A DNA stretch of 64,000 bases, taken from assembly GCF_900098745.1 (NCBI RefSeq), contig NZ_FQTT01000014.1, positions 1 through 64,000 of the forward strand. Reading direction: 5' to 3'. Positions 1-64,000 of the stretch are shown here, piece after piece. How positions within the stretch are numbered: the first letter of the stretch is position 1; each line of letters begins with the position of its first letter. The stretch is from Actinomyces glycerinitolerans. Lineage in GTDB: Bacteria > Actinomycetota > Actinomycetes > Actinomycetales > Actinomycetaceae. The notes under the pieces were generated by a model. The model made no database searches. It saw nothing but the letters and a program-made list of their open reading frames with translations, and had not been told where the DNA came from. Made by a program: the position numbers and the translations under genes.

Positions 1-1
1 C

Positions 2-343
2 CCCGCCACGGTGATGCCCGCCGGTGAGGTGATCGCCTCCTACCACGAGCTGTGGCACGTGGAGCAATCATTCCGCATGAGCAAGCACGACCTGCGGGCC
101 AGGCCCGTCTTCCACCACACCCACGACGCCATTCAAGCCCATCTCACCGCGGTGATGGCATCCCTGGCCGTCGCCCGCCACCTACAAGCCGCCACCGGCA
201 TCAGCATCAAACGACTCGTCCGCGAACTGCGGCCCCTCCAGGAAGTCACCATCACCATCAACGGCCACCAAATAACCGCCCAGCCCCAGCTCACCCAGAC
301 CGCACAGCAAATCCTCAACAACCTGAACGCCGCAGGGCACTAA
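2..343 (+). mobile_element. IS1634/IS4-type transposase, C-terminal part (runs off the left edge)
   Basis: Open frame from the window edge to a TAA; the true start lies upstream. The protein carries YHELWHVEQSFRMSK, with Tyr, Glu and Lys at the spacing of the YREK signature of IS4/IS1634 DDE transposases. It then has the family-typical ARPVFHH and an alpha-helical tail (AHLTAVMASLAVARHL). The Glu would be the last acid of the DDE triad. Only about 110 C-terminal residues are visible, so whether the element is intact cannot be judged. I could not identify a terminal inverted repeat or target duplication downstream. Confidence 0.8.
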
Positions 344-609
344 ACTGTCAGGACTCAGGTCAGATTCTGGTTGGTGTGGTGCGGGAGAATCCGGGCGAAC
401 ATGGTCTGGCGGGTGATTCCGGGGCAGTGCTCGACACTCGCGGGTATACGGGTAAGCGTGCGGACTGGTGGGAACACGGCCCCTGCGGGCAAGACTCTGC
501 CCGATCTGCTAGGGGCAAGGCCCGGTCAATTGCACCAGGTTCGCGCCGACATCCCCCTTCTAAGGCGTCGCGGAGCCGATAGAGGCCATGGCCGCCTCTT
601 GCGGTGTGC
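344..609. other. Intergenic stretch between the transposase and the first propeller gene
   Basis: No coding region supported. It should hold the right end of the insertion sequence, but I see no convincing terminal repeat. The genes on either side converge here. Confidence 0.4.
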
Positions 610-1944
610 TTAGCGGCCTGGGGCGTAGGCGGTTACTCGTCCCGGGCGTGCGTCGTAGGTGACGATTAGGGACGGGTTGGTCAATAGGATGGCGTCGTGC
701 TCTGAGCCCGAGATACCCAGCGCAATGGGCGAGCCGTCGGTCACGGCCCACATGCCAGAAAGATACAGCGTCGAACTCGTACGTATAGGAGTGGAATAGG
801 TCATCGCCACGACCGACTGATCGTTCGACAGGACGAATCGGCCGGATGTGAAGTCGCAGCTGCCGTCGGCTGCCTCAGGAATGATCTCGGTTTCGTTGAC
901 GGTGATGATCAGAGGGCACTTATCGTCGTAGGGAGAAACGGAGTCGTCGTATTCGACCTGGATCTTCTGTCCGCTCAGGTCACCCTCGGTGAGGAACAGT
1001 TTGATCTGCTCGGCGGTAGGCCGTGGTGACTGATACAAAGGGCTGAGTGCGAGTTCTGTTGCGGGACCCAGTGAGTCCTCTAGACGCTCCGGATCTGTAA
1101 TCTCGAAAACGTCTACCGGTTCGCCGTCTGGTGAGAATATTGTTACCTCATTGTCGGTAGCTGTGATCCAGCCATCGGCCAGGGAGAGAACGAGATGACC
1201 TGCCTCTAGGTCGAAGTCAATCGTTTCTCCTGAAGCAAGATCTATTGCGGTGTCATCGTTGACTAGCGCGTAGGTGGCGTCCTCTCCCACGTATACGAAT
1301 CCAGGAGTCCAGGCCATAACGTAATTGTAGTAGTCCTCGATGCGGGTCTGCCACAGTTCACTTGTAGGGTTTGCCGAGGACCAGCCGGTGCAGGTTCCGT
1401 AAGCGCAGGTGAATGCGTATGTGCCGACTATTACCGGCGGGGTTGGGGACTCCCATGGGACGTCGGAGATCAGTTCGCCGGATGTGGTCAGCAACTGGCC
1501 TCCCGCGATTATGACGTCGCCCCAATACATGAAGACATTGTTTTGGGGGCCGACGTCGGTACTCCAGCTCCGGGTAGGTGTCTTGCCGCTGATGTCGTAG
1601 GCGGTTAGCCGCGAAACGTCGTCCGAGGAGCCTGTGTCAAGGGTAAGAAGCTGATTCCCGTTTGCTATGACCTGGGAGTCGGCCTCGACGTCGAGTGTCC
1701 AAACTTCATGGGCACCATCGGCCCAACGGGAGGAAATGATCTGTTGGCTGGAGGAGTGGAGAGCGCGCAACACGGCGAAGGTGCCCACACCGGCGCATAC
1801 CAGAAGTATTACGGCGGCCACGGCTCCGATGATCAGGGGGCGTCTGCGCCTCTTCGGAGGGAGTGGGGGCGCAACGATATAGCCGTACGGTGTGCCCGGT
1901 ACGTAGGCGTTGCCAGCTTGTGGGGGCGGTGTGGCGGCGCTCAT
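610..1944 (-). CDS. Membrane-anchored beta-propeller-like protein, paralog 1
   Basis: 444 aa. Residues 1-35 are Pro-rich and cytoplasmic. An RRRR stop-transfer patch is followed by one membrane helix at about 37-59, and the rest should be extracellular. The outer part has repeated Trp/Gly/Asp-rich strands (EVWTLDVEADSQ, RLTAYDISGK, FMYWGDVIIAGGQLL), suggesting a PQQ-like beta-propeller. No catalytic motif or named family is recognised. It is a tandem paralog of the next gene and shares the order of strands and the YAPG C-terminus. Its third codon positions look less GC-biased than the paralog's, hinting at different age or origin. There is no Shine-Dalgarno, but TAGTAT lies 6 nt before the ATG. 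Confidence 0.8.
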   Translation of the reverse strand: MSAATPPPQAGNAYVPGTPYGYIVAPPLPPKRRRRPLIIGAVAAVILLVCAGVGTFAVLRALHSSSQQIISSRWADGAHEVWTLDVEADSQVIANGNQLLTLDTGSSDDVSRLTAYDISGKTPTRSWSTDVGPQNNVFMYWGDVIIAGGQLLTTSGELISDVPWESPTPPVIVGTYAFTCAYGTCTGWSSANPTSELWQTRIEDYYNYVMAWTPGFVYVGEDATYALVNDDTAIDLASGETIDFDLEAGHLVLSLADGWITATDNEVTIFSPDGEPVDVFEITDPERLEDSLGPATELALSPLYQSPRPTAEQIKLFLTEGDLSGQKIQVEYDDSVSPYDDKCPLIITVNETEIIPEAADGSCDFTSGRFVLSNDQSVVAMTYSTPIRTSSTLYLSGMWAVTDGSPIALGISGSEHDAILLTNPSLIVTYDARPGRVTAYAPGR

Positions 1945-1950
1945 ACGGCG

Positions 1951-1956
1951 ATACTA
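1951..1956 (-). promoter_or_regulatory. Candidate -10 box for a leaderless transcript of propeller paralog 1
   Basis: On the minus strand TAGTAT (TANNNT) is followed by 6 nt and then the ATG, the arrangement of actinobacterial leaderless genes. No Shine-Dalgarno is present and no good -35 is seen. Confidence 0.45.
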
Positions 1957-2048
1957 GAACATGGCGCCAATCACGCCTACGAGGATGTACAAATGCGCCG
2001 GGCCGGGCGCGCAGCCGGTCATCGGGACGCGTCCGGCCCGGCGGGGTC

Positions 2049-3434
2049 CTACTCGGCGCCGGGCGCGTAGCCCGTCGCCTCCCCGCTGGTCGGGTCGTAG
2101 GCGACGATCAACTCGGGGTTCATGAGGTAGAACTCGTCGGTGCCGAACTCGTTTTCCCCCAAGCTGATCAGCTTGCCGTCCGCGGTGGTCCACATGCCGC
2201 GCAGCGAGATGGTTGACGCGGTCTGCATGGGGGAGGAGGCGGTCATCATGACCAGTGAGTCGTCATCCGAGATCAGCAGGTACGGCGTGTAGTCGAAGCT
2301 GCAGCCCCAGTCCTCCTGCGTGGTGTCAAGCTCGGTCCCGTCTACGAGGAAGGCTACCGTGCAGGTCTCGGCGTCCTCATCGATCCTGACCTGGGCGCGC
2401 GCCCAGCTGAGGTCACCGTCCTTCGCGAGCTTCGTGATCTGCTCGGCGGTGACGTTCGGGGCGTCGAACAGGCGCGCGGCCCCCAGCGGGTTCTCATCAG
2501 CGGCGGCCTCGAAGCTGTCCCTCTCCTTTCCGGTTGGAGAAAGCAACGTGTAGCGCCCAGTGTCGTGATCAACCTTGACCCAGCCGTCGGCAAGAGCACC
2601 TAGGCCGTACGTGTCGCCGAGGTCGAAGTCGATGACATCGCCGGTGGCGAGGTCCACCGCCTTGCTGCGGGAGACGCTCACGTAGGCTACCTGGTCGTCC
2701 TGATAGACGCGGGACGGGTCCGGGTATGCTGTGGACTGGTCGGTGAAGATGTTTTCGGGCTCGTCTATTTGCTGTTCCCACAGGGAGGTACTCGGGTCGT
2801 CGGCGGCCCAACTGGCGCAGGTGCCGTCGTATGTGCACAGCAAGGCGTATTCGTCCAGAAACTCCGGGGCGTCACGGGACTCCCACGGGGCGGTGTAGGC
2901 GCCGCCGTCGGACGTCTCCAGCAGGGTGCCGCCGACGACGAGGTAGTCGCCCCAATACTCGAAGCGAAACTCATCGGTGCCTACTTCTACCTCAACGCTC
3001 CACTGCTCCTGCGGGGCGCCGTCAGCGGTGTCGTAGGCGGCAACGCTCCAAACCCCCAGCGAATCGGTGGGGGAGGCGACGGCGAGTTGGCTGCCGTTGC
3101 CTCGAATGTAGGAGTCCGGCTCCAGCTCCAGGGACCAGGTCTGGTGTGATCCCTCCGCCCAGTCGGCAGAGACACTCGCGGAGGCAGTGGCGTTGCCGGA
3201 CGTGCCGCGGGAACGCAGCAGCGCACCGATGCCGACGCCAGCGGCCACCAGGACGATGACGCCCAGGACCGCCCCGATGATCAGCGGCATACGGTTCTTC
3301 TTGGCCGACGGCCCTGCGGGCGCGGGCGGTTCCGGAGAGTAGCCGACCGCTTCCTGGTTCTGGGGCGTGGGCTGAGGCGCGGCGTAGGGATCGGTGCTGG
3401 ACTCGGATTGGTGCGGGGGAGGGACGGGACTCAT
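2049..3434 (-). CDS. Membrane-anchored beta-propeller-like protein, paralog 2
   Basis: 461 aa. It has a Pro/Gln-rich cytoplasmic N-terminus, a KKNR patch, one membrane helix at about 49-72 and a large outer domain. The outer domain has segments [23 protein letters not shown] and [14 protein letters not shown] matching paralog 1, and the C-terminus reads GYAPGAE. Resemblance to PQQ-repeat propeller proteins is by strand pattern only; function is unknown. It lies 104 bp upstream of paralog 1 in the same direction, so the pair looks like a tandem duplication. No Shine-Dalgarno precedes the ATG; TAAGCT lies 6 nt upstream, as for paralog 1. Confidence 0.82.
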
Positions 3435-3739
3435 GGGGGAAGCTTACAGGCGGCCCTTCGCATGTCGGTGGTGAGCGGGATCAGGGCGCATCTGCAGGGG
3501 AGCCCGTCGCCAACCACCGGCACCTGGTTGATGAGAGGGGGCCGGCCCAGCCGGTCTTCCACGATGGCGGGCCAGCCGTTCTTCCCGCCTGCTGTCACAA
3601 TGAGCTCCTTCTTGTGGCCGGTGATGTGCAACAGTCCCTCGGCGTCGATCACGCCCAGGTCTCCGGAGCGGAAGCAGCGCTCCGGTGACTTCCCGGGCCG
3701 GGCGGGCTCGTCGTCCCGTTGGTGCCAGCCGGCGTCAAA
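3431..3739 (-). pseudogene. Remnant of a fourth long-chain acyl-CoA synthetase
   Basis: About 100 residues of the C-terminal region of an AMP-forming acyl-CoA synthetase, in frame. It reads [14 protein letters not shown], then [17 protein letters not shown], then [20 protein letters not shown], colinear with the three intact copies that follow. The upstream side stops at a long palindrome at 3740. The downstream side loses similarity after about ALIPLTTDM, before the conserved NGLLTPSLK. Both the N-terminal ATP-binding domain and the C-terminal lysine are missing, and [12 protein letters not shown] departs from the GKNVAP motif of the others. It is a decayed end of the tandem array, not a functional gene. 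Confidence 0.8.
3441..3446 (-). promoter_or_regulatory. Candidate -10 box for a leaderless transcript of propeller paralog 2
   Basis: TAAGCT on the minus strand ends 6 nt before the ATG at 3434. The same geometry is found at paralog 1. Confidence 0.4.
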
Positions 3740-3803
3740 TCACGACCTTGGGGTATGTTCCACGACCACCCCGGGGTCGTGGAACATACCCCAAGGTCGT
3801 GAA
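3739..3803. repeat. Perfect long palindrome (28-bp stem, 7-nt loop)
   Basis: Arms 3740-3767 and 3775-3802 are exact reverse complements; the left arm begins TCACGACCTTGGGG. It sits exactly where similarity of the synthetase remnant ends. It lacks a T-run and is far longer than a normal terminator stem, so a mobile or REP-like palindrome is more likely. No other copy was seen in this window. Confidence 0.85.
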
Positions 3804-3946
3804 CCGTCAAGCGGTGTCCCTGGCAGAACCCTGCCGACGGCAACCGGCTACACATCTCCCAAGCGGGAGGGGCTGCAAGACGGTGCCCGGCAGTCGTCTC
3901 GACCGGTCTTGGTGCGTGAGCATCGGTCCCGGTGAGGCGGGGGCCG

Positions 3947-5878
3947 TCACACCCGGGTGTAGAGCTCGTCGATCTCCTTGGCGAAGCGCTTGGTGGCCTC
4001 ATCCCGCCGCACCTTCAGCGACGGGGTGAGCAGCCCGTTGGCCTCCGTGAAGTCGCCCGGCAGCACCGTGAAGGTGCGGATGGACTCGGCCCGGGAGACC
4101 GCCTCGTTGGCGCGGGCCACGGCCCGCTCCAGGGCCGCACGCACGCGCGGATCCTTGGTGGCGTCGATCGGATCCATGTCCGGCAGGCCGTGACTGGACA
4201 GCCACAGTGGCAGCATCTCCGCATCCAGCGTCACCAGGGCCCCGATGCACGGCCGGTTGTCCCCGACCACCAGCACCTGGCTGACCAGCGGGTGCCCACG
4301 CAGCCGGTCCTCGAGCACGGCGGGCGCGACGTTCTTGCCGCCGGCGGTGACGATGAGTTCCTTCTTGCGGCCGGTGATGTGCAGGAAGCCGTCGGCGTCC
4401 AGGGTGCCGATGTCCCCACTGCGCAGCCACCGGGTGCCGCTCGCACCCGCTGCCTTCGTCGGCGCCGGGTCCGTGCCGGCGGTCTGCGCGGGCGCGGCAT
4501 CGGGCAGTGTCACGAACGCCTCGGCGCTCGCCTCGGGGTTGTTGTGGTAACCGCGGAAGACGCCGATGCCGCTGATCAGCACCTCGCCGTCGTCGTCCAG
4601 GCGGACCGCGGTGCCCGGCAGGGGCAGGCCGACCGAGCCGATGCGGGTGGCGGCCGGCAGGTTCACCGTGCAGGGGGCCGACGTCTCCGTGAGCCCGTAC
4701 CCCTCCAACACCGTCACCCCGGCGCCACGGTAGAAATGGCCCAGCCGCTCACCCAGTGGGCCGCCGCCGGAGATCACATGCGTGACGCGCCCGCCGAGCA
4801 GGCTGCGCAGCGTGGAGAACACCAGCCGGTCGAAGGCGGCGCGCTGGGCACGCAGTCCGCGGCTCGGTCCGGCGGGCGTGTCCAGGGCACGGGAGTAGGC
4901 GATCGCCGTCTTGGCGGCCAGGCGGAACACCTTCTGCTTGGCGCCGGTGGCGCGGGCGTCGGCCGCGTTGTAGATCTTCTCGAAGACGCGCGGTACCGCG
5001 GGCACGAAGGTCGGTCGGAAGGAGGCCAGGTCGGTGACCAGGTTCTTCACATTGGGGGCGTGCCCCAGCACGCCGGCCGAGGAGCACACGATCGCCATCT
5101 CCACGAACCGGCCCAGTACGTGCGCCAGGGGCAGGAACAGCAGCGTGCGCGTCTCGGGCGCCTCCAGCACCTCGGGCACGTGCGCGCAGGCGTTGACGCA
5201 CAGGTGGACCAGGTTGCCGTGGGTGAGCTCGGCGCCCTTGGGGCGGCCGGTGGTGCCGGAGGTGTAGACGATGGTGGCCAGGTCGGTGCTGGTCAGCTGG
5301 GCGGTGCGGGCGTCGAGCTCGGCGGCGCGCACGTCCTTGCCTGCGGTGATGAGTTCGGTGATGGCCTCCCGGGCCAGGCTCAGCACGCGCAGGTCGGCCA
5401 GCGCCGGGTCTTGGCCGGCCAGCGCCGTCAGCATGGTCTCCATGGGCTGGTCCTCGACGACCACCAGCCGTACGGCGGCGTCGGTGAGGATCCAGCGGGC
5501 CTGCTCGGCGGAAGATGTCTCATAGATGGGGACGACGACGAGGCCGGCCTCCCAGGCGGCGAAGTCCAGCAGTGTCCACTCGTAGCAGGTGTGCGCCATG
5601 ATGCCGAGCGCGTCGCCGGGCTCCAGACCGAGGGCGACCAGTCCAGCGGCCACCTCCCGCACCTGGTCGCGGAAGGCCTGCGCGGACATGTCGCGCCAGC
5701 GCCCGCCCACGGAGGACTTGCGGGCGATCACTGCGCCGGTGGGGTTGGTGCGTACCCGCTCGGCCAGCGCCCAAGGTGCCGTCATGGCGGCGTGCGCCGG
5801 CACCAGCAGCGGTGTCGAATGCTCGCGCGGGGAAACGGTGGGCGCGCCCGCCTCGGCGGAGTTGGTTTCCTGGCTCAC
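3947..5878 (-). CDS. Long-chain acyl-CoA synthetase (AMP-forming), copy 1
   Basis: 643 aa, a normal length for FadD15-type enzymes. It activates fatty acids to acyl-CoA through an acyl-adenylate. The ATP-binding P-loop YTSGTTGRPKG is at about 205-215, followed by LEGYGLTETSAP and the hinge and C-terminal motif [14 protein letters not shown]. The conserved lysine is in NGLLTPSLKVRR near the end. An Ala/Thr-rich insert of about 25 residues before RWLRSGDIG is absent from copy 2. The GTG start overlaps the stop of copy 2 (GTGA), so the two are translationally coupled. Substrate range cannot be read from sequence; long-chain fits the family. Confidence 0.93.
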   Translation of the reverse strand: MSQETNSAEAGAPTVSPREHSTPLLVPAHAAMTAPWALAERVRTNPTGAVIARKSSVGGRWRDMSAQAFRDQVREVAAGLVALGLEPGDALGIMAHTCYEWTLLDFAAWEAGLVVVPIYETSSAEQARWILTDAAVRLVVVEDQPMETMLTALAGQDPALADLRVLSLAREAITELITAGKDVRAAELDARTAQLTSTDLATIVYTSGTTGRPKGAELTHGNLVHLCVNACAHVPEVLEAPETRTLLFLPLAHVLGRFVEMAIVCSSAGVLGHAPNVKNLVTDLASFRPTFVPAVPRVFEKIYNAADARATGAKQKVFRLAAKTAIAYSRALDTPAGPSRGLRAQRAAFDRLVFSTLRSLLGGRVTHVISGGGPLGERLGHFYRGAGVTVLEGYGLTETSAPCTVNLPAATRIGSVGLPLPGTAVRLDDDGEVLISGIGVFRGYHNNPEASAEAFVTLPDAAPAQTAGTDPAPTKAAGASGTRWLRSGDIGTLDADGFLHITGRKKELIVTAGGKNVAPAVLEDRLRGHPLVSQVLVVGDNRPCIGALVTLDAEMLPLWLSSHGLPDMDPIDATKDPRVRAALERAVARANEAVSRAESIRTFTVLPGDFTEANGLLTPSLKVRRDEATKRFAKEIDELYTRV

Positions 5879-7782
5879 TCCTGCGGCCCCTTCTTGGTGG
5901 TGGAGTAGATGTCGGCGATGGTGTCAGCGTAGGTCTCCATCACCAGGGAGCGCTTGACTTTCAATGAGGGGGTCAGCAGCCCGTTGGCCTCGGTGAAGTC
6001 GGAGGTGAGCACCCGGTAGGTGCGAATCGACTCGGCGCGGGAGACCGCCCGGTTGGTGCGTGCCACTGCCCGGTCCAGGGCGGCCAGCACCTGCGGGTGG
6101 GAGGCGGCGGTGGTCACGTCCATCTCCGGCAGGTTGTGGTTGGCCAGCCACTGCGGCAGCATCTCCTTGTCCAGGGTGACCAGGGCGGAGATGAAGGGCT
6201 CGCCGTCGCCAATCACCAGGACCTGGCTGACCAGCGGGTGGCCGCGCAGTCGGTCCTCCAGAATGTTGGGGGCCACGTTCTTGCCGCCGGCGGTGACGAT
6301 GAGCTCCTTCTTGCGGCCGGTGATACGCACCCAGCCGTCGGCGTCCACGGAGCCGATGTCGCCGGTGCGGAACCAGCCGTCGTCGGTGAAGGCCTCGGCG
6401 GTCGCCTCGGGATTGTTGTGGTAGCGGGAGAAGACACCCAGGCCGGTGACCTCGAGCTCGCCGTCGGCGCCGACGCGCACCCGGTTGCCGCACACGGGCG
6501 GGCCGACGGTGCCGATCTTGTTGCGGATGTCCAGGTTGACGGCGGTGGGGCCAATCGTCTCGGTCAGGCCGTAGCCCTCCAGGATGACCAGGCCGATACC
6601 CCGGTAGAAGTGGCCCAGCCGTTCGCCCAGCGGCCCGCCGCCGGAGATGGCGTAGCGGGCGTTGGGTCCCAGGAGGGCACGGATGGTGCGGTATACCAGC
6701 TGGTCGGCCAGGGCGTGCGCGGCCCGCAGTTGCCGGGAGGGCCCCTCGGGGGTATCCAGGGCGCGGGAGTAGGCGATCGCCACCTTGGCCGCCCAGCGGA
6801 AGGTCCGCAGCTTGACGCCGGAGCCGGCCTTGGCGTCGGCGGCGTTGTAGATCTTCTCCATCACCCGCGGTACCGCCAGCACGTAGGAGGGGGCGAAGCC
6901 CTGCAGGTCGGGCAGCAGAGTCTTGACGTCGGGGGTGTGGCCGAGCACGCCGTTGCCGGCGATGGCCAGCAGCTGCAGGAAGCGTGCGTAGGCGTGGGCC
7001 AGGGGCAGGAACAGGAGCAGGCGCGTGTCGGGGGAGTTGAGCAGCTCCGGGATCCAGCGCACCCCGTTCCAGCCCAGGCCGGCGGCCTGTCGGTGGGTGA
7101 TCTCCACGCCCTTGGGGCGCCCGGTGGTGCCGGAGGTGTAGATGATCGAGTAGACGTCATCGCAGGTCAGGGCTTCCGAACGGGACTCCAGCTCCTCGCG
7201 GAGCACGCCCCGACCGGCCTCGACGATGGTGGAGATGGCGTCATGGTCCAGGGACAGCACCTTCACCGCCGCGTCGGGCTGGGCGGACGCGTATGCGGCC
7301 GCGGCCCCCCGCACCAGCTCCGCCAGGACGGCACTTTCGGTCACCACCAGCCGAACGTCGGCGTCGGCCAGAATCCACTCCACCTGCTCGGCGGAGTCCG
7401 TCTCATAGATGGGCACCGACACCAGGCCGGCCCGGGCGATCGCCATGTCCAGCAGCGTCCACTCGTAAGAGGTGTGCGCCATGATGCCCACCGAGGCTCC
7501 GGGCTCCAGGCCCATTCCGATCAGCCCGGAGGCGACCCGGGCGACGTCCTCACCGAAGGCGCGGGCGGTCACCTTGACCCACGAGTTGCCCAGCTGCGTC
7601 TTGCGCTCGATCAGGGTGGCGTTGGGTGTGCGGGCGATGCGGTCGGCCAGCAGCCACGGGACGGTCCAATCCGACTCCGGCTCTTTGATCAGCGGGCTGA
7701 CGGCGACGCCGTCGACGGCGGTGGGGCTGCCCGCCTCGGAGGGGACGCCGGTGGACATGGGTGCGGAGGATTGTGGGGCCAC
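5875..7782 (-). CDS. Long-chain acyl-CoA synthetase (AMP-forming), copy 2
   Basis: 635 aa, full length. Motifs are YTSGTTGRPKGVEITH (P-loop), [40 protein letters not shown] and the terminal NGLLTPSLKVKR with its catalytic lysine. It shares architecture with copies 1 and 3 and sits between them in the same direction, overlapping copy 1 by 4 bp and following copy 3 after about 180 bp. The start taken is GTG, with a GAAAG stretch about 12 nt upstream; an ATG eight codons in (7758) is an alternative. The paralogs differ mainly at the N-terminus and around the acyl pocket, so different chain-length preference is plausible but unproven. Confidence 0.92.
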   Translation of the reverse strand: MAPQSSAPMSTGVPSEAGSPTAVDGVAVSPLIKEPESDWTVPWLLADRIARTPNATLIERKTQLGNSWVKVTARAFGEDVARVASGLIGMGLEPGASVGIMAHTSYEWTLLDMAIARAGLVSVPIYETDSAEQVEWILADADVRLVVTESAVLAELVRGAAAAYASAQPDAAVKVLSLDHDAISTIVEAGRGVLREELESRSEALTCDDVYSIIYTSGTTGRPKGVEITHRQAAGLGWNGVRWIPELLNSPDTRLLLFLPLAHAYARFLQLLAIAGNGVLGHTPDVKTLLPDLQGFAPSYVLAVPRVMEKIYNAADAKAGSGVKLRTFRWAAKVAIAYSRALDTPEGPSRQLRAAHALADQLVYRTIRALLGPNARYAISGGGPLGERLGHFYRGIGLVILEGYGLTETIGPTAVNLDIRNKIGTVGPPVCGNRVRVGADGELEVTGLGVFSRYHNNPEATAEAFTDDGWFRTGDIGSVDADGWVRITGRKKELIVTAGGKNVAPNILEDRLRGHPLVSQVLVIGDGEPFISALVTLDKEMLPQWLANHNLPEMDVTTAASHPQVLAALDRAVARTNRAVSRAESIRTYRVLTSDFTEANGLLTPSLKVKRSLVMETYADTIADIYSTTKKGPQE

Positions 7783-7960
7783 TGCAACATTCTTTCAGGT
7801 CGAGCGCCGGTTGTGCGCGGATTGGAGCGACGAAACCGGCTGCCAGTATTGGAGAAAACCTCCAGGTGGTGGATGGGAGAAGGGGCGAATCGGCCGCGGT
7901 GCGGCGGAGGGCCGGCGTGACCGGTCCCCCGCCGACACCGGGCGTGCGTATCGGTGCCCG

Positions 7961-9871
7961 TCAGGACTGCACGCCCGCCGGCCCGCCGTAGATGGCGTCG
8001 ATGTCGGCGGCGAAGTGCTTCAGGGCCGCACTGCGGCGTACCTTCAGCGACGGGGTGAGCAGGCCGTTGGCCTCGGTGAAGTCGTCCGTGAGCACCCGGA
8101 TCTTGCGGATCGACTCGGCCCGGGAGACGTGCTTGTTGGCACGGTCCACGGCGCGGTTCAGCGCAGCCAGCACCTGCGGGTGGACGGCGGCCTCGGCCAC
8201 GGTCATGGGCTCCAGATCGTGCGTGCGCAGCCAGGTCGGCAGCATCTCCGCGTCCAGCGTGATCAGGGCGGCCACGAACGGCCGCTGCTCGCCGACCACC
8301 ACCACCTGGCTGATCAGCGGGTGACCGCGCAGGGAGTCCTCCAGCGCAGCCGGAGAGACGTTCTTACCGCCGGCGGTGACGATGACGTCCTTGGCACGCC
8401 CGGTGATGGTCACGTAGCCGTCCCGGTCCAGTGAGCCCAGGTCGCCGGTGCGGAACCAGCCGTCGTCGGTGAATGCGGCGGCCGTCGCCTCAGGGTCGTG
8501 GTGGTAGCCCTGGAACACGGACGGGCCCTTGAGCAGAATCTCGCCCTCGGACGAGATGCGCACCGCCATGGGCGGCAGCGGCGGGCCGACGGTGCCGATC
8601 TTGGACAGCCGCGGCGTGTTCACGGCGATCGGGCCGACCGTCTCGGTCAGCCCGTAGCCCTCCAGCACCGGGATGCCCAGGCCCCGGTAGAAGTGGGCCA
8701 GGCGGGTGGACAGGGGAGCGCCACCGGAGATGATCCAGTCGGCGTTGCCACCCACCAGGGTGCGGATGCGCTGGTAGACCAGCCGGTCGGCCGCGGCGCG
8801 CTGGGCGCGCAGGGCACGGGACGGCCCGGCCGGGGTGTCCTGCGCCTGGGAGTACTCGATCGCTACCTTCGCGGCCCAGCGGAAGATCCTTCGGGCGCCG
8901 CCGCCTCCCGCCTGCGCATCGGCGGAGTTGTAGATCTTCTCCAGCACCCGGGGGACCACCAGCAGGTAGGAGGGACGGAATGAGGCCAGGTCCGACAGCA
9001 GGTTCTTGGTATCGGGCGCGTGTCCCATGATCCCCTCGCCGGAGATCTGGAAGACCTCCAGGAAGCGGGCGAACACGTGTGCCAGCGGCAGGAACAGCAG
9101 CAGCCGCGAACCCCGCCCCATGCCGATCTCCGGCATCCACAGGTGCGCGTTGGAGCACAGGTTGGTGAAATTGCCGTGCGACAGGACCGTGCCCTTGGGC
9201 GAGCCGGTGGTCCCGGAGGTGTACACGATGGTGGCGATGGACTCGGTGGTCAGGGAGTCGGTGCGCGTGCGCACCTGCTCGCGGGACACGTCCCGGCCGG
9301 CCTCGGTGATGGTGTGCAGGGCGCCGGTGTCCAGGGACAGGACCTTCAGGCCGTCCTGGTTCAGCGAGGCCGCGGCCGCCCGCACCAGCTCCGCGGTGGT
9401 GATGGTCTCGGCGATCACCAGGCGGGCGTCGGCGTCGGCCAGCACGTAGGCGATCTGCTCGGCGGAACTGGTCTCGTAGATGGGGACGGGCACGAGCGCC
9501 GCCGTCCAGCAGGCGAAGTCCAGCAGCGTCCACTCGTACCGGGTGCGGGACATGATGGCGACTCGGTCGCCGGGCTCGAGTCCCATACCGATCAGGCCCG
9601 CGGACACCGAGAGCACGTCGTCGTAGAACTCCTGGGCGGTCATGTTGCGCCAGGTCTCGCCGATCTCCTGCTTGCGGGCGATCAGCGGGCGGGCGGCGGA
9701 GCGGCGCACGCGGTCCTGCAGCATGGAGGGGATGGTGGTGTGCTCGTCGATGCGGATGAGTGTGGGCGCCTGCCACTCGAGGGCGTGCCCGGGCCGACCA
9801 CCGGTCGGGGCGGGATCGGAGGAGCTGGCCCCATCTGCTTGGGAGGCGGGTTCCACGGGGGTGGAGGTCAT
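7961..9871 (-). CDS. Long-chain acyl-CoA synthetase (AMP-forming), copy 3
   Basis: 636 aa from the ATG at 9871, chosen because GAGGAAGAAG lies just upstream; a longer frame to 9901 has no ribosome-binding site. Motifs are YTSGTTGSPKG, LEGYGLTETVGP, WFRTGDLGSLDRDG and NGLLTPSLKVRR. It is the first gene of the array in transcription order. Where copies 1 and 2 have [14 protein letters not shown] this copy has [14 protein letters not shown], so it is the most divergent at the hinge. The spacing to copy 2 allows either one transcript or a separate promoter. Confidence 0.92.
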   Translation of the reverse strand: MTSTPVEPASQADGASSSDPAPTGGRPGHALEWQAPTLIRIDEHTTIPSMLQDRVRRSAARPLIARKQEIGETWRNMTAQEFYDDVLSVSAGLIGMGLEPGDRVAIMSRTRYEWTLLDFACWTAALVPVPIYETSSAEQIAYVLADADARLVIAETITTAELVRAAAASLNQDGLKVLSLDTGALHTITEAGRDVSREQVRTRTDSLTTESIATIVYTSGTTGSPKGTVLSHGNFTNLCSNAHLWMPEIGMGRGSRLLLFLPLAHVFARFLEVFQISGEGIMGHAPDTKNLLSDLASFRPSYLLVVPRVLEKIYNSADAQAGGGGARRIFRWAAKVAIEYSQAQDTPAGPSRALRAQRAAADRLVYQRIRTLVGGNADWIISGGAPLSTRLAHFYRGLGIPVLEGYGLTETVGPIAVNTPRLSKIGTVGPPLPPMAVRISSEGEILLKGPSVFQGYHHDPEATAAAFTDDGWFRTGDLGSLDRDGYVTITGRAKDVIVTAGGKNVSPAALEDSLRGHPLISQVVVVGEQRPFVAALITLDAEMLPTWLRTHDLEPMTVAEAAVHPQVLAALNRAVDRANKHVSRAESIRKIRVLTDDFTEANGLLTPSLKVRRSAALKHFAADIDAIYGGPAGVQS

Positions 9872-10011
9872 GGTTTCTTCTTCCTCGAGCCGGGGCGGCA
9901 CAACGACACGGGATGGGGCACGTGCACCCCGGCTTCGGTTATGGATTACTCACCATACCGCCGGCGGGTGCTGGCTGCGTGCATTCGAGTCGTCCCGCGC
10001 CAGGCACGAGT

Positions 10012-10049
10012 GCGCCGTCGGGCCCGGGCGACTCCGGGCCCGACGGCGC
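10012..10049 (-). terminator. Hairpin terminator of valS
   Basis: Arms 10012-10027 and 10034-10049 are perfect 16-bp complements with a 6-nt loop, 5 nt after the valS stop. It lacks a clear U-tract, as is common in high-GC actinobacteria. Confidence 0.7.
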
Positions 10050-10054
10050 TCGGG

Positions 10055-12874
10055 TCAGCGGCGCTTGGCCGGCTTGGCCGGGGGCTCCCCGAGCTCGACC
10101 GCGACCACCTGCACCGGCGCGGCGGCCTCGGCGGCCGGGGCCAGCGTGAGCTCCCCGGTGACCTTGGCGGCCTCCACCAGGTCCGCGCGCACCGTCTCGA
10201 CGGCGGGGGTCGCCGGCGCGGCCACGGCCAGGGTCACCGCCAGGATCGGCGTCTTCTGGCTGGTCTTGGCCTCCGACTTCACCTTGCGCAGGGCCGCCAG
10301 GGCGGCACCGGCGTGGACGACCAGCTCGGCGTCGGCGTCGCCGGCCGCCTCGCGCAGCGGCGCGGCGACGGGCCAGTTGGTCCGGTGCACGGAGCCGGTG
10401 CGGTACCAGCTCCACACCTCCTCGGTCGCGAAGGGCAGGAACGGGGCGAACAGGCGCACGAAGGTGTCCACGGCGATGGCCAGGGTGGTGCGGGCGCTGC
10501 GTACCGCGGCCGGGTCGTGGGAGCCGTCGAAGTCGTTGGCACGGTCCTTGACCAGCTCGATGTAGTCGTCGCAGAAGGTCCAGAACAGCGACTCGGTGGC
10601 CTCCAGGGCGCGGGAGTGCTCGAAGCCCTCGAAGGCGGTGGTGGCCGCGTCGACCACATCGGCCAGCGCCGCCAGCAGCGCCCGGTCGATGGGCTCGGTC
10701 ACCTCGGCCGCGTTCAGGCTCGGGGCGGGGGCGGCCGCCTTGGTGGCCGCGTCGGCGTCCCACGGGATGCCCATGGACAGGGCGAACTTGGAGGCGTTGA
10801 GCAGCTTGATGGCCAGGCGGCGGCCGATCTTGATCTGCGTCTCCTCGAAGGCGGCGTCCAGGCCCAGCCGGGCTGAGGCCGCCCAGTAGCGCACGGCGTC
10901 GGAGCCGTACTGCTCCAGCAGTCCCATGGGGGTGACCACATTGCCCTTGGACTTGGACATCTTCTTGTGGTCGGAGTCCAGGATCCAGCCCGACAGCCCC
11001 GCGTTCGCCCACGGCAGGGCGCCGAACTCCAGGTTCGCGCGCACCACGGAGGTGAACAGCCAGGTGCGGATGATGTCCTGTCCCTGCGGGCGCAGGTCCA
11101 TGGGGTAGACGCGACCGAACAGGTCCTCGTCGGTGAGCCAGCCGGAGGCCAGCTGCGGGGACAGGGAGGAGGTGGCCCAGGTGTCCATAATGTCCAGTTC
11201 GCCGACGAAGCCGCCGGGCTTGCCGCGCTGGTCCTCGGTGTAGCCGGCGGGCACGTCACTGGAGGGGTCCACCGGCAGGGCGGACTCCTCGGGGGTGATG
11301 ACGGCGTCGTAGTCGACCTCGCCGTCCTCGCACACCCGGTACCACAGCGGGAAGGGCACGCCGAAGAAGCGCTGACGGGAGATCAGCCAGTCGTTGTTGA
11401 GGCCCCCCACCCAGTTCTCGTAACGCACCCGCATGAAGTCGGGATAGAAGTTCAGTTCCTTCCCGCGCTCAAGCAGCTCGTCGGCCAGGTTCTTCCCGGA
11501 GGCGGGGTTGGTCCACGCCTTGCCGCCGTTGCGGATGTACCACTGGCGGGAGGTGACGATCTCCAGTGGCTTGTCGCCCTTCTCGAAGAAGTTGGTCTGG
11601 CGCACCGTCTTGGTGGGCTCGCCACGCATCTCGCCGGAGGCGGTCAGCGCCTCCACCATCACCTGGCGGGCCGAGTAGGTGGTCTTGCCCGCCATGTCCG
11701 CGTAGGCCCGGCGGCCGGCGTCGGTGGTGATCCAGTCCGGGGTCTCGGTCTCGATGCGTCCGTCCTTGCGCAGGATGGCCCGCAGCGGCAGGTTCAGGTC
11801 CCGCCACCAGTCGATGTCGGTGGTGTCGCCGAAGGTACAGCACATGGCGATGCCGGCGCCCTTGTCCATCTCCGCCTCGGGGTGCGGCAGCACGGGAACC
11901 TCCACCCCGAATACGGGGGAGGCCACGGTGGTGCCGAACAGCGGCTGGTAGCGCTCGTCGTCGGGGTGGGCGACCAGGGCCACGCAGGCGGCCAGCAGCT
12001 CCGGCCGGGTGGTTTCGATGCACACGTCGGCGGTGCCGTTCGGGCCGGTCTCGATGGGGGCGCCGGCCGCGGCGGCGGTGGCTGCGGCCTGGGGGTCGAC
12101 GACGTGGAAGGCCAGGCGGTGGTAGAAGCCCGGGTATTCGCGCGACTCGATCTCCGCCTGGGCGACGGCGGTGCCGAAGGTGACGTCCCACAGGCCCGGC
12201 GCCTGCGCCTGGTAGGCCTCGCCACGGGCCAGGTTGCGCAGGAAGGCGGTCTGTGCGACCTTGCGGGCGCGCTTCCCAATGGTCTGGTAGTTCTGCTTCC
12301 AATCCACGCTCAGCCCCAGGTGACGCCACAGGGCCTCGAACTGCGCCTCATCCAGGGCGGTCAGGCGCTCGCACAGCTCCACGAAGTTGCGCCGCGAGAT
12401 CGGCACCTGGTCGCGGGCCTTGATGGACTTGCCCTCGCCGCCGGTGTGCGGGGGAACGAAGTCGGGGTCGTAGGGCAGGGAGGGGTCGCAGCGCACCCCG
12501 AAGTAGTTCTGTACGCGCCGCTCGGTGGGCAGGCCGTTGTCGTCCCAGCCCATGGGGTAGAAGACGGCCTTACCGCGCATGCGCTGGAAGCGGGCCAGCG
12601 TGTCGGTGTGGGTGTAGGAGAACACGTGCCCCACGTGCAGGGATCCGGAGACGGTGGGCGGGGGAGTGTCGATGGAGAAGACCTCATGGCGCTGCGCGCT
12701 GCGATCGAAGGCGTAGATGCCGTCCTGCTCCCAGCGCTCCTTCCAGGTCTCCTCCAGCCCGTCGGCGTTGACCCTTTCGGGCACGTTGGGGGAGTGGAGC
12801 TCGGAGGGCAGGAAGCGGTCCCCGGCCGGGGCGGCGGGCGTGGGCGCAGCGGATTCGGCGGCTGACTCAGACAT
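10055..12874 (-). CDS. valS: Valyl-tRNA synthetase
   Basis: 939 aa, class I synthetase charging tRNA-Val. The HIGH motif appears as HVGH (about 80-83, in SGSLHVGHVFSY) and the KMSKS loop as KKMSKSKGNVV. The editing domain and C-terminal anticodon-binding region are present. It has DDNGLPTERRVQN and lacks the DHAGIATQ segment of the E. coli and M. tuberculosis type, so it belongs to a second ValRS lineage (from memory found in some other actinobacteria). The start is the ATG at 12874 (MSESAAES); a longer frame to 12919 is unlikely because it adds a non-conserved tail. Followed by a strong hairpin. Confidence 0.95.
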   Translation of the reverse strand: MSESAAESAAPTPAAPAGDRFLPSELHSPNVPERVNADGLEETWKERWEQDGIYAFDRSAQRHEVFSIDTPPPTVSGSLHVGHVFSYTHTDTLARFQRMRGKAVFYPMGWDDNGLPTERRVQNYFGVRCDPSLPYDPDFVPPHTGGEGKSIKARDQVPISRRNFVELCERLTALDEAQFEALWRHLGLSVDWKQNYQTIGKRARKVAQTAFLRNLARGEAYQAQAPGLWDVTFGTAVAQAEIESREYPGFYHRLAFHVVDPQAAATAAAAGAPIETGPNGTADVCIETTRPELLAACVALVAHPDDERYQPLFGTTVASPVFGVEVPVLPHPEAEMDKGAGIAMCCTFGDTTDIDWWRDLNLPLRAILRKDGRIETETPDWITTDAGRRAYADMAGKTTYSARQVMVEALTASGEMRGEPTKTVRQTNFFEKGDKPLEIVTSRQWYIRNGGKAWTNPASGKNLADELLERGKELNFYPDFMRVRYENWVGGLNNDWLISRQRFFGVPFPLWYRVCEDGEVDYDAVITPEESALPVDPSSDVPAGYTEDQRGKPGGFVGELDIMDTWATSSLSPQLASGWLTDEDLFGRVYPMDLRPQGQDIIRTWLFTSVVRANLEFGALPWANAGLSGWILDSDHKKMSKSKGNVVTPMGLLEQYGSDAVRYWAASARLGLDAAFEETQIKIGRRLAIKLLNASKFALSMGIPWDADAATKAAAPAPSLNAAEVTEPIDRALLAALADVVDAATTAFEGFEHSRALEATESLFWTFCDDYIELVKDRANDFDGSHDPAAVRSARTTLAIAVDTFVRLFAPFLPFATEEVWSWYRTGSVHRTNWPVAAPLREAAGDADAELVVHAGAALAALRKVKSEAKTSQKTPILAVTLAVAAPATPAVETVRADLVEAAKVTGELTLAPAAEAAAPVQVVAVELGEPPAKPAKRR

Positions 12875-13118
12875 GTGCCCGATTCTGTCACGGCCGGGCG
12901 GGCCCGCCTGCGCCAGCACCCGCGCAGGCCATGTGAGGTGGGCAACCGGCCCGGCGTTCCATTGCGAGCCGGACGCAACCGCGGCTCAGGTGGGCGACGG
13001 CGGCCGCCCCTGGGCGCTGTGGGGGCATCGGCAATGGCAGGATGTGCCTCCGGATTACAAGGCGCATGCGAGCCTTCGACTGAGAGGCCGGAACCAGGTG
13101 GGTGGGCAGCAAGAACGG
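12875..13118. other. Divergent intergenic region between valS and a hypothetical gene
   Basis: About 240 bp that should hold the valS promoter on the minus strand and any promoter of the rightward hypothetical gene. No clear boxes or repeats were recognised. Confidence 0.35.
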
Positions 13119-13709
13119 ATGGATATGGAGCAGGCGGGCAGTTCCCGAGCCGGGGGGAGCCCTACTTTCAATGTGCTGTGGCCGGGCGGCGAGACCGCCG
13201 CTGCGAGTGTGCGCACCACCGTGCTGGAGGCGGCGGCGCTGCTGCGCCGCCTGGGCGTTGACGTGCGCATGCGCATGCCGCGGCCGGGCACGCCGCAAGC
13301 GGAGGCGGGCCACCGCTGGGCCGATACGGTGCTGCTCGTCGACGACGCCCACGACCCGGCGGCCCTGCTGGCGCGGCTTGACGCCGTGGCGGCTGCGGCC
13401 GAGCACGTCTTCGTGTACGTGACGGGGCGTGGCCGAACACCGGCCGGCCCGTTGCCGGCGTCGTCGGCGCAGGTAGTGGTGCTGAACTCCCCGGATGAGG
13501 CCGCGCTGGCCGCGGCGTGGCTGCCGCTGGCCGAGCGGGGCGCCTCGGCCGAGGCGACGGAATCGGCCGCCGCGGGTGGCGTGGAGCGGTCGCGCCGGCT
13601 ATTCCGCCCGATCTCGGCGAGGAGCGGGACGAGTGGCGAGGACGAAGGCCACGACCAACCCGGCGATAACGCCGACGACCACGCCGACGGCCGCGTAACG
13701 CAGCAGTGA
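13119..13709 (+). CDS. Hypothetical protein beside the polysaccharide locus
   Basis: 196 aa if started at MDMEQAG (13119). Codons are strongly GC-ending up to about 13600, as expected of a real gene. The protein opens FNVLWPGGETAA, has helical AALLRRLGVDVRMRM, a strand TVLLVDDAHD, then HVFVYVTGRG and VVVLNSPDEAAL. This alternating pattern recalls a Rossmann-like half of a glycosyltransferase-type fold, but I recognise no family. The last 37 codons overlap, tail to tail, the minus-strand Wzz gene, and that Asp/His-rich end looks non-native. It may be a truncated gene that now reads into its neighbour. The Shine-Dalgarno is weak. Confidence 0.45.
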   Translation: MDMEQAGSSRAGGSPTFNVLWPGGETAAASVRTTVLEAAALLRRLGVDVRMRMPRPGTPQAEAGHRWADTVLLVDDAHDPAALLARLDAVAAAAEHVFVYVTGRGRTPAGPLPASSAQVVVLNSPDEAALAAAWLPLAERGASAEATESAAAGGVERSRRLFRPISARSGTSGEDEGHDQPGDNADDHADGRVTQQ

Positions 13710-14210
13710 GGGCGTCTGCGTGACCGCGCCGACCTGCGCCGAGCTCAGCAGGGCGAGGCTGACCGGGTAGTCGTCACCGGCCAACGCCCCCAGGTCGTCG
13801 GAGGCGTGGGCGACGACGGCGTCCGCAACCGCGATCGCGTCCTCGCGCGAGGGCGCCGACACCTGAATTTCAATGGCGGGGGAGTCCGTTACCCGCGTCG
13901 CGGAGACCCAGGAGGCCACCTCGGTCGGGGACTGGCTCAGGCCCAGCTCGTCGATCACCTCCTGGGCCACCGCCGGGGAGGTGATCACCGGCAGGAAGCC
14001 GTCGGTGGCGGAGTCGGCGACGGTGGAGGCGTAGGAGTAGCCGGTCATCCCCTCCTCCGGGTCCACCTCCACCTGTACATAGGCCATCGAGCCGGCGGTG
14101 TAGGTGGGGTCGGTGGTCGCGGCGACCGCGGCCCCGGCCCCGCCGCCGACGATGCCCAGGACGATGATCCAGACCAGGCCACGGCGCACAAGCGTCATAA
14201 GTTCCTGCAT
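13599..14210 (-). CDS. Wzz-like chain-length determinant (no kinase domain)
   Basis: 203 aa. Two membrane helices (about 10-30 and the last 25 residues before RPAPRRDRAE) flank an outer region of about 130 residues, the layout of polysaccharide co-polymerases. The outer part has PTYTAGSMAYVQV after helix 1, as in Wzz/CapA proteins. It probably sets polymer length for locus A. The ATG at 14210 is preferred over the TTG at 14219 because AAGGA is then about 10 nt upstream. It is the last gene of the minus-strand group after the aminotransferase. No partner tyrosine kinase is encoded in locus A. Confidence 0.75.
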   Translation of the reverse strand: MQELMTLVRRGLVWIIVLGIVGGGAGAAVAATTDPTYTAGSMAYVQVEVDPEEGMTGYSYASTVADSATDGFLPVITSPAVAQEVIDELGLSQSPTEVASWVSATRVTDSPAIEIQVSAPSREDAIAVADAVVAHASDDLGALAGDDYPVSLALLSSAQVGAVTQTPSLLRYAAVGVVVGVIAGLVVAFVLATRPAPRRDRAE

Positions 14211-14255
14211 TGTTTTCAAATCCTTCCCGTTTTCGGCAGGTAGGTCGGGCGGGTG

Positions 14256-15479
14256 TCAGGCGGCGGAGGCAGCGCTGCCCGCGGAGTTGTGAGAGATGTG
14301 CCGCAGCGAGCCGGCCAGCGCCGCGCACACCCGATCCACATCCGCGTCACTGAGTGCGAGGTGCAGCGGCAGGGTCAGCTCCCGGGTGTAGAAGGCGTAG
14401 GCGTGCGGGAAGTCGGCGATGTCGAAGCCGAGATCGCGGTAGGCGGTCAGCAGTGGCAGCGGCTTGTAATGCACGTTCGCCGACACTCCCGCCGCGTACA
14501 GGTCCTGAATGACCCGGTTGCGTTCGGTGACCCCGGGCACCGGCAGCGTGGCGATCGCCAAGTGGCCGGATGAGGCCACGCCGTCGCCGCCGTGCTCCAG
14601 CAGCTGCACGCCGGTGTCGGCCAGGCCCTGCGCGTAGTGGGCCAGTAGCTCGCGGCGCCGCTGCAGGGTCTGCTCATAGCGTCCCAGCTGGGACAGTCCC
14701 AGTGCGGCCAGCGTGTCCGGCAGGTTGCACTTGTAGGCGGGGGCGATCACGTCGTACTCCCAGGAGGCACCGCGGGACTTGGCCAGGGCGTCCTTGGTCT
14801 GCCCGTGCAGCGAGTAGGTGCGCACCCAGCGGGCCAGCTCCTCGCGGTCGGTGGGCAGGTCGGCGCGCCAGGTCAGGGCCCCGCCCTCCGCCGTCGTGAG
14901 GTTCTTTACGGCGTGGAAGGAGAAGGCGGTCAGGTCCGCCAGGGAGCCCGCGGGCGTCCCCTCCAGCGAGGCACCCAGCGAGTGCGCCGAGTCGGAGATG
15001 ATGACCGGCCGTCCCAGGGCGGCCCCCAGTCCGGTGTCGATCCGGCCCCGCCCGGCCAGGAGCGTGGCCAGGGGACGCGAGTCGAAGGGGATGCCGGCCA
15101 GGTCGACGGTGATCACCGCGCGCGTGCGGTCGGTGACCGCGGCGGCGATGCGTTCCACGCTGGGGAAGGGGGAGCCGGGCTCGGAGTCGACCATGACGAT
15201 CCGGGCGCCGACGTGGTCGATCACGGAGGCCGACGCCGTGTACGTGTAGGCCGGCACGACCACCTCGTCGCCCGGGCCGGCGCCCGCGGCGCGCAGCGCC
15301 AATTCCAGGGCGGCGGTGGCGGAGCTGAGCGCGACCGCGCCGGAGGTGCCGGCCCACTGGGCCAGCTGCTCCTCGAAGCGGCGGCCGACGGGCCCGGAGG
15401 TGATCCAGCCCGAGCGCAGCACCTCCACCACCGCGTTGATGTCGTCCTCGGTCAAGGTGGGCGGGGAGAAGGGAATCAT
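14256..15479 (-). CDS. DegT/DnrJ/EryC1/StrS-family sugar aminotransferase
   Basis: 407 aa, normal for the family. PLP enzyme that transaminates a 4-keto nucleotide sugar. The Schiff-base lysine sits in FSFHAVKNLTTAEGG, with the upstream SDSAHSLGAS motif and the early GPVGRRFEEQLA and SSATAALELAL segments. Its start overlaps the stop of the 4,6-dehydratase by 4 bp (ATGA). Together they should convert UDP-GlcNAc to a UDP-4-amino-4,6-dideoxy sugar, as PglF/PglE or WbpM-type pairs do. No N-acetyltransferase follows in locus A, so the amino sugar may stay free or be modified elsewhere. Confidence 0.9.
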   Translation of the reverse strand: MIPFSPPTLTEDDINAVVEVLRSGWITSGPVGRRFEEQLAQWAGTSGAVALSSATAALELALRAAGAGPGDEVVVPAYTYTASASVIDHVGARIVMVDSEPGSPFPSVERIAAAVTDRTRAVITVDLAGIPFDSRPLATLLAGRGRIDTGLGAALGRPVIISDSAHSLGASLEGTPAGSLADLTAFSFHAVKNLTTAEGGALTWRADLPTDREELARWVRTYSLHGQTKDALAKSRGASWEYDVIAPAYKCNLPDTLAALGLSQLGRYEQTLQRRRELLAHYAQGLADTGVQLLEHGGDGVASSGHLAIATLPVPGVTERNRVIQDLYAAGVSANVHYKPLPLLTAYRDLGFDIADFPHAYAFYTRELTLPLHLALSDADVDRVCAALAGSLRHISHNSAGSAASAA

Positions 15480-17389
15480 CGCAGGGCCTCCGCGGAGTCA
15501 GGAACCGGTAGGGCGGTGTCGGTGGGATCGGCGGTGGAGCCGGCGGCGACTCCGGGGGCCGGGCCGGCGGGGACGCCGTCGGGCCGGACCTGCGCGGCCC
15601 CCGCCAGCGGGTCCTCACCCACCGCCCAGGCGTGCAACTCCTCCACCTGCGGCGTCGGCTGCGGCTGTACGCGCACGTGACTCACCAGCGGATGGAAGGG
15701 GCGCTCACCGTGCTCGGAGTGCGCGACCAGGTCCTCCGACAGCTTCTCGCCGGGGCGCAGCCCGGTGTACTCAATCGGGATGTCCTTGCCGGACTGGGCG
15801 ATCAGCCGGCGGGCGACGTCGACGATCTTCACCGGCTCGCCCATGTCCAGCACCATGGTGTCGCCGGGGCGGCCGAAGGAACCGGCCTGGAGCACCAGCT
15901 GGCAGGCCTCGGGGATGGTCATGAAGAAGCGCTCCACGTCCGGGTGAGTGACCGTGACCGGTCCGCCCTCCTCGATCTGCCGCTTGAAGGTCCACAGCAT
16001 GGAGCCGCGTGAGCCCAGCACGTTCCCGAAGCGCACCGAGACGAAGCGCCGACCGCAGTCCAGGGCGGTCGCCGTCGTCATGCGTTCGGCGGCCAGCTTG
16101 GTGCGGCCCAGCACGGAGGTGGGATCGGCCGCCTTGTCGGTGGAGATGTTGACCAGCGTCTGCACCTCGTAGCGTCGGGCCAGCTCGATCACGTTGCGCG
16201 ATCCCAACGCATTGGTCTTCCAACCCTCCTCCGGGTACATCTCCAGCATCGGCAGGTGCTTGAGCGCCGCCGCGTGGAAGACCACCTGCGGGCGGTGCTC
16301 GGCGAAGACCGCCTCCAGGGCCGCCCGGTCGCGGATGTCGCACAGCACCATGTCGCGGGTGTCCAGCAGGCCCTTGCCGTAGATGTCCAGCTGTACGGCG
16401 TGCAGGGCGGACTCGTCCCGGTCCAGCAGCACCAGCTCCTTGGGGCCGAAACGGTGGATCTGCCGGGCGAGCTCGGAGCCGATCGAGCCGCCGGCTCCGG
16501 TGACCAGCACGGTGTGGCCGGAGAGGTAGCCGGCGATCTGGGAGACATCGGTGTGAATCTCACGGCGGCCGAGCACCTCGGCCAGGTCGATCTCACGGAT
16601 ATCGGAGATCTGCAGGGCGCGGTGGGCCAGCTGGCGTACCGGCACGATCGTCATCACTCGAATGCCGTGCTCCGCGCAGCCGGTGGTCACCGTCTTGAGC
16701 CGGTCGGCGGGGAAGTCGGCGACGGCGATCACCACCGTGGAGGCGGACAACTCGGCGCAAACGTCGATCAGATCGTCTACGCCGCCGCGCACGGGCACGC
16801 CCAGGATCCGCAGGTTGCGTTTGGCGGGGTCGTCGTCGACCAGGCCGACCGGGGTGAAGGGGGAGGCGGCGTCGAACTTGGTCAGGTGGATGATCTGCTG
16901 GCCCACCCGGCCGGCGCCGACGACGACGATGCGGTCCTGGCCGCGGGCGACGCGCTGGTAGTACTGGGAGGCCCGGTAGGTGTTTACCAGCCGTGCCGCG
17001 AAGCGGGCCGTGAGCGCGGCCAGGAGCGCCAGTGCGAAGACGGCGGCGAGGGTGAGTGCACGCAGAGGCGTGTCGGTGATCAGCCCCCAGATCGCCGCCA
17101 CCCCGAACATGACCAGGGCGGATACGCCGAACTGGGTGACGACGGCGGTGACCTCGTCGAAGGAACCGGCCGGGTAACGTCGGCGGTAAGTCAGCAGCCA
17201 CAAGTAGCCCAGGCACAGGCTGACGACTGCGGCGACGGCGGCGCAGGCCAGCACGCTCAGGGCGGCGGGGGAGGCGAAGGCGTCCCCGTGCAGCCGGCAG
17301 GGCACGAACGCGGCGAGCAGCCAGAACAGGGTGTCTAGTATGGGCAGGAGCAGTGTTTGTCGATCAGGGGCGGAAGTGCTTGGTCGCAT
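15476..17389 (-). CDS. Membrane UDP-sugar 4,6-dehydratase (CapD/FlaA1/PglF family)
   Basis: 637 aa. About four N-terminal membrane helices (residues 10-110) precede a nucleotide-binding region (RIVVVGAGRVGQQI) and an SDR domain with VTGAGGSIGSELA. The catalytic segment reads NISTDKAADPTSVLG, the CapD-type variant. The Lys in TDKAADP and the downstream RTKLAAE are kept. It probably makes UDP-4-keto-6-deoxy-GlcNAc for the overlapping aminotransferase. A C-terminal tail of about 40 Pro/Ala residues (VAAGSTADPTDT) looks disordered. It is first in its operon and diverges from the flippase gene. No clear Shine-Dalgarno. Confidence 0.9.
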   Translation of the reverse strand: MRPSTSAPDRQTLLLPILDTLFWLLAAFVPCRLHGDAFASPAALSVLACAAVAAVVSLCLGYLWLLTYRRRYPAGSFDEVTAVVTQFGVSALVMFGVAAIWGLITDTPLRALTLAAVFALALLAALTARFAARLVNTYRASQYYQRVARGQDRIVVVGAGRVGQQIIHLTKFDAASPFTPVGLVDDDPAKRNLRILGVPVRGGVDDLIDVCAELSASTVVIAVADFPADRLKTVTTGCAEHGIRVMTIVPVRQLAHRALQISDIREIDLAEVLGRREIHTDVSQIAGYLSGHTVLVTGAGGSIGSELARQIHRFGPKELVLLDRDESALHAVQLDIYGKGLLDTRDMVLCDIRDRAALEAVFAEHRPQVVFHAAALKHLPMLEMYPEEGWKTNALGSRNVIELARRYEVQTLVNISTDKAADPTSVLGRTKLAAERMTTATALDCGRRFVSVRFGNVLGSRGSMLWTFKRQIEEGGPVTVTHPDVERFFMTIPEACQLVLQAGSFGRPGDTMVLDMGEPVKIVDVARRLIAQSGKDIPIEYTGLRPGEKLSEDLVAHSEHGERPFHPLVSHVRVQPQPTPQVEELHAWAVGEDPLAGAAQVRPDGVPAGPAPGVAAGSTADPTDTALPVPDSAEALR

Positions 17390-17671
17390 GAATGGTCACG
17401 TACCTCTCGGCTGGAGACCGACCCAGGGATCAGGGCGGCACCCTCGCGACCACGGCAACGTCGAACGCGCACAGAAGAGTGGTTTCGGCACCGGCGCAAC
17501 GTCAGGGAAGCGGAACGAGGGACCATTACATTTAAAGCGCAAACGCGATTCTGGTCAAATACCAATCGTTTGACGGACACGGTGTGCGCGGGTCAGCATT
17601 GGCAGGTCATCACAGGCCTGTGCCCTGAACCCGTCTGCGCCCTGCAGCGATGACATGTGAGGAGAATCCCT
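17390..17671. promoter_or_regulatory. Divergent promoter region of polysaccharide locus A
   Basis: This 280-bp gap separates the leftward dehydratase operon from the rightward flippase. Its middle (17520-17580) is distinctly AT-rich compared with the surroundings, as expected of promoters. I could not assign specific boxes. Confidence 0.45.
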
Positions 17672-19102
17672 GTGTCCACCGCATCCCCCTCCAGCCGCAG
17701 CCTGACCCGGGGCCTGCCCTGGGTTCTGGTCGGCAACGTCCTGTACATGGCTTCGGCGGCCCTGCTCACGCTGGTGCTGCCGCGCATCATCTCCGTGGCC
17801 GACTACGGGCTGTGGCAGCTGTACCAGCTGTACGTCATGTACTTCGGGTATGTGACCTTCGGCTACACCGATGGCGTGTACCTGCGGCTGGGCGGCCGCC
17901 GCTGGGCGGACATGCCCGGGCCACGCCTGTCCGCCGGCCTGATCCGCCTGTTCGCCCTCGACCTGCTGGCCTGCATCGGCCTGGTGGCGTGGGTGTGGGC
18001 GGCCGCCCCACCGCAGCAGCGGGGCCTGATCCTGGTGCTGGCCGGGCTGGGCGCCCTGTTCTACGTGCCGCGCACCCTGGTCACCGTGGTGCTGCAGATC
18101 GCCGGCCGGGCACGTGCCTTCGCCCTGGGCACGGTGGTGGAGCGGATGGTGACCTTCGTCGGCGTCGGTGGGGCCCTGCTGTTCGGGGTACGCGCGGTGA
18201 TCGTGTTTATTGTCTTCGACGTGCTGGGCAAGGCCCTGGGCCTGGTGATCGCGGTGCTCATCGCCCGCGGGGTATTCCTTGCTCGCCCCGACTTGAGCTG
18301 GCAGGCCACGCGGGAGTTCTTCGTCGACTGCGGAGCGGGCATGTTCGTGCTGGTGTCCAACCTGGCCGCCGCCCTGATCACCTTCGTTGTGCGCTGGGCG
18401 GTGGAGGACCACTGGGGTATCGAGATGTTCGCGCAGGTGTCCCTGGCATTCCAGTTCACCACCATGTTCATGGTGCTGGTCAACTCGGTGTCCATCTCCG
18501 TGTACCCGCAGCTGAGCAACCTGGACCGCGCCCACTACGCCGACGCCTATGCCACCCTGCGCTCGCGGTTCGTCACGCCGCTGGTGCTCATGCTCGGCCT
18601 GTACTTCCCGCTGGCCTGGGTGCTGGGCCTGTGGCTGCCCAACTACGGGCAGGCGATCTTCTTCCTGGCGCTGCTGTTCCCCCTGAGCGTGTACGAGACC
18701 AAGAGCAGGGGCCTGTCGGTGGTGTTCCTGAAGGTGATGCGCCGGGAGCGCCTGATGGCGGTCATAAACCTGGCCTGCCTGGGACTGGCCGTGGTGGGCA
18801 CGTGGTGGACCGTCTACCTGTGGGGTTCGGTGACTGCGGCCGTGTTCCTGATTGCGATGGTCTCGGCGGTGCGCTCGATCGCTTCGGAGGTGTTGATCAA
18901 CCGGCTCATTGGCGTGCCGATTCTGGCCGATACCCTCACCGAGCTACTGGTGTGTGCCGTGTTCCTGGGAGTGGTCGCCGCGGGCGGGCCGCCGCTGGGG
19001 CTACTGGCCGTCTACGCCACACTGGTCCTGTACGGCTATGTTCACCGCGATGCGCTGCCGGGTTTGGGGGGCCGGCGCCGCGGTCGGCGCGCAGTCGACT
19101 AG
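17672..19102 (+). CDS. Polysaccharide flippase (Wzx-like, MOP superfamily)
   Basis: About 476 aa with 12-14 hydrophobic helices. It starts RGLPWVLVGNVLYMASAALLTLVLPRIISVADYGLWQL, which matches the helix 1-2 layout of oligosaccharide flippases (split here only by description). The start taken is the GTG at 17672, because GAGGAG lies 7 nt before it; a GTG at 17657 would overlap that site. It would move the lipid-linked repeat unit of locus A across the membrane. It is the only rightward gene of the locus and is followed by a kilobase of repeat-rich non-coding DNA. Confidence 0.85.
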   Translation: MSTASPSSRSLTRGLPWVLVGNVLYMASAALLTLVLPRIISVADYGLWQLYQLYVMYFGYVTFGYTDGVYLRLGGRRWADMPGPRLSAGLIRLFALDLLACIGLVAWVWAAAPPQQRGLILVLAGLGALFYVPRTLVTVVLQIAGRARAFALGTVVERMVTFVGVGGALLFGVRAVIVFIVFDVLGKALGLVIAVLIARGVFLARPDLSWQATREFFVDCGAGMFVLVSNLAAALITFVVRWAVEDHWGIEMFAQVSLAFQFTTMFMVLVNSVSISVYPQLSNLDRAHYADAYATLRSRFVTPLVLMLGLYFPLAWVLGLWLPNYGQAIFFLALLFPLSVYETKSRGLSVVFLKVMRRERLMAVINLACLGLAVVGTWWTVYLWGSVTAAVFLIAMVSAVRSIASEVLINRLIGVPILADTLTELLVCAVFLGVVAAGGPPLGLLAVYATLVLYGYVHRDALPGLGGRRRGRRAVD

Positions 19103-19121
19103 CCCGCGTGATGCTGCCGCT

Positions 19122-19191
19122 GACGGTTCGCCGGGTACAACGACGGTTCGTGTCTTCCGGTGGACGCTTCGCTACTTCTTGCGACGGTTCG
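19122..19191. repeat. GACGGTTCG/GACGCTTCG repeat cluster, copy 1
   Basis: GACGGTTCG occurs at 19122, 19142 and 19183 and GACGCTTCG at 19163. The string TTCCGGTGGACGCTTCG is shared in reverse complement with the cluster at 38868-39024. Confidence 0.75.
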
Positions 19192-19317
19192 GCGCATGTA
19201 CCCCGCTGTGTTGTCTCCTAACTTCTGGGACGGTTGAGTCTCAAGGGGTCTGGGGCTTTGACCCCGTGGTGGGTGGTGGGTGTTGCCGGCCTGGTGGGTT
19301 GGGTGCTGGTGGGTGGT

Positions 19318-19492
19318 GCGCGCCTCGGGCGCCCCGCTGTGGGGCAGAATGTCCGAATTCGGCACGAAGGCTGCCGGCGATCGCTATGGTCGTTTCTGAA
19401 ACCGCATGATTCCAACGTTCTGGCCACGGCCGCCGGCGACGTCGGAGTCGTTTATGCCGATCCTGGACACTTTGGGCTGCCGAGCACGGGAA
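19318..19492 (+). repeat. Dispersed intergenic element of about 175 bp, copy 1
   Basis: Matches the reverse complement of 54574-54752 over its length. Near-identical blocks include CGCATGATTCCAACGTTCT, CCACGGCCGCCGGCGACG and ATGCCGATCCTGGACACTTT. It lies 3' of the flippase in locus A. In one frame both copies read MIPTF-PRPPAT-ES-MPILDTLG, but most differences change residues and copy 1 has a stop just upstream. Confidence 0.85.
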
Positions 19493-19879
19493 CGAGCACC
19501 AGCGGCGAGCAACCTTGGGCGGACAGGCCCCCTACCCCCGCACCCCCGACCTCGCCCCGGAATGCAACATCACACCCCCCGGGGAGCTGGTTTGGGGGCT
19601 CTTCCGGTTTGAGGGTGTGGTGCGGGGAGGTCGTACTCGACCCGCCGGGGTCGCGTTCGGGCTGAAGAGGACGTACTCGCCCGGCGAAGACGGGTCGTTC
19701 TGGGGCTTGTGAGGTCGTTGTCAGTGTTGCGCGTTGTTGTTTGCCCGGGCGGGCGGGTCGGTGGGGTCCCATCGAGGACGTGGGTTAGCCCGCGAGGACA
19801 TGGCCCGGAAGCGACAATGACCCGGCCGGCCTGACAACGACCCCACACACCCGAACCACCACACCCTCAAACCGAAGAA

Positions 19880-19966
19880 CCGGTTTGGGCCCGCCCGGGA
19901 CTCTCCAAGGCGTTGCCGTACTCGACGGCAACCAACACAGCCGGTTTGGGCCCGCCCGGGACTCTC
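19880..19966. repeat. 26-bp direct repeat pair
   Basis: CCGGTTTGGGCCCGCCCGGG plus ACTCTC occurs exactly at 19880-19905 and 19941-19966. Each unit contains a GGGCCC..CCCGGG near-palindrome. Confidence 0.85.
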
Positions 19967-20144
19967 GGCTCTGCGCTCGGGGCGCCGGCCGACGGCGGTA
20001 AGGCCAGCCGGGCCCGGCGCCTGTGCCTGTCCCGGGCTCCTACTTGGACCGCGATTCTGTGGTTGACCGCCTGGGGTGCGTCTGAGGCGGTCCAAGGGCA
20101 GCCCGGTGGTCCGGGTGCAGCCCGGCGGGATTGGGACCCGCCAT

Positions 20145-20207
20145 CTCTACCAACCTCGGCCACGTAACTTCTACCGACCTCGGTGCGTAACTTCTACCGA
20201 CCTCGGG
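20145..20207. repeat. 23-bp-period tandem repeat TTCTACCGACCTCGGT, copy 1
   Basis: Three units: a diverged one at 20146, then 20169-20184 and 20192-20207, separated by GCGTAAC-type spacers. Related sequence appears in two other gaps (56692-56740 and 59403-59437). The outer unit supplies the last codons and stop of the Wzy gene. Confidence 0.85.
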
Positions 20208-21766
20208 GTATTGCCGGCTTCGCGCAGCAGGGCGGCGGCCAGGGACAGCACGGTCACGCCGAGCAGCGCCACTAGCACGCTGGGCGTCAGCCAGGTGCTC
20301 AGGAAGCCGGTGGCACTGCCGCGCGGCGCCCACAGCAGCGTCGGCACGATCACCAGGCGCAGGCCGTTGCGCAGCGGCTGCCCCTTGATCAGGGTGCAGG
20401 CCCAGATGCACACGGCGCCGTACACGGCTCCGCCCACCAGCACGCCTGCGTAGCCGTAGTCGTAGAAGAGCTCCGCGATGAAGGACGATCCCGTGCCGCG
20501 GCCGCTGAGGTACTGCGGCCCCAGCAGCGTGTAGGCGAAGGCGTGGGTGAAGGAGCCGCCGTGCAGGGCGTGCGCGACGGTGTTGCCGTGGTAGACCTGG
20601 GCGTCGAGCAGGCGGGCGGGCAGCCCGGAGTGCAGGAACTCACCGGTGTACCAGTCCTGGGGAATGAAGTCGGCGTAGGTGTAGGCGTTGCGCACCACAG
20701 TCGAGCTCACGCCCTGGCCGTACAACAGCTGCAGGATCGGGTTGCGGCCGGCGGTGTCCGAGGCGACCGCACCGACGCCGCGCGCCGACTCCACCGCGGC
20801 CAAGGCGACCGCGACCAGCGGCACCATGACGACGCCGACGATCCGGCCCGTCCTCCCGATGCGCCAGGTGCCGGGCGGGTCCTGGCGGGCACGCACGATC
20901 CAGTAGGCGAGGATGATGACCAGGCCGCCCACGAAGGTGCCGCGCTGCCCGGTCAGCAGACTCAGTGCCAGGTAAACGGCCCAGCCGACGCTGGCGGCCG
21001 TGACCTGGCGGCGCGGCGGGAACAGGCCCAGATAGATCGTCAGCACCAGCGGCAGCATGATCTCGATGCGGCGCAGCCCGTACATGGACCCGGAGGCGTC
21101 CTCCAGATCGGAGAAATCCGTGTAATAGGACAGGTAGCCGTTGGCCAGCACGTAGCGGGCCCGCAGCGCCACCGATATCAGTGACAGGACGAGCGTGGCC
21201 CAGTACAGGAAGCGCACGATCGACGGGTCCGCCAGCACGGTCGCGCCCTCGGGAACGCCAATGCGGGCGGAGCCGAAGCGCCCGCGGCTGGAGCCGGCGG
21301 AACCAGCGCCGCCCACCGCCCGCAGGCGCGACTTCCCTGTGCGCCAGGCACTCACGGCCAGCGCCCCGGCCAGAATGCCGATCAGGCTCAGCGCCAGGCA
21401 CAGCTGCAGGTGCTCAGTCTGCCCCGGCGGCGCCTGGCTGGTCTCATAGTGGAAGAAGTCCACCGTGATTTCGCGCCCCAGCAGCAGCAGGAAGAAGGAC
21501 ACCAGGAAGGCCGCCAGGATGGTGCGCTCGGCCATGCGGGCGGCGGCGAACAGCAGCGCGTTCAGCCACAGCAGCAGAATCAGGACCCAGGGAAGCGACG
21601 CCTGGGTGGCCAGAGCCAGGGCGACCGCCGCCAGGTTGCACAGGGCGGCGACCAGCGCCAGCCCGGGGCGGCGCGAGACAGCGCGCTCGACCCGACGGCG
21701 TTGGTTCGGCTCGCCGTTCACCGCGTCGCCGGCTGATGACTGCTGTCCCGGAGCCTGTCCGCTCAT
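20171..21766 (-). CDS. O-antigen/oligosaccharide repeat-unit polymerase (Wzy-like)
   Basis: 531 aa with about 11-12 membrane helices. A hydrophilic loop carries LYGQGVSSTVVRNAYTYAD and a long outer loop near residues 380-440 (GNTVAHALHGGSF, LGPQYLSGRG), as in oligosaccharide repeat polymerases. It probably polymerises the locus A repeat unit outside the membrane. Its ATG overlaps the stop of the upstream GT4 gene by 4 bp. The C-terminus AGNTPRSVEVTHRGR is encoded by the 23-bp intergenic repeat, which also supplies the TAG. The original end has therefore been replaced or extended by repeat DNA. Confidence 0.82.
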   Translation of the reverse strand: MSGQAPGQQSSAGDAVNGEPNQRRRVERAVSRRPGLALVAALCNLAAVALALATQASLPWVLILLLWLNALLFAAARMAERTILAAFLVSFFLLLLGREITVDFFHYETSQAPPGQTEHLQLCLALSLIGILAGALAVSAWRTGKSRLRAVGGAGSAGSSRGRFGSARIGVPEGATVLADPSIVRFLYWATLVLSLISVALRARYVLANGYLSYYTDFSDLEDASGSMYGLRRIEIMLPLVLTIYLGLFPPRRQVTAASVGWAVYLALSLLTGQRGTFVGGLVIILAYWIVRARQDPPGTWRIGRTGRIVGVVMVPLVAVALAAVESARGVGAVASDTAGRNPILQLLYGQGVSSTVVRNAYTYADFIPQDWYTGEFLHSGLPARLLDAQVYHGNTVAHALHGGSFTHAFAYTLLGPQYLSGRGTGSSFIAELFYDYGYAGVLVGGAVYGAVCIWACTLIKGQPLRNGLRLVIVPTLLWAPRGSATGFLSTWLTPSVLVALLGVTVLSLAAALLREAGNTPRSVEVTHRGR

Positions 21767-23046
21767 GCTCGTCCCTCCTGCGCGGCGGCGCGGGATTCCG
21801 CCCCCTCCAGCAGGCCGGACAGCTCCGCGGCGAAGCGGGTGTACAGGGCGCGCGCGTCGCAGCGCTCCTCCCAGGTGCGCCGGGCGCCGGCGCGCAGGTC
21901 GGCATAGGCATCCTCATCCAGGCCCGCGATCTGCTCAATGGCGCCCCGCACTTGCGCCGGCGTCGGATCGGCGGGCAACAGAACCCCGTTGACGCCGGTG
22001 CGCACCAGCTCGCCGGTGCCGCCCACATCCGTGGCCACCACCGGGATGCCCGCCGACAGCGCCTCCATGATCGACACGGGCACGCCCTCGGAGGCGGAGA
22101 CGTTGACCAGCAGGTGGCGGGGGGAGTGCACGTACTCCTCCACCAGGTCGGCGTTGCGCACGAAGCCCCGCCAGGTGAGGCTCACGTTGGCGGGCAGCTC
22201 GGCGTCGGCCTGCGCCTGCAGCTGCTCACGCAGCTCCCCCTCACCGAAGTGGTCCCACTGGACCGGCAGTTCGGTTCCGGCCAGCGCCTCGACCAGCAGG
22301 TCCAGGCGCTTGATGGGGACGATGGTCGAGCAGGATACGATCCGCAGCCCCTCCCGGCGGGGCGGCACCGCGGCGGGGACACCGTGATCGGTGGTGCCCA
22401 GGCGGGCGACGACGGCCTTGTCCGCCGCCTCCGGCTGCCGGTCCAGCAGGTAGCGCAGTCCGTGGTCCGCCACCAGGTAGATGCGGTCCAGGTCGGCCAC
22501 CGTCTGTGCTCGCAGCGGCAGGTAGCCGCGGGGGGAGTACTCCTCGTACAGGTCCGCGCGGTGGGCTCGCGCCACCGAGGCCGTGCGGCGGAAGCGGCGG
22601 CGCAGTCGAGCAGCCATATGGGGCTGATAGGCGAAGCGGTAGGAGTAGAAGACCACCTCGTCGTCCGGGCCCGCCCCGGCCTCCCGGAGAAACCGGGCGA
22701 CCTGGGCGGACTCGTGACGGGCGCGGCTGAGGAACACGAACAGGGTGACCACGCGGGAGGGGCTGAGCCGGCGGCGGCGGGCCAGGTCGGCCAGCTCGCG
22801 GTACAGGTTGGCGTCGCCCAGCACCGGGAAGGAACCGAGCAGGTAGAACAGGCGGGAGCGGAACGGGATCGCATGCGCGCGCATGCCCGCCGGCAGCGGG
22901 CGCACGTTGGCGCGCTGGTCCTCCCGTACCGACAGAGACATGATGTCCACCTGGTCGAAACCGGTCAGGTACTCCAGCTCGGTCGCCAGGAACGGCTCCC
23001 AGTTGCCCCAGGGGAAGGCGTTCGCCAGGATGACAAGTCGTTTCAT
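21763..23046 (-). CDS. Glycosyltransferase family 4 (GT-B fold)
   Basis: 427 aa from MKRLVILANAFPWG. The ATG at 23046 is chosen because CAGGAGG precedes it and it overlaps the stop of the ATP-grasp gene (ATGA). The C-terminal donor-binding half has VSCSTIVPIKRLDLLV, HFGEGELRE and the EX7E motif in SEGVPVSIMEALSAG, followed by VVATDVGGTGE. It should transfer a sugar from a nucleotide donor to the lipid-linked intermediate of locus A. It is the only plain glycosyltransferase in locus A, which is few for a repeat unit. Confidence 0.88.
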   Translation of the reverse strand: MKRLVILANAFPWGNWEPFLATELEYLTGFDQVDIMSLSVREDQRANVRPLPAGMRAHAIPFRSRLFYLLGSFPVLGDANLYRELADLARRRRLSPSRVVTLFVFLSRARHESAQVARFLREAGAGPDDEVVFYSYRFAYQPHMAARLRRRFRRTASVARAHRADLYEEYSPRGYLPLRAQTVADLDRIYLVADHGLRYLLDRQPEAADKAVVARLGTTDHGVPAAVPPRREGLRIVSCSTIVPIKRLDLLVEALAGTELPVQWDHFGEGELREQLQAQADAELPANVSLTWRGFVRNADLVEEYVHSPRHLLVNVSASEGVPVSIMEALSAGIPVVATDVGGTGELVRTGVNGVLLPADPTPAQVRGAIEQIAGLDEDAYADLRAGARRTWEERCDARALYTRFAAELSGLLEGAESRAAAQEGRA

Positions 23047-25574
23047 GCCGCCTCCTGCAGTCGGAAGGTCACCTGGGCGGCCAGGGCGGCGGCCCGCTGC
23101 CGACACTGCTCCAGGTCTTGCCCGCGCACCACCACCTGTCCCAGACAGTCATTGGAGGAGGCGAAGCCGTCGATGCGGTCGCCCGGGCCGCGGAACAGGC
23201 TCAGGTCCACCGCCCAGTCGGGCAGGTCCCGGGGCACCAGCACGTCGGCGATGGTGCCGTGGGCGTCAGGGTCCGTGAGCATCAGTGCCAGGGCGGCGCC
23301 CGGCCCGGGTTCGCGCCGCGCCCAGGTGCCGGGCACGTCCAGGTCCAGCGCCTCCCGGGCCACCAGCTCGTAGTAGTCCAGGCCGTGCACGGCACCCATC
23401 AACTCGGGCAGTCCGTTGGCCCCGGCGCGGCCGGTCAGCTCGATCACGTACACCTGGCCGTCGCAGGCCATCAGGTCGATGTTGACGGCGCAGTCGTCCA
23501 GACCCAGCGCCGCCACCGCCGCGGCCGTGACCTCGCGAGCCTGGGCGGCCAGGTCGGCGTCGTCGAGGGGCACGTGGTGGCCGATGGGGATCGGCAGGCC
23601 GGCGGCCAGGTCGTCGCCGTGGACGGTGACGTGTATCAGCTCGCCGTCGTGCGCCAGCGCCTGCGCGCCGAACTCGCGGCCGTCCAGGAAGCGTTCGACG
23701 ATCACCGTGCCGTGGCGGCTGAGGGCGTGGGCGCGATCGAAGGCGGCGCGGGCCTGGTCGGATGAGGCCACCTTGAACACGCCGGAGGAGCCCTGCAGGT
23801 CGGCGGCCTTGACCATGGCCGGCAGACCGACGGCGGCCAGGGCGGCGTCCAGTTCATCGCGGCTGGTGACCTCCCGGAATGGGGCGGTTGATACGCCGCG
23901 CTCGACCAGGCGGCGCTTCATGGCCAGCTTGTCCATGCACAGCCGTGCGGCGGCGCGGCCGATACCGCGCAGCCCCAGCTCGTCGACCACCGCGCCCAGC
24001 GCCTCCAGGCCCGTGTCCAGGCAGCTGGTGGCGACGGCGTCGACACCGGCCAGACGGGCCTCCCGGGCCACCGCGGCCGGGTCGAGCAGGTCCACGTCGA
24101 TGGCCTCATCGGCCTCCTTGAGTCCCGGCGGCGGACCGGCGGTGAGGCTGGCGACTACCGCGGTGGCTCCCAGGCGCTTGACGGCGCGGATAAGCCCCAA
24201 CTGGCCGCGGCCGGCGCCGATGATCAGCACGCGGCGGCCCCGCGCGGGCAGGTCGGCCGGCGTCGAGGAGGCGGGGCCGGGGGAGGCCGCCGTCGGCGTG
24301 GCGGCGGGGGAGGGGAGCTGCGCGTCGACCTCGATGCGGATCAGGTCGCGGGCCCGCTCGCAGGCGGCGACGGCGGTGACGCGGTCGGGGGCGGAGGCAA
24401 CCACCACGCCCAGGCGATCCGTGCTGGAGTGCAGCGGGGCGATGGCCTCGCCGGGCTGCGCCAGGGTGATGACGGCGTCGACGCCGGGTACAGCGCGCGC
24501 CTCCTCCACCCCGTGGAAGGCGCGCAGCACGCCCTCGGGGGCGGTCAGGAAGCGAATGGCGGCGGCCCGTCCGGAGGAGGCCGGCATCTCGATCTTCTCC
24601 CCGCAGGCCTGCCGCAGCACCAGCCCGATGAAGTCGATGCCGGTGGAGCCGGGCACCACATGGGAGGAGACGAAGTCGCCGGCCATGCGGCAGCCGAACT
24701 CAATGAGCACGGGTCCGTTGTCCGTCAGCATCATCTCCACGTGGGCTGGGCCGAAGTGCATGTCCACGGCGGCCAGGCACTGGGCCACCAGGGCGTGGGC
24801 GGCGGCCAGGGTGTCGGCGTCCAGGTCGGCGGGCTGGGTGTGGCCGGTCTCAATGAAGTGGGGGCTGCCGGTGGTGTCCTTGTCCGTGGTGGCGACCACG
24901 TGGTACGTACCGTCCACGCACAGCACCTCGCAGCTGATCTCCCGCCCCACCAGCAGCTCCTCCACGATCACGGTCGGTTCGTAGGAGGGAGCCAGGGCAT
25001 AGTCCAGTGCCCGGGCCAGGTCTGCCTCGCTGTCCACCTGCACCACCCCGCGGGACCCGGAGGAGTCCAACGGCTTGACGATGCAGGGCAGGCCCACCTG
25101 GGCGACGGCGGCGCGCAGCTCGTCCAGGTCGGTGGCCAGGGCGAAGCGCGGGTGGGGTACGCCCGCGCGGGCGACGGCCTGAAGCATCAGCGCCTTGTCG
25201 GTACACGCCGCGGCCGTGTCCGGCGAGACGGCGGGCAGACCGTGAGCCTGGGCGACGGCCGCCATGGCCCGCACCGGCCGGTCCGTGCCCACAGAGGTGA
25301 CCCCCGCCAGCTCGCGGTCGCGAGTCAGGGCCAGCAGCCCCTCCACGTCGGTGGTGGACACGGCGGCGAACTCGTCCGCCAGCGCGGCGCCGGGAACGTT
25401 GGGGTTGGCGTCCACGACCAGCGTGCGCAGCCCCAGGTCGCGGGCCCTGCGGATCATCGGCACCTGGAGCGGAGAACCTCCCAGGATCAGCACCGGTGGG
25501 CGTTCGGCGGCGGGGCGCGTCGACTGGTCGGCGTCCGCGTGGGGCTGGATGGCGGGGGTTTCAGGGACGGTCAT
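23043..25574 (-). CDS. Fused double ATP-grasp ligase in polysaccharide locus A
   Basis: 843 aa made of two similar halves joined by a Pro/Ala/Ser linker near 420-440. Each half has an N-terminal Rossmann-like region (PPVLILGGSPLQ; RRVLIIGAGRGQLGL), an ATP-grasp core with its lysine (CIVKPLDSSGSRG; AMVKAADLQGSSG), a hinge (VEELLVGREIS; VERFLDGREFG) and a metal-binding end (VLIEFGCRMAGD; VIELTGRAGANG). Such enzymes form amide or thioester bonds from a carboxylate via acyl phosphate. The layout recalls carbamoyl-phosphate synthase and carboxylate-amine ligases. Between a sugar transferase and a glycosyltransferase, amino-acid or peptide decoration of the glycan or its precursor is the likeliest role. 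The ATG has AAGGAG upstream. Confidence 0.88.
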   Translation of the reverse strand: MTVPETPAIQPHADADQSTRPAAERPPVLILGGSPLQVPMIRRARDLGLRTLVVDANPNVPGAALADEFAAVSTTDVEGLLALTRDRELAGVTSVGTDRPVRAMAAVAQAHGLPAVSPDTAAACTDKALMLQAVARAGVPHPRFALATDLDELRAAVAQVGLPCIVKPLDSSGSRGVVQVDSEADLARALDYALAPSYEPTVIVEELLVGREISCEVLCVDGTYHVVATTDKDTTGSPHFIETGHTQPADLDADTLAAAHALVAQCLAAVDMHFGPAHVEMMLTDNGPVLIEFGCRMAGDFVSSHVVPGSTGIDFIGLVLRQACGEKIEMPASSGRAAAIRFLTAPEGVLRAFHGVEEARAVPGVDAVITLAQPGEAIAPLHSSTDRLGVVVASAPDRVTAVAACERARDLIRIEVDAQLPSPAATPTAASPGPASSTPADLPARGRRVLIIGAGRGQLGLIRAVKRLGATAVVASLTAGPPPGLKEADEAIDVDLLDPAAVAREARLAGVDAVATSCLDTGLEALGAVVDELGLRGIGRAAARLCMDKLAMKRRLVERGVSTAPFREVTSRDELDAALAAVGLPAMVKAADLQGSSGVFKVASSDQARAAFDRAHALSRHGTVIVERFLDGREFGAQALAHDGELIHVTVHGDDLAAGLPIPIGHHVPLDDADLAAQAREVTAAAVAALGLDDCAVNIDLMACDGQVYVIELTGRAGANGLPELMGAVHGLDYYELVAREALDLDVPGTWARREPGPGAALALMLTDPDAHGTIADVLVPRDLPDWAVDLSLFRGPGDRIDGFASSNDCLGQVVVRGQDLEQCRQRAAALAAQVTFRLQEAA

Positions 25575-25607
25575 GAAGTGACTCCTTGGTTTCCTTGACG
25601 CCGGTTC

Positions 25608-26258
25608 TCAGGCGGTTTCCTTGGCGTCGGAGTAGACGGACTTGCCGGTGAGCACGGTCTGGATGGTTTTGAGCACGATGCGCAGGTCCAGGCCGAAGGA
25701 CAGGTGATCGACGTAGTAGCAGTCGGCGGCGTAGCGCTCGGGCAGGGTGGTGGAGTTGCGGTAGAAGGCCTGGTTGTAGCCGGTGATGCCGGGCCTGACC
25801 GTGAGTCGCCGCCGCTCGTCCGCGCCCATGCGCTCCAGCGGCTTGGTCGCCAGGTTGGGGCGCGGCCCGATCAGACTCATGGTGCCGTTCAGGACGTTGA
25901 GGAACTGGGGCACCTCGTCGACGGAGGTGGTGCGCAGGAAACGGCCCACACGGGTCACACGGGTATCGGTGCGGGAGGCGACGGAGGAGGAGTCCGCGTT
26001 GCGGATATCGGGTGCGCCCACGGACATGGAGCGGAACTTGAAGATCTTGAAGGGGCGGCCGTGGCGTCCCCAGCGCTCCTGCCGGTAGAAGATGGGGCCG
26101 CCGTCGTCGAGCTTGATGGCGGCGCCCACGCCGACGGTCAGCACCCCCAGCACCGGCATGACGGCGAGGGCGGCGCCCACGTCCAGGGCGCGCTTGCCGT
26201 AGCGGGCATAGAAGGTGCGTGGTTGCTTCCAGGTGCTCAGGGTCGCCTGGTTCGCCAT
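25608..26258 (-). CDS. Initiating sugar transferase (polyprenyl-phosphate phosphosugar transferase)
   Basis: 216 aa. Short PglC/WcaJ-C-type enzyme: KRALDVGAALAVMPVLG re-entrant helix, DGGPIFYRQERWG, FKIFKFRSM, then VDEVPQFLNVLNG and MSLIGPRPN. The Asp-Glu pair usual after the RSM region is represented by DEVPQ. It transfers a phosphosugar onto undecaprenyl phosphate, starting the locus A repeat unit, probably the amino-dideoxy sugar made by the dehydratase and aminotransferase. It is first in its operon, and AAGGGG precedes the ATG. Spacing to the ATP-grasp gene is 33 bp. Confidence 0.92.
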   Translation of the reverse strand: MANQATLSTWKQPRTFYARYGKRALDVGAALAVMPVLGVLTVGVGAAIKLDDGGPIFYRQERWGRHGRPFKIFKFRSMSVGAPDIRNADSSSVASRTDTRVTRVGRFLRTTSVDEVPQFLNVLNGTMSLIGPRPNLATKPLERMGADERRRLTVRPGITGYNQAFYRNSTTLPERYAADCYYVDHLSFGLDLRIVLKTIQTVLTGKSVYSDAKETA

Positions 26259-26434
26259 AGGAGTTCCCCTTTCGGAGGCTTCACCGGGGCAGCGGTCAGG
26301 AATGGGCAGGTGTCAGGAGGTAAACGGTCAGGAACAAGATGATCAGGAACAGGCACGGATCCGGTAACGGACGGGGCAAGTAGTGCCAGCTTAGCGGCTT
26401 TACGGGGGTGCGTGCACGGCGCACGCGTGAGAGA
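26259..26434. promoter_or_regulatory. Probable promoter region of the leftward locus A operon
   Basis: A gap of 176 bp upstream of the sugar transferase. It is locally AT-rich with imperfect repeats of GGTCAGGAA (26294-26360). It also holds the 3' end of proC transcription, as both genes run left. No clear boxes. Confidence 0.35.
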
Positions 26435-27262
26435 TTAAGCGCCCAGCGCCCGATCCCTGGCAATGGTCGCCTGCACGCCGTCGACAACCGCGGCGGAGAA
26501 GCCCGCCCGCTCCAGCGCCACCAGCCCCGCCACCGTCGTGCCGCCGGGGGAGGAGACGGCGTCGATCAGGTCGGCGGGAGTACGGCCGCGCCCGGCGTCC
26601 CCGGTGTCGGCCGCCTCGGCTTGCACGGTCAGGGCCGAGCCGAGCACCGCCTGGGTGACGATCTGAACCGCCTGCGCCTTGGGAATGCCGGCGGCCACTC
26701 CGCCGCGCGCCAGCGCCTCGATGAACTGGAACACGAAGGCGGGGGAGGAGCCCGCCAGCGCGGTGAACGCCGAGAAGTCCTTCTCCGCCAGCACCACGGT
26801 GCGGCCCACGGTACTCATGAGGGCACGCGCGGTCTCCAGGTCGGCGGCGTCGGCTGTGGCGCCCGCCGCCAGGGCGGTCATGGACTGGCCCACCGCCGCC
26901 GCCATATTCGGCATGGCCCGCACCACGCGGGCCCTCGGGGGCAGCATCTGCGCCAGGCGCTCGGTGCTCAGCCCCGCCGCAATCGAGAGCACCAGCGGGC
27001 GGCGGGCGGCCAGCGCGTCGGCGAGGGACTCCAGCACTTCCGGCACTACGTGCGGCTTGACCGCGAGTACCACCACATCACTGGCCGCCACCAGGTCCGC
27101 CGGCGCCGGGACGTGCCGCGCCCCGGTGGCGGCGGCCAGGCGGGAGGCGGAGTCGTGTGCACTGGTCAGTAGCACGTCGGTGGTGGGCGTGCCCGCCGCG
27201 ATGGTGCCGCGCACGATCGCTTCCGCCATATTGCCCGCACCGATGAAGCCGTAGACCGCCAT
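26435..27262 (-). CDS. proC: Pyrroline-5-carboxylate reductase
   Basis: 275 aa, normal length. Last step of proline synthesis, reducing P5C with NAD(P)H. It starts MAVYGFIGAGNMAEAI, the typical dinucleotide-binding GxGxMA motif. The middle has VLAVKPHVV, VLSIAAGLS and MPNMAAAVGQSMT, and the C-terminal helical dimer domain has SSPAFVFQFIEAL and SPGGTTVAGLVALE. It is a stand-alone gene; no other proline genes are near. TAGTCT ends 6 nt before the ATG, so a leaderless transcript is likely, although a GGAGG is also adjacent. Confidence 0.96.
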   Translation of the reverse strand: MAVYGFIGAGNMAEAIVRGTIAAGTPTTDVLLTSAHDSASRLAAATGARHVPAPADLVAASDVVVLAVKPHVVPEVLESLADALAARRPLVLSIAAGLSTERLAQMLPPRARVVRAMPNMAAAVGQSMTALAAGATADAADLETARALMSTVGRTVVLAEKDFSAFTALAGSSPAFVFQFIEALARGGVAAGIPKAQAVQIVTQAVLGSALTVQAEAADTGDAGRGRTPADLIDAVSSPGGTTVAGLVALERAGFSAAVVDGVQATIARDRALGA

Positions 27263-27268
27263 GCCTCC

Positions 27269-27274
27269 AGACTA
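27269..27274 (-). promoter_or_regulatory. Candidate -10 box of a leaderless proC transcript
   Basis: TAGTCT (minus strand) is separated by 6 nt from the proC ATG. No clear -35 is visible. Confidence 0.4.
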
Positions 27275-27802
27275 GTAGACGACCGGTAGGCGCTCGCGGT
27301 TCTTGGGTCCGGCTCCGTCGGCGGCCTTTATTGGTCTTCGTGTTCGGGTGTGTGATGGGCCGGCGGGCGGGGCATGTGTTTGGACTGCCGGGCGTGCGCG
27401 CCCCGGGGCGTCTGGGGGACGGCCCCAATGTCACTGGCATGCGCCGTCAAGGGGCCGCGGCCCCCGACCCGGCGCCCACATGACTCCAACGCCTCCGACG
27501 AATCGCCCGCGGTCGCCAGCACCGCCGCCCCGAGTACGACCTCCCGCACCCGAAAACGTCCTCCTTGGCCCGAGGACGACCTGGGCTCGGCCAAAACGAC
27601 CTCGTCAGCCCGAAACGCTCCACATTCGGGAGGGTTTGGGGCCGATGAGGTCGTATTCGGCGCGTTGGCACCTACCGAGTACGACCTCGCCGTCCCGAGT
27701 ACGACCTCCCGCACCCCGAAAACGTCCTCCTACGCCCGATAACGACCATCGGAATCGCAGCCCCGCCCCCGAACCACCACACCCACAAACACGAAGAGCC
27801 CC
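27275..27802. other. Repeat-rich intergenic region 2
   Basis: About 530 bp without a supported gene. It carries a direct repeat of 35-36 bp (27530-27564 and 27695-27730), partial GAGTACGACCTCGCC units between them, and CCGAAACGC..TTCGG hairpin potential. Frames crossing it have no ribosome-binding site. Confidence 0.65.
27530..27730. repeat. Direct repeat of 35-36 bp (GAGTACGACCTCCCGC family)
   Basis: CCGAGTACGACCTCCCGCAC continuing to GAAAACGTCCTCC occurs at 27530-27564 and, with one extra C, at 27695-27730. A shorter GAGTACGACCTCGCC lies at about 27676. Reverse-complement relatives (GGTCGTACTCG, GAGGACGT) are in the gap at 19625-19720. Confidence 0.8.
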
Positions 27803-28135
27803 TAGGTCCTGTTGTGTAAGTGCTTGGGTGGTGGTGTGTGGCTGGGTGGTGGTGTGTGGCTGTTGAGCCTGTCGGTTGGACCGCTGTTCCCCGGTTGGAC
27901 CCCTGTTCCCCGGTTGGACCGCCGTAGCCGCCGGTTACAGCGGTCCAACGGGGCGTGGGCGGTCCAACCGGGGCGGTGCAAGACCCACTTGCCCCTTCGA
28001 CGGGCGCACACCAAGCCCACTCAAGCTGGGGCGCCGTAGCCACCAGGTACGACGAACTCGCCATCCGCTATCAGACCACCACCCACATCGCCAGCACCGA
28101 CCCACCACCACAAACGACTTACACAACACGACCTA
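27803..28135. mobile_element. MITE-like element with 19-bp terminal inverted repeats
   Basis: Ends are 27803-27821 (TAGGTCCTGTTGTGTAAGT) and 28117-28135, whose reverse complement differs at one base. Weaker complementarity continues inward for about 15 bp. The 333-bp interior encodes nothing convincing. It contains an 18-bp tandem repeat (27825-27842, 27843-27860) and 19-bp units GGTTGGACC(G/C)CTGTTCCCC at 27874 and 27893 with inverted GGTCCAAC relatives. This fits a non-autonomous transposable element. The right end lies 28 bp before the SDR start. Confidence 0.65.
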
Positions 28136-28163
28136 AGGCCCGGTGAAAGAGGACAATGGCGGC

Positions 28164-28940
28164 ATGAGCCAAGCCACTTCCGCCCCAATTTCGTTCCCTA
28201 CTTCGCGTCGCGCCCTGGTCACCGGGGCCTCCACCGGCATCGGCGCAGCCACCGTCCGCCTGCTGCGCGCCCACGGTTGGGAGGTGGTCGCCACCGCCCG
28301 ACGCAGCGAGCGCCTGGCCGCCCTGAGTGAGGAGACCGGCTGCACCTGGGTGGCTGCCGACCTGCAGCAGCCCGCCGACGTCGCGCGCCTGGTCGAGCAG
28401 GTGCAGGCCGGCGGCCCGGTCGACGCCGTCATCAACAATGCCGGCGGTGCTCTGGGCGCGGATCCGGTGGCCACGGGCAGCGTCGAGGAATGGGCCACCA
28501 TGTACGAGCGCAACGTCCTGGCGGCGCTGCGGGTCACCCAGGCGTTCCTGCCGGAGATGCGTGAGCGGGGCGGCGACCTGGTGTTCCTCACCTCCACCGC
28601 CGCGCACGACACCTACCCCGGGGGCGGGGGTTACGTGGCCGCCAAGCACGCCGAACGGATCATCGCCAACACTCTGCGTCTGGAACTGGTCGGCGAGCCC
28701 GTGCGCGTCATCGAGATCGCCCCGGGAATGGTGGCGACTCCCGAGTTCTCCCTGAACCGCTACCACGGCGACAGGGAGCGCGCGGCCGCCGTCTACGCGG
28801 GCGTCGCCGAGCCACTGGTGGCCGAGGACATTGCCGAGTGCATCGTGTGGGCGCTGGAGCGGCCCGCACACGTCAACATCGACTCACTCATCGTGCGCCC
28901 CCGGGCGCAGGCCTCCAACACGGTGGTGGCCCGCGACTGA
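28164..28940 (+). CDS. Short-chain dehydrogenase/reductase
   Basis: 258 aa from the ATG at 28164 (MSQATSAPISF), with GAGGA about 10 nt upstream; a GTG at 28143 is possible. Classical SDR: TGASTGIGAATVRLL cofactor loop, NNAGGALG, and catalytic Tyr and Lys in GGGYVAAKHAERI, with the Ser in FLTSTAA. Ala-Arg-Arg after the second strand (VVATARRSERL) suggests NADP(H). The substrate is unknown. Its promoter must lie in or beside the MITE-like element, which abuts the gene. Confidence 0.9.
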   Translation: MSQATSAPISFPTSRRALVTGASTGIGAATVRLLRAHGWEVVATARRSERLAALSEETGCTWVAADLQQPADVARLVEQVQAGGPVDAVINNAGGALGADPVATGSVEEWATMYERNVLAALRVTQAFLPEMRERGGDLVFLTSTAAHDTYPGGGGYVAAKHAERIIANTLRLELVGEPVRVIEIAPGMVATPEFSLNRYHGDRERAAAVYAGVAEPLVAEDIAECIVWALERPAHVNIDSLIVRPRAQASNTVVARD

Positions 28941-29059
28941 GGCGGCGCGCCCAATACACAGCTGCGCCACAGCGCCGGTACGTGGGCGATTCAGCCGCGG
29001 TGCCTAGCTTCGGCCTCGCCTCGACACTGCGAGGCCCACCGCGTACCGAAAGGACTCAG

Positions 29060-29533
29060 ATGACCGAGCCCAGGCCCGACGACTTCGACGTCACCGCCCG
29101 CATCCCCACCCCCGACGCCTCCACACAGCACCCGACGTCGGCCGATGGAGCCGACGCGGGCTTGACGAACGACGCCGCTCCCGCACGGACCAAGCGGCAG
29201 CGTCCCTGGTACCGGCGCGCCTGGGTCGCCGTCGTCGCCGTGGTCGCTCTCGCTGCGGCCGCCTTCGGCGCCGGCTGGGGCACGAACGAGCTGCTCTCGC
29301 CCGACCAGGCCCCGGCCGGCAGCGAGCGCAGCGGCTTCGACCCGCGGCAGGGCGGGCCGGGTGATGGTCAGATGCCGGGCGGCGGCCAGATGCCCGGCGG
29401 CCGGGGGGAGCAGGGCGGCGGTGCCGGACGCACCACGCCCAACGACGACGCCACCGGCGGCTCCGACGGCGGCGCCACCTCCGAGGACGGCAACAGCGCC
29501 GGCGTGCTGCAGAACGAGAACACCTCGGCCTGA
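29060..29533 (+). CDS. Small single-pass membrane protein with Gly-rich disordered tail
   Basis: 157 aa from MTEPRPDDFDV, with AAGGA about 7 nt before the ATG. The first 50 residues are Asp/Thr/Pro-rich and cytoplasmic. A basic patch (RTKRQRPWYRRAW) precedes one helix (VAVVAVVALAAAAFGAGWG) and then LLSPDQ. The rest is low-complexity Gly/Gln/Asp with GQMPGG repeats. No enzyme motif and no recognised family. It follows the SDR in the same direction by 120 bp and converges on the MFS gene. Confidence 0.7.
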   Translation: MTEPRPDDFDVTARIPTPDASTQHPTSADGADAGLTNDAAPARTKRQRPWYRRAWVAVVAVVALAAAAFGAGWGTNELLSPDQAPAGSERSGFDPRQGGPGDGQMPGGGQMPGGRGEQGGGAGRTTPNDDATGGSDGGATSEDGNSAGVLQNENTSA

Positions 29534-29539
29534 CCGGCG

Positions 29540-30967
29540 TCAGTGCCCGGGCTCGAACAGAGGGCCCAGATCGTCGACGGTGCGGCGCGCCCAGGGGGTG
29601 GCCGCGAGCAGGCCGAGGGCAGTGATTAGCGCGCCCGCCAGCGCCATCGCCACCCAGATGGGGCGGGCCGAGACCAGAGTCAGGCCGCCGTTGCCGGAGA
29701 CCAGCCCGGCCAGGGCCACCCCCAGCGCGATGCCGACCTGCCGGCTGGATGCCGCCACCCCGGACGCCGCCCCCGCTTGGGACAGCGGCATACCCGCCAC
29801 CGCCGTCGTCGTGATCGGCGGGTTCACCAGCCCCAGGCTCAGACCGATCAGGGCGAACAGGCCCGCCAGGGGTGGCATGCCGACGTCGTCGGGGATGACC
29901 GCCAGAACGCAGCCGGCAGCCGCCAGAATCAAGCCTCCGAGCACGAGCGGCGGCCGGGTGCCTCGCGCCGAGACGAGACGACCCGATACGGGCGCGGCCA
30001 CCGCCTGGCACAGGGCCAGCGGAATCAGGGCCGCGCCCGCCTGCAGCGGGGAGAAGCCGCGCGTCTCCTGCAGGTAGACGCTCATGATGAACATGAACCC
30101 ACCTTGGACGGCGAACAGGGCCAGGGCGGTGATGACCGAGGAGGTGAACGGCACGGAGTGGAAGAAGCGCGGATTCAGCACCGGCTGACTCACGCGCCGC
30201 TCGACGACGACGAACAGCGCCGCCGCGCCCAGCCCCACGGTCAGCGGTGCACCCAGCCCCCGTTCGGGCGCCTCGATCAGGACGGCCACCACCGCGGTCA
30301 GCAGCACCACCAGCAGCACCTGACCGGGCAGGTCGAAACGGCGGGGCACCGCGCTGCGGGACTCCGGCACGAAGACCACCGTCATGGCCAAAACCGCCAG
30401 CGCCACGGGCACGTTCATCCAGAACACGGCGTGCCAGCTGAAGGCATCCACCAGTAGACCACCGACCAGTGGGCCGACGCCCAGCGAAACGCCCACCACC
30501 GCGCCCCAGGCGCCGATCGCGCGGGCGCGGGCATGCGGTTCGGTGAAGGTGGTGGTGATGATGGACAGCGCCACCGGGTTGAGCATGGATGCGCCCAGGG
30601 CCTGCACGCAGCGGGCCGCGATCAGCAGCTCCACATTGGGTGACATTGCGCTAAGCGCCGAGCCGAGGGCGAAGGTGAAAAGACCGAGGGCGAAGGTGCG
30701 CCGCCGCCCCACCCGGTCGGCGGTCGTGCCCGCCATGAGCAGGAAGGCGGCGACCACGAGGGTGAAGGCGTCCACAGTCCACTGCAGCGCGGCCGTCGAG
30801 GCCCCCAGGTCGCGGCGCAGCGCGGGCAGGGCGACGTTGACCACGGAGGCGTTCATGGTGGAGATGAACAGGCTCATGCAGCAGGTGATCAGGATCCAGG
30901 TGCGTCGTCGTGCGGATGCGGCGCCTTCCGGTGTGGTGCTCACCGCGGTCGCATCGGTTGTAGGCAC
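29540..30967 (-). CDS. MFS drug exporter (DHA2 / EmrB-QacA type)
   Basis: 475 aa, about 14 membrane helices. Typical landmarks are SLFISTMNASVVNVALP in helix 1, the loop 2-3 motif GTTADRVGRRRTF and the motif C region GAWGAVVGVSLGVGPLVGG. It should extrude hydrophobic compounds using the proton gradient; the substrate is unknown. The start is the GTG at 30967 (MPTTDATAV) because GGGAGGG lies upstream; a longer frame to 31018 would run into the CbiX gene. It is 37 bp downstream of CbiX in the same direction and may be the last gene of the sulfur operon. Confidence 0.88.
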   Translation of the reverse strand: MPTTDATAVSTTPEGAASARRRTWILITCCMSLFISTMNASVVNVALPALRRDLGASTAALQWTVDAFTLVVAAFLLMAGTTADRVGRRRTFALGLFTFALGSALSAMSPNVELLIAARCVQALGASMLNPVALSIITTTFTEPHARARAIGAWGAVVGVSLGVGPLVGGLLVDAFSWHAVFWMNVPVALAVLAMTVVFVPESRSAVPRRFDLPGQVLLVVLLTAVVAVLIEAPERGLGAPLTVGLGAAALFVVVERRVSQPVLNPRFFHSVPFTSSVITALALFAVQGGFMFIMSVYLQETRGFSPLQAGAALIPLALCQAVAAPVSGRLVSARGTRPPLVLGGLILAAAGCVLAVIPDDVGMPPLAGLFALIGLSLGLVNPPITTTAVAGMPLSQAGAASGVAASSRQVGIALGVALAGLVSGNGGLTLVSARPIWVAMALAGALITALGLLAATPWARRTVDDLGPLFEPGH

Positions 30968-31004
30968 GTCCCGTTCCCTCCCGCACTGGTGCTGCGGTTG
31001 CAGC

Positions 31005-31754
31005 TTAGCCCGCGGCAACGGGGGCTAAGCTGACGCGCCCGCGGGCGCATTCAATACCGATTTCGCTGCCGACGGCCTCCCGGTAGCGTTGGGCGACCAC
31101 GCGGGCGACCGCCGGGTGAGCGCCGATGGGAGCGGCGACGAAGCTCGCCTCGCTCCGGTACAACGCGCGGGAGAACTTGCCCTCGGCGAGCAGATACGGG
31201 GCCACCGCAATCGTCCGCGCGCCCTCCCGACGCCAGGAGGCCACCGCCTCCCGGGCCGTGGGCGAGGTCTTGGCCAGGTAGGCGGGCCGGACGGGAACAC
31301 CGAGCTCCCGCGCCAGCAGCGCCGCCGCCTGCTCGGTCTCCCGCACGGGTCGACGCCTGAACGATCCCGAGCCGGCCAGCACGACGCCGTCGAGGCGGGT
31401 GACGGCAGTGCCGGCCTCCGCCGCTGCCTGCCGGAGGCGGTCGGCCACCACCGTGATAATCGTGGCTTCGGGCCCCAGATGCCGGGTGGCGCTGCCGGAC
31501 CCGTGCTCGGCGAGCAGACCGGGCAGGTCGTGCAGGACGTGGTAGCCCCCACCCAGGAAGAAGGGGACCACGACGGGATCGTGCAGCCCCGAAAAGGCCT
31601 CCCGGGCCGTCGGGTTTTGGAACTCCACGAAGCCGTGGCGCACGACGACTCCTGGCAGGAGGTCGGCCACTTGCGCACTGACCTGTTCGAGCACCGGGAG
31701 CGCGCCGGGTGCGCGGGTGCCATGCGCCAGCACCACCAGGGGACGCGTCTTCAT
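31005..31754 (-). CDS. Sirohydrochlorin chelatase-like protein (CbiX/SirB family)
   Basis: 249 aa. It inserts iron (or cobalt) into sirohydrochlorin. The N-terminal half has LVVLAHGTRAPGA with the metal-binding His and VVVPFFLGGGYHVLHDLP with the second His. The C-terminal half repeats the fold weakly (VVLAGSGSF, TIAVAPYLLAEGKF). The ATG at 31754 overlaps the stop of the TauE/SafE gene by 4 bp. In this operon it should supply siroheme for the sulfite reductase. The precorrin-2 dehydrogenase that belongs between CobA and this enzyme is not in the operon. Confidence 0.88.
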   Translation of the reverse strand: MKTRPLVVLAHGTRAPGALPVLEQVSAQVADLLPGVVVRHGFVEFQNPTAREAFSGLHDPVVVPFFLGGGYHVLHDLPGLLAEHGSGSATRHLGPEATIITVVADRLRQAAAEAGTAVTRLDGVVLAGSGSFRRRPVRETEQAAALLARELGVPVRPAYLAKTSPTAREAVASWRREGARTIAVAPYLLAEGKFSRALYRSEASFVAAPIGAHPAVARVVAQRYREAVGSEIGIECARGRVSLAPVAAG

Positions 31755-32638
31755 GCCGCCTGCACCTCCGCGACGACGTTGGTGCGGCGGGTGCGGTGCA
31801 CCGTGAGGGCGATGAGCGGCAGCAGCGCCGCAACCAGCGCCGACAGCGTCCACGCGGTGACCGTGGTGCTTAGACCGAGTGTCTCCAGAACCGTCACCGT
31901 ATTCGTCACCACGATCAGGCCGCCGACGGCGGTTCCCAAGATCGTGCCCGGCATCCGGGACACCGCCCAGGCGGCCAGCGGGGCGGCCAACATGCCGCCG
32001 CCCAGCAGGGCGACGACGACGCCGAAGTCGATTCCGGCCGTCCCCAGCCCGAGGAGGAAGCCCAACGACGCGGTCACACTGACTATGAACTCGGCGGTGT
32101 CCACACTGCCGACGATGGTGCGCGGGGCGGTGCGGCCGCGCGACAGCAGGGTGGTGGTGACCACCGGCCCCCAGCCTCCGCCGCCGGTCGCGTCGATGAA
32201 ACCGCCGATCAGGCCCAGTGGCGTCAGCAGCCGGGAGGTGTGGGGGCTGTTGCGTGCGGTAGCGCCGGTCGGCGGCCGCACGGCGAAGCGCACCAGCACA
32301 TATATGCCCAGCACCAGCAGGATGGTGGTGGTCACGGGGGTCGCCGCGGCCGTGGCGAGCCGGGACAGCACGGTGGCGCCCAGGAATGCGCCGACGGCGC
32401 CGGGGACGGCGAGGCGGGCCACCAGTGCCCGGTCGGTGTTGCCCAGGCGCAGGTGGGAGACACCGGACATGAGCGTGGTCCCGATCTGGGACAGGTGGAC
32501 GCTGGCGCTGGCCAGTGCCGGGCTCAGGCCGACGGCGAGCAGCAGCGAGGAGCTGGTGACGCCGTAGCCCATGCCCAGGGTCCCATCCACGAGTTGCGCG
32601 ACCAGGCCGACCAGGGCGAGGAGGATGAGTGCGAGCAT
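31751..32638 (-). CDS. TauE/SafE-family transporter (probable sulfur oxyanion permease)
   Basis: 295 aa with 8 or so membrane helices. It begins ALVGLVAQLVDGTLGMGYG, the hallmark of the family, and a second such half follows (GLIGGFIDATGGGGWGP). The family moves sulfite, sulfoacetate or other small sulfur compounds. Here, within a sulfate assimilation operon and with no ABC sulfate transporter beside it, sulfate or sulfite transport is plausible. It is 39 bp after cobA and overlaps CbiX. Confidence 0.88.
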   Translation of the reverse strand: MLALILLALVGLVAQLVDGTLGMGYGVTSSSLLLAVGLSPALASASVHLSQIGTTLMSGVSHLRLGNTDRALVARLAVPGAVGAFLGATVLSRLATAAATPVTTTILLVLGIYVLVRFAVRPPTGATARNSPHTSRLLTPLGLIGGFIDATGGGGWGPVVTTTLLSRGRTAPRTIVGSVDTAEFIVSVTASLGFLLGLGTAGIDFGVVVALLGGGMLAAPLAAWAVSRMPGTILGTAVGGLIVVTNTVTVLETLGLSTTVTAWTLSALVAALLPLIALTVHRTRRTNVVAEVQAA

Positions 32639-32677
32639 GATGATCCTTCAGGGCTGCCGGGGTCGTAGCCGGATGCA

Positions 32678-33490
32678 CTAGCCGGGGACGACCCGCGTGT
32701 TCCATGCGGGGCTGACGGTGACGACGTCGCCGATGACGATGACCGCTGGAGCGGTGACGCCGACCTCGGTGGCGACGTCGGGCAGACATCGCAGCACGGT
32801 GGTGGTTACTCGCTGGTCGGGTAGGAAGCCGCGTTCGACGATGGCGGCCGGGGTGTCGGGCTCGGCCCCGGCCTGCAGGAGGATCGTGGCCGAGCGACGC
32901 AGGTGCGCCACTCCCATCAGGAGGATCAGCGTGTGGTCGCGCCGCGCCGGCACCGTGGAGACCAGCTCCTCGTGCGCGGTGACCACGGAGAAGCCCCGGG
33001 CCAGCCCCCGGTGGGTCACCGGGATGCCGGCGGCGGCCGGCACGGCGATGGCCGAGGTGACCCCGGGGACGATCTCCACGATGACGCCGGCCGCCCGGCA
33101 GGCCGCCGCCTCCTCACCGCCGCGGCCCAGCACATACGGGTCGCCGCCCTTCAGGCGCGCTACACGTTGCCCGGCGCGGGCCCGCTCCACCAGCACCGCG
33201 TTGATCTGCTCCTGCGGCAGCAGATGGTGCCCCGGACGCTTGCCCACGTCGATCACCTCCGTGCCGGGACCGGCGGCCTCCAGCAGTTGGCGCGGGGCGA
33301 GACGATCGACGACGACGACGTCGGCCCGCCGCAGCAGGTCCAGCCCGCGCACCGTGACCAGCCCCGGGTCCCCCGGCCCGCCTCCGATGAGTGCCACCCA
33401 CCCGGTGCCGAGACGGTCGGTATCCGGGACGCTTTCGACCTCCTGCGCGGGCCGTCCCCCGATGCCCGGGGCCGTGCTCGTCCGGCTCAT
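32678..33490 (-). CDS. cobA: Uroporphyrinogen-III C-methyltransferase
   Basis: 270 aa. It uses SAM to methylate uroporphyrinogen III twice, giving precorrin-2 for siroheme. It has WVALIGGGPGDPGLVTVRG, DVVVVDRLAP, ARLKGGDPYVLGRGGEE and PGVTSAIAVPAAAGIPVTHRG, all diagnostic of SUMT. An extra 30 residues lead in before the core. It lacks the CysG N-terminal dehydrogenase/ferrochelatase part. The ATG overlaps the cysN stop (ATGA), so it is coupled to sulfate activation. Confidence 0.93.
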   Translation of the reverse strand: MSRTSTAPGIGGRPAQEVESVPDTDRLGTGWVALIGGGPGDPGLVTVRGLDLLRRADVVVVDRLAPRQLLEAAGPGTEVIDVGKRPGHHLLPQEQINAVLVERARAGQRVARLKGGDPYVLGRGGEEAAACRAAGVIVEIVPGVTSAIAVPAAAGIPVTHRGLARGFSVVTAHEELVSTVPARRDHTLILLMGVAHLRRSATILLQAGAEPDTPAAIVERGFLPDQRVTTTVLRCLPDVATEVGVTAPAVIVIGDVVTVSPAWNTRVVPG

Positions 33491-34839
33491 GCCGCCAGTG
33501 GTGCGGACGCGCGCTCGCCCTCGAGGTGCACCATGCCCGCGGCGAGTGTCCAGCCGTCGAAGGGGTCTACGAGTAGGAAGGCGCCGTCGCTGCGGGAGCG
33601 GGCGTAGTCGGCCACGGGGAGCGGCTCGGACAGGCGCAGGCGGATGGTGCCGATGTCGTTGAGGACCAGGGTCTGTGCGGGCTCGGCGGTGAGGTCGTCG
33701 AGGCCGAGGACGGCCTCGATCGCGGTGACGATCGCCTGGACGGTACGCGTTCCGTGTTTGACGAGGACCCGGTCTCCCGGCTTGGCGGGGTGCTCGGACA
33801 GCCAGGCTACGCGGGCGGCGACATCCCGGAGCAGTTGCGGCGGGTCGGTGGCGGCGGCGAGCAGATCACCGCGCGTGATGTCGATGTCATCGGCCAGCCG
33901 CAGGGTCACCGACTGGCCGGCGTGCGCCTCCGGCAGGGCGGTGTCCGCGAGGTCGATGGCGGTGACCCGGCTGCGGCGCCGTGAGGGGAGAACCACGACC
34001 TCCTGGCCCACACGGACCGATCCCGCGGCGACCCGCCCGGCGTAACCGCGGTAGTCGGACAGCCCCTCCGGCGCGGCCCCCTGCGGCCGAATGACCAGCT
34101 GCACGGGCAGCCGGAAGGCGCCGTCCGCCGACGTGGAGTCGGCCGGAATAGTCTCCAACAGCTCCAGGAGGGCGGGACCGCTGTAGAAGGGGGTCCGCGA
34201 CGAGCGACGTACCACGTTGTCCCCCTCGAGGGCGCAGGTCGGCAGCGCCCGCAGGTCCTTGACCCCCAGCTCGGCGCCGGCGGCGGCCAGTTCGGCGACG
34301 ATCGCGTCGTAGACGTCGGCGGAGAAGTCCACCAGGTCGATCTTGTTGACGGCGACCACCACGTGCGGGACGTTCAGGATTGCCGCCACGGCCAGGTGTC
34401 GGCGGGTCTGCTCCACTACGCCGTGGCGGGCGTCGACCAGCAGGACCACCACGTCGGCGGTGGATGAGCCGGTGACCGTGTTGCGCGTGTACTGCACGTG
34501 GCCGGGGCAGTCGGCCAGGATGAAGGAGCGGCGGGGAGTGGCGAAGTAGCGGTAGGCGACGTCGATGGTGATGCCCTGCTCCCGCTCCGCGCGCAGGCCG
34601 TCGGTGAGTAGGGCCAGGTCGGCGTGGGTCAGGCCGCGGTCCAGGCTCACTCGCTCCACGGCGGCGAGCTGGTCGCGCAGCACGGATTTGGAATCCACTA
34701 GGAGCCTGCCGACGAGGGTCGACTTTCCGTCGTCGACGCTGCCGGCGGTGGCCAGGCGCAGCAGACCGGCGGTCGGAGACGGTTGCAGGGTGGGTTGGTC
34801 CGCTGCGGCGCGGGCGGACTCGGAGGGGGTGATGGTCAT
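33487..34839 (-). CDS. cysN: Sulfate adenylyltransferase subunit 1 (GTPase)
   Basis: 450 aa. GTP hydrolysis drives APS formation by CysD. G motifs are visible: AGSVDDGKSTLVGRLL (G1), GITIDVAYRYF (G2), LADCPGHVQYT (G3) and VNKIDLV (G4). No C-terminal APS kinase is fused, unlike mycobacterial CysNC, consistent with a direct APS reductase route here. The ATG at 34839 starts MTITPSESARA; the longer frame upstream lacks conserved sequence. It is 49 bp after cysD. Confidence 0.95.
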   Translation of the reverse strand: MTITPSESARAAADQPTLQPSPTAGLLRLATAGSVDDGKSTLVGRLLVDSKSVLRDQLAAVERVSLDRGLTHADLALLTDGLRAEREQGITIDVAYRYFATPRRSFILADCPGHVQYTRNTVTGSSTADVVVLLVDARHGVVEQTRRHLAVAAILNVPHVVVAVNKIDLVDFSADVYDAIVAELAAAGAELGVKDLRALPTCALEGDNVVRRSSRTPFYSGPALLELLETIPADSTSADGAFRLPVQLVIRPQGAAPEGLSDYRGYAGRVAAGSVRVGQEVVVLPSRRRSRVTAIDLADTALPEAHAGQSVTLRLADDIDITRGDLLAAATDPPQLLRDVAARVAWLSEHPAKPGDRVLVKHGTRTVQAIVTAIEAVLGLDDLTAEPAQTLVLNDIGTIRLRLSEPLPVADYARSRSDGAFLLVDPFDGWTLAAGMVHLEGERASAPLAA

Positions 34840-34888
34840 AGGTTTCTCCAGGGTGCGTGTCTGGTGGGTTCGCAGGGTGGGATGGGAA

Positions 34889-35830
34889 TCAGAAGTAGCC
34901 TTCGCGCTTGCGGTCCTCCATGGCGGACTCCGACAGGCGGTCGTCGGCCCGGGTGGCACCACGCTCGGTGAGTGTGGAGGCGGCCACCTCGACGGCGATC
35001 TCGTGGTTGTTGGCCGCCGTCGAGTCCACGGCGCCGGTGCAGGACATGTCGCCCACGGTGCGGTAGCGCACGGTGCGGGTGGTGATGGTCTCGCCCTCCT
35101 GCGGCTGGGTCACCGGGGTGACGGCGAGCCACATGCCGTCGCGCGAGAAGACCTCCCGCCGGTGCGCGTAGTACAGGCTTGGCAGGACGATGTCCTCGCG
35201 CTCGATGTAGCGCCACACGTCCAGTTCGGTCCAGTCGGACAGGGGGAAGACGCGCAGGTGCTCGCCGGGGGAGTGACGCAGGTTGAGCAACCGCCACAAC
35301 TCGGGGCGCTGGTTGCGGGGATCCCACTGCCCGAACTCATCCCGCAGGGAGACGATGCGCTCCTTGGCGCGCGACCGCTCCTCGTCGCGGCGGGCGCCGC
35401 CGATGACGCCGTCGAAGCCCTCGGCGCGGATGGTGTCCAGCAGCGGGCGGGTCTGCAGCGGGTTGCGGGTGCCGTCCGGGCGTTCGCGCAGGCGGCCGTC
35501 GTCGATGTAGTCCTGCACCCGGGCGACGAGCAGGCGCGCTCCAGCGGCGGCGACCGTCGCGTCACGGTAGGCGAGCACCTCGGGGAAGTTGTGGCCGGTG
35601 TCCACGTGCAGCAGGGGGAAGGGCAGCGGCGCCGGCCAGAAGGCCTTGCGGGCCAGGTGCAGGATGACCACGGAGTCCTTGCCGCCCGAGAACAGCAGCA
35701 CCGGGCGCCGGCATTCGGCGATCACTTCACGGATGATGCCGATCGCCTCGGACTCGAGGGCGTCGAGGTGATCCGCAGGGGCGCTGGTAACGCCGGTAAC
35801 GCCGGTAACGCTGTCTGTGGCTGTGGTCAT
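34889..35830 (-). CDS. cysD: Sulfate adenylyltransferase subunit 2
   Basis: 313 aa. It makes APS from ATP and sulfate with CysN. The PP-loop is LLFSGGKDSVVILH, followed by HVDTGHNFPEVLAYRD, GGARRDEERSRAKER and FPLSDWTELDVWRYI, all typical. The C-terminus ends SAMEDRKREGYF as in most CysD. The start is the ATG at 35830; residues 2-20 include a short T-G-V-T repeat (VTGVTGVT) from a GGTAACGCC tandem repeat at 35790-35815. It is 53 bp after cysH. Confidence 0.96.
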   Translation of the reverse strand: MTTATDSVTGVTGVTSAPADHLDALESEAIGIIREVIAECRRPVLLFSGGKDSVVILHLARKAFWPAPLPFPLLHVDTGHNFPEVLAYRDATVAAAGARLLVARVQDYIDDGRLRERPDGTRNPLQTRPLLDTIRAEGFDGVIGGARRDEERSRAKERIVSLRDEFGQWDPRNQRPELWRLLNLRHSPGEHLRVFPLSDWTELDVWRYIEREDIVLPSLYYAHRREVFSRDGMWLAVTPVTQPQEGETITTRTVRYRTVGDMSCTGAVDSTAANNHEIAVEVAASTLTERGATRADDRLSESAMEDRKREGYF

Positions 35831-35883
35831 GGGGCTCTCCAATCGGTTCCGCGGTTTCGTGTTCGGGGCGTGCGGGGTGGCGG

Positions 35884-36750
35884 TCACAGGTGGATGCCGC
35901 ACTCGGTCTTGGCGAATCCGGCCCAGCGTCCGGAGCGGGGATCCTCGCCCGGGGCGACGCGCCGGGTGCAGGTCTCGCAGCCGATCGACGGGTAGCCGTC
36001 CGCCAGCAGTGGGTTGACGACGACGTCGTGCGCGGTCGCGTACTCCAGCAGGTCGTCGAAGCTCCAGGCCGCCAACGGGTTGAGCTTGACGATCCGGTGG
36101 TTCTCGTCGAAGGCGACCAGGGGCGCGTCGGCGCGGGTGGGGGAGTCCTCGCGGCGCAGGCCCGTGGCCCAGGCCTCGTAGCCGGACAGGGCGCGTGCCA
36201 GTGGTGCCACCTTGCGCAGGTAGCAGCACTTGGTGGGGTCGCGCTCATAGAGGCGCGGTCCGTACTCGGCGTCCTGCTGGGCGATGGTGAGCTCGGGCAG
36301 GACGTCTATGACGGTGACGTCCATGGTGCGGGCGACGGCGTCACGGGTCTGCTCGGTCTGGGGGAAGTGGAAGCCGGTCTCTAGGAACAGCGTGTCGACG
36401 CCGGGAATGCGGGAGGCTACGACGTGCGGCAGGACGGCGTCCGCCATGGAGCAGGCGACGGCCAGGGAGCCGGGAAAGGTCTCGGCCGCCCAGGCGACCA
36501 CCGCCTCGGCCGAGGCGTTCGAGCCCAACCGTGCGGCGCCGTCGGCGGCGATGCGCCGCAGTTCGGCCTCGCTGCGGCGGGGGGCCTGTGCGGAGCGAGG
36601 ACGGTTGGCGCCACGCGCGACGAGCCGGCCGTAGGGGTTGACGCCCGCAGGGGATGCCGTGGGGGCGGTCGCCGGGGCGCTGTCGGCCGTCAGGACGGGG
36701 ATGGTGGCTGCGCGCAGCCCGGCCAGGGGCGCGATACCTTCGGTACTCAT
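35884..36750 (-). CDS. cysH: Adenylyl-sulfate reductase (thioredoxin type)
   Basis: 288 aa. It reduces APS to sulfite. The iron-sulfur cysteines that separate APS from PAPS reductases are present: DPTKCCYLRK and GCETCTRR. The catalytic C-terminal ECGIHL is present too. The PP-loop-derived region reads SLAVACSMADAVLPHV. The first 60 residues are a non-conserved Ala/Pro-rich lead (TADSAPATAPTAS). The ATG overlaps the sir stop by 4 bp. Direct APS reduction explains the absence of APS kinase in the operon. Confidence 0.95.
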   Translation of the reverse strand: MSTEGIAPLAGLRAATIPVLTADSAPATAPTASPAGVNPYGRLVARGANRPRSAQAPRRSEAELRRIAADGAARLGSNASAEAVVAWAAETFPGSLAVACSMADAVLPHVVASRIPGVDTLFLETGFHFPQTEQTRDAVARTMDVTVIDVLPELTIAQQDAEYGPRLYERDPTKCCYLRKVAPLARALSGYEAWATGLRREDSPTRADAPLVAFDENHRIVKLNPLAAWSFDDLLEYATAHDVVVNPLLADGYPSIGCETCTRRVAPGEDPRSGRWAGFAKTECGIHL

Positions 36751-38468
36751 ACCAGTTCCTCCTGCGCTGCCCGCTGCGCCCACTGGGCGAAGGACTCTCC
36801 CGCGGTGCGCCCCGCGGCATAGCGGCGCACGACGCGTTCGATGTAGTCGGTCAGGTCGGTGGCGGCCACCTTCAGGCCGCGCACGGTGCGTCCCAGCTCG
36901 GCCTCCTCGTGGCCGGCCGACGCCAGGCCGCCTCCCAGATGCACCTGGAAGCCCGGTACCTGCTGGCCGTCGACGGTGATGATCTGCCCCTTGAGACCGA
37001 TGTCGGCGATCTGGATGCGGACGCAGGAGTTGGGGCAGCCGTTGACGCTGATGGAGATCCGCCGCTCCAGGTTGAGGTCCGCCAGGCGGGCGTCGAGCTC
37101 GGCGCCGACCCGCGCGGCCAGGGACTTGGTCTCCACGATCGCGAACTTGCAGAACTCCAGGCCGGTGCAGGCCAGCAGCGAGCGCGTGAACGGCCCCGGG
37201 TCCGGGTCGATGCCGAGCTCCCGCAGGCCAGCCACGGCCTCGTCCACGCGCTCGGCCGGCACGTCCAGCAGCAGGATGTTCTGCAGCGGGGTTGTGCGCA
37301 CTCGGTCCGAGCCGACCGTCTCCGCCAGGTCCGCCAGCCCCAGCATGGTGTCGCCGGACAGGCGGCCGACCGGCGGTATGCCGCCGATCCAGTAGTGTCC
37401 GTCCTTCTGCCGGTGGACGCCGATGTGGTCGGCCTCGCCCGCGGGTGGCGCGGGGGCGGGGCCGTCGGCCAGCTCGTAGCCCAGGTACTCCTCCTGCAGG
37501 ACGCGGCGGAACTTCTCCGGGCCCCACTCGGCCATGAGGAACTTCAGGCGGGCCTTGTTGCGCAGGCGGCGGTAGCCGTAGTCGCGGAAGAGCCGGATGG
37601 CGGCCCACCACACGTCGCTGACCTGGTCGGGCCGCACGAATGCGCCCAGGCGCTGCCCGAGAAATGGCGCGGTCGACAGGGCGCCGGCGATCCACAGGTC
37701 GTAGCCGGGACCGTACTCGGGATGGTTGACGCCCACGTAGGCGATGTCGTTGATCTCGTGGAGGATGTCCAGCGTGGGGGAGCCGGTGAAGGCCGTTTTG
37801 AATTTGCGGGGCAGGTTCGAGATCTCGGGGTTGCCGAGAAACGTGTCGCGGATCTGGGCCGCGGCGGCAGAGGGGTCGATGATCTCATCGGGGTCGATTC
37901 CGGCCACGGGGGAGACGAGGATCCCGCGCGGGGTGTCGCCGCAGGCCTCGATGGTGATCAGGCCGGCCTCCTCCAGTCGGCGCCACAGCTCCGGCACGGA
38001 CTCGATCTGGATCCAGTGCATCTGGAGGTTCTGTCGATCGGTGACGTCCAGGGTGCCGCGGGCGAACTCGTTCGACGCCCGGCCGAGGACGCGCATCTGC
38101 TTTACGGATAGGGACTGGCCGTCCATGCGCACCCGCTGCATGAAGTACCGGTCGGACAGCTCGGCGGGGCTGAGCTGGGCGGTGCGGCCCCCGTCAATGC
38201 CCTGCTTGCGCTGGGTGTACAGGCCCCACCAGCGAAAGCGCGTGTGGAGGTCGTCGTCCGGGATCGCGTCGAAGCCGGCGGCGGCGTAGGTGGACAGGAT
38301 GCGGTCGTGCGCGCCGAGCGGATCGCCGTCCTGCTTGACGACCTCGTTGGGGTTCAGGGGCTTGCGGCCGTCGATGCGCCACTGGCCGTTGGCGCGGCCG
38401 GCGCGCGGCGGGCGGATGGCGCGGCCGGCGCCGGCGTCGCTTGTGGGCGGGTTCTTGATCGGGCTCAT
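36747..38468 (-). CDS. sir: Ferredoxin-dependent sulfite reductase (siroheme, 4Fe-4S)
   Basis: 573 aa from the ATG at 38468, with GGAGGAG 3 nt upstream. It reduces sulfite to sulfide with six electrons. The cluster and siroheme ligands are CTGLEFC and GCPNSC. FRWWGLYTQRKQG and EACGDTPRG match the segments holding the Tyr-Cys pair known to be cross-linked in M. tuberculosis NirA, which argues for sulfite rather than nitrite reduction, as does the operon. It is the first structural gene, 180 nt downstream of a Cys-rich leader ORF. No ferredoxin or ferredoxin reductase gene is adjacent. Confidence 0.95.
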   Translation of the reverse strand: MSPIKNPPTSDAGAGRAIRPPRAGRANGQWRIDGRKPLNPNEVVKQDGDPLGAHDRILSTYAAAGFDAIPDDDLHTRFRWWGLYTQRKQGIDGGRTAQLSPAELSDRYFMQRVRMDGQSLSVKQMRVLGRASNEFARGTLDVTDRQNLQMHWIQIESVPELWRRLEEAGLITIEACGDTPRGILVSPVAGIDPDEIIDPSAAAAQIRDTFLGNPEISNLPRKFKTAFTGSPTLDILHEINDIAYVGVNHPEYGPGYDLWIAGALSTAPFLGQRLGAFVRPDQVSDVWWAAIRLFRDYGYRRLRNKARLKFLMAEWGPEKFRRVLQEEYLGYELADGPAPAPPAGEADHIGVHRQKDGHYWIGGIPPVGRLSGDTMLGLADLAETVGSDRVRTTPLQNILLLDVPAERVDEAVAGLRELGIDPDPGPFTRSLLACTGLEFCKFAIVETKSLAARVGAELDARLADLNLERRISISVNGCPNSCVRIQIADIGLKGQIITVDGQQVPGFQVHLGGGLASAGHEEAELGRTVRGLKVAATDLTDYIERVVRRYAAGRTAGESFAQWAQRAAQEELV

Positions 38469-38648
38469 GTCTCCTCCAGGCTGGTGGTGCATGAGCGTCC
38501 GGAGTCATCGTTTCGGGGACTCGCTCCGGATCGGTGCTATCAAGTGACCGCCGGCTGCTGGCCGGGAGTGATCCACTTGGTGCCGTGCGGCTCCGGACGC
38601 CTCAGTGCGCCGGATTCCGTGTACGGCTTAGCCGCAATGGTCAGGCGC
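38469..38648 (-). promoter_or_regulatory. Candidate attenuator region between the Cys-rich leader ORF and sir
   Basis: In mRNA order, GCGTCCGGAG (38600-38591) can pair over 10 bp with CTCCGGACGC (38504-38495). An intervening TCCGGAG (38530-38524) can pair with the same 3' segment over 7 bp, so two structures exclude each other close to the sir ribosome-binding site. A third hairpin (AAGTG/CACTT enclosing CCGGC/GCCGG, 38542-38578) lies between. No U-tract, so control could act on translation or through Rho. Confidence 0.5.
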
Positions 38649-38738
38649 TTAACAGGCCTGACAGCACATGACTCGGGTGGAGCGCAACCACGCCCCGCGG
38701 GACTCCGCGGCGGCGAGTAGGGGATGCGCTTGGGTCAT
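38649..38738 (-). CDS. Cysteine-rich leaderless leader peptide (29 aa) of the cys operon
   Basis: The minus strand from 38738 encodes a 29-residue ORF starting MTQAHPLLAAAE and ending RVMCCQAC, stop at 38649. Three of the last five codons are Cys (TGC TGT CAG GCC TGT). There is no Shine-Dalgarno; TAGTGT lies 7 nt before the ATG and TTGTCT 18 nt before that, so the transcript should start at or next to the ATG. This is the layout of the mycobacterial leaderless polycysteine ORFs that attenuate sulfur genes when Cys-tRNA is plentiful or scarce. Its position ahead of sir-cysH-cysD-cysN fits a cysteine sensor. The sequence is seen; the regulatory role is inferred. Confidence 0.7.
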   Translation of the reverse strand: MTQAHPLLAAAESRGAWLRSTRVMCCQAC

Positions 38739-38745
38739 GCGGCGC

Positions 38746-38775
38746 ACACTAGGGACGCGGCGGCGGGAAAGACAA
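38746..38775 (-). promoter_or_regulatory. Promoter of the cys operon leader
   Basis: On the minus strand the -35 is TTGTCT (38770-38775), the spacer 18 bp and the -10 TAGTGT (38746-38751). The -10 ends 7 nt before the leader ATG. Confidence 0.6.
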
Positions 38776-39315
38776 CCATGCGGTCGGATCGTGAGACGAC
38801 GTCTTGTCAGGTATTGGGATTACGGCTGTCGGCGGTTGACGTCGGCTGCCGAAGCACGGTCGGCCGCCGACGCTTCGGCACTTCCAACGACGCTTCGGCA
38901 CTTGGCATCAGCGCTTCGTACCCTTCGGTGACGGTTCGTACCCTGGAGTGCCGAACCGTCACCGGAGGGTACGAAGCGTCCACCGGAAAGTACGAACCGT
39001 CGGGTCAGGGTACCAAGCGTCGTCCCGCCGCTTAAGGGATCCCTACGGGAATTGCCACCCTACTGCGAGCCCCGCCCGTTACTTTGTGGGTAGTCGTGGG
39101 GAACCACCTCGCGGTTGGGCCAGCGGCGGCCGGCGCGGGTGTCTTGCTCCTGTCTTACCGAATGATCCGGGGGTGTCACCGGTGGTGGGCGGATGGGGAG
39201 GCGCTGATTAGGGGAACGGACCGAGGGGTTTTGCCTTGGAGTCCTTTCGCAGGCGTGGGTGCGGGATCAATCGTCCGAGGGCTGGCCACGTAGACGCCAA
39301 GTAAGGGAGCCTGTC
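38776..39315. other. Repeat-bearing intergenic region 3
   Basis: No supported gene between the cys promoter and the IS110 remnant. It contains the GACGGTTCG repeat cluster with a long palindrome (38868-39024). The rest (39025-39315) shows nothing recognisable. Confidence 0.55.
38868..39024. repeat. GACGGTTCG/GACGCTTCG repeat cluster, copy 2, with a 27-bp palindrome
   Basis: Units occur on both strands. Arms 38912-38938 and 38952-38978 pair at 26 of 27 positions around a 13-nt loop. CGAAGCGTCCACCGGAA is shared (inverted) with the cluster at 19122-19191. Confidence 0.8.
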
Positions 39316-39917
39316 ATGCAGGTTGACGATATCGAGGTCTTCGTCGGTTTCGGGCGTGGGCAAGGTCGAGCATGCCGAGGCCCGCGATGCGGCGGTGATC
39401 GCGGATGATGCCCGCACCATGCCCCACACGCTCAGGTCCATCAGCACTTCGGATGAGGACGCCGCATCCTTGTCGATGTTGACCGGTTTTGACCTGGAGC
39501 TGGCCCGCCAGCTCATCGCCCACCCGCGCCCAACGCGACGATGTCGCCGCCCGAGATAGTGGCCCTGGCGGGTGGCCCATCCTTCTTCTGCCCGGCCCCT
39601 GACCACCCGTGCCCCGGGGTGGGGGTCCCGGCCGCCGCTGTGTTCCTGGCCGAAACCGCGGGCAGAGCCTTCCCCACCGGCGCCCAGCTGGCCTCATACG
39701 CCGGCCTGACACCAGTCACCCGGCGGTCGGGGTCCTCCATCCGGGGTGAGGTGCGTCTCCCACGCGGGCAACAAGCGCCTCAAGCCAGCCATGTTCCTGT
39801 CAGCCTTCGCCTCACTGCGCTCCGACCCCACATCCCGCGCCTACTACGACCGCAAACGCGCCCAGGGCAAGCGCCTTCGGCCAAGCCCTCCTCGCACTCG
39901 CCCACCGCCGCTTGACA
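39316..39917 (+). pseudogene. Decayed IS110-family transposase
   Basis: Pieces of an IS110 transposase appear in order but in different frames. They are DIEVFVGF near 39325, then EARDAAVIADDARTMPHTLRSI and MLTGFDLELARQ (39370-39515), then VGVPAAAVFLAETAGRAFPTG and LASYAGLTPVTRRSGSSIRGE (39615-39750), then NKRLKPAMFLSAFASLRSDP and YYDRKRAQGKR (39770-39875). It is about half the usual length, so an internal deletion and several frameshifts have removed function. No ends were identified. Confidence 0.85.
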
Positions 39918-40006
39918 AACCACACAGGGGCCCCGCGATCCCGGGATGTGGCGAGGATGACGCCGTCTGGAGCCGCCCGGGGATGGCCGGGGGCGCGGTG
40001 CGCGGT

Positions 40007-40012
40007 TACACT
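40007..40012 (+). promoter_or_regulatory. Candidate -10 box of the ileS T-box transcript
   Basis: TACACT lies about 280 bp before ileS and just upstream of the T-box specifier region. A -35 is not obvious. Confidence 0.4.
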
Positions 40013-40018
40013 CACCGC

Positions 40019-40288
40019 CACAGGCGCCGACCCGGCCATCACCGGCGAGCCTCCGGAAGAACCGGGCCGCGTTCACATTTGGCGCGCGGCCCCCAGTAGA
40101 ACCGGACGGGACAGCCCGTCACAGCTGCGAATCGAGCGGCCCACCCCGGCACTGCCGGAGGGGCAAGCGAGGTGGTACCGCGGTGCGGCACCGCCGCCGG
40201 GTCATCGGCGGTCGGAGCGGCGTCGTCCTCGTGGATCCCGCGCCCCAACGGGCGCAAACGACTACGAGTGAGACGCGAGGCAAGACAA
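40019..40288 (+). promoter_or_regulatory. T-box riboswitch of ileS
   Basis: It contains the T-box core GGTGGTACCGCGG at 40171-40183, whose TGGT pairs with the tRNA acceptor end. Upstream is a specifier-type segment GGCCATCACCGGCGAGCC with ATC (Ile codon) at 40038-40040 followed by GGAAGAACCGGGCC. A short stem I and no U-tract terminator before the ATG match the translational ileS T-boxes known in actinobacteria. Uncharged tRNA-Ile should expose the ileS start site. The 3' limit is not certain. Confidence 0.88.
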
Positions 40289-43200
40289 ATGGCCGAAGAG
40301 CCCACCGGCACCCAGCACGCGGGCGCCGCCTTCTACCCCCTGCACCGCCCCGGCCAGAAGGTCGAGCCGTCCCCCTCCTTCCCGGCGATTGAGAAGGACG
40401 TCCTGGACTACTGGAAGCAGGACGGCACCTTCCAGGCCTCCATCGATGCCCGCCCCGCGCTGGACGACAACGGCCACTCCAACGAGTTCGTCTTCTACGA
40501 CGGTCCGCCCTTCGCCAACGGTCTGCCCCACTACGGCCACCTGCTGACCGGCTACGTCAAGGACGCGGTCGGCCGCTACCAGACGCAGCGGGGCTGCCGC
40601 GTCGAGCGCCGCTTCGGCTGGGACACGCACGGCCTGCCCGCCGAGCTGGAGGCGCAGCGCGAGCTCGGCATCGACGACGTCACCGAGATCACCCGCCCCG
40701 GCGGGCTGGGCATCGAGAAGTTCAATGAGGCCTGCCGCACCTCCGTGCTGCGCTACACCAAGGAGTGGGAGGACTACGTCACCCGCCAGGCCCGCTGGGT
40801 GGACTTCGAGAATGACTACAAGACCCTCGACCCCACCTACATGGAGTCGGTCATGTGGGCCTTCAAGACCCTGTACGACAAGGGCCTGGCCTACCAGGGC
40901 TACCGGGTGCTGCCCTACTGCTGGCACGACCGCACGCCGCTGAGCAACCACGAGCTCAAGATGGATGACGACGTCTACCAGGACCGTCAGGACAACACCG
41001 TCACGGTGGGCCTGCGCCTGGAACGGCGCCTGGATGACACCCACCCCGACGCCGCCCCGGAGCTGGCGCTGATCTGGACCACCACCCCGTGGACCCTGCC
41101 GTCCAACTCCGCCGTCGCCGTCGGCCCCGACGTCGACTACGTGACCGTCCGGGTGGACGCCGACCTCGACTCCCCGGTCGCCGGGCAGGATGTGCTGCTC
41201 GCCCGCGACCTGCTGGGCGCCTACGCCCGCGAGTTGGGTGAGGACCCGCAGGTGCTGGCCACCTACAAGGGGACCGACCTGGTCGGCGTGCGCTACGTGC
41301 CCATCTACGACTACTACGACGACGCCGCCCACCGCGCGGAGGGCGCCGCCCCCGGGCCGGCGGCCTGGCAGATCATCACCGCCGACTACGTCACCACCAC
41401 CGAGGGCACCGGCCTGGTGCACCTGGCGCCCGCCTTCGGTGAGGACGACATGTACTCCTGCCAGCCCTACGGCATCGGCACGGTCATCCCCGTCGACGAC
41501 GGCGGCGTGTTCACCAGCGAAGTCCCCGACTACGCCGGCATGCACATCTTCGACGCCAACAAGCCGGTCATCACCGACCTGCGCGACGGCACCGGCCCGC
41601 TGGCCCGCCGCGAGGCGGCCGTGCGCGCCGTACTGGTGCGCCAGCAGTCCTACGTGCACTCCTACCCGCACTGCTGGCGCTGCCGCAAGCCGCTGATGTA
41701 CAAGGCCGTCTCGAGCTGGTTCGTGAAGGTCACCGCCATCCGCGACCGCATGGTCGAACTCAACCAGGAGATCACCTGGGTGCCCGGGCATGTCAAGGAC
41801 GGCATCTTCGGCAACTGGCTGGCCGGCGCCCGCGACTGGTCCATCTCCCGCAACCGCTTCTGGGGCTCCCCCATCCCCGTGTGGGTGAGCGACGACCCGG
41901 CCTACCCGCGCACCGACGTGTACGGGTCCTTCGCGGAGCTGGAGCGCGATTTCGGCGTGGAGGTCAAGGATCTGCACCGGCCCTTCATCGACACGCTGGT
42001 GCGCCCCAACCCGGACGACCCGACCGGCAAGTCCATGATGCGCCGCATCCCCGACGTGCTGGACTGCTGGTTCGAGTCCGGCTCCATGCCCTTCGCCCAG
42101 GTGCACTACCCGTTCGAGAACGTGGACTGGTTCGAGTCGCACAACCCGGGCGACTTCATCGTGGAGTACGTCGGCCAGACCCGCGGCTGGTTCTACACGC
42201 TGCACGTGCTGGCCACCGCCCTGTTCGACCGGCCCGCCTTCACCACCTGCGTCTCCCACGGCATTCTGTTGGGCAACGACGGGGCGAAGATGAGCAAGTC
42301 CCTGCGCAACTACCCCGACGTCCAGCAGGTCTTCGACCGCGACGGCGCCGACGCCATGCGCTGGTTCCTGCTGTCCTCCCCGGTGGTGCGCGGCGGCAAC
42401 CTGTCCGTCACCAACAAGGCCATCCGCGACACGGTGCGCCAGGTGATGCTGCCGCTGTGGAACACCTGGTACTTCTTCGCCCTGTACGCCGCCCAGGCGG
42501 GGGACGCGGGGGCCTGCTACCTCACCGACGGCGTGGACCTGGCCGACGCCTCGTTGTTCGGCCGCAAGGGCTCCCTCGACGTGATGGACCGCTACATCCT
42601 GGCCCGCACCAAGGACCTGACCGACACCGTGGCCGCGCAGCTGGACGCCTACGACGTCACCGGCGCCACCCACACGGTGCGCGAGTTCATCGACGTGCTT
42701 ACCAACTGGTACCTGCGCACCTCCCGGTCGCGGTTCGTGGACGGCGGCGCCGAAGTCGCGCGCCCCGCCTTCGACACGCTCGCCACCGTGCTGCGCGTCT
42801 TGACGCAGGTGATGGCGCCCCTGGCCCCGCTGACGGCGGAGGAGATCTACCGCGGCCTGACCGGGGAGCGCTCCGTGCACCTGACCGACTGGCCGGTCCT
42901 GCCCGAGCATGTGGCCGACGGCGCCCTGGTGGACGCCATGGATCAGGCGCGCGACGCGGTGTCCGCCGCGCTGAGCCTGCGCAAGGCCGACAAGCTGCGC
43001 GTACGCCAGCCGCTGCGGACCCTGACCATCGCCACCTCCGACCCGGCGGGCCTGGCGCCGTTCACGGCCCTGATCGCCGACGAGGTCAACGTCAAGCAGG
43101 TGCGGGTGCTGGACGCCGCCGACGCCGGCTACGAGCTGACCGAGGAGCTGACCCTCAACCCGCGCGCCTTCGCCCCGCAGGTGCGCAAGTTGACCTCGAA

Positions 43201-43648
43201 GCTGTTCACCGCCGTCAAGGCGGGGGAGTGGGAGGTCACCGAGGACGGCGACGTTCGCTTCGACACGGTTCTGCTCGACGGCTCCCCGGTGGTGCTGGAG
43301 GCGGAGGACTCCGCCTTCACGCTGTCCACACGCATCGAGGTGCACGACGACGCCCTGTCCGCCACCGTGCTGCCCTCGGGCGCCTTCGTGGTGCTGGACA
43401 CGGCGCTCGACGACGACCTGGAGGCCGAGGGCTGGGCCCGCGACCTGGTGCGGCTGCTGATGGATGAGCGCAAGGCCACCGGCCTGAACGTCGGCGAGCC
43501 GGCGCGCGCCACCTTGACGATCCCGGCGGACAAGAACGCCTGGACCGGCGCCCACCTGGACCTGATCAAGCGCGAGGTCAGTTGTGTGGACCTGCAAGTG
43601 ATCACCGCCGACGTGGACACCCCCAGCGCCACCGTGGCGCGGGCCTGA
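40289..43648 (+). CDS. ileS: Isoleucyl-tRNA synthetase
   Basis: 1119 aa from [12 protein letters not shown]; the upstream in-frame region is T-box RNA, so the longer frame is rejected. Class I enzyme with HIGH motif HYGH at 81-84 ([14 protein letters not shown]) and KMSKS in [11 protein letters not shown]. The editing domain has [11 protein letters not shown]. Length, HYGH and [13 protein letters not shown] fit the eukaryote-like IleRS2 class, whose members generally tolerate mupirocin. It sits behind a T-box and in front of a strong hairpin, so it is a single-gene unit. Confidence 0.96.
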
Positions 43649-43673
43649 GGACCGAGCCGGGGGAGTACCATCC

Positions 43674-43715
43674 CGCCGCCGCCGACAGGAGGCCGAGCCC
43701 CTGTCGGCGGCGGCG
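43674..43715 (+). terminator. Hairpin terminator of ileS
   Basis: Arms 43674-43689 and 43700-43715 are perfect 16-bp complements with a 10-nt loop, 25 nt after the ileS stop. No U-tract. Confidence 0.7.
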
Positions 43716-43759
43716 CCATCTCAGCCACCCCAACCGCGCTCGCGGAAAGGACCCAAATA

Positions 43760-44548
43760 ATGCGCTCGCCGTTTCCACGTCACAACCTCGCCTTCCTCGT
43801 GGTTGGCGGGCCCACCGTCGCCATCGACGTCGCCGGCCTGCGCCTCGTCGTCGACCCCACCTTCGACCCGCCCACCGACTACGGCGCCCTGCGCAAGACC
43901 CGTGGACCGGCCGTGGCGGCCGAGGCGCTCGCGGACGCCGACGCCGTCCTGGTCAGTCATGCCGATCACGCCGACAACCTCGACGTCTCCGGGCGTGTCT
44001 TCGCCCTGGCCGCCCCGCGCCTGCTGACCAATCCCGGCTCGGCCCGACAGCTCGGGGCGGGCGCCGAGGGGCTGGTCCCGTGGCAGTCCGTGGTGGTGGG
44101 GGACGGCGTCACCGTCACCGCCGTGCCCGCCCAGCACGGACCCGCGGACGGGGAGGTTGACGCCGCCGGGCACGTCAACTGCGAGGTCACCGGCTTCGTC
44201 ATCCAGACGCCGGGCACCACCATCTACCTGACCGGGGACAACGCCTCCCTGGAGCTGATCGCACAGGTCAAGGCCCGCTTCGGGAGCATCGGCCATGCGG
44301 TGCTGAACGCCGGTCGGGCGACCGTGCCCGCCAAGTTCGCGGGGCGACCGCTGAGCCTGTCCGCCGAGCGGGCCAGCGCGGCAGCGCAGGTGCTGGGGGC
44401 GCCGCACGTCGTCGTCGCCCACCAGACCGGCTGGGAGCACTTCGTCGACGGCCCCGGAGCCACGCTGCGGGCCTTCCGTGATGCCGGCATCCTGGATCGG
44501 CTGGACCGCACCCCCGAGGGGGAGTGGAGCTGCCCCATCGGCGAATGA
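43760..44548 (+). CDS. MBL-fold metal-dependent hydrolase (UPF0173/UlaG-like)
   Basis: 262 aa. Metallo-beta-lactamase fold: the HxHxDH-like motif appears as SHADHADNLD, then AQHGP, TGDN and a final His in VVVAHQTGWEHF. The group includes L-ascorbate-6-phosphate lactonase and many uncharacterised enzymes; the substrate is unknown. GGAAAGGA precedes the ATG by about 8 nt. It lies between ileS and locus B with no evident functional link to either. Confidence 0.85.
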   Translation: MRSPFPRHNLAFLVVGGPTVAIDVAGLRLVVDPTFDPPTDYGALRKTRGPAVAAEALADADAVLVSHADHADNLDVSGRVFALAAPRLLTNPGSARQLGAGAEGLVPWQSVVVGDGVTVTAVPAQHGPADGEVDAAGHVNCEVTGFVIQTPGTTIYLTGDNASLELIAQVKARFGSIGHAVLNAGRATVPAKFAGRPLSLSAERASAAAQVLGAPHVVVAHQTGWEHFVDGPGATLRAFRDAGILDRLDRTPEGEWSCPIGE

Positions 44549-45198
44549 GCAACCGGGTGCCGGCCCCGAATCGGGGCGGGGTTGCACGCCGCTTGCAGCC
44601 CGGCCCCGGCGTGGCGCCCGATCGTGTCCGGGCAGGCGGGGGACGCGCCTAGCCGGTGGCGTGAAGCGCAATAATTGCCTCCATAGTTCCAAGAGGGTAA
44701 CGGTATTCTGTGCTACTTGCTTCGGGGCGACTTGGGACGTAGGTTGCGAGCGTTATTCGGCGTTTGACGATGGCTCTGTCAACGCCGTCCCCTGGCGAAT
44801 AAGGAGGCATGAGCCCCTCACGCCCGCGCAGTGACGTCGCGGGCTGAGAAACGGTATGTCGGTGCGCTCATTGCTGTGTGCCGCGTCCCGCGCATTAGCG
44901 AAAACCATCCTTGAAGCCTGTCGTTGCTCGCCCCACGCGGTCGTGCGCGCCCCTCCTGATTCAATCCCCGGTGGTCCCTGAAATGAGCCTTGATAACCAC
45001 TTCTCGCCTTGTCGACGTAGTTTTATGCGTGGCGGCTATTCCTCATTCCGGGCGGGCGCAAACCCCATGCCGGAACGGGGAGGACCCGCGGCAACTGCGA
45101 AGGGGACTGCCGATCCGGGGCGTGAGGACGGGAGGCGGAGCGGTGCGCCGCGACGGCGGGCCGCCACCGTCGGCGCGCGGCGGGGACGTCGCGCGGCA
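44549..45198. other. Upstream region of polysaccharide locus B
   Basis: About 650 bp with no certain gene. 44660-45040 is clearly AT-richer than its flanks, as expected of a promoter or leader region, or of foreign DNA at the edge of locus B. It holds a 12-codon ORF with a perfect Shine-Dalgarno and a small hairpin. The sugar transferase frame is open from about 44911, so its start may lie in here. Confidence 0.5.
44809..44847 (+). CDS. Possible 12-aa leader ORF upstream of locus B
   Basis: AAGGAGGC precedes an ATG that reads MSPSRPRSDVAG and then TGA. The 7-bp hairpin 44822-44828/44838-44844 lies inside the ORF, so translation would disrupt it. No family is known. Whether it is expressed cannot be told. 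Confidence 0.3.
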   Translation: MSPSRPRSDVAG

Positions 45199-45885
45199 AT
45201 GCCCGCCTGGTCCGACCTCCCGGCGGACATGCAGAACGACGCCGTGCGTCCCTATTACGATCACCTGGTTGCGCATGAAGGGCAGCTACGGCTGAAGCGG
45301 CTGTTCGATGTTGTTGGAGCCGGGCTCATGCTGGTCGCGCTCGGGTGGATGTTCGTCCTGCTTTCGCTGATCATTAAGCTCGACTCACCCGGCCCTGTGT
45401 TTTTCCGGCAACAACGGGTGACCAGTTTCGGCCGCGAGTTCAAGATCCACAAGTTTCGCACGATGGTGGACCGTCCGAGCGAACCCGGGACACAGGTGAC
45501 GGTGCACGCCGATCCCCGTATCACCCGGGTCGGCGCCTTCATGCGGCGTTACCGGATAGATGAGACCAGCCAGCTCATAGACATTCTGCAAGGGAACATG
45601 ACCTTTGTCGGGACCCGGCCCGAGGTTCCCGAGTATGTGCGCGAGTACACGCAGGAGATGAAAGCCACATTACTGCTACCTGCGGGAGTGACCTCCACCG
45701 CGAGCATCGAGTTCAAGGACGAGGCGCTGCTACTGACCTCGGCCGCGGATGCAGATAGGGCCTACATCGAGGAGATTCTTCCGGCGAAGATGTGTTTCAA
45801 CCTGGACGATATTCGTGAGTTCAGCATCGGTCGCGATCTACGGATCATTCTGGCCACGGTGCGCGCAGTGTTCGGAGCCCACTGA
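45199..45885 (+). CDS. Initiating sugar transferase of locus B
   Basis: 228 aa from MPAWSDLPADMQND. The core has LKRLFDVVGAGLML (membrane segment), DSPGPVFFRQQRV, FKIHKFRTM, RRYRIDETSQLIDILQG and MTFVGTRPEVPEYV, typical of polyprenyl-phosphate sugar transferases. It would load the first phosphosugar of the locus B unit onto undecaprenyl phosphate. The start is uncertain: ATGs at 45025 and 45068 are in frame and none has a strong Shine-Dalgarno; 45199 fits the usual family N-terminus. It is followed 17 bp later by the GT2 gene. Confidence 0.88.
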   Translation: MPAWSDLPADMQNDAVRPYYDHLVAHEGQLRLKRLFDVVGAGLMLVALGWMFVLLSLIIKLDSPGPVFFRQQRVTSFGREFKIHKFRTMVDRPSEPGTQVTVHADPRITRVGAFMRRYRIDETSQLIDILQGNMTFVGTRPEVPEYVREYTQEMKATLLLPAGVTSTASIEFKDEALLLTSAADADRAYIEEILPAKMCFNLDDIREFSIGRDLRIILATVRAVFGAH

Positions 45886-45902
45886 AGAAAGGAAACGGCG
45901 TA

Positions 45903-46661
45903 ATGGCAGTGGTGCCCGGACTAGTGTCGATCATCATGCCGGCGTTCAACGCGGAGCGCTTCATCGATGAGGCCGTCAAATCGGTGCAGGCGCAAAGCTA
46001 TACCTCGTGGGAACTGCTGATTGTGGATGACTGCTCCACCGATCGGACCTTCGAGCGCGCGAGGCTGCTGGCGGATGCCGACGCGCGTGTGCGGTGCACG
46101 CGCTTGGAGCGCAACAGCGGTGCGGCGATGGCGCGCAACCGCGCGATGGAGATGGCCCGGGGGCAATACATGGCCTTCCTGGATGCCGACGATCTCTGGC
46201 ATCCGGACAAGCTGACCCGCCAGCTGGAGTTCATGGGCAGCCACGGCGTCGCCCTGTGCTGTACCGCGTACGAACAGGTGGACGAGCACGGGGCTCCCAC
46301 CGGCAAGGTCCTGACCAGTCCGAGGCGAGTCGGCTACAACCGGCTCCTGCTGGACTGCCCGGTGGGGAACTCCACGGTGATGTACGATGTGTCTCGACTA
46401 GGCAAATTCGAAGTCCCTGACATCCGGAAACGCAATGACGACGCCCTGTGGCTGCGCATGCTCAAGAGGGAGAAGTATATATGGGGTATCCCTGATGTCC
46501 TCGCCCAGTACCGGGTCCGCAGCGACTCGATATCCGCCAACAAGCTCAGTCTGGTGAAGTATCACTGGAGGTTGTATCGAGATATTGAGCACCTGAGCGT
46601 CGTGCGGTCGGTATTCCACGTGTGCGCCTGGGGTGTCATCAAGGTGCTGAGGCTGAAGTGA
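45903..46661 (+). CDS. Glycosyltransferase family 2
   Basis: 252 aa, GT-A fold. It opens VSIIMPAFNAERFIDEAVKSV, then LIVDDCSTDRT for nucleotide binding and the metal-binding DXD as AFLDADDLWHPD. The C-terminal part (RNDDALWLRML) is typical of small capsule GT2 enzymes. Donor and linkage unknown. AAGAAAGGAA precedes the ATG. Second gene of locus B. Confidence 0.92.
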   Translation: MAVVPGLVSIIMPAFNAERFIDEAVKSVQAQSYTSWELLIVDDCSTDRTFERARLLADADARVRCTRLERNSGAAMARNRAMEMARGQYMAFLDADDLWHPDKLTRQLEFMGSHGVALCCTAYEQVDEHGAPTGKVLTSPRRVGYNRLLLDCPVGNSTVMYDVSRLGKFEVPDIRKRNDDALWLRMLKREKYIWGIPDVLAQYRVRSDSISANKLSLVKYHWRLYRDIEHLSVVRSVFHVCAWGVIKVLRLK

Positions 46662-46731
46662 GTGCTCGACGATCGCTCGTATCGGGGACGCGTCGGGCAG
46701 GGAGAGTAATCGTAAGAGGATGAAGGCAACC

Positions 46732-47880
46732 ATGGACAATCGGACTCGGCGGGAGGTCGGCGTCGGCGGCCCACTCAGGATCCTGCATATCAACTCCTCA
46801 ATTTCGCGCCGCTCCGGCGTGACGAGTGTCGTCATGAACTACTTCCGGAACGTCGACCGGCGCCGGGTGATATTCGACTTCTACTATTACGCCACCCCCG
46901 ATGAGACTCGGCGCGCGGAGATCGAGTCGCTCGGGGGCAGGTGCTTCCCCGGGCGCGCGGGCAAGAACATCCTGCGGATCCGCAAGGAGCTCGCGACGCT
47001 GCTGCACGAGCATCCGGGGCAGTACCCCGTCGTGCACCTTCACGATCCGGTGCTGGCCCGCTTCATCTACCCGGTCCTGCACCGAGCGGGCGTGAGGTCC
47101 ATGATCGTGCACTCCCATTCCACGGCGTACTCCGACTCGAGACTGAACTCGATACGCAACCAGATCGTCTGCCGCAACATGGGCCGCTACTCCGACGTGC
47201 GGCTGGCCTGCTCCCGGAGCGCCGGCGAGTTCCTGTTCGGCGCGGGCCAGTTCGAGGTGCTTCCCAATGCCGTGGAGGTCAACAGATACCGCTTCGATCA
47301 GCGCATGCGGGACGCGAAGCGGACGGAACTCGGCCTTAACGGGCTCAAGGTCGTCGGGCACGTTGGTCGCTTCAGCGAGGAGAAGAACCACCGGTTCCTG
47401 GTAGCGGTCTTCGAGAAGCTGCTCGCACTCGAGCCCGACTGCCATCTGCTGCTCGTAGGCGACGGGCCGCTGCGTGGGGACATTGAGCGCCTGGTTGGCG
47501 AGCGGGGCCTGTCGGGGAGCGTGACGTTCCTCGGTGACCGGTCTGATGTGCCGGCGCTCTACCAGGCGATGGATGTGCTGATGCTGCCCTCCCGCTTCGA
47601 GGGGCTGCCGATGGTCGGTGTGGAGTCGCAGTGCGCGGGTCTGCCGCTGGTCTGCTCCGACAGGGTGCCGCAGGAGGTGTCCATTGGCGACTGTTCCTTC
47701 TTGGCGCTGGAACTCGGCGCCGGACACTGGGCGCAGCGGGTCAGGGACGTGCTCCCGCAGGCCGGGACCGAGGCACTCAGGGCGCAGGGCGTCGAGCAGG
47801 CGCGCAGCAGTGGATTCGACGTCGCCGCAGAGGCCGGGGCGCTCTCGCGGCGCTACCTGTCCCTGGCGCGGGGCGAGTAA
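46732..47880 (+). CDS. Glycosyltransferase family 4 (EpsF/GT1-like)
   Basis: 382 aa from MDNRTRR; the ATG at 46732 has GAAGG 5 nt upstream, and an ATG at 46720 is possible. It opens LRILHINSSISRRSGVTSVVMNYF, has VVHLHDPV and SMIVHSHSTAYSD in the acceptor half, and VVGHVGRFSEEKNH with LPSRFEGLPMVGVESQCAG (EX7E) in the donor half. It matches EpsF-like exopolysaccharide glycosyltransferases. It follows the GT2 gene after about 70 bp. Confidence 0.92.
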   Translation: MDNRTRREVGVGGPLRILHINSSISRRSGVTSVVMNYFRNVDRRRVIFDFYYYATPDETRRAEIESLGGRCFPGRAGKNILRIRKELATLLHEHPGQYPVVHLHDPVLARFIYPVLHRAGVRSMIVHSHSTAYSDSRLNSIRNQIVCRNMGRYSDVRLACSRSAGEFLFGAGQFEVLPNAVEVNRYRFDQRMRDAKRTELGLNGLKVVGHVGRFSEEKNHRFLVAVFEKLLALEPDCHLLLVGDGPLRGDIERLVGERGLSGSVTFLGDRSDVPALYQAMDVLMLPSRFEGLPMVGVESQCAGLPLVCSDRVPQEVSIGDCSFLALELGAGHWAQRVRDVLPQAGTEALRAQGVEQARSSGFDVAAEAGALSRRYLSLARGE

Positions 47881-47885
47881 CGGCC

Positions 47886-48992
47886 ATGTGGGTTCACTAC
47901 GCCCTGTTCGGGATATTGGCCCTGGTGGGCGGGCTGCTCGGCGGTCGTCGTGAAGACGGGAGCCGCAAGTCGACCGCGCCCTTGCTCGTCGCCTGGCTGC
48001 TGTTCGTGGCGATGGCGGGCCTGCGTGCCAGAACGGTGGGAAACGACACCAGCCGGTACTACGACGTGTTCGAGAAGATTACTGACACGGACGGCCTGTC
48101 GGAGGCCTTTGCCGTCAGCAGATTCGAACGCGGATACGTGGTCGTCAACTACCTGATCAGCCGTATCACGGACGACTTCAATGTGCTGCTGCTAGTAGTC
48201 TCCGTCTTCTCCTTCTGGTCGGTTGTGCTTTTCATCCACAGGTATGCGAGGTCGAACCCGCTGGCGTTGCTCCTGGCCTTCGGCATGTCCGTGTTCTACG
48301 ACATCATGCTCGCCACCCGGCAGGGCATCGCGGCGGCCATATTCCTGTTCGCCGTACCGGCTCTGATGGAGCGGCGGCCCGTGCGCTACCTCATTCTGAT
48401 ACTACTTGCTGCGCAGTTCCATGCCTCCGCCATACTATTGCTCGCCGCCTACTTCATTCCGATGCTGAGGTTGAACAGCTTCCTGGACTGGGTCAAATGG
48501 GGGGCGGTCATCGGCGCCTGCACCGGTTGCCTGAGCTTGGTCCTCACCAAGGCCTCCGTATTCTCTGCGTACTACGGCCACTACCTGAGTTCGCAGTACG
48601 CGGAGGGCGGCGTCAGGATGGCCACGGTCATGGGGGTGGGGGTGCGGCTGCTCATGATCGGTCTGGTGGCGATGTGTGGATGGAACTCCGCGGTGGCGGC
48701 GGACAAGACCGGGGTCACCCGCATCCTGGTCACCTTCGCCGTCGCCGACGCCGCGATCATGATCGTCTCCCTCGGATTCAACCTGCTCGACCGTCTCGAG
48801 ATGTATTTGACGCTCCCGATGGTCGTCGGCCTGGGGAATGTCGTCGCCCGCGAGCCGGGGCTGCGGAACTGGTACGTCTCGGTGCTGCTCGTACTCGTAG
48901 CCTTCGTGAGTATGACGATCATGCTTCTATATCGACCCGGTTGGTACACCCTGTTTCCTTATCACACGGTATTTGAGGAAGGAGCCTGGTAA
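47886..48992 (+). CDS. EpsG-like polysaccharide polymerase
   Basis: 368 aa with about ten membrane helices. The family landmarks are AGLRARTVGNDTSRYYDVF after the first helices, FERGYVVVNYLISRITDDF and FYDIMLATRQGIAAAIF. EpsG proteins are the Wzy-type polymerases of many exopolysaccharide loci. The ATG at 47886 is 5 nt after the previous stop. Its own stop overlaps the next start (TAATG). Confidence 0.88.
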   Translation: MWVHYALFGILALVGGLLGGRREDGSRKSTAPLLVAWLLFVAMAGLRARTVGNDTSRYYDVFEKITDTDGLSEAFAVSRFERGYVVVNYLISRITDDFNVLLLVVSVFSFWSVVLFIHRYARSNPLALLLAFGMSVFYDIMLATRQGIAAAIFLFAVPALMERRPVRYLILILLAAQFHASAILLLAAYFIPMLRLNSFLDWVKWGAVIGACTGCLSLVLTKASVFSAYYGHYLSSQYAEGGVRMATVMGVGVRLLMIGLVAMCGWNSAVAADKTGVTRILVTFAVADAAIMIVSLGFNLLDRLEMYLTLPMVVGLGNVVAREPGLRNWYVSVLLVLVAFVSMTIMLLYRPGWYTLFPYHTVFEEGAW

Positions 48993-49426
48993 TGGATCCC
49001 GTCTATGCTTCTTATTCCGCCGCCCGCTGGTGCGCCCGGCACGGGCTGCGTCCGGCGGCCTACCTGATCAGAGGAGTGATGCGGGTGGTCTTCGCGTGTG
49101 ACGTTCCCTATGCCACAAAGATTGGAAAAGGAACTCTCTTTCCCCACCACGCGCTGGGGGTTGTCATTCATCCGGCTGCGGAAATCGGTGAGAACTGCAA
49201 GGTGGGACAGAACGTGACAATCGGGGGACGCAAGGGAATCAACGTCCTACCGCGGCTCGGCGACCGTGTCACCGTGGGATGCGGGTCGCTTATCCTCGGG
49301 CCCGTTACGGTAGGCGATGACGCCGTGATCGGTGCCGGGGCGGTCGTGATCCATGACGTGCCCAGCGGCGCCACCGCCGTCGGCGTGCCGGCGCGGATCC
49401 TCGAGGGCGGGCGGGGAGACTCATGA
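48992..49426 (+). CDS. Hexapeptide-repeat acetyltransferase (CysE/EpsH-like)
   Basis: 144 aa, left-handed beta-helix fold. KIGKGTLFPHHALGVVIHPAAEIGENCKVG opens the hexapeptide coils (active His in PHHALG), ending VIGAGAVVIHDVPSGATAVGVPARI. It resembles serine acetyltransferases but is short and lacks the N-terminal domain, as usual in capsule loci. It would O- or N-acetylate a locus B sugar. Overlaps the next gene by 4 bp. Confidence 0.88.
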   Translation: MDPVYASYSAARWCARHGLRPAAYLIRGVMRVVFACDVPYATKIGKGTLFPHHALGVVIHPAAEIGENCKVGQNVTIGGRKGINVLPRLGDRVTVGCGSLILGPVTVGDDAVIGAGAVVIHDVPSGATAVGVPARILEGGRGDS

Positions 49427-50409
49427 TGAAGCGGATCCTGCTCCTTGACACGTCGGTGGGCTCTTTGAACATGGGTGACGAGATCATCAATCGGTCGATC
49501 GCAGCCAACTGGCCGGAGCTGTTCGCGTCGAACTATGCCATGCGCATGGCTTCGCACACCCCGATGTACACGCCGTTGCAGTGCATGCTCAATCGGCACA
49601 AGCTCGCCCCGTTCAAGACCGCGGATCTGAAATTCCTGTGCGGCACGAACGCCTTGTACACCAACATGCTGCGGCCGCTGCCCGCCTGGAACATCAATTA
49701 CCTGAACTGCGGCCTGGCGGTGGGAACGGTGTGCCTTGGGGTCGGGGCGGGCGTCAACAGCGCCTCGGTGAGCCTCTACACGCGGGCGCTGTTCAGGAAG
49801 GTACTGGCGCACGACGTCGTGCACTCCGTACGCGACGACCGAACCAAGCGGCTCCTGGAGACCATCGGCCTGAGGGCGTGGAACACCGGTTGTCCGACGC
49901 TGTGGGGACTGACTCCCGAGCACTGCGCGAGCATCCCGCATTCCAAGAGCTCCACGGTGGTGTTCACTCTGACCTCTTATCAGCCGGACCGGGACAATGA
50001 TGCGGCGATGATCGGGATCCTGCGAGAGCACTATCGCAGAATCTGCTTCTGGCCACAGAGCGTGGACGACCTCGCCTACCTGCGCTCCTTGAGCGACATG
50101 TCCGGCATAGAGGTCGTGCCGCCGAATGTCGATGCCTACCGCGCCGTTCTGGAGACCGGGGTGGACTACGTGGGCAATCGACTCCACGGCGGCATATTCG
50201 CGCTCCAGCAGGGATGCCGCGCGATCATCATCTCGATCGACTACCGTGCGCGAGAGATGGGTAAGGACTACTCGCTCACGCTAGTCGAGCGCCCGGACAT
50301 CACCGTCGCGCTGCCCCGGATGATCGAGGGTAGGTGGGAGACCAAGCTGGATGGTCTGGACTTCGCCCTGATCGAACGGTGGAAGGCCCAGTTCAATGTC
50401 GGGTCGTAG
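49423..50409 (+). CDS. Polysaccharide pyruvyltransferase family protein
   Basis: 328 aa. It starts RILLLDTSVGSLNMGDEIINRS and has the closing signature YVGNRLHGGIFALQQGCRAII, both typical of CsaB-like pyruvyltransferases, which put ketal pyruvate from PEP on sugars. An early LKFLCGTNALY and VHSVRDDRTKRLLE also fit. This would add negative charge to the locus B polymer. The start overlaps the acetyltransferase stop; ATG 49423 or 49426 are both possible. Confidence 0.88.
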   Translation: MMKRILLLDTSVGSLNMGDEIINRSIAANWPELFASNYAMRMASHTPMYTPLQCMLNRHKLAPFKTADLKFLCGTNALYTNMLRPLPAWNINYLNCGLAVGTVCLGVGAGVNSASVSLYTRALFRKVLAHDVVHSVRDDRTKRLLETIGLRAWNTGCPTLWGLTPEHCASIPHSKSSTVVFTLTSYQPDRDNDAAMIGILREHYRRICFWPQSVDDLAYLRSLSDMSGIEVVPPNVDAYRAVLETGVDYVGNRLHGGIFALQQGCRAIIISIDYRAREMGKDYSLTLVERPDITVALPRMIEGRWETKLDGLDFALIERWKAQFNVGS

Positions 50410-51823
50410 TCGGGGCCGCCTGGCGGAGCTCCTCGGCAATACCGTGATCTTCGGCCTGGGAAGCCTGGCGGTCAAGGTGGTCTCGCTGGTGCTCATGCCG
50501 TTGTACACGAGCGCCATGACCGCCTCGGACTATGGCGCAGCCGAGCTGCTGAACAGTGGGATCGAGATCGTTCTGCCGCTGGCGTCGCTCGGTGTCATTG
50601 AGGCGCTGTACCGCTTCTCGATAGACGAGACGGTGGGGAAGGGGGAGCTGTTCTGCAACTCGGTCCTGGTTCTCGGCGGCGGGATCCTCGTCGCGGCCGT
50701 TCTATCGACGCTGGCCTGGAGGATCTTTGATTACGCCCACGCCGTGCCCTTCTTCTTCCTATTCGCGTCTGCCTGCATCTACAAGGCGACCAGCCAGTTC
50801 GCGCGCGGGCTCGGGCACGTGCGGCGATTCGTCGGGTACGGCTTCATAAACGCCCTCGTCCTCGTTATCGCCACGTACGCATTGCTCGTTCACCTGCACG
50901 CCGGCGTCGCCGGATACCTGTGGTCGTACTCGATCGGATACGTGGTGGCCGGCGCCGCCGCATTCGTGTGCTCGGCGGAGTACCGTTTCGTGGCGCCGCT
51001 GCGGTTCGACGGCGCGCTCCTACGCCGGATGCTGATCTACAGCCTCCCCCTGGTCCCCAATCTCCTGTCGTGGTGGATCGTGAGCGTATCGGGCCGCTAT
51101 GTGGTCGTGTGGGGCAGTGGTCTGGCTGCGGCCGGGCTGTACACGGCGGCAACCAAGATGCCGTCGCTGATCAACATCATCAGCTCCGTATTTCAGCAGG
51201 CCTGGCAATTCTCAACCGCCCGGGAGATCGGTGCGGCCGATAGCGGGCCCTTCTTTGGGCGCGTGCTGCGCGGGTACTCCCTGGTGACGCTTTCGATGGC
51301 GGGGGTGGTGATAGTACTCAACAGGCCGATCTCCGGGCTACTGCTGCAGTCGGAGTTCCAGGATGCCTGGCGCTATGTGCCGCTGCTGATGCTCGCCGCA
51401 GCCTTCGGCGTCATGTCGGTGTTCTTCGGCACGTTCTACCAGGCACTTATGAAGAGCCGGATGCTGATGATCTCGACTGCGATCGGTGCGGCCGTAAACC
51501 TGCTTCTGGGAGTCGCGCTCGTACCGGCGATGGGGCCCTGGGGGGCGTGCGTCGCCGGCGTGGTGGCATACGCGATCGTTCTCCTGGTCCGTGTACGCGA
51601 CATCGCCACGCGGATCGACATGCCGATCGACCGTGCGAGAATTGCCTACCAGCTGTTGCTCCTCTCGGTCATGTCTATTTGCATGTCGTGCGAGGGAAGC
51701 ATGTGGCCGGTCTTATTCGCGGGAGCGTGTCTGGTGCTGCTTTTTGTGAGCGACGTCGGGGTACTGCGTGAGTCGTTCTTGCGCGTGAGGCGGGCGTTCA
51801 TGGGGCGTCCGGGAAGTCGCTAA
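50396..51823 (+). CDS. Polysaccharide flippase of locus B (Wzx-like)
   Basis: 475 aa with about 12-14 membrane helices. N-terminal GNTVIFGLGSLAVKVVSLVLMPLYTSAMTASDYG is split here into the typical first two helices of MOP-type flippases. Further on are RFSIDET and VVVWGSGLAAAGLYTAA. It should flip the lipid-linked unit. It overlaps the pyruvyltransferase gene by 14 bp and is unlike the locus A flippase apart from fold. Confidence 0.9.
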   Translation: MSGRSRGRLAELLGNTVIFGLGSLAVKVVSLVLMPLYTSAMTASDYGAAELLNSGIEIVLPLASLGVIEALYRFSIDETVGKGELFCNSVLVLGGGILVAAVLSTLAWRIFDYAHAVPFFFLFASACIYKATSQFARGLGHVRRFVGYGFINALVLVIATYALLVHLHAGVAGYLWSYSIGYVVAGAAAFVCSAEYRFVAPLRFDGALLRRMLIYSLPLVPNLLSWWIVSVSGRYVVVWGSGLAAAGLYTAATKMPSLINIISSVFQQAWQFSTAREIGAADSGPFFGRVLRGYSLVTLSMAGVVIVLNRPISGLLLQSEFQDAWRYVPLLMLAAAFGVMSVFFGTFYQALMKSRMLMISTAIGAAVNLLLGVALVPAMGPWGACVAGVVAYAIVLLVRVRDIATRIDMPIDRARIAYQLLLLSVMSICMSCEGSMWPVLFAGACLVLLFVSDVGVLRESFLRVRRAFMGRPGSR

Positions 51824-52063
51824 GAAATCCCCTTATTCGCGCAATTGGTATCGAGGTGTGAGCATCGTGACCGATATGTTGGCGAACACGCCCACTGTTA
51901 TTCGACATGGCGGGCCCGCCTGGGCGATAATTCTATGGCTGCGCGGCCGCTCGGGCGGTGGAGCCGAGGCGGTATTACACCGTTGCTCAACAGCTCGCGC
52001 CGCGTGTTCCGCATCCGACGCATCGGCGCCGGGTGGCCGATACCGATCCCTGGAGTCTTGATC

Positions 52064-53005
52064 GTGAGCGTCAAAGGCGTGGCCGTGGCCGTTATGCCCG
52101 GCTCGGCACAGACCTGGCTGAAGGAGGCCGTCTACCGGCGCAATTGCGGTCTCGATCCTTCTCGGTACCGCGCCGAGCTGAAGCGGTGGCACTGCCTGCT
52201 CAAGGGACGCGCCTGCGATCTGGACCATCCCCGCTCGATGACCGACAAGATCAACTGGCTCAAGCTCTATGACTCCACCCCGCTCAAGGGTCGTCTCGCC
52301 GACAAGTACCTTGTGCGCGAGTGGGTCCGCGCAACGGTGGGGGAGGACTACCTGGTTCCCCTGCTGGGTGTTTGGGACTCGCCCGAGCAGATCGATTTCG
52401 ACGCGCTGCCCGACAGTTTCGTCCTCAAGGCCACTCATGGCTCAGGCTGGAACATCGTCGTCCGCGACAAGCGCGAGCTCGACGTTGCCGGTTGTCGGCG
52501 CCGCTTGGAGGGTTGGCTGAAGCGTCGGCAGGCGATGAAGGGCGGCTTCGAAATGCACTACGAGTTCTGCGAGCCGCGGATCGTGTGCGAGCAATACCTG
52601 CAGGACGCTTCCGGGGGGCTGCGGGACTACAAGTTCATGACCTTCGACGGCGTCGTCCAGTTCGCGTTCACTGTCGACCGGGGCCCGGACGGCGTGTGCC
52701 GGGGAACCTACCTGCCTGACTGGACCAGGGCACCGTTCGAGTACATCTGTGAATCGCGCTGTTCTGGGGATGTGCCGGCTCCGGAGCGGCTCGATGAGAT
52801 GCTCGCCGTCGCCGAGCGGCTCGGCAAGGGGTTCGCCTGCGCCAGAATCGACTTCTATGAGGTGGACGGACGCGTCTACTTCGGGGAGATTACCTTCACG
52901 GACGCGGACGGCCTGGCCCATTTCCGGCCCGCTTGCTACAACCTGGAGTTTGGTGACAGGCTCGTTCTACCGTCAAAGAAGCCGTTTAAGGGGGTCATGC
53001 TGTAA
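52064..53005 (+). CDS. TupA-like ATP-grasp protein of locus B
   Basis: 313 aa from the GTG at 52064, chosen because GGAG lies 8 nt upstream; the frame is open back to 51845, and an ATG at 52094 also fits. It shows the family pattern SMTDKINWLKLYDSTPLKGRLADKYLVREWV, FVLKATHGSGWNIVV, RIVCEQYLQD, DYKFMTFDG and FACARIDFYEVDGRVYFGEITFTDADGL. TupA-type enzymes link amino acids in teichuronopeptide synthesis; closely related capsule proteins are uncharacterised. It would decorate the locus B polymer with an amino acid or similar acid. Confidence 0.85.
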   Translation: MSVKGVAVAVMPGSAQTWLKEAVYRRNCGLDPSRYRAELKRWHCLLKGRACDLDHPRSMTDKINWLKLYDSTPLKGRLADKYLVREWVRATVGEDYLVPLLGVWDSPEQIDFDALPDSFVLKATHGSGWNIVVRDKRELDVAGCRRRLEGWLKRRQAMKGGFEMHYEFCEPRIVCEQYLQDASGGLRDYKFMTFDGVVQFAFTVDRGPDGVCRGTYLPDWTRAPFEYICESRCSGDVPAPERLDEMLAVAERLGKGFACARIDFYEVDGRVYFGEITFTDADGLAHFRPACYNLEFGDRLVLPSKKPFKGVML

Positions 53006-53194
53006 ACGCTGCGGCGCCGATCCGCTGTTCGGCGCGGTCACATGCCAAGGCGAGTGGAGTTCGCTCGCCATGAAGGTGCTTGGGGATCTTGCGTGCTAGG
53101 CTCGGCGTGTTCGTTCACGTGCTCCCTGAAGACTACATTTCTGCGTCTGACGGCGCCGTTCCCCCCTGTCGTGATCCTAAGTCGGTGATGCGAA
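53006..53194. other. Gap before the Wzz/kinase-like gene
   Basis: About 190 bp, somewhat AT-rich. The only internal candidate is a TANNNT box (TAGGCT, 53097-53102), so the next gene may have its own promoter. Nothing firmer. Confidence 0.25.
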
Positions 53195-54529
53195 ATGACG
53201 CTGGAGAGCTTCATATCCCTGACTCGTCGGCGCGCCGGCGTGCTGCTGGCGGTGATTGTTGCCTGCGTGCTTGCCGCCGCCGTCGTGGTGCGGGTGACGC
53301 CGGTCACCTACACCGCCTCCGCAGTCGCCTACGTCCGGGTCAATGTGCCCGTCGGAGCGCAGGACGACACGGAGGCGCACTACGCCGCAACCCAGATGGC
53401 ACCCCGAAAGATCACGGCGATCGTTCCCGTCTTCACCTCGGAGGCGGTCGGCCAGCGGGTCGTGGACGCGCTTGGTCTGGATGCGACGGCCGCGAGTGTC
53501 GCTCAGTCACTGACGGCGACGCACGCCGAGGACACGGCTACCGTAAGCGTGTCGGCGACGGCGACTTCCGCGGCCGAGGCGCGCTCGGTCGCGGACGAGG
53601 CGGTCCTCCAGGCCGCGCAGGAGGTCAGCGAGCTCGAGGGCGAGACCTCGCCGGTGGAGGTCATCCTCATGACTCCCTCCAGACTCTCCGGTGTCACGCG
53701 TTCGCCGAACGCCTGGGCCTACCTGGGTCTGGGCGCGCTCGGCGGCCTCGTGCTCGGATATCTGTGGATCATCTTCCGGGAGCTGTCGGACAGGCGCCTG
53801 CACGGCGCGAAGGCTGTCATCGCAGCCGGCCGCGCCGCGCCACTCGGCGCCGTCCCATCGTCGAGGTCGATCGCCGAGGACGGCCCGCTGCGGGGTGCCG
53901 ACCCGGATACCGAGGAGGAGCTGCGTCGCCTGCGGACCAATCTGCTTCACGTCGGACCGAAGGGCGACATCCGGGTACTGGTCGTGAGCTCGGCGAGGAG
54001 GCAGGAGGGGCGTACGACGGTGTCGGTAGGCCTCGCCCGCGTGATGGCCGCGCTGGGACGGCGGGTCGTCCTCGTCGAGGGGGACCTGCGCGCCCCTTCC
54101 CTGGCCCACGTTCTCGGACTGCCCGAGGACGGCCCCGGATTGTCGCAACTGCTGGAGGGTGCGGCGAGCCCCGAGGAGGTACTGGTGAGCACCTCCACGC
54201 CCGGGCTGGAGATTCTTCCCGCCGGCGCGACTCCGTCCAACCCGTCCGAGCTGCTTGCGTCCGCCGACATGTCCGCACTTTTGCAGCGTTTGAGTACTGC
54301 ACACACGGTGATCATCGACTCGCCGCCGCTGCTGCAGTTCACCGACGGTGCGATTCTCGCCGAACAAGCCGACGGGGTCCTGATGGTCGTGCGATCGGCG
54401 CGGACCACCGGCGAGGACCTGAACGATGCGGTGCTGGCAGTCGAGCAGGGCGGAGCCGAGGTACTTGGAACCGTCCTCAACCGCGCGCCGGCATCCCGCC
54501 GCGGGCGTAGACGTGCTGCTGATCAGTGA
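53195..54529 (+). CDS. Wzz/CpsC-CpsD-like fusion with altered Walker A
   Basis: 444 aa. Helices at 15-34 and 174-196 flank a Wzz-type outer domain. A cytoplasmic P-loop domain follows, as in bacterial tyrosine kinases. The Walker A region reads SSARRQEGRTTVS, so the invariant lysine of GKT is Arg273. Walker A' is VVLVEGDLRAP, with Glu for the first Asp. Walker B is TVIIDSPPLL. The C-terminus SRRGRRRAADQ has no tyrosine cluster. It may bind nucleotide but probably does not autophosphorylate; a scaffold for chain length is more likely. Last gene of locus B. Confidence 0.85.
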   Translation: MTLESFISLTRRRAGVLLAVIVACVLAAAVVVRVTPVTYTASAVAYVRVNVPVGAQDDTEAHYAATQMAPRKITAIVPVFTSEAVGQRVVDALGLDATAASVAQSLTATHAEDTATVSVSATATSAAEARSVADEAVLQAAQEVSELEGETSPVEVILMTPSRLSGVTRSPNAWAYLGLGALGGLVLGYLWIIFRELSDRRLHGAKAVIAAGRAAPLGAVPSSRSIAEDGPLRGADPDTEEELRRLRTNLLHVGPKGDIRVLVVSSARRQEGRTTVSVGLARVMAALGRRVVLVEGDLRAPSLAHVLGLPEDGPGLSQLLEGAASPEEVLVSTSTPGLEILPAGATPSNPSELLASADMSALLQRLSTAHTVIIDSPPLLQFTDGAILAEQADGVLMVVRSARTTGEDLNDAVLAVEQGGAEVLGTVLNRAPASRRGRRRAADQ

Positions 54530-54573
54530 CGCCGAAAGTCCTGACCCGCGCGAGGCGACCGGCTTCGGGGCGA

Positions 54574-54752
54574 TCCCGTGCGTGGTGGCCCAAAGTGTCC
54601 AGGATCGGCATAATCGACTCCGCCGTCGCCGGCGGCCGTGGGAAGAACGTTGGAATCATGCGGTTTTCAAATCGGCCCCTGCGGTCGTCGACGGCCTTTG
54701 TGCCGGATTCGGACATTCCGTCCCCCGGCGGGGCGCCCGGGCGCGCGCCACC
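54574..54752 (-). repeat. Dispersed intergenic element of about 175 bp, copy 2
   Basis: Inverted copy of 19318-19492. It starts about 45 bp after the kinase-like gene of locus B, as copy 1 lies after the flippase of locus A. Weaker similarity may extend to about 54775. Confidence 0.85.
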
Positions 54753-54908
54753 CACTCCCACAAACCGGAGTATCCCGTCTACCACTGGATGCTCACCGAC
54801 TACGTGCGTTGGCGCGACCATGGGTGTATCCATGCCGGCGGGGCCCGGCTGGTCAGCCGGCTCGGTGACAATCCCCGGCAGGCCTACGAGCTGGGCAAGT
54901 CGATCTGA
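54753..54908 (+). pseudogene. Possible 3' fragment of an unidentified gene
   Basis: The frame reads YPVYHWMLTDYVRWRDHG and ends GDNPRQAYELGKSI before a TGA. The composition looks protein-like and unlike the repeat beside it. No start, ribosome-binding site or recognised family. It may be what is left after the repeat element was inserted. Confidence 0.25.
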
Positions 54909-54945
54909 GAACCAGGAACACTTCAACCGAACAGGACCAATTCCC

Positions 54946-55767
54946 ATGGAGTACGTCGAACTGAACAACGGAGTGGTGATGCCGGTGCTGGGTTACGGCA
55001 CCTATTTGACCCCGCGGCGCGTGACCCAGCGCCATGTTGCCGACGCCCTGGACGCCGGCTACCGGCTCATAGACACCGCTCAGAACTACGGCAATGAGCG
55101 CGAGGTCGGGGCCGCGGTACGCGCATCCGGGCTTGGCCGCGAGGAGGTCTTCGTGACCTCGAAGACCCAGACCAGCGGTTACCGGTCCACCCGCGCGGGC
55201 ATCGAGGATTCCCTAGCGGCCGCCGGGCTGGACTACTTCGACCTGATGATCATCCACTGGCCCAATGCCGACAGCCGCGGCACCTACCGGGCTCTGGAGG
55301 AGGCGTACCGGACCGGCCAGTTGCGCGCGATCGGCCTGTCCAACTTCAACCGGAAGCAGGTCCTGGAGATCATCGACACAGCCGACGTCGTCCCCGCCGT
55401 CGACCAGATCGAAACCCACCTGTACTGGCAGCAGTGGGGCATGCACGACTTCCTCACCTCCCACGGGATCGTCCACGAGTCCTGGTCGCCGCTCGGCGAG
55501 GGGCAGTCGGGCATGCTCCGCGATCCGGTCCTGGTGCGGATAGGCCGGACCCACGGCAAGAGCCCGGCGCAGGTGCTGCTGCGCTTCCTCACGCAGAACC
55601 GGATCGTGTCGATCCCCAAGTCGCTCAACCCGGAGCACATCCGCGAGAACCTCAACATCTTCGACTTCCGGCTCAGTGACGAGGAACTCGGCGCGATCCG
55701 AGCCCAGGACGCCAAGCGCTCTCAAAGCGGATGGCCTGCCGCGATGTCCACGGAGGAACACTACTGA
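54946..55767 (+). CDS. Aldo/keto reductase
   Basis: 273 aa from MEYVELNNGVVMPVLG, the usual AKR5-type N-terminus. The tetrad is present: Asp and Tyr in RLIDTAQNYGNE, Lys in FVTSKTQTS, His in LMIIHWPN. The NADPH-binding end has SIPKSLNPEHIREN. AGGA lies about 10 nt before the ATG. It reduces an unknown aldehyde, ketone or diketo-gluconate-like substrate. Stand-alone; the HAD gene follows after 50 bp. Confidence 0.92.
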   Translation: MEYVELNNGVVMPVLGYGTYLTPRRVTQRHVADALDAGYRLIDTAQNYGNEREVGAAVRASGLGREEVFVTSKTQTSGYRSTRAGIEDSLAAAGLDYFDLMIIHWPNADSRGTYRALEEAYRTGQLRAIGLSNFNRKQVLEIIDTADVVPAVDQIETHLYWQQWGMHDFLTSHGIVHESWSPLGEGQSGMLRDPVLVRIGRTHGKSPAQVLLRFLTQNRIVSIPKSLNPEHIRENLNIFDFRLSDEELGAIRAQDAKRSQSGWPAAMSTEEHY

Positions 55768-55817
55768 GCCGCGCCAGCGGTACGCACGCCGGCGGAACGC
55801 AATGGCAGGATTACCCC

Positions 55818-56660
55818 ATGGCCTCACCAACGCTTCCCGCCGACGACGCGACCACCGCCTCGCTGCCGCTCGACGAAATGCCCCCGGTCACCGCCTGGCT
55901 CTCCGACATGGACGGTGTGCTGGTGCGGGAGAACCGCGCCCTGCCCGGCGCGCAGCAGTTCCTGGACGCCCTGGAGCGCAAGGGCATGCCCTTCCTGGTG
56001 CTGACCAACAACTCCATCTTCACCAACCGGGACCTGTCCGCCCGGCTGGCCCGCTCCGGGCTCTCCGTGCCCGAGGAGCGCATTTGGACCTCCGCCAACG
56101 CCACGGCGGCCTTCCTGACCCAGCAGTCCCCGGCCTCCACCGCCTACGTGATCGGCGAGGCCGGTCTGACCACGGCGCTGCACGGCGCCGGCTACATCAT
56201 GACCGACCAGGACCCGGAGTATGTGATCCTGGGGGAGACCCGCACCTACGACTTCAACGCCATCACCCGCGCCATCCGGCTGATCGAGGGCGGGGCGAAG
56301 TTCATCGCCACCAACCCCGACGTCAACGGCCCCTCGGACGAGGGCACGCTGCCGGCGACCGGCGCCGTCGCGGCCATGATCCAGGCGGCCACCGGTCGTT
56401 CCCCCTACTTCGTCGGCAAACCCAACCCGGTGATGATCCGGGCCGGGCTGAACAAGATCGGCGCCCACTCCGAGGCGGCCGCAATGGTGGGGGACCGCAT
56501 GGACACCGACATTCAGGCGGGCGTCGAGGCGGGCCTGCGCACGCACCTGGTGCTGTCCGGCTCGACCACTCTGGAGCAGGTCGAGGCCTTCCCCTTCCGG
56601 CCCTTCGGCATCCATGGGGGCATCGGCGAACTCATCGAGCTGGTCGAGGCCGAGCGCTGA
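55818..56660 (+). CDS. HAD-IIA family phosphatase (NagD-like)
   Basis: 280 aa. Motif I is WLSDMDGVLVRE (nucleophile Asp), motif II VLTNNS, motif III Lys in FVGKPNPVM and motif IV MVGDRMDTDIQAG. The C2-type cap carries NPDVNGPSDEGTLPATGAV, typical of NagD/4-nitrophenylphosphatase-like enzymes. It dephosphorylates a small sugar or nucleotide phosphate. The ATG at 55818 has AGGA upstream; an earlier frame start is unsupported. Confidence 0.92.
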   Translation: MASPTLPADDATTASLPLDEMPPVTAWLSDMDGVLVRENRALPGAQQFLDALERKGMPFLVLTNNSIFTNRDLSARLARSGLSVPEERIWTSANATAAFLTQQSPASTAYVIGEAGLTTALHGAGYIMTDQDPEYVILGETRTYDFNAITRAIRLIEGGAKFIATNPDVNGPSDEGTLPATGAVAAMIQAATGRSPYFVGKPNPVMIRAGLNKIGAHSEAAAMVGDRMDTDIQAGVEAGLRTHLVLSGSTTLEQVEAFPFRPFGIHGGIGELIELVEAER

Positions 56661-56691
56661 GAGGCCGGGTGGCCGAGGCCACCGCCTCTCG

Positions 56692-56740
56692 CCGAGGTCG
56701 GTAGAAATAACCACCGAGATCGGTCGTTGTTACCACCGGG
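56692..56740. repeat. CCGAGGTCGGTAGAA repeat, copy 2
   Basis: CCGAGGTCGGTAGAAATAAC then CCGAGATCGGTCGTTGTTAC, the inverted and diverged form of the units at 20145-20207. It lies between the HAD gene and folC. Confidence 0.7.
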
Positions 56741-56853
56741 CCGGTCAATACGGTTCCGGTTCCGGTCAGGGCGCCAGCACCTGCCCCGCCCTCCCCGGAG
56801 CCGATCATCTAGGCTGGCCCGCGTCGTCGAGCAGGAAGCAGGAACAGCAGCAC

Positions 56854-58704
56854 ATGAGCAGCAAGCAGCAACACGACCGGGGTGCTCACGCCGGCGGCCA
56901 GGCCGAGTCACACCCCGGCGCGGCCTTCGGCATCCCCGCCGGCGCCAGCGGGGAGGACGTCGTCGACGCCGTCTACGGGCCCGGCGGTACGCACTCCGGT
57001 ATCGACCCCGACCTGCTGCCATATCTGGAGGCTGCCGACGCCACCGACGGGCGGTCTCTGGCCGAGGTTGCCGACGCCGATGCGGCCGCCGACCGCAGCC
57101 GCGCGCAGGCCGAGGCGGAGGACCTGGCGGCCCTGCGCGAGCTGGTGGCCGCCAACATGGTGCCCGGCGGCGACCTCGAGCGCCTGGACGCCCTGCTGGC
57201 GGAGGTCGACGACGATAAAAACGACGACTGGGAGGACTGGGAACCGGTCCTGCCCGATACCACCCCGGACGCCGCGGTCGGCTCCGACGCCGAGCGTCAC
57301 CGGGCCGACCTGACCGCGGCCGCCCACGCCGTCGAAGTGTCCCAGCGACTGCGTGAGGTTGAGGCGGAGATTCTCTCCCGCGCTCCCGAGCACCAGGTGC
57401 AGCCCTCGCTGGACCGGGTGGCCGCCGTGCTCGACATCCTGGGCCACCCCGAGCACAGCTACCGGATCGTGCACATCGCCGGCACCAACGGCAAGACCTC
57501 TACCGCTCGCATGACCGAGCGGCTGCTGGCCGCCACCGGCATGCGCACCGGGCGCTTCACCAGTCCGCACCTGGCCACCATCCGTGAGCGCATCGCTCTG
57601 GACGGTGAGCCCATCAGCGAGGAGGACTTCATCGCCGCCTGGGAGGACGTCGCCCCCTACATCGAGATGGTCGACGCCCGTTCCCGGGCCGCCGGCGGGC
57701 CGCGGCTGAGCTTCTTCGAGGTGCTCACCGTGATGGCACTGGCCGCCTTCGCCGACCACCCCGTGGACGTCGCGGTGATCGAGGTCGGCATGGGCGGTAC
57801 CTGGGACTCGACCAACGTGGTTCCCGGCGACGTCGAGGTCATCACCCCGATCGGGCTCGACCACGCCGCTTGGCTCGGTACCACCCTGGAGGAGGTCGCC
57901 GCAAATAAGGCGGGCATCATCAAGGATGGCGCCACGCTGATCTCCTCCCGGCAGCTTGAGCCGGTGCAGGAGGTCATCGCCGCGGCCGCCGCCGAGCATC
58001 AGGTCGTGTGGCGTCGTGAGCTCGACCCGGAGGAGGACCCCGAGGCCCCCGACGCCGGCGTGCTGCGCGTGCTCGACCGCGCCCTGGCGGTGGGCGGCCA
58101 GATGGTTGCCTTCGCCACGGCCGCCGCCGTGTACGAGGACGTGTTCGTGCCCCTGCACGGGGAGTACCAGGCCCACAACGCCCTGCTCGCCCTGGCTGCC
58201 GCCGAGGCCGTCTTCGGCGGCCGGCCCCTGCCCGCCAAGATCGTCGAGGACGGCTTCACCTCCGTCACCAGCCCCGGTCGCCTGGAGGTGCTGCGCTCCA
58301 GCCCGACCGTGATCGTCGACGCCGGTCACAACCCCCACGGCGTCGCCGCCCTGATCCCGGCGGTCGAGGAGGCCTTCGGCTTCCAGCACCTGGTCGCCGT
58401 CGTCGGCGCCATGCAGGACAAGGATGTGGAGGGAATTCTGTCCGTCCTGGAGCCGGCCTGCGACGCCGTCGTGTGCGTGCCCATTGACTCCCCACGTGCC
58501 ATGGACACGGAGGACTTGGGTGCGGTTGCGCGCGAGGTGTTCGGCGCGGATCGGGTGGTGGTGGCCCCCACGCTGGCGGCCGGTGTGGAGCAGGCGGTGA
58601 ACCTGTCCGAGGGCTTCGACGCCCCGATGACTGCCTCCGGGGTGTTGATTGTTGGGTCCGTGGTGCTCGCCGCCGAGGCGCGCGCCCTGTTCGGCAAGGC
58701 CTGA
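56854..58704 (+). CDS. folC: Folylpolyglutamate/dihydrofolate synthase with long N-terminal extension
   Basis: 616 aa against the usual 420-450. The FolC core starts near residue 165 (SQRLREVEAEILSRAPEHQ). It has the P-loop HIAGTNGKTSTARM at about 208-220, then TSPHLATIRERI, EVGMGGTWDSTN, GLDHAAWLG and VDAGHNPHGV. The first 160 residues are Asp/Glu/Ala-rich and probably disordered (VDDDKNDDWEDWE). The ATG at 56854 has GGAA-type sequence upstream, and no internal ATG with a good site is apparent. It adds glutamate to folates. Confidence 0.93.
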   Translation: MSSKQQHDRGAHAGGQAESHPGAAFGIPAGASGEDVVDAVYGPGGTHSGIDPDLLPYLEAADATDGRSLAEVADADAAADRSRAQAEAEDLAALRELVAANMVPGGDLERLDALLAEVDDDKNDDWEDWEPVLPDTTPDAAVGSDAERHRADLTAAAHAVEVSQRLREVEAEILSRAPEHQVQPSLDRVAAVLDILGHPEHSYRIVHIAGTNGKTSTARMTERLLAATGMRTGRFTSPHLATIRERIALDGEPISEEDFIAAWEDVAPYIEMVDARSRAAGGPRLSFFEVLTVMALAAFADHPVDVAVIEVGMGGTWDSTNVVPGDVEVITPIGLDHAAWLGTTLEEVAANKAGIIKDGATLISSRQLEPVQEVIAAAAAEHQVVWRRELDPEEDPEAPDAGVLRVLDRALAVGGQMVAFATAAAVYEDVFVPLHGEYQAHNALLALAAAEAVFGGRPLPAKIVEDGFTSVTSPGRLEVLRSSPTVIVDAGHNPHGVAALIPAVEEAFGFQHLVAVVGAMQDKDVEGILSVLEPACDAVVCVPIDSPRAMDTEDLGAVAREVFGADRVVVAPTLAAGVEQAVNLSEGFDAPMTASGVLIVGSVVLAAEARALFGKA

Positions 58705-58893
58705 GCCCCGCCCCGGCGCGTCCGGGGCGCCGCCCAGTCCAGGAAGGCCTGGTCGGAGATGATGGCCCGTCCCGGCGCGTCCGGGGCGCCGCACCCGGCA
58801 CTACGCGTCGCCGGAACCATCTACACTCGGTCGGACCGTCGGCATTTGCGCCTGCGGACGCTCTCCAGTCCTCGCTACGACAGAAGGAACGTC

Positions 58894-59328
58894 ATGACTG
58901 ACGCCCCCGAACGCATCCTCATCCTGCTCAAGCCCGACGCCGTGGAGCGGCACCTGGTCGGCGAGATCCTGCGCCGCATCGAGGCCAAGGGCTACGAGCT
59001 CACCGCCTTGAAACTGGTGCTCCCCACCGCCGAGGTTCTGGCTGCCCACTACGCCGAGCACGTCGATAAGCCCTTCTATCCCGGGGTCGTGGAGTACATG
59101 ACCCGTGGCCCGGTCGTCGCTGCCGTCGCCGAGGGACAGCGCGTGGTGGAGGGGGTGCGTTCGCTCATGGGGGCGACCGACCCGACGTCCGCGGCGCCCG
59201 GCACCATCCGCGGAGACCTCGGCCGCGACTGGGGCACCAACGCCATCCAGAACCTGGTGCACGGCTCGGACTCGCCCGCCTCCGCCGAGCGTGAGATCGC
59301 GATCTGGTTCCCCGAGCTGGCGAACTGA
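58894..59328 (+). CDS. ndk: Nucleoside-diphosphate kinase
   Basis: 144 aa. It balances NDP/NTP pools by ping-pong phosphotransfer. It has RILILLKPDAVERHLVGEI, the family loop GATDPTSAAPGTIRGD and the phospho-His in NLVHGSDSPASAEREI. AGAAGGAA precedes the ATG. TACACT (58822) may be its -10. It is followed by a very strong hairpin. FolC-Ndk adjacency is common in actinobacteria. Confidence 0.97.
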   Translation: MTDAPERILILLKPDAVERHLVGEILRRIEAKGYELTALKLVLPTAEVLAAHYAEHVDKPFYPGVVEYMTRGPVVAAVAEGQRVVEGVRSLMGATDPTSAAPGTIRGDLGRDWGTNAIQNLVHGSDSPASAEREIAIWFPELAN

Positions 59329-59352
59329 ACCGAGCTGCGGACGCAGCGGGAA

Positions 59353-59395
59353 GGCATGTGGGGTCGCCACCAGTGCGGTGGCGACCCCACATGCC
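59353..59395 (+). terminator. Hairpin terminator of ndk
   Basis: Perfect 19-bp stem (59353-59371 and 59377-59395) with a 5-nt loop, 24 nt after the stop. It may act in both directions, but only ndk ends nearby. Confidence 0.75.
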
Positions 59396-59402
59396 GTTCA
59401 GA

Positions 59403-59437
59403 CCGACCTCGGTACGTAACATCCGCCGACCTCGGTG
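59403..59437. repeat. CCGACCTCGGTACGTAAC repeat, copy 3
   Basis: Two units CCGACCTCGGT separated by ACGTAACATCCG, between ndk and the convergent ABC permease. Same family as 20145-20207. Confidence 0.75.
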
Positions 59438-59477
59438 AGGGGGCGATGCGGTGAGGGGACGGGGAACGGGCCCGCTG

Positions 59478-60740
59478 TCAGGCGGGACGCCGGGACAGGA
59501 CCTCCTTCAGGGGGACCCGGGCGCCGGTGCGCGTGACGGCCCGCGTGTAGATCCGCGCCGACAGCCACACGAATGCCGGGATGAACACCAGTGCGAGCAC
59601 GAGTGCTGCCGCCTGCTCGCCCCAGGACGAGACGCCGAGCACGAGCCGCGCCGGCATCAGGAATGGGGAGAAGGGCGGCAGGTAGGCCAGCACGCGGTAC
59701 AGCAGGGATGAGGAGTCGCCCAGCGCCATCACGAAGGAGAGCACGTAGGGGATCATCAGCGTCATCGTCAGCGGCATGACCGCGCTGGCCACGTCCTCCT
59801 GGCGGCTGACCAGCGCGCCGGCGGCGGCGTAGCCGACCGCGTAGATCGCGTAGCCGACGATCATCCAAACGATCATGGCGACCAGCACGGTATCGATGTC
59901 GACCGCGCCCTCGGGCAGTACGCCGCTCAGCTTCGCCGTCACGCCGGCGATGATCCCTATCAACCCGTAGGAGACCAGCACCGCGGTGCCGGTTCCGATC
60001 ACCTTGCCGGCCAGCAGGGAGGTGGGCCGCACGCAGGCCAGCAGGATCTCCACGATGCGGCTGGACTTCTCCTCCACCACGCCCATGGCGATCGTCTGGC
60101 CGCCGCCCATGACGATGATGAACAGCAGGATGTCGACGATCAGCAGGACGGAGTAGCGTGCGCCGAAGTCGGCGGAGTCCTGGTCGGGCGGGTCGAGGGC
60201 CTCCACCTGGGGCACGGCCCCCGCCACCGATGCCGCCACCTGGGTGGGCTCGCCGCCCAGGGCGGTGATCTGTTCGGACAGGGCCGACTGTTGGAGCACG
60301 TTCGTTACGGCGGCGACCACCGCCTGGTCGGCGTTGCCCTCCTCGCTGACCTTCAGCGCGGGGGAGGGGCCGGTCAGGTCGAGCACCATGTCCACGTCGC
60401 CGTCATCGGTGGTGATGCCGAGCGCCGCCTCGGCGTCGGTGTCGGAGACATCGGTGACCTGGACGGTCAGGCCGTTGCTGTCGCTGACCTGGCCCAGGAC
60501 CGAGACCAGTGCCGTGGTTGTTTCGGCATCGGGCGCGGAAACGCCCAGCCGGTAGGGCTCGTCCTCGCCGCCCGTCAGGTGGGCGACCACGAGGATGCCG
60601 CCGACGGCGAGGACCAGCATGATGAGTGTGGAGATCACCGCCGAGCGCTTGAACAACTGGGTGCGCAGCTCGCGGCCGGCTACCAGGCGGATCTCCTGTG
60701 AGCGGGAGATGGTGGTGTTGGAGTGTTCGGGGGCGGGCAC
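59478..60740 (-). CDS. ABC-2 type exporter permease
   Basis: 420 aa. One N-terminal helix (STLIMLVLAVGGILVVAHL), a large outer loop of about 150 residues (VQVTDVSDTDAEAALG), then five or six helices at the C-terminal half (LLIVDILLFIIVMGGGQ, EEKSSRIVEILLACVRPT). This is the NatB/YhaP layout of sodium or drug exporters. It pairs with the ATPase 3 bp upstream. The MGVVEEKSSRIVE motif is diagnostic of the family. Confidence 0.9.
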   Translation of the reverse strand: MPAPEHSNTTISRSQEIRLVAGRELRTQLFKRSAVISTLIMLVLAVGGILVVAHLTGGEDEPYRLGVSAPDAETTTALVSVLGQVSDSNGLTVQVTDVSDTDAEAALGITTDDGDVDMVLDLTGPSPALKVSEEGNADQAVVAAVTNVLQQSALSEQITALGGEPTQVAASVAGAVPQVEALDPPDQDSADFGARYSVLLIVDILLFIIVMGGGQTIAMGVVEEKSSRIVEILLACVRPTSLLAGKVIGTGTAVLVSYGLIGIIAGVTAKLSGVLPEGAVDIDTVLVAMIVWMIVGYAIYAVGYAAAGALVSRQEDVASAVMPLTMTLMIPYVLSFVMALGDSSSLLYRVLAYLPPFSPFLMPARLVLGVSSWGEQAAALVLALVFIPAFVWLSARIYTRAVTRTGARVPLKEVLSRRPA

Positions 60741-60743
60741 GGC

Positions 60744-61703
60744 TCAGGCCTCCTGTCCGGTCGTGGGGGCGGGGGATGCGGTGGGGGCGGCAAGCACGTC
60801 GCGGAAGATCTCGGTGAGCGGGCGGGTCACGGGCCCCAGTTCGCGCAGCCGTCCCAGGCGCTGGGCCGCCTCCAACAATCGCTGTTCGTCGGGGCCGCCG
60901 GCCACGACGGTCACCCGCGCACCCTCGGCAATGGGCTCGGCGCTCGCCTCCACTCCGGGGGTTCCGGCCAGCATGGCGGTGGCGGCGCCGACGGCGGCAT
61001 CGGGCTCGCCGGCGACCTCGACGACGGCGCGCCAGCGCGGCTCGGCGCCCGCCTGCAACTCGGCCACGGTGCCGTCGGCAACCAGCCGGCCCTCCCGGAT
61101 GATGACCACGCGGTCGCACAGCCGCTGCACGACGTCGAGCTGGTGGGAGGAGAACAGCGTGGGCACCCCGGCCGCTGCCCGCTCGCGCAGCACCTGACTC
61201 ATCACGTCCACGGCCACCGGATCCAGGCCGGAGAAGGGCTCGTCCAGGATCAGCAGGTCGGGGTCGGAGACCAGGGCGGCCGCCAACTGGACGCGCTGCT
61301 GGTTGCCCAGGGAGAGCTTCTGCACCTCATCGTCGCGCCGGGCGGCGATGTCCAGCCGCTCGGTCCACTGCTCGCCGGCCCGCCGGGCGGCGTCGGCCGT
61401 CACCCCGTGCAGGCGGGCCAGGTAGGTCAGCTGCTCACCGACCTTCATCTTCGGGTACAGGCCGCGCTCCTCGGGCATGTAGCCGATGCGACGACGCTCG
61501 GCGGCACCCACCGGCGCGCCGTCCCAGGTCACGGAGCCGGCGTCGGCGGTCAGCACCCCCATGACGATGCGCATGGTGGTGGACTTGCCGGCGCCGTTGG
61601 CACCCACGAAGCCCACGATCTCACCGTCACCTAGGCGCAGGGACAGGGCGTCGAGAGCCTGCAGGCTCCCGAAGCGTTTGGACAGGTTCGCAATGTCGAG
61701 CAC
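60744..61703 (-). CDS. ABC transporter ATPase
   Basis: 319 aa from the GTG at 61703 (MLDIANLSKRF), with GGAG 5 nt upstream; a GTG at 61709 is possible. Walker A is GANGAGKST, the Q-loop lies before MPEERGLYPKMKV, the signature is LSLGNQQRVQLA and Walker B LLILDEPFSGLDP. The switch His is in FSSHQLD. A C-terminal domain of about 90 residues follows, as in NatA-like proteins. It drives the downstream permease. Confidence 0.94.
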   Translation of the reverse strand: MLDIANLSKRFGSLQALDALSLRLGDGEIVGFVGANGAGKSTTMRIVMGVLTADAGSVTWDGAPVGAAERRRIGYMPEERGLYPKMKVGEQLTYLARLHGVTADAARRAGEQWTERLDIAARRDDEVQKLSLGNQQRVQLAAALVSDPDLLILDEPFSGLDPVAVDVMSQVLRERAAAGVPTLFSSHQLDVVQRLCDRVVIIREGRLVADGTVAELQAGAEPRWRAVVEVAGEPDAAVGAATAMLAGTPGVEASAEPIAEGARVTVVAGGPDEQRLLEAAQRLGRLRELGPVTRPLTEIFRDVLAAPTASPAPTTGQEA

Positions 61704-62026
61704 GGGCACTCCAATCGGGATGGGTAGTGTTAAGTCCGCTTGACGTGGAGAGTCTGCTCGACCGCAAGCGCTGGTGTCAAGGTCGCTTGCTGGAGCGCTC
61801 GCTGTCCCCACCGCCGTGAGGGGCGAAGCGCCGGGCACCGCGTACGCCGGTGCGTCAAGAACATCCCTCTGCGCCAGACGCACACGCCTTCCTCTCGAAT
61901 ACACGAGTTTTAGAGGTTTGCACGTGCGCAGCGCCCGCAAAGCTCTAAAACTCGTGAGCCTGACGCAAACGCGTGTTCATGGCGGCGGACTGCGGGTTTT
62001 CGCCCGCTTCCCGCTATCGTTGGCGT
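61704..62026. promoter_or_regulatory. Divergent promoter region between the ABC exporter and smc
   Basis: A 323-bp gap. It holds a perfect 14-bp inverted repeat, CACGAGTTTTAGAG at 61902-61915 and its complement at 61943-61956, with a 27-nt centre in AT-richer surroundings. TATCGT at 62015-62020 sits 6 nt before the smc GTG, a leaderless layout. Confidence 0.55.
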
Positions 62027-64000
62027 GTGCACCTCAAGACGTTGACGATGAAGGGATTCAAGTCCTTCGCCTCGTCGACCACCCTGCGCCTGGAGCCGGG
62101 CATCACCGCCGTGGTCGGCCCCAACGGCTCGGGCAAGTCCAACGTGGTGGACGCCCTGACCTGGGTCATGGGGGAGCAGGGCGCAAAGAACCTGCGCGGC
62201 GGTTCCATGGCCGATGTCATCTTCGCCGGCGCCGGCTCCCGCCCCGCGCTCGGCCGCGCCGAGGTCTCCCTGACGATCGACAACACCGACGGCGCCCTGC
62301 CCATCGACTACAGCGAGGTGACCATCACCCGCACCCTGTTCCGTGGCGGCGGCAGCGAGTACCAGATCAACGGCAACACCTGCCGCCTGCTGGACGTCCA
62401 GGAACTCCTGTCCGACACGGGCATGGGCCGGCAGATGCACGTGGTGGTCGGTCAGGGACAGCTCGACGCGGTGCTCACCGCCACCCCGGAGGAGCGGCGC
62501 GGCTTCATCGAGGAGGCCGCCGGCGTTCTCAAGCACCGGCGCCGCAAGGAGCGGGCGCTGCGCAAACTCGACTCCATGGCAGCCGACCTGACCCGGCTCA
62601 CCGACCTTACCGCCGAACTGCATCGACAGCTCGGCCCCCTCGCCCGGCAGGCCGCCGTCGCCCGCCGCGCCCACGTCATCCAGGCGGAGGTCCGCGACGC
62701 CACCGCCCGGCTGCTGGCCGACGACGTCGTGCAGGTCCAGTCGTTGTTGGACGCCGGCCAGGAGGATCGGGCCCGCCTGGACCGCCGCCGCGCCGGCATT
62801 GAGGAGTCCGAGCGAGTCGCCCGCGTCCGGCTGGAAGAACTTACCGCCGTCGAGGCCACCTCCGGGCAGCGGCTGGCCCGCGCCACCGCCACCTGGGAGG
62901 AGCTGACGGGCGCCGCCCAATCCCTGGCCGCCCTGGCCGACGTCGCCGCGGAGCGCGTGCGCGGGCTGGCCGCCGCGCCGGGCCCCGCCGTCGGCACCGA
63001 CCCGGAGGAACTGGAGCGCCGGGCCCAGGAGGCCGCCGCCGAGGAGACGGAACTGGCCGCCGCCATTGAGGCCGCCCGTACCGCGCTGACGGACGCCACC
63101 GCCGAACGCGTCGACGCCGAGGCCGCCGCCGCCACCGCCGAGCAGGCGCTCGCGGCGCTGCAGACCCGGCGCGCCGAGCATCGCGAGCTGCTGGCCCGCG
63201 CTGGGGGCCGCGTCGCTTCGGCCCGCTCCCGCCACGAGGCCGCCCGCGCCGCCGTCGAGCAGGCCCGGGCATCTCTGGCAGCCGCGGAGGGGCGCGACGC
63301 CGCCGCCCTCCGGGCCCTGGAGGAGGCCACGTCCGCCGACGCGGACCGCCCCGAAGCATCGGCCGACGCCGACCGGCCCGACACCGCGGCCGGCGAGCAG
63401 GCCCGTGCCGCCGCCGCCCACGCGGCGGCCACCGCCGCGCTGAACGCCGTCCGCGACGTCGTCGCCACCGCCACCGACACCCGTCGTGAGGCGGCCGCCG
63501 AGTTGGCCACCTGGACCGCCCGCCGTGACGCCCTCGCACTGTCCCTGCGCGCTCAGGATGCCACCGCCGACCTGACCGACGCCGGCCTGCCCGGCATACT
63601 CGGCCCGCTCGCCGGCGCGGTCACGGTAGCCGCCGGCTGGGAAGAGGCCCTGGCCGGCCTGCTAGGCGAGCTGGCCGGAGCCGCGGTCGTCGCCGACACC
63701 GACGCCGCCGTCGCCGCCCTCGCCCACGCCCGCAGCGAAGACGGCGGCGGGTTGCGGCTGATCATTTCCGGTCCCGACGCCGACGGCGCGGCAGACCCGC
63801 CCGCTGCCGAACCCGCGGTCCCGGAAGCTGCCCCCGCCGGTGCTCGGCCGGCCGCCGCGCTCGTCACCGCCGAATCCGCCGCGCTGACCCGCACCCTCAA
63901 CGCGTTGCTGGCCGACGCCTGGGTGGTACCCGACCTGGAGACAGCCCAGGCCCTGCGCGCCGCCGAACCCGGCGCCGTGGTCGCCACCCGCGACGGCGAC
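62027..64000 (+). CDS. smc: Chromosome segregation ATPase SMC (N-terminal part, runs off the right edge)
   Basis: 658 codons visible, no stop. The GTG start ([17 protein letters not shown]) has a TATCGT box 6 nt before it and no Shine-Dalgarno. Walker A is [16 protein letters not shown]; the rest of the head has [17 protein letters not shown]. From about residue 170 a long Ala/Glu/Arg coiled coil runs, and the hinge begins near [18 protein letters not shown] (about 522). The hinge region carries an unusual Ala/Pro-rich insertion ([17 protein letters not shown]). It condenses and organises DNA with ScpAB. Confidence 0.96.

Follow-up and report, generated by a model that had tools for sequence, protein, structure and literature searches.

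The window analysed here, a stretch of 64,000 nucleotides, comes from a rumen Actinomyces and carries a polysaccharide cassette whose first gene encodes a short monotopic phosphoglycosyl transferase (PGT, PF02397; 25608..26258, minus strand). As the earlier note had it, this initiating sugar transferase lies ahead of a fused double ATP-grasp ligase of 843 aa (23043..25574, minus strand), with 33 bp between the end of the PGT gene and the ligase start. The ligase is adjoined by its conserved partner, a GT4-type glycosyltransferase (21763..23046, minus strand), and the 4-bp overlap (ATGA) said to couple the two was indeed seen, provided that the glycosyltransferase starts at the ATG at 23046; it could also start at a longer GTG. 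Further along lie a Wzy polymerase (PF14296; 20171..21766, minus strand), a membrane protein that by eye is possibly the flippase Wzx (17657..19102, plus strand), a PglF-type UDP-GlcNAc 4,6-dehydratase closest to C. jejuni PglF/WlaL (15476..17389, minus strand), a DegT-family C4-aminotransferase (14256..15479, minus strand) and a Wzz-like chain-length protein (13599..14219, minus strand). The labels Wzy, PGT, glycosyltransferase, dehydratase and aminotransferase were all upheld. Of the designation Wzx/Wzy locus, however, only the Wzy part stands: the Wzx candidate matched no Pfam or NCBIfam family, and its AlphaFold2 model on 3 rows (mean pLDDT 37.9) was too poor for a flippase check. The closest solved relative of the aminotransferase, which shares its locus with a PglF-type dehydratase and a PGT, is Spr1654 (6ewj, E 1.5e-122). 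In the available text of PMC5936713, Spr1654 is proposed to make UDP-AATGal, while whether it really takes that substrate is described as still to be settled.

The ligase ORF contains no internal stops and consists of unit 1 (G1; residues 1-418, 24321..25574, minus strand), which is an ATP-grasp of the L-amino acid ligase (LAL) type, an Ala/Pro/Ser/Thr-rich linker (residues 419-440, 24255..24320, minus strand) and unit 2 (G2; residues 441-843 plus the stop, 23043..24254, minus strand), a relative of PDB 4dim. Ten Pfam families match the protein, with LAL_C2, ATP-grasp_4 and others each matching two stretches. LAL_C2 scores 114.7 bits for the whole ligase and, in the genome search, 82.4 bits for unit 1 and 45.1 bits for unit 2, all above the cut-off of 29.4, so that by domain both units are putative L-amino acid ligases. 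The AlphaFold2 model (alignment A5, 19 chosen rows; mean pLDDT 84.4, at least 70 in 737 of the 843 residues) predicts two folded units and a disordered linker with pLDDT below 50 throughout residues 419-440. The expected catalytic residues are in place in unit 1 (K127, K167, E205, E212, E280, E292 and R296) as well as in unit 2 (K549, K589, E627, D700, E712 and R716), and we take these to be the two nucleotide-binding lysines, the acidic metal ligands and the arginine of the ATP-grasp fold. Both units thus belong to the ATP-grasp superfamily by Pfam, aligned residues and model, which bears out the claim of two complete units in one protein.

The ligase ORF is not a chance one, because homologues are kept in seven other genomes of the genus: it is 83-91% identical in three other Actinomyces genomes and 57-65% identical to two adjacent genes in four further ones. 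Altogether the cassette was found in 12 Actinomyces genomes, with the units fused in seven and encoded by two genes in five. A stop/start ATGA overlap lies between the separate units in all four split genomes checked, and the units are also split in the Propionibacteriaceae outgroup. The fusion is therefore a local, derived state that has arisen from two coupled genes, and since five of the 12 genomes carry two genes, the fusion itself is of little weight. A cognate PGT (at least 72% identity) and a cognate aminotransferase (at least 63%) co-occur in the same 12 of 49 Actinomyces genomes, and in each of these the ligase genes sit between the PGT and the glycosyltransferase. This linkage represents a single inherited block and hence not 12 independent events. 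Among 12 Actinomyces genomes added later, the four cognate-PGT carriers and one genome with a sister cassette (G1207) were read at the locus only, the genome-wide ligase search covering the genomes other than these 12. A unit 2 profile (E 1e-40) matched only three of 296 Actinomycetota genomes, namely the genome itself and two weak matches nearer to unit 1.

At the level of sequence, units 1 and 2 are separate families, the split between them having support of 100/99 in a tree of 31 chosen rows, which warns of long branches and of which only this split is relied on. The neighbours of homologues were examined, as the earlier note had proposed, in 36 loci (33 from the unit 2 search and three from the Actinomycetota search); separate group searches scored at most six candidates per genome. 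Across three phyla, close ligase homologues belong to polysaccharide loci and have a PGT and a C4-aminotransferase gene as neighbours. A Propionibacteriaceae MAG has the order PGT-G1-G2-GT ... aminotransferase, a Parabacteroides distasonis plasmid stretch GT-G1-PGT-G2-aminotransferase, and a Paludibacteraceae MAG G1 ... aminotransferase-PGT-G2 ... PglF. The incomplete gene table of the P. distasonis stretch lists neither a dehydratase nor a nucleotide-sugar dehydrogenase, and a PglF-type gene lies on a contig of another P. distasonis strain. On an Enterococcus hirae plasmid the order is PglF-aminotransferase-epimerase-PGT-G1, and a search of that plasmid (the chromosome lying outside it) found no unit 2. 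From this one plasmid, with G1 and no G2 found on it, it would seem that unit 1 is able to work by itself and that unit 2 is the additional step. Two other bacteria have unit-1-like ligases in their pseB-pseC loci, and five further Bacteroidia loci contain unit 1 relatives, four of which were read; six stretches on viral contigs yielded no unit 1 relative. In 25 of the 33 unit 2 loci the gene is a more distant Clostridia homologue, and these stretches, some of them short, are without a PGT or a close aminotransferase. One Clostridia locus, examined over a longer stretch, contains YfhO and GT2 genes. Replacement of unit 1 by a hexapeptide transferase in one locus (L038) was rejected, unit 1 being found on the same contig; the better NCBIfam matches of that transferase are phosphonate-associated and Vat/CatB O-acetyltransferase models, all below their cut-offs.

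The earlier note had further reasoned that no N-acetyltransferase is present to cap the amine. In fact, a profile search for PglD_N acetyltransferases found none in the whole genome, but as an argument this is weak, because the sister cassettes read in this genus show neither a ligase nor, among the ORFs scanned, an acetyltransferase. Eight sister cassettes were found in the genus, and the four that were read encode a dehydratase, an aminotransferase and a PGT, and no ligase. A Pfam scan of their 18 plus-strand ORFs (one PGT and 17 ORFs downstream of the PGT, two of the 18 having no Pfam match) revealed no acetyltransferase among the 17 downstream ORFs, and it seems from these gene contents that an uncapped amine is normal in the genus. 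The proposal of an amino-sugar acceptor, on the other hand, is supported: since close homologues in three phyla adjoin genes for a PGT and a C4-aminotransferase, and with the aminotransferase closest to Spr1654, the 4-amino sugar is the best inference for the acceptor. The amino-acid substituent that the note expected is less secure, the nearest precedent, PglB2, adding a glyceramide.

Following these results, the ligase may tentatively be read, with a likelihood somewhat short of even, as an enzyme that N-acylates, in two steps, the sugar with which a Wzy-type surface polysaccharide begins. UDP-GlcNAc would first pass through the PglF-type dehydratase and then the Spr1654-type aminotransferase to become a UDP-2-acetamido-4-amino-2,4,6-trideoxyhexose (probably UDP-AATGal), upon which unit 1 would use ATP to turn a small carboxylic acid (an amino acid or a hydroxy acid) into its acyl phosphate and join it to the 4-amine. 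What unit 1 has made would then receive another acid from unit 2, in the simplest case on the amine left free, which would give a dipeptide-like side chain. The PGT would subsequently transfer the decorated sugar phosphate to undecaprenyl phosphate, after which the coupled glycosyltransferase would add the next sugar. Counting against this reading, the window cassette has no gene that could be recognised as supplying the acid, unit 1 fits PurT in fold as well as an L-amino acid ligase, and the 25 Clostridia loci with unit 2 show no PGT or close aminotransferase in their stretches. The neighbours that these genes keep in distant bacteria nonetheless suggest that small acids, perhaps a short peptide, are attached to the initial amino sugar of a surface polysaccharide. 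It is conceivable, though somewhat unlikely, that this is a portable cross-phylum module for assembling a non-ribosomal peptide upon a 4-amino sugar still bound to its nucleotide, each repeat starting with a dipeptidyl amino sugar; unit 1 would then set the first residue and unit 2 the second, and unit-1-only loci such as that of the E. hirae plasmid would yield one residue.

Alternatively, each unit might acylate an amine of its own: for unit 1 this would be the 4-amine on the first sugar, for unit 2 another amino group (for example on the sugar added by the coupled glycosyltransferase), in which case no dipeptide would be formed. The E. hirae plasmid, which is without unit 2 and whose two glycosyltransferases do not match that of the cassette (1e-5), would fit, as would P. 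distasonis and Actinomyces, where both are present. The Paludibacteraceae locus, however, has unit 2 and no match to the cassette glycosyltransferase in the stretch read (1e-6), and no second aminotransferase is among the genes called in the window cassette, which makes this reading rather unlikely. It is more doubtful still that the sugar supplies the carboxylate, as a uronic acid amidated with amino acids. Such amides are known, e.g. from A. baumannii K17 (from the title of a work cited in PMC9676051), and the E. hirae stretch has an annotated nucleotide-sugar dehydrogenase, while a neighbour of the Paludibacteraceae unit 1 gene resembles one by eye; yet none was seen in the window cassette, the incomplete P. 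distasonis table lists none, and it is the C4-aminotransferase that is constant across the loci.

Fold comparisons raise the question of whether the two units perform one ligation via two phosphorylations, like carbamoyl phosphate synthetase (CPSase), or a PurT-like one-carbon transfer that would place a formyl or carbamoyl group on the 4-amine. Foldseek places CPSase large subunits 2nd to 13th across both units, and the fold of unit 1 ties PurT with an L-amino acid ligase (Z 32.6 and 32.1), so that fold alone cannot separate these two. Membership of the CPSase family was nevertheless rejected (CPSaseII_lrg 66.4 bits vs a cut-off of 1027, identity of 12-14%, Pfam matches that include neither the oligomerisation nor the MGS domain, and a disordered linker of ~22 residues), as was that of PurT on its equivalog score (116.7 vs 502.15). 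With two phosphorylations being, moreover, an ill fit to a plasmid with unit 1 and no unit 2, this mechanism seems improbable. That the enzyme releases a dipeptide, or makes some other small molecule, without any attachment to the glycan might be expected from the nearest solved sequence relative of unit 1, the L-amino acid ligase BL00235 (3vot, E 2.4e-24), but becomes very improbable given that the genes stay with those for the PGT, aminotransferase and glycosyltransferases despite rearrangement in other phyla.

If two-step N-acylation of the first sugar is true, the route by which PglB2 is known to reach an N-acylated 4-amino sugar with a single ATP-grasp would gain a two-unit counterpart, found in both Actinomycetota and Bacteroidota, while Bacillota would have a form with one unit. 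The presence or absence of units 1 and 2 would be a testable genome marker for masked as opposed to free-amine (zwitterionic, immune-modulating) AATGal polysaccharides. Should the portable module be real, screens that equate an AATGal aminotransferase with a zwitterionic free-amine capsule would be wrong where ligases are present. The results also suggest a possible role as glycan ligases for relatives of unit 2, among them 4dim, which bears the name of a purine enzyme.

As to known systems, the L-amino acid ligases BL00235 (3vot), RizA (4wd3) and BacD (3vmm), which make free dipeptides, have the overall ATP-grasp fold found here, but are single units with 19-23% identity. Likewise a single unit is 4dim of Anaerococcus prevotii, from the family of unit 2 (E 1.1e-82, Z 33.4, 35% identity), for which "phosphoribosylglycinamide synthetase" is the depositors' name only. 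The large subunit of CPSase, an enzyme that performs two phosphorylations of one small substrate, does have two ATP-grasp units per chain, at the low identity given above and with further domains. Dehydratase and C4-aminotransferase are shared with the Spr1654/WcfR AATGal pathways of pneumococcal teichoic acid and B. fragilis PSA. According to PMC5936713 the pneumococcal repeat begins with AATGal, and PMC10167101, whose main text does not mention ATP-grasp, describes AATGal as providing the positive charge in capsules of this kind. The QuiNAc4N derivatives of A. baumannii (qhbAB, qhbCB) show that a 4-amino-trideoxyhexose occurs in capsules with alternative N-acyl groups; the available main text of PMC9676051 lists the qhb genes for acetyl or hydroxybutanoyl groups and makes no mention of ATP-grasp. 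No double ATP-grasp in such a locus was found in the literature searched, whose coverage mostly excluded subscription papers.

Neisserial PglB2 is a known example of such chemistry in a simpler form, with one unit. Set side by side by description, PglB2 and the present cassette both tie an ATP-grasp to a short PGT and a 4-amino-trideoxyhexose, and here too the two are encoded with a dehydratase and a C4-aminotransferase; PglB2, however, joins one ATP-grasp to the PGT in a single chain, whereas the present cassette fuses two ATP-grasps to each other and has a gene of its own for the PGT (33 bp apart). In the PglB2 sugar the acid is carried on the 4-amine. According to the available text of PMC11130364, PglB2 is a PGT/ATP-grasp protein that makes the glyceramido sugar GATDH (glyceramido-acetamido-trideoxyhexose), and by analogy it would provide a working precedent for the N-acylation proposed here.

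The 843-aa ligase (23043-25574, minus strand) had been described in an earlier note as holding two full ATP-grasp units, and this is confirmed: Pfam finds LAL_C2 and the ATP-grasp core twice, the AlphaFold2 model (mean pLDDT 84.4) shows both units complete on either side of a disordered linker (residues 419-440), and alignment of unit 1 (N-terminal) to 3vot and of unit 2 (C-terminal) to 4dim shows that the nucleotide- and metal-site residues of ATP-grasp enzymes are kept in both. With a pTM of 0.53, the relative position of the units in the model is untrustworthy. Structurally, unit 1 fits two enzymes equally well, PurT (Z 32.6) and 3vot, an L-amino acid ligase (Z 32.1); for unit 2 the best fit is 4dim (Z 33.4). 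PDB 4dim was deposited as phosphoribosylglycinamide synthetase, yet belongs to the unit-2 family of glycan cassettes, and its deposited name may, judging from this family membership, be wrong.

On the minus strand the ligase lies between a phosphoglycosyl transferase (PGT, 25608-26258) and a glycosyltransferase (GT, 21763-23046), which is followed by Wzy (20171-21766). Beyond a gap lies a membrane-like protein that is encoded divergently, on the plus strand (17657-19102). Further on, the minus strand encodes a dehydratase of the PglF type (15476-17389), an aminotransferase of the DegT family (14256-15479) and a protein resembling Wzz (13599-14219). The gap, about 1 kb (19103-20260), lacks a convincing gene; its short repeats comprise a 26-nt sequence present twice (19880 and 19941) and a 21-nt sequence present three times (20139-20206, one copy at 76%), and it has an 18-nt perfect inverted pair at 19605/19857. 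For the dehydratase the nearest relative is WlaL (PglF) of C. jejuni. Among solved structures the aminotransferase is nearest to Spr1654 from S. pneumoniae (E 1.5e-122, runner-up 1.4e-55), an enzyme proposed to synthesise UDP-AATGal, the substrate being yet to be proven (PMC5936713). From these two relatives, 2-acetamido-4-amino-2,4,6-trideoxyhexose can be expected as the product of the locus, probably in the galacto form.

Within Actinomyces, a whole-protein search found the ligase in 8 of 37 genomes (own genome counted), four times fused and four times as two adjacent genes; the nearest named genome is A. succiniciruminis (98% in unit 2), followed by A. ruminis and A. ruminicola. The cognate PGT (at least 72% identity, next best 47%) occurs in 12 of 49 genomes, the same 12 that carry the cognate aminotransferase (at least 63%), and in all 12 both units lie between PGT and GT, fused in seven and split in five. 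One fused genome (G1211) carries frame breaks; these hit the PGT and unit-1 genes of a single-contig genome, through sequencing error or decay. Directly upstream of the PGT, two split-gene loci have a polysaccharide deacetylase-like gene (L024, 8059-8922; L025, 11522-12406), in place of which the window has a proC-like gene. The units overlap by ATGA in all four split pairs whose junction was checked (of five), and likewise in a Propionibacteriaceae pair, so two coupled genes are the ancestral state and the fusion arose from them.

The pair itself is older than the fusion, and shared between phyla through descent or transfer, since in a tree built from 31 selected rows a single branch (support 100/99) separates ten of ten unit-1 from ten of ten unit-2 sequences. 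Outside the genus the gene set recurs in rearranged orders: GT2-Wzy-flippase-GT-unit 1-PGT-unit 2-aminotransferase in a P. distasonis plasmid record (identities to the window: GT 41%, unit 1 35%, PGT 45%, unit 2 41%, aminotransferase 48%), PGT-unit 1-unit 2-GT ... aminotransferase in the Propionibacteriaceae MAG, and, in a Paludibacteraceae MAG, unit 1 and some 9 kb further aminotransferase-PGT-unit 2-hexapeptide transferase-GT-PglF. An Enterococcus hirae plasmid capsule locus reads PglF-aminotransferase-epimerase-PGT-unit 1-GT-GT-polymerase (identities to P. distasonis: unit 1 56%, aminotransferase 64%, PGT 56%), and unit 2 was not found on that plasmid at E 1e-30. This 44-kb plasmid carries LCP, Wzz, CpsD, CpsB, polymerase and flippase genes with its single unit-1 ligase, the capsule locus lying near LPXTG/pilin genes. 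More distant unit-1 relatives occur in pseB-pseC loci of Aureibacter (about equally near to unit 2) and Solidesulfovibrio, and in five Bacteroidia genomes, where all four loci read have a DegT-like gene within the stretch (two Pfam-confirmed).

The pair is rare. Searches for unit 2 at strict cut-offs gave 1 of 295 Bacteroidia, namely the seed genome, 2 of 291 Clostridia (seed counted) and, among 297 genomes of the order to which the window belongs, 2, its own and that of another Actinomyces; at 1e-40 they gave 3 of 296 genomes of the phylum, own counted. Among 33 loci from named genomes, a PGT adjoins unit 2 or the pair in seven, 25 are from Clostridia and without a PGT in the stretch covered, and one match spans just 50 residues. 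The wider unit-2 family is not restricted to this cassette, as in the one Clostridia locus scanned with Pfam (L055) two YfhO proteins and a GT2 adjoin the ATP-grasp. Five Lachnospiraceae loci (L041, L048, L049, L055, L059) hold one to three unit-2-like ATP-grasps each and are of a glycan-like type matching none that we recognise; in a further Clostridia locus (L084) the gene after a unit-2 relative encodes another kind of ATP-grasp (the sugar-transfer associated PF14397), making up a further ATP-grasp pair.

The earlier note had also pointed to the lack of an N-acetyltransferase that could cap the amine. The absence is real, PglD_N being unmatched in the window's genome (8 of 14 control genomes do match), but it is not telling by itself. 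An aminotransferase at 50-54% is present in eight other genomes of the genus, and the four of these loci that were read are PglF-aminotransferase-PGT cassettes in which the ligase was not found; 17 of their ORFs, all lying past the PGT, were scanned with Pfam and matched no acetyltransferase or ATP-grasp either. Two such sister cassettes, both AATGal-type, contain sources of negative charge, a pyruvyl transferase (L121) and a UDP-sugar dehydrogenase (L122), and their polysaccharides are possibly zwitterionic.

ATP-grasp ligases form an acyl phosphate and then transfer the acyl group to an amine. The proposed amino-acid-bearing 4-amino sugar is partly supported: the pair is constantly accompanied by enzymes that aminate a UDP-sugar at C4, and by a PGT, the expected first user of that amino sugar. 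Unit 1 would N-acylate the 4-amine, since it accompanies the amino-sugar enzymes even where no unit 2 was detected; unit 2 would extend the product, since in the cassettes that were examined (Actinomyces, Propionibacteriaceae, P. distasonis, Paludibacteraceae) it never stands without unit 1. This division of labour is favoured as the simplest reading. A known system offers a parallel: PglB2 of Neisseria is a PGT/ATP-grasp protein responsible for a glyceramido-acetamido trideoxyhexose (PMC11130364). It shares with the window cassette the theme of ATP-grasp, PGT and, as predicted for the cassette, a 4-amino-trideoxyhexose.
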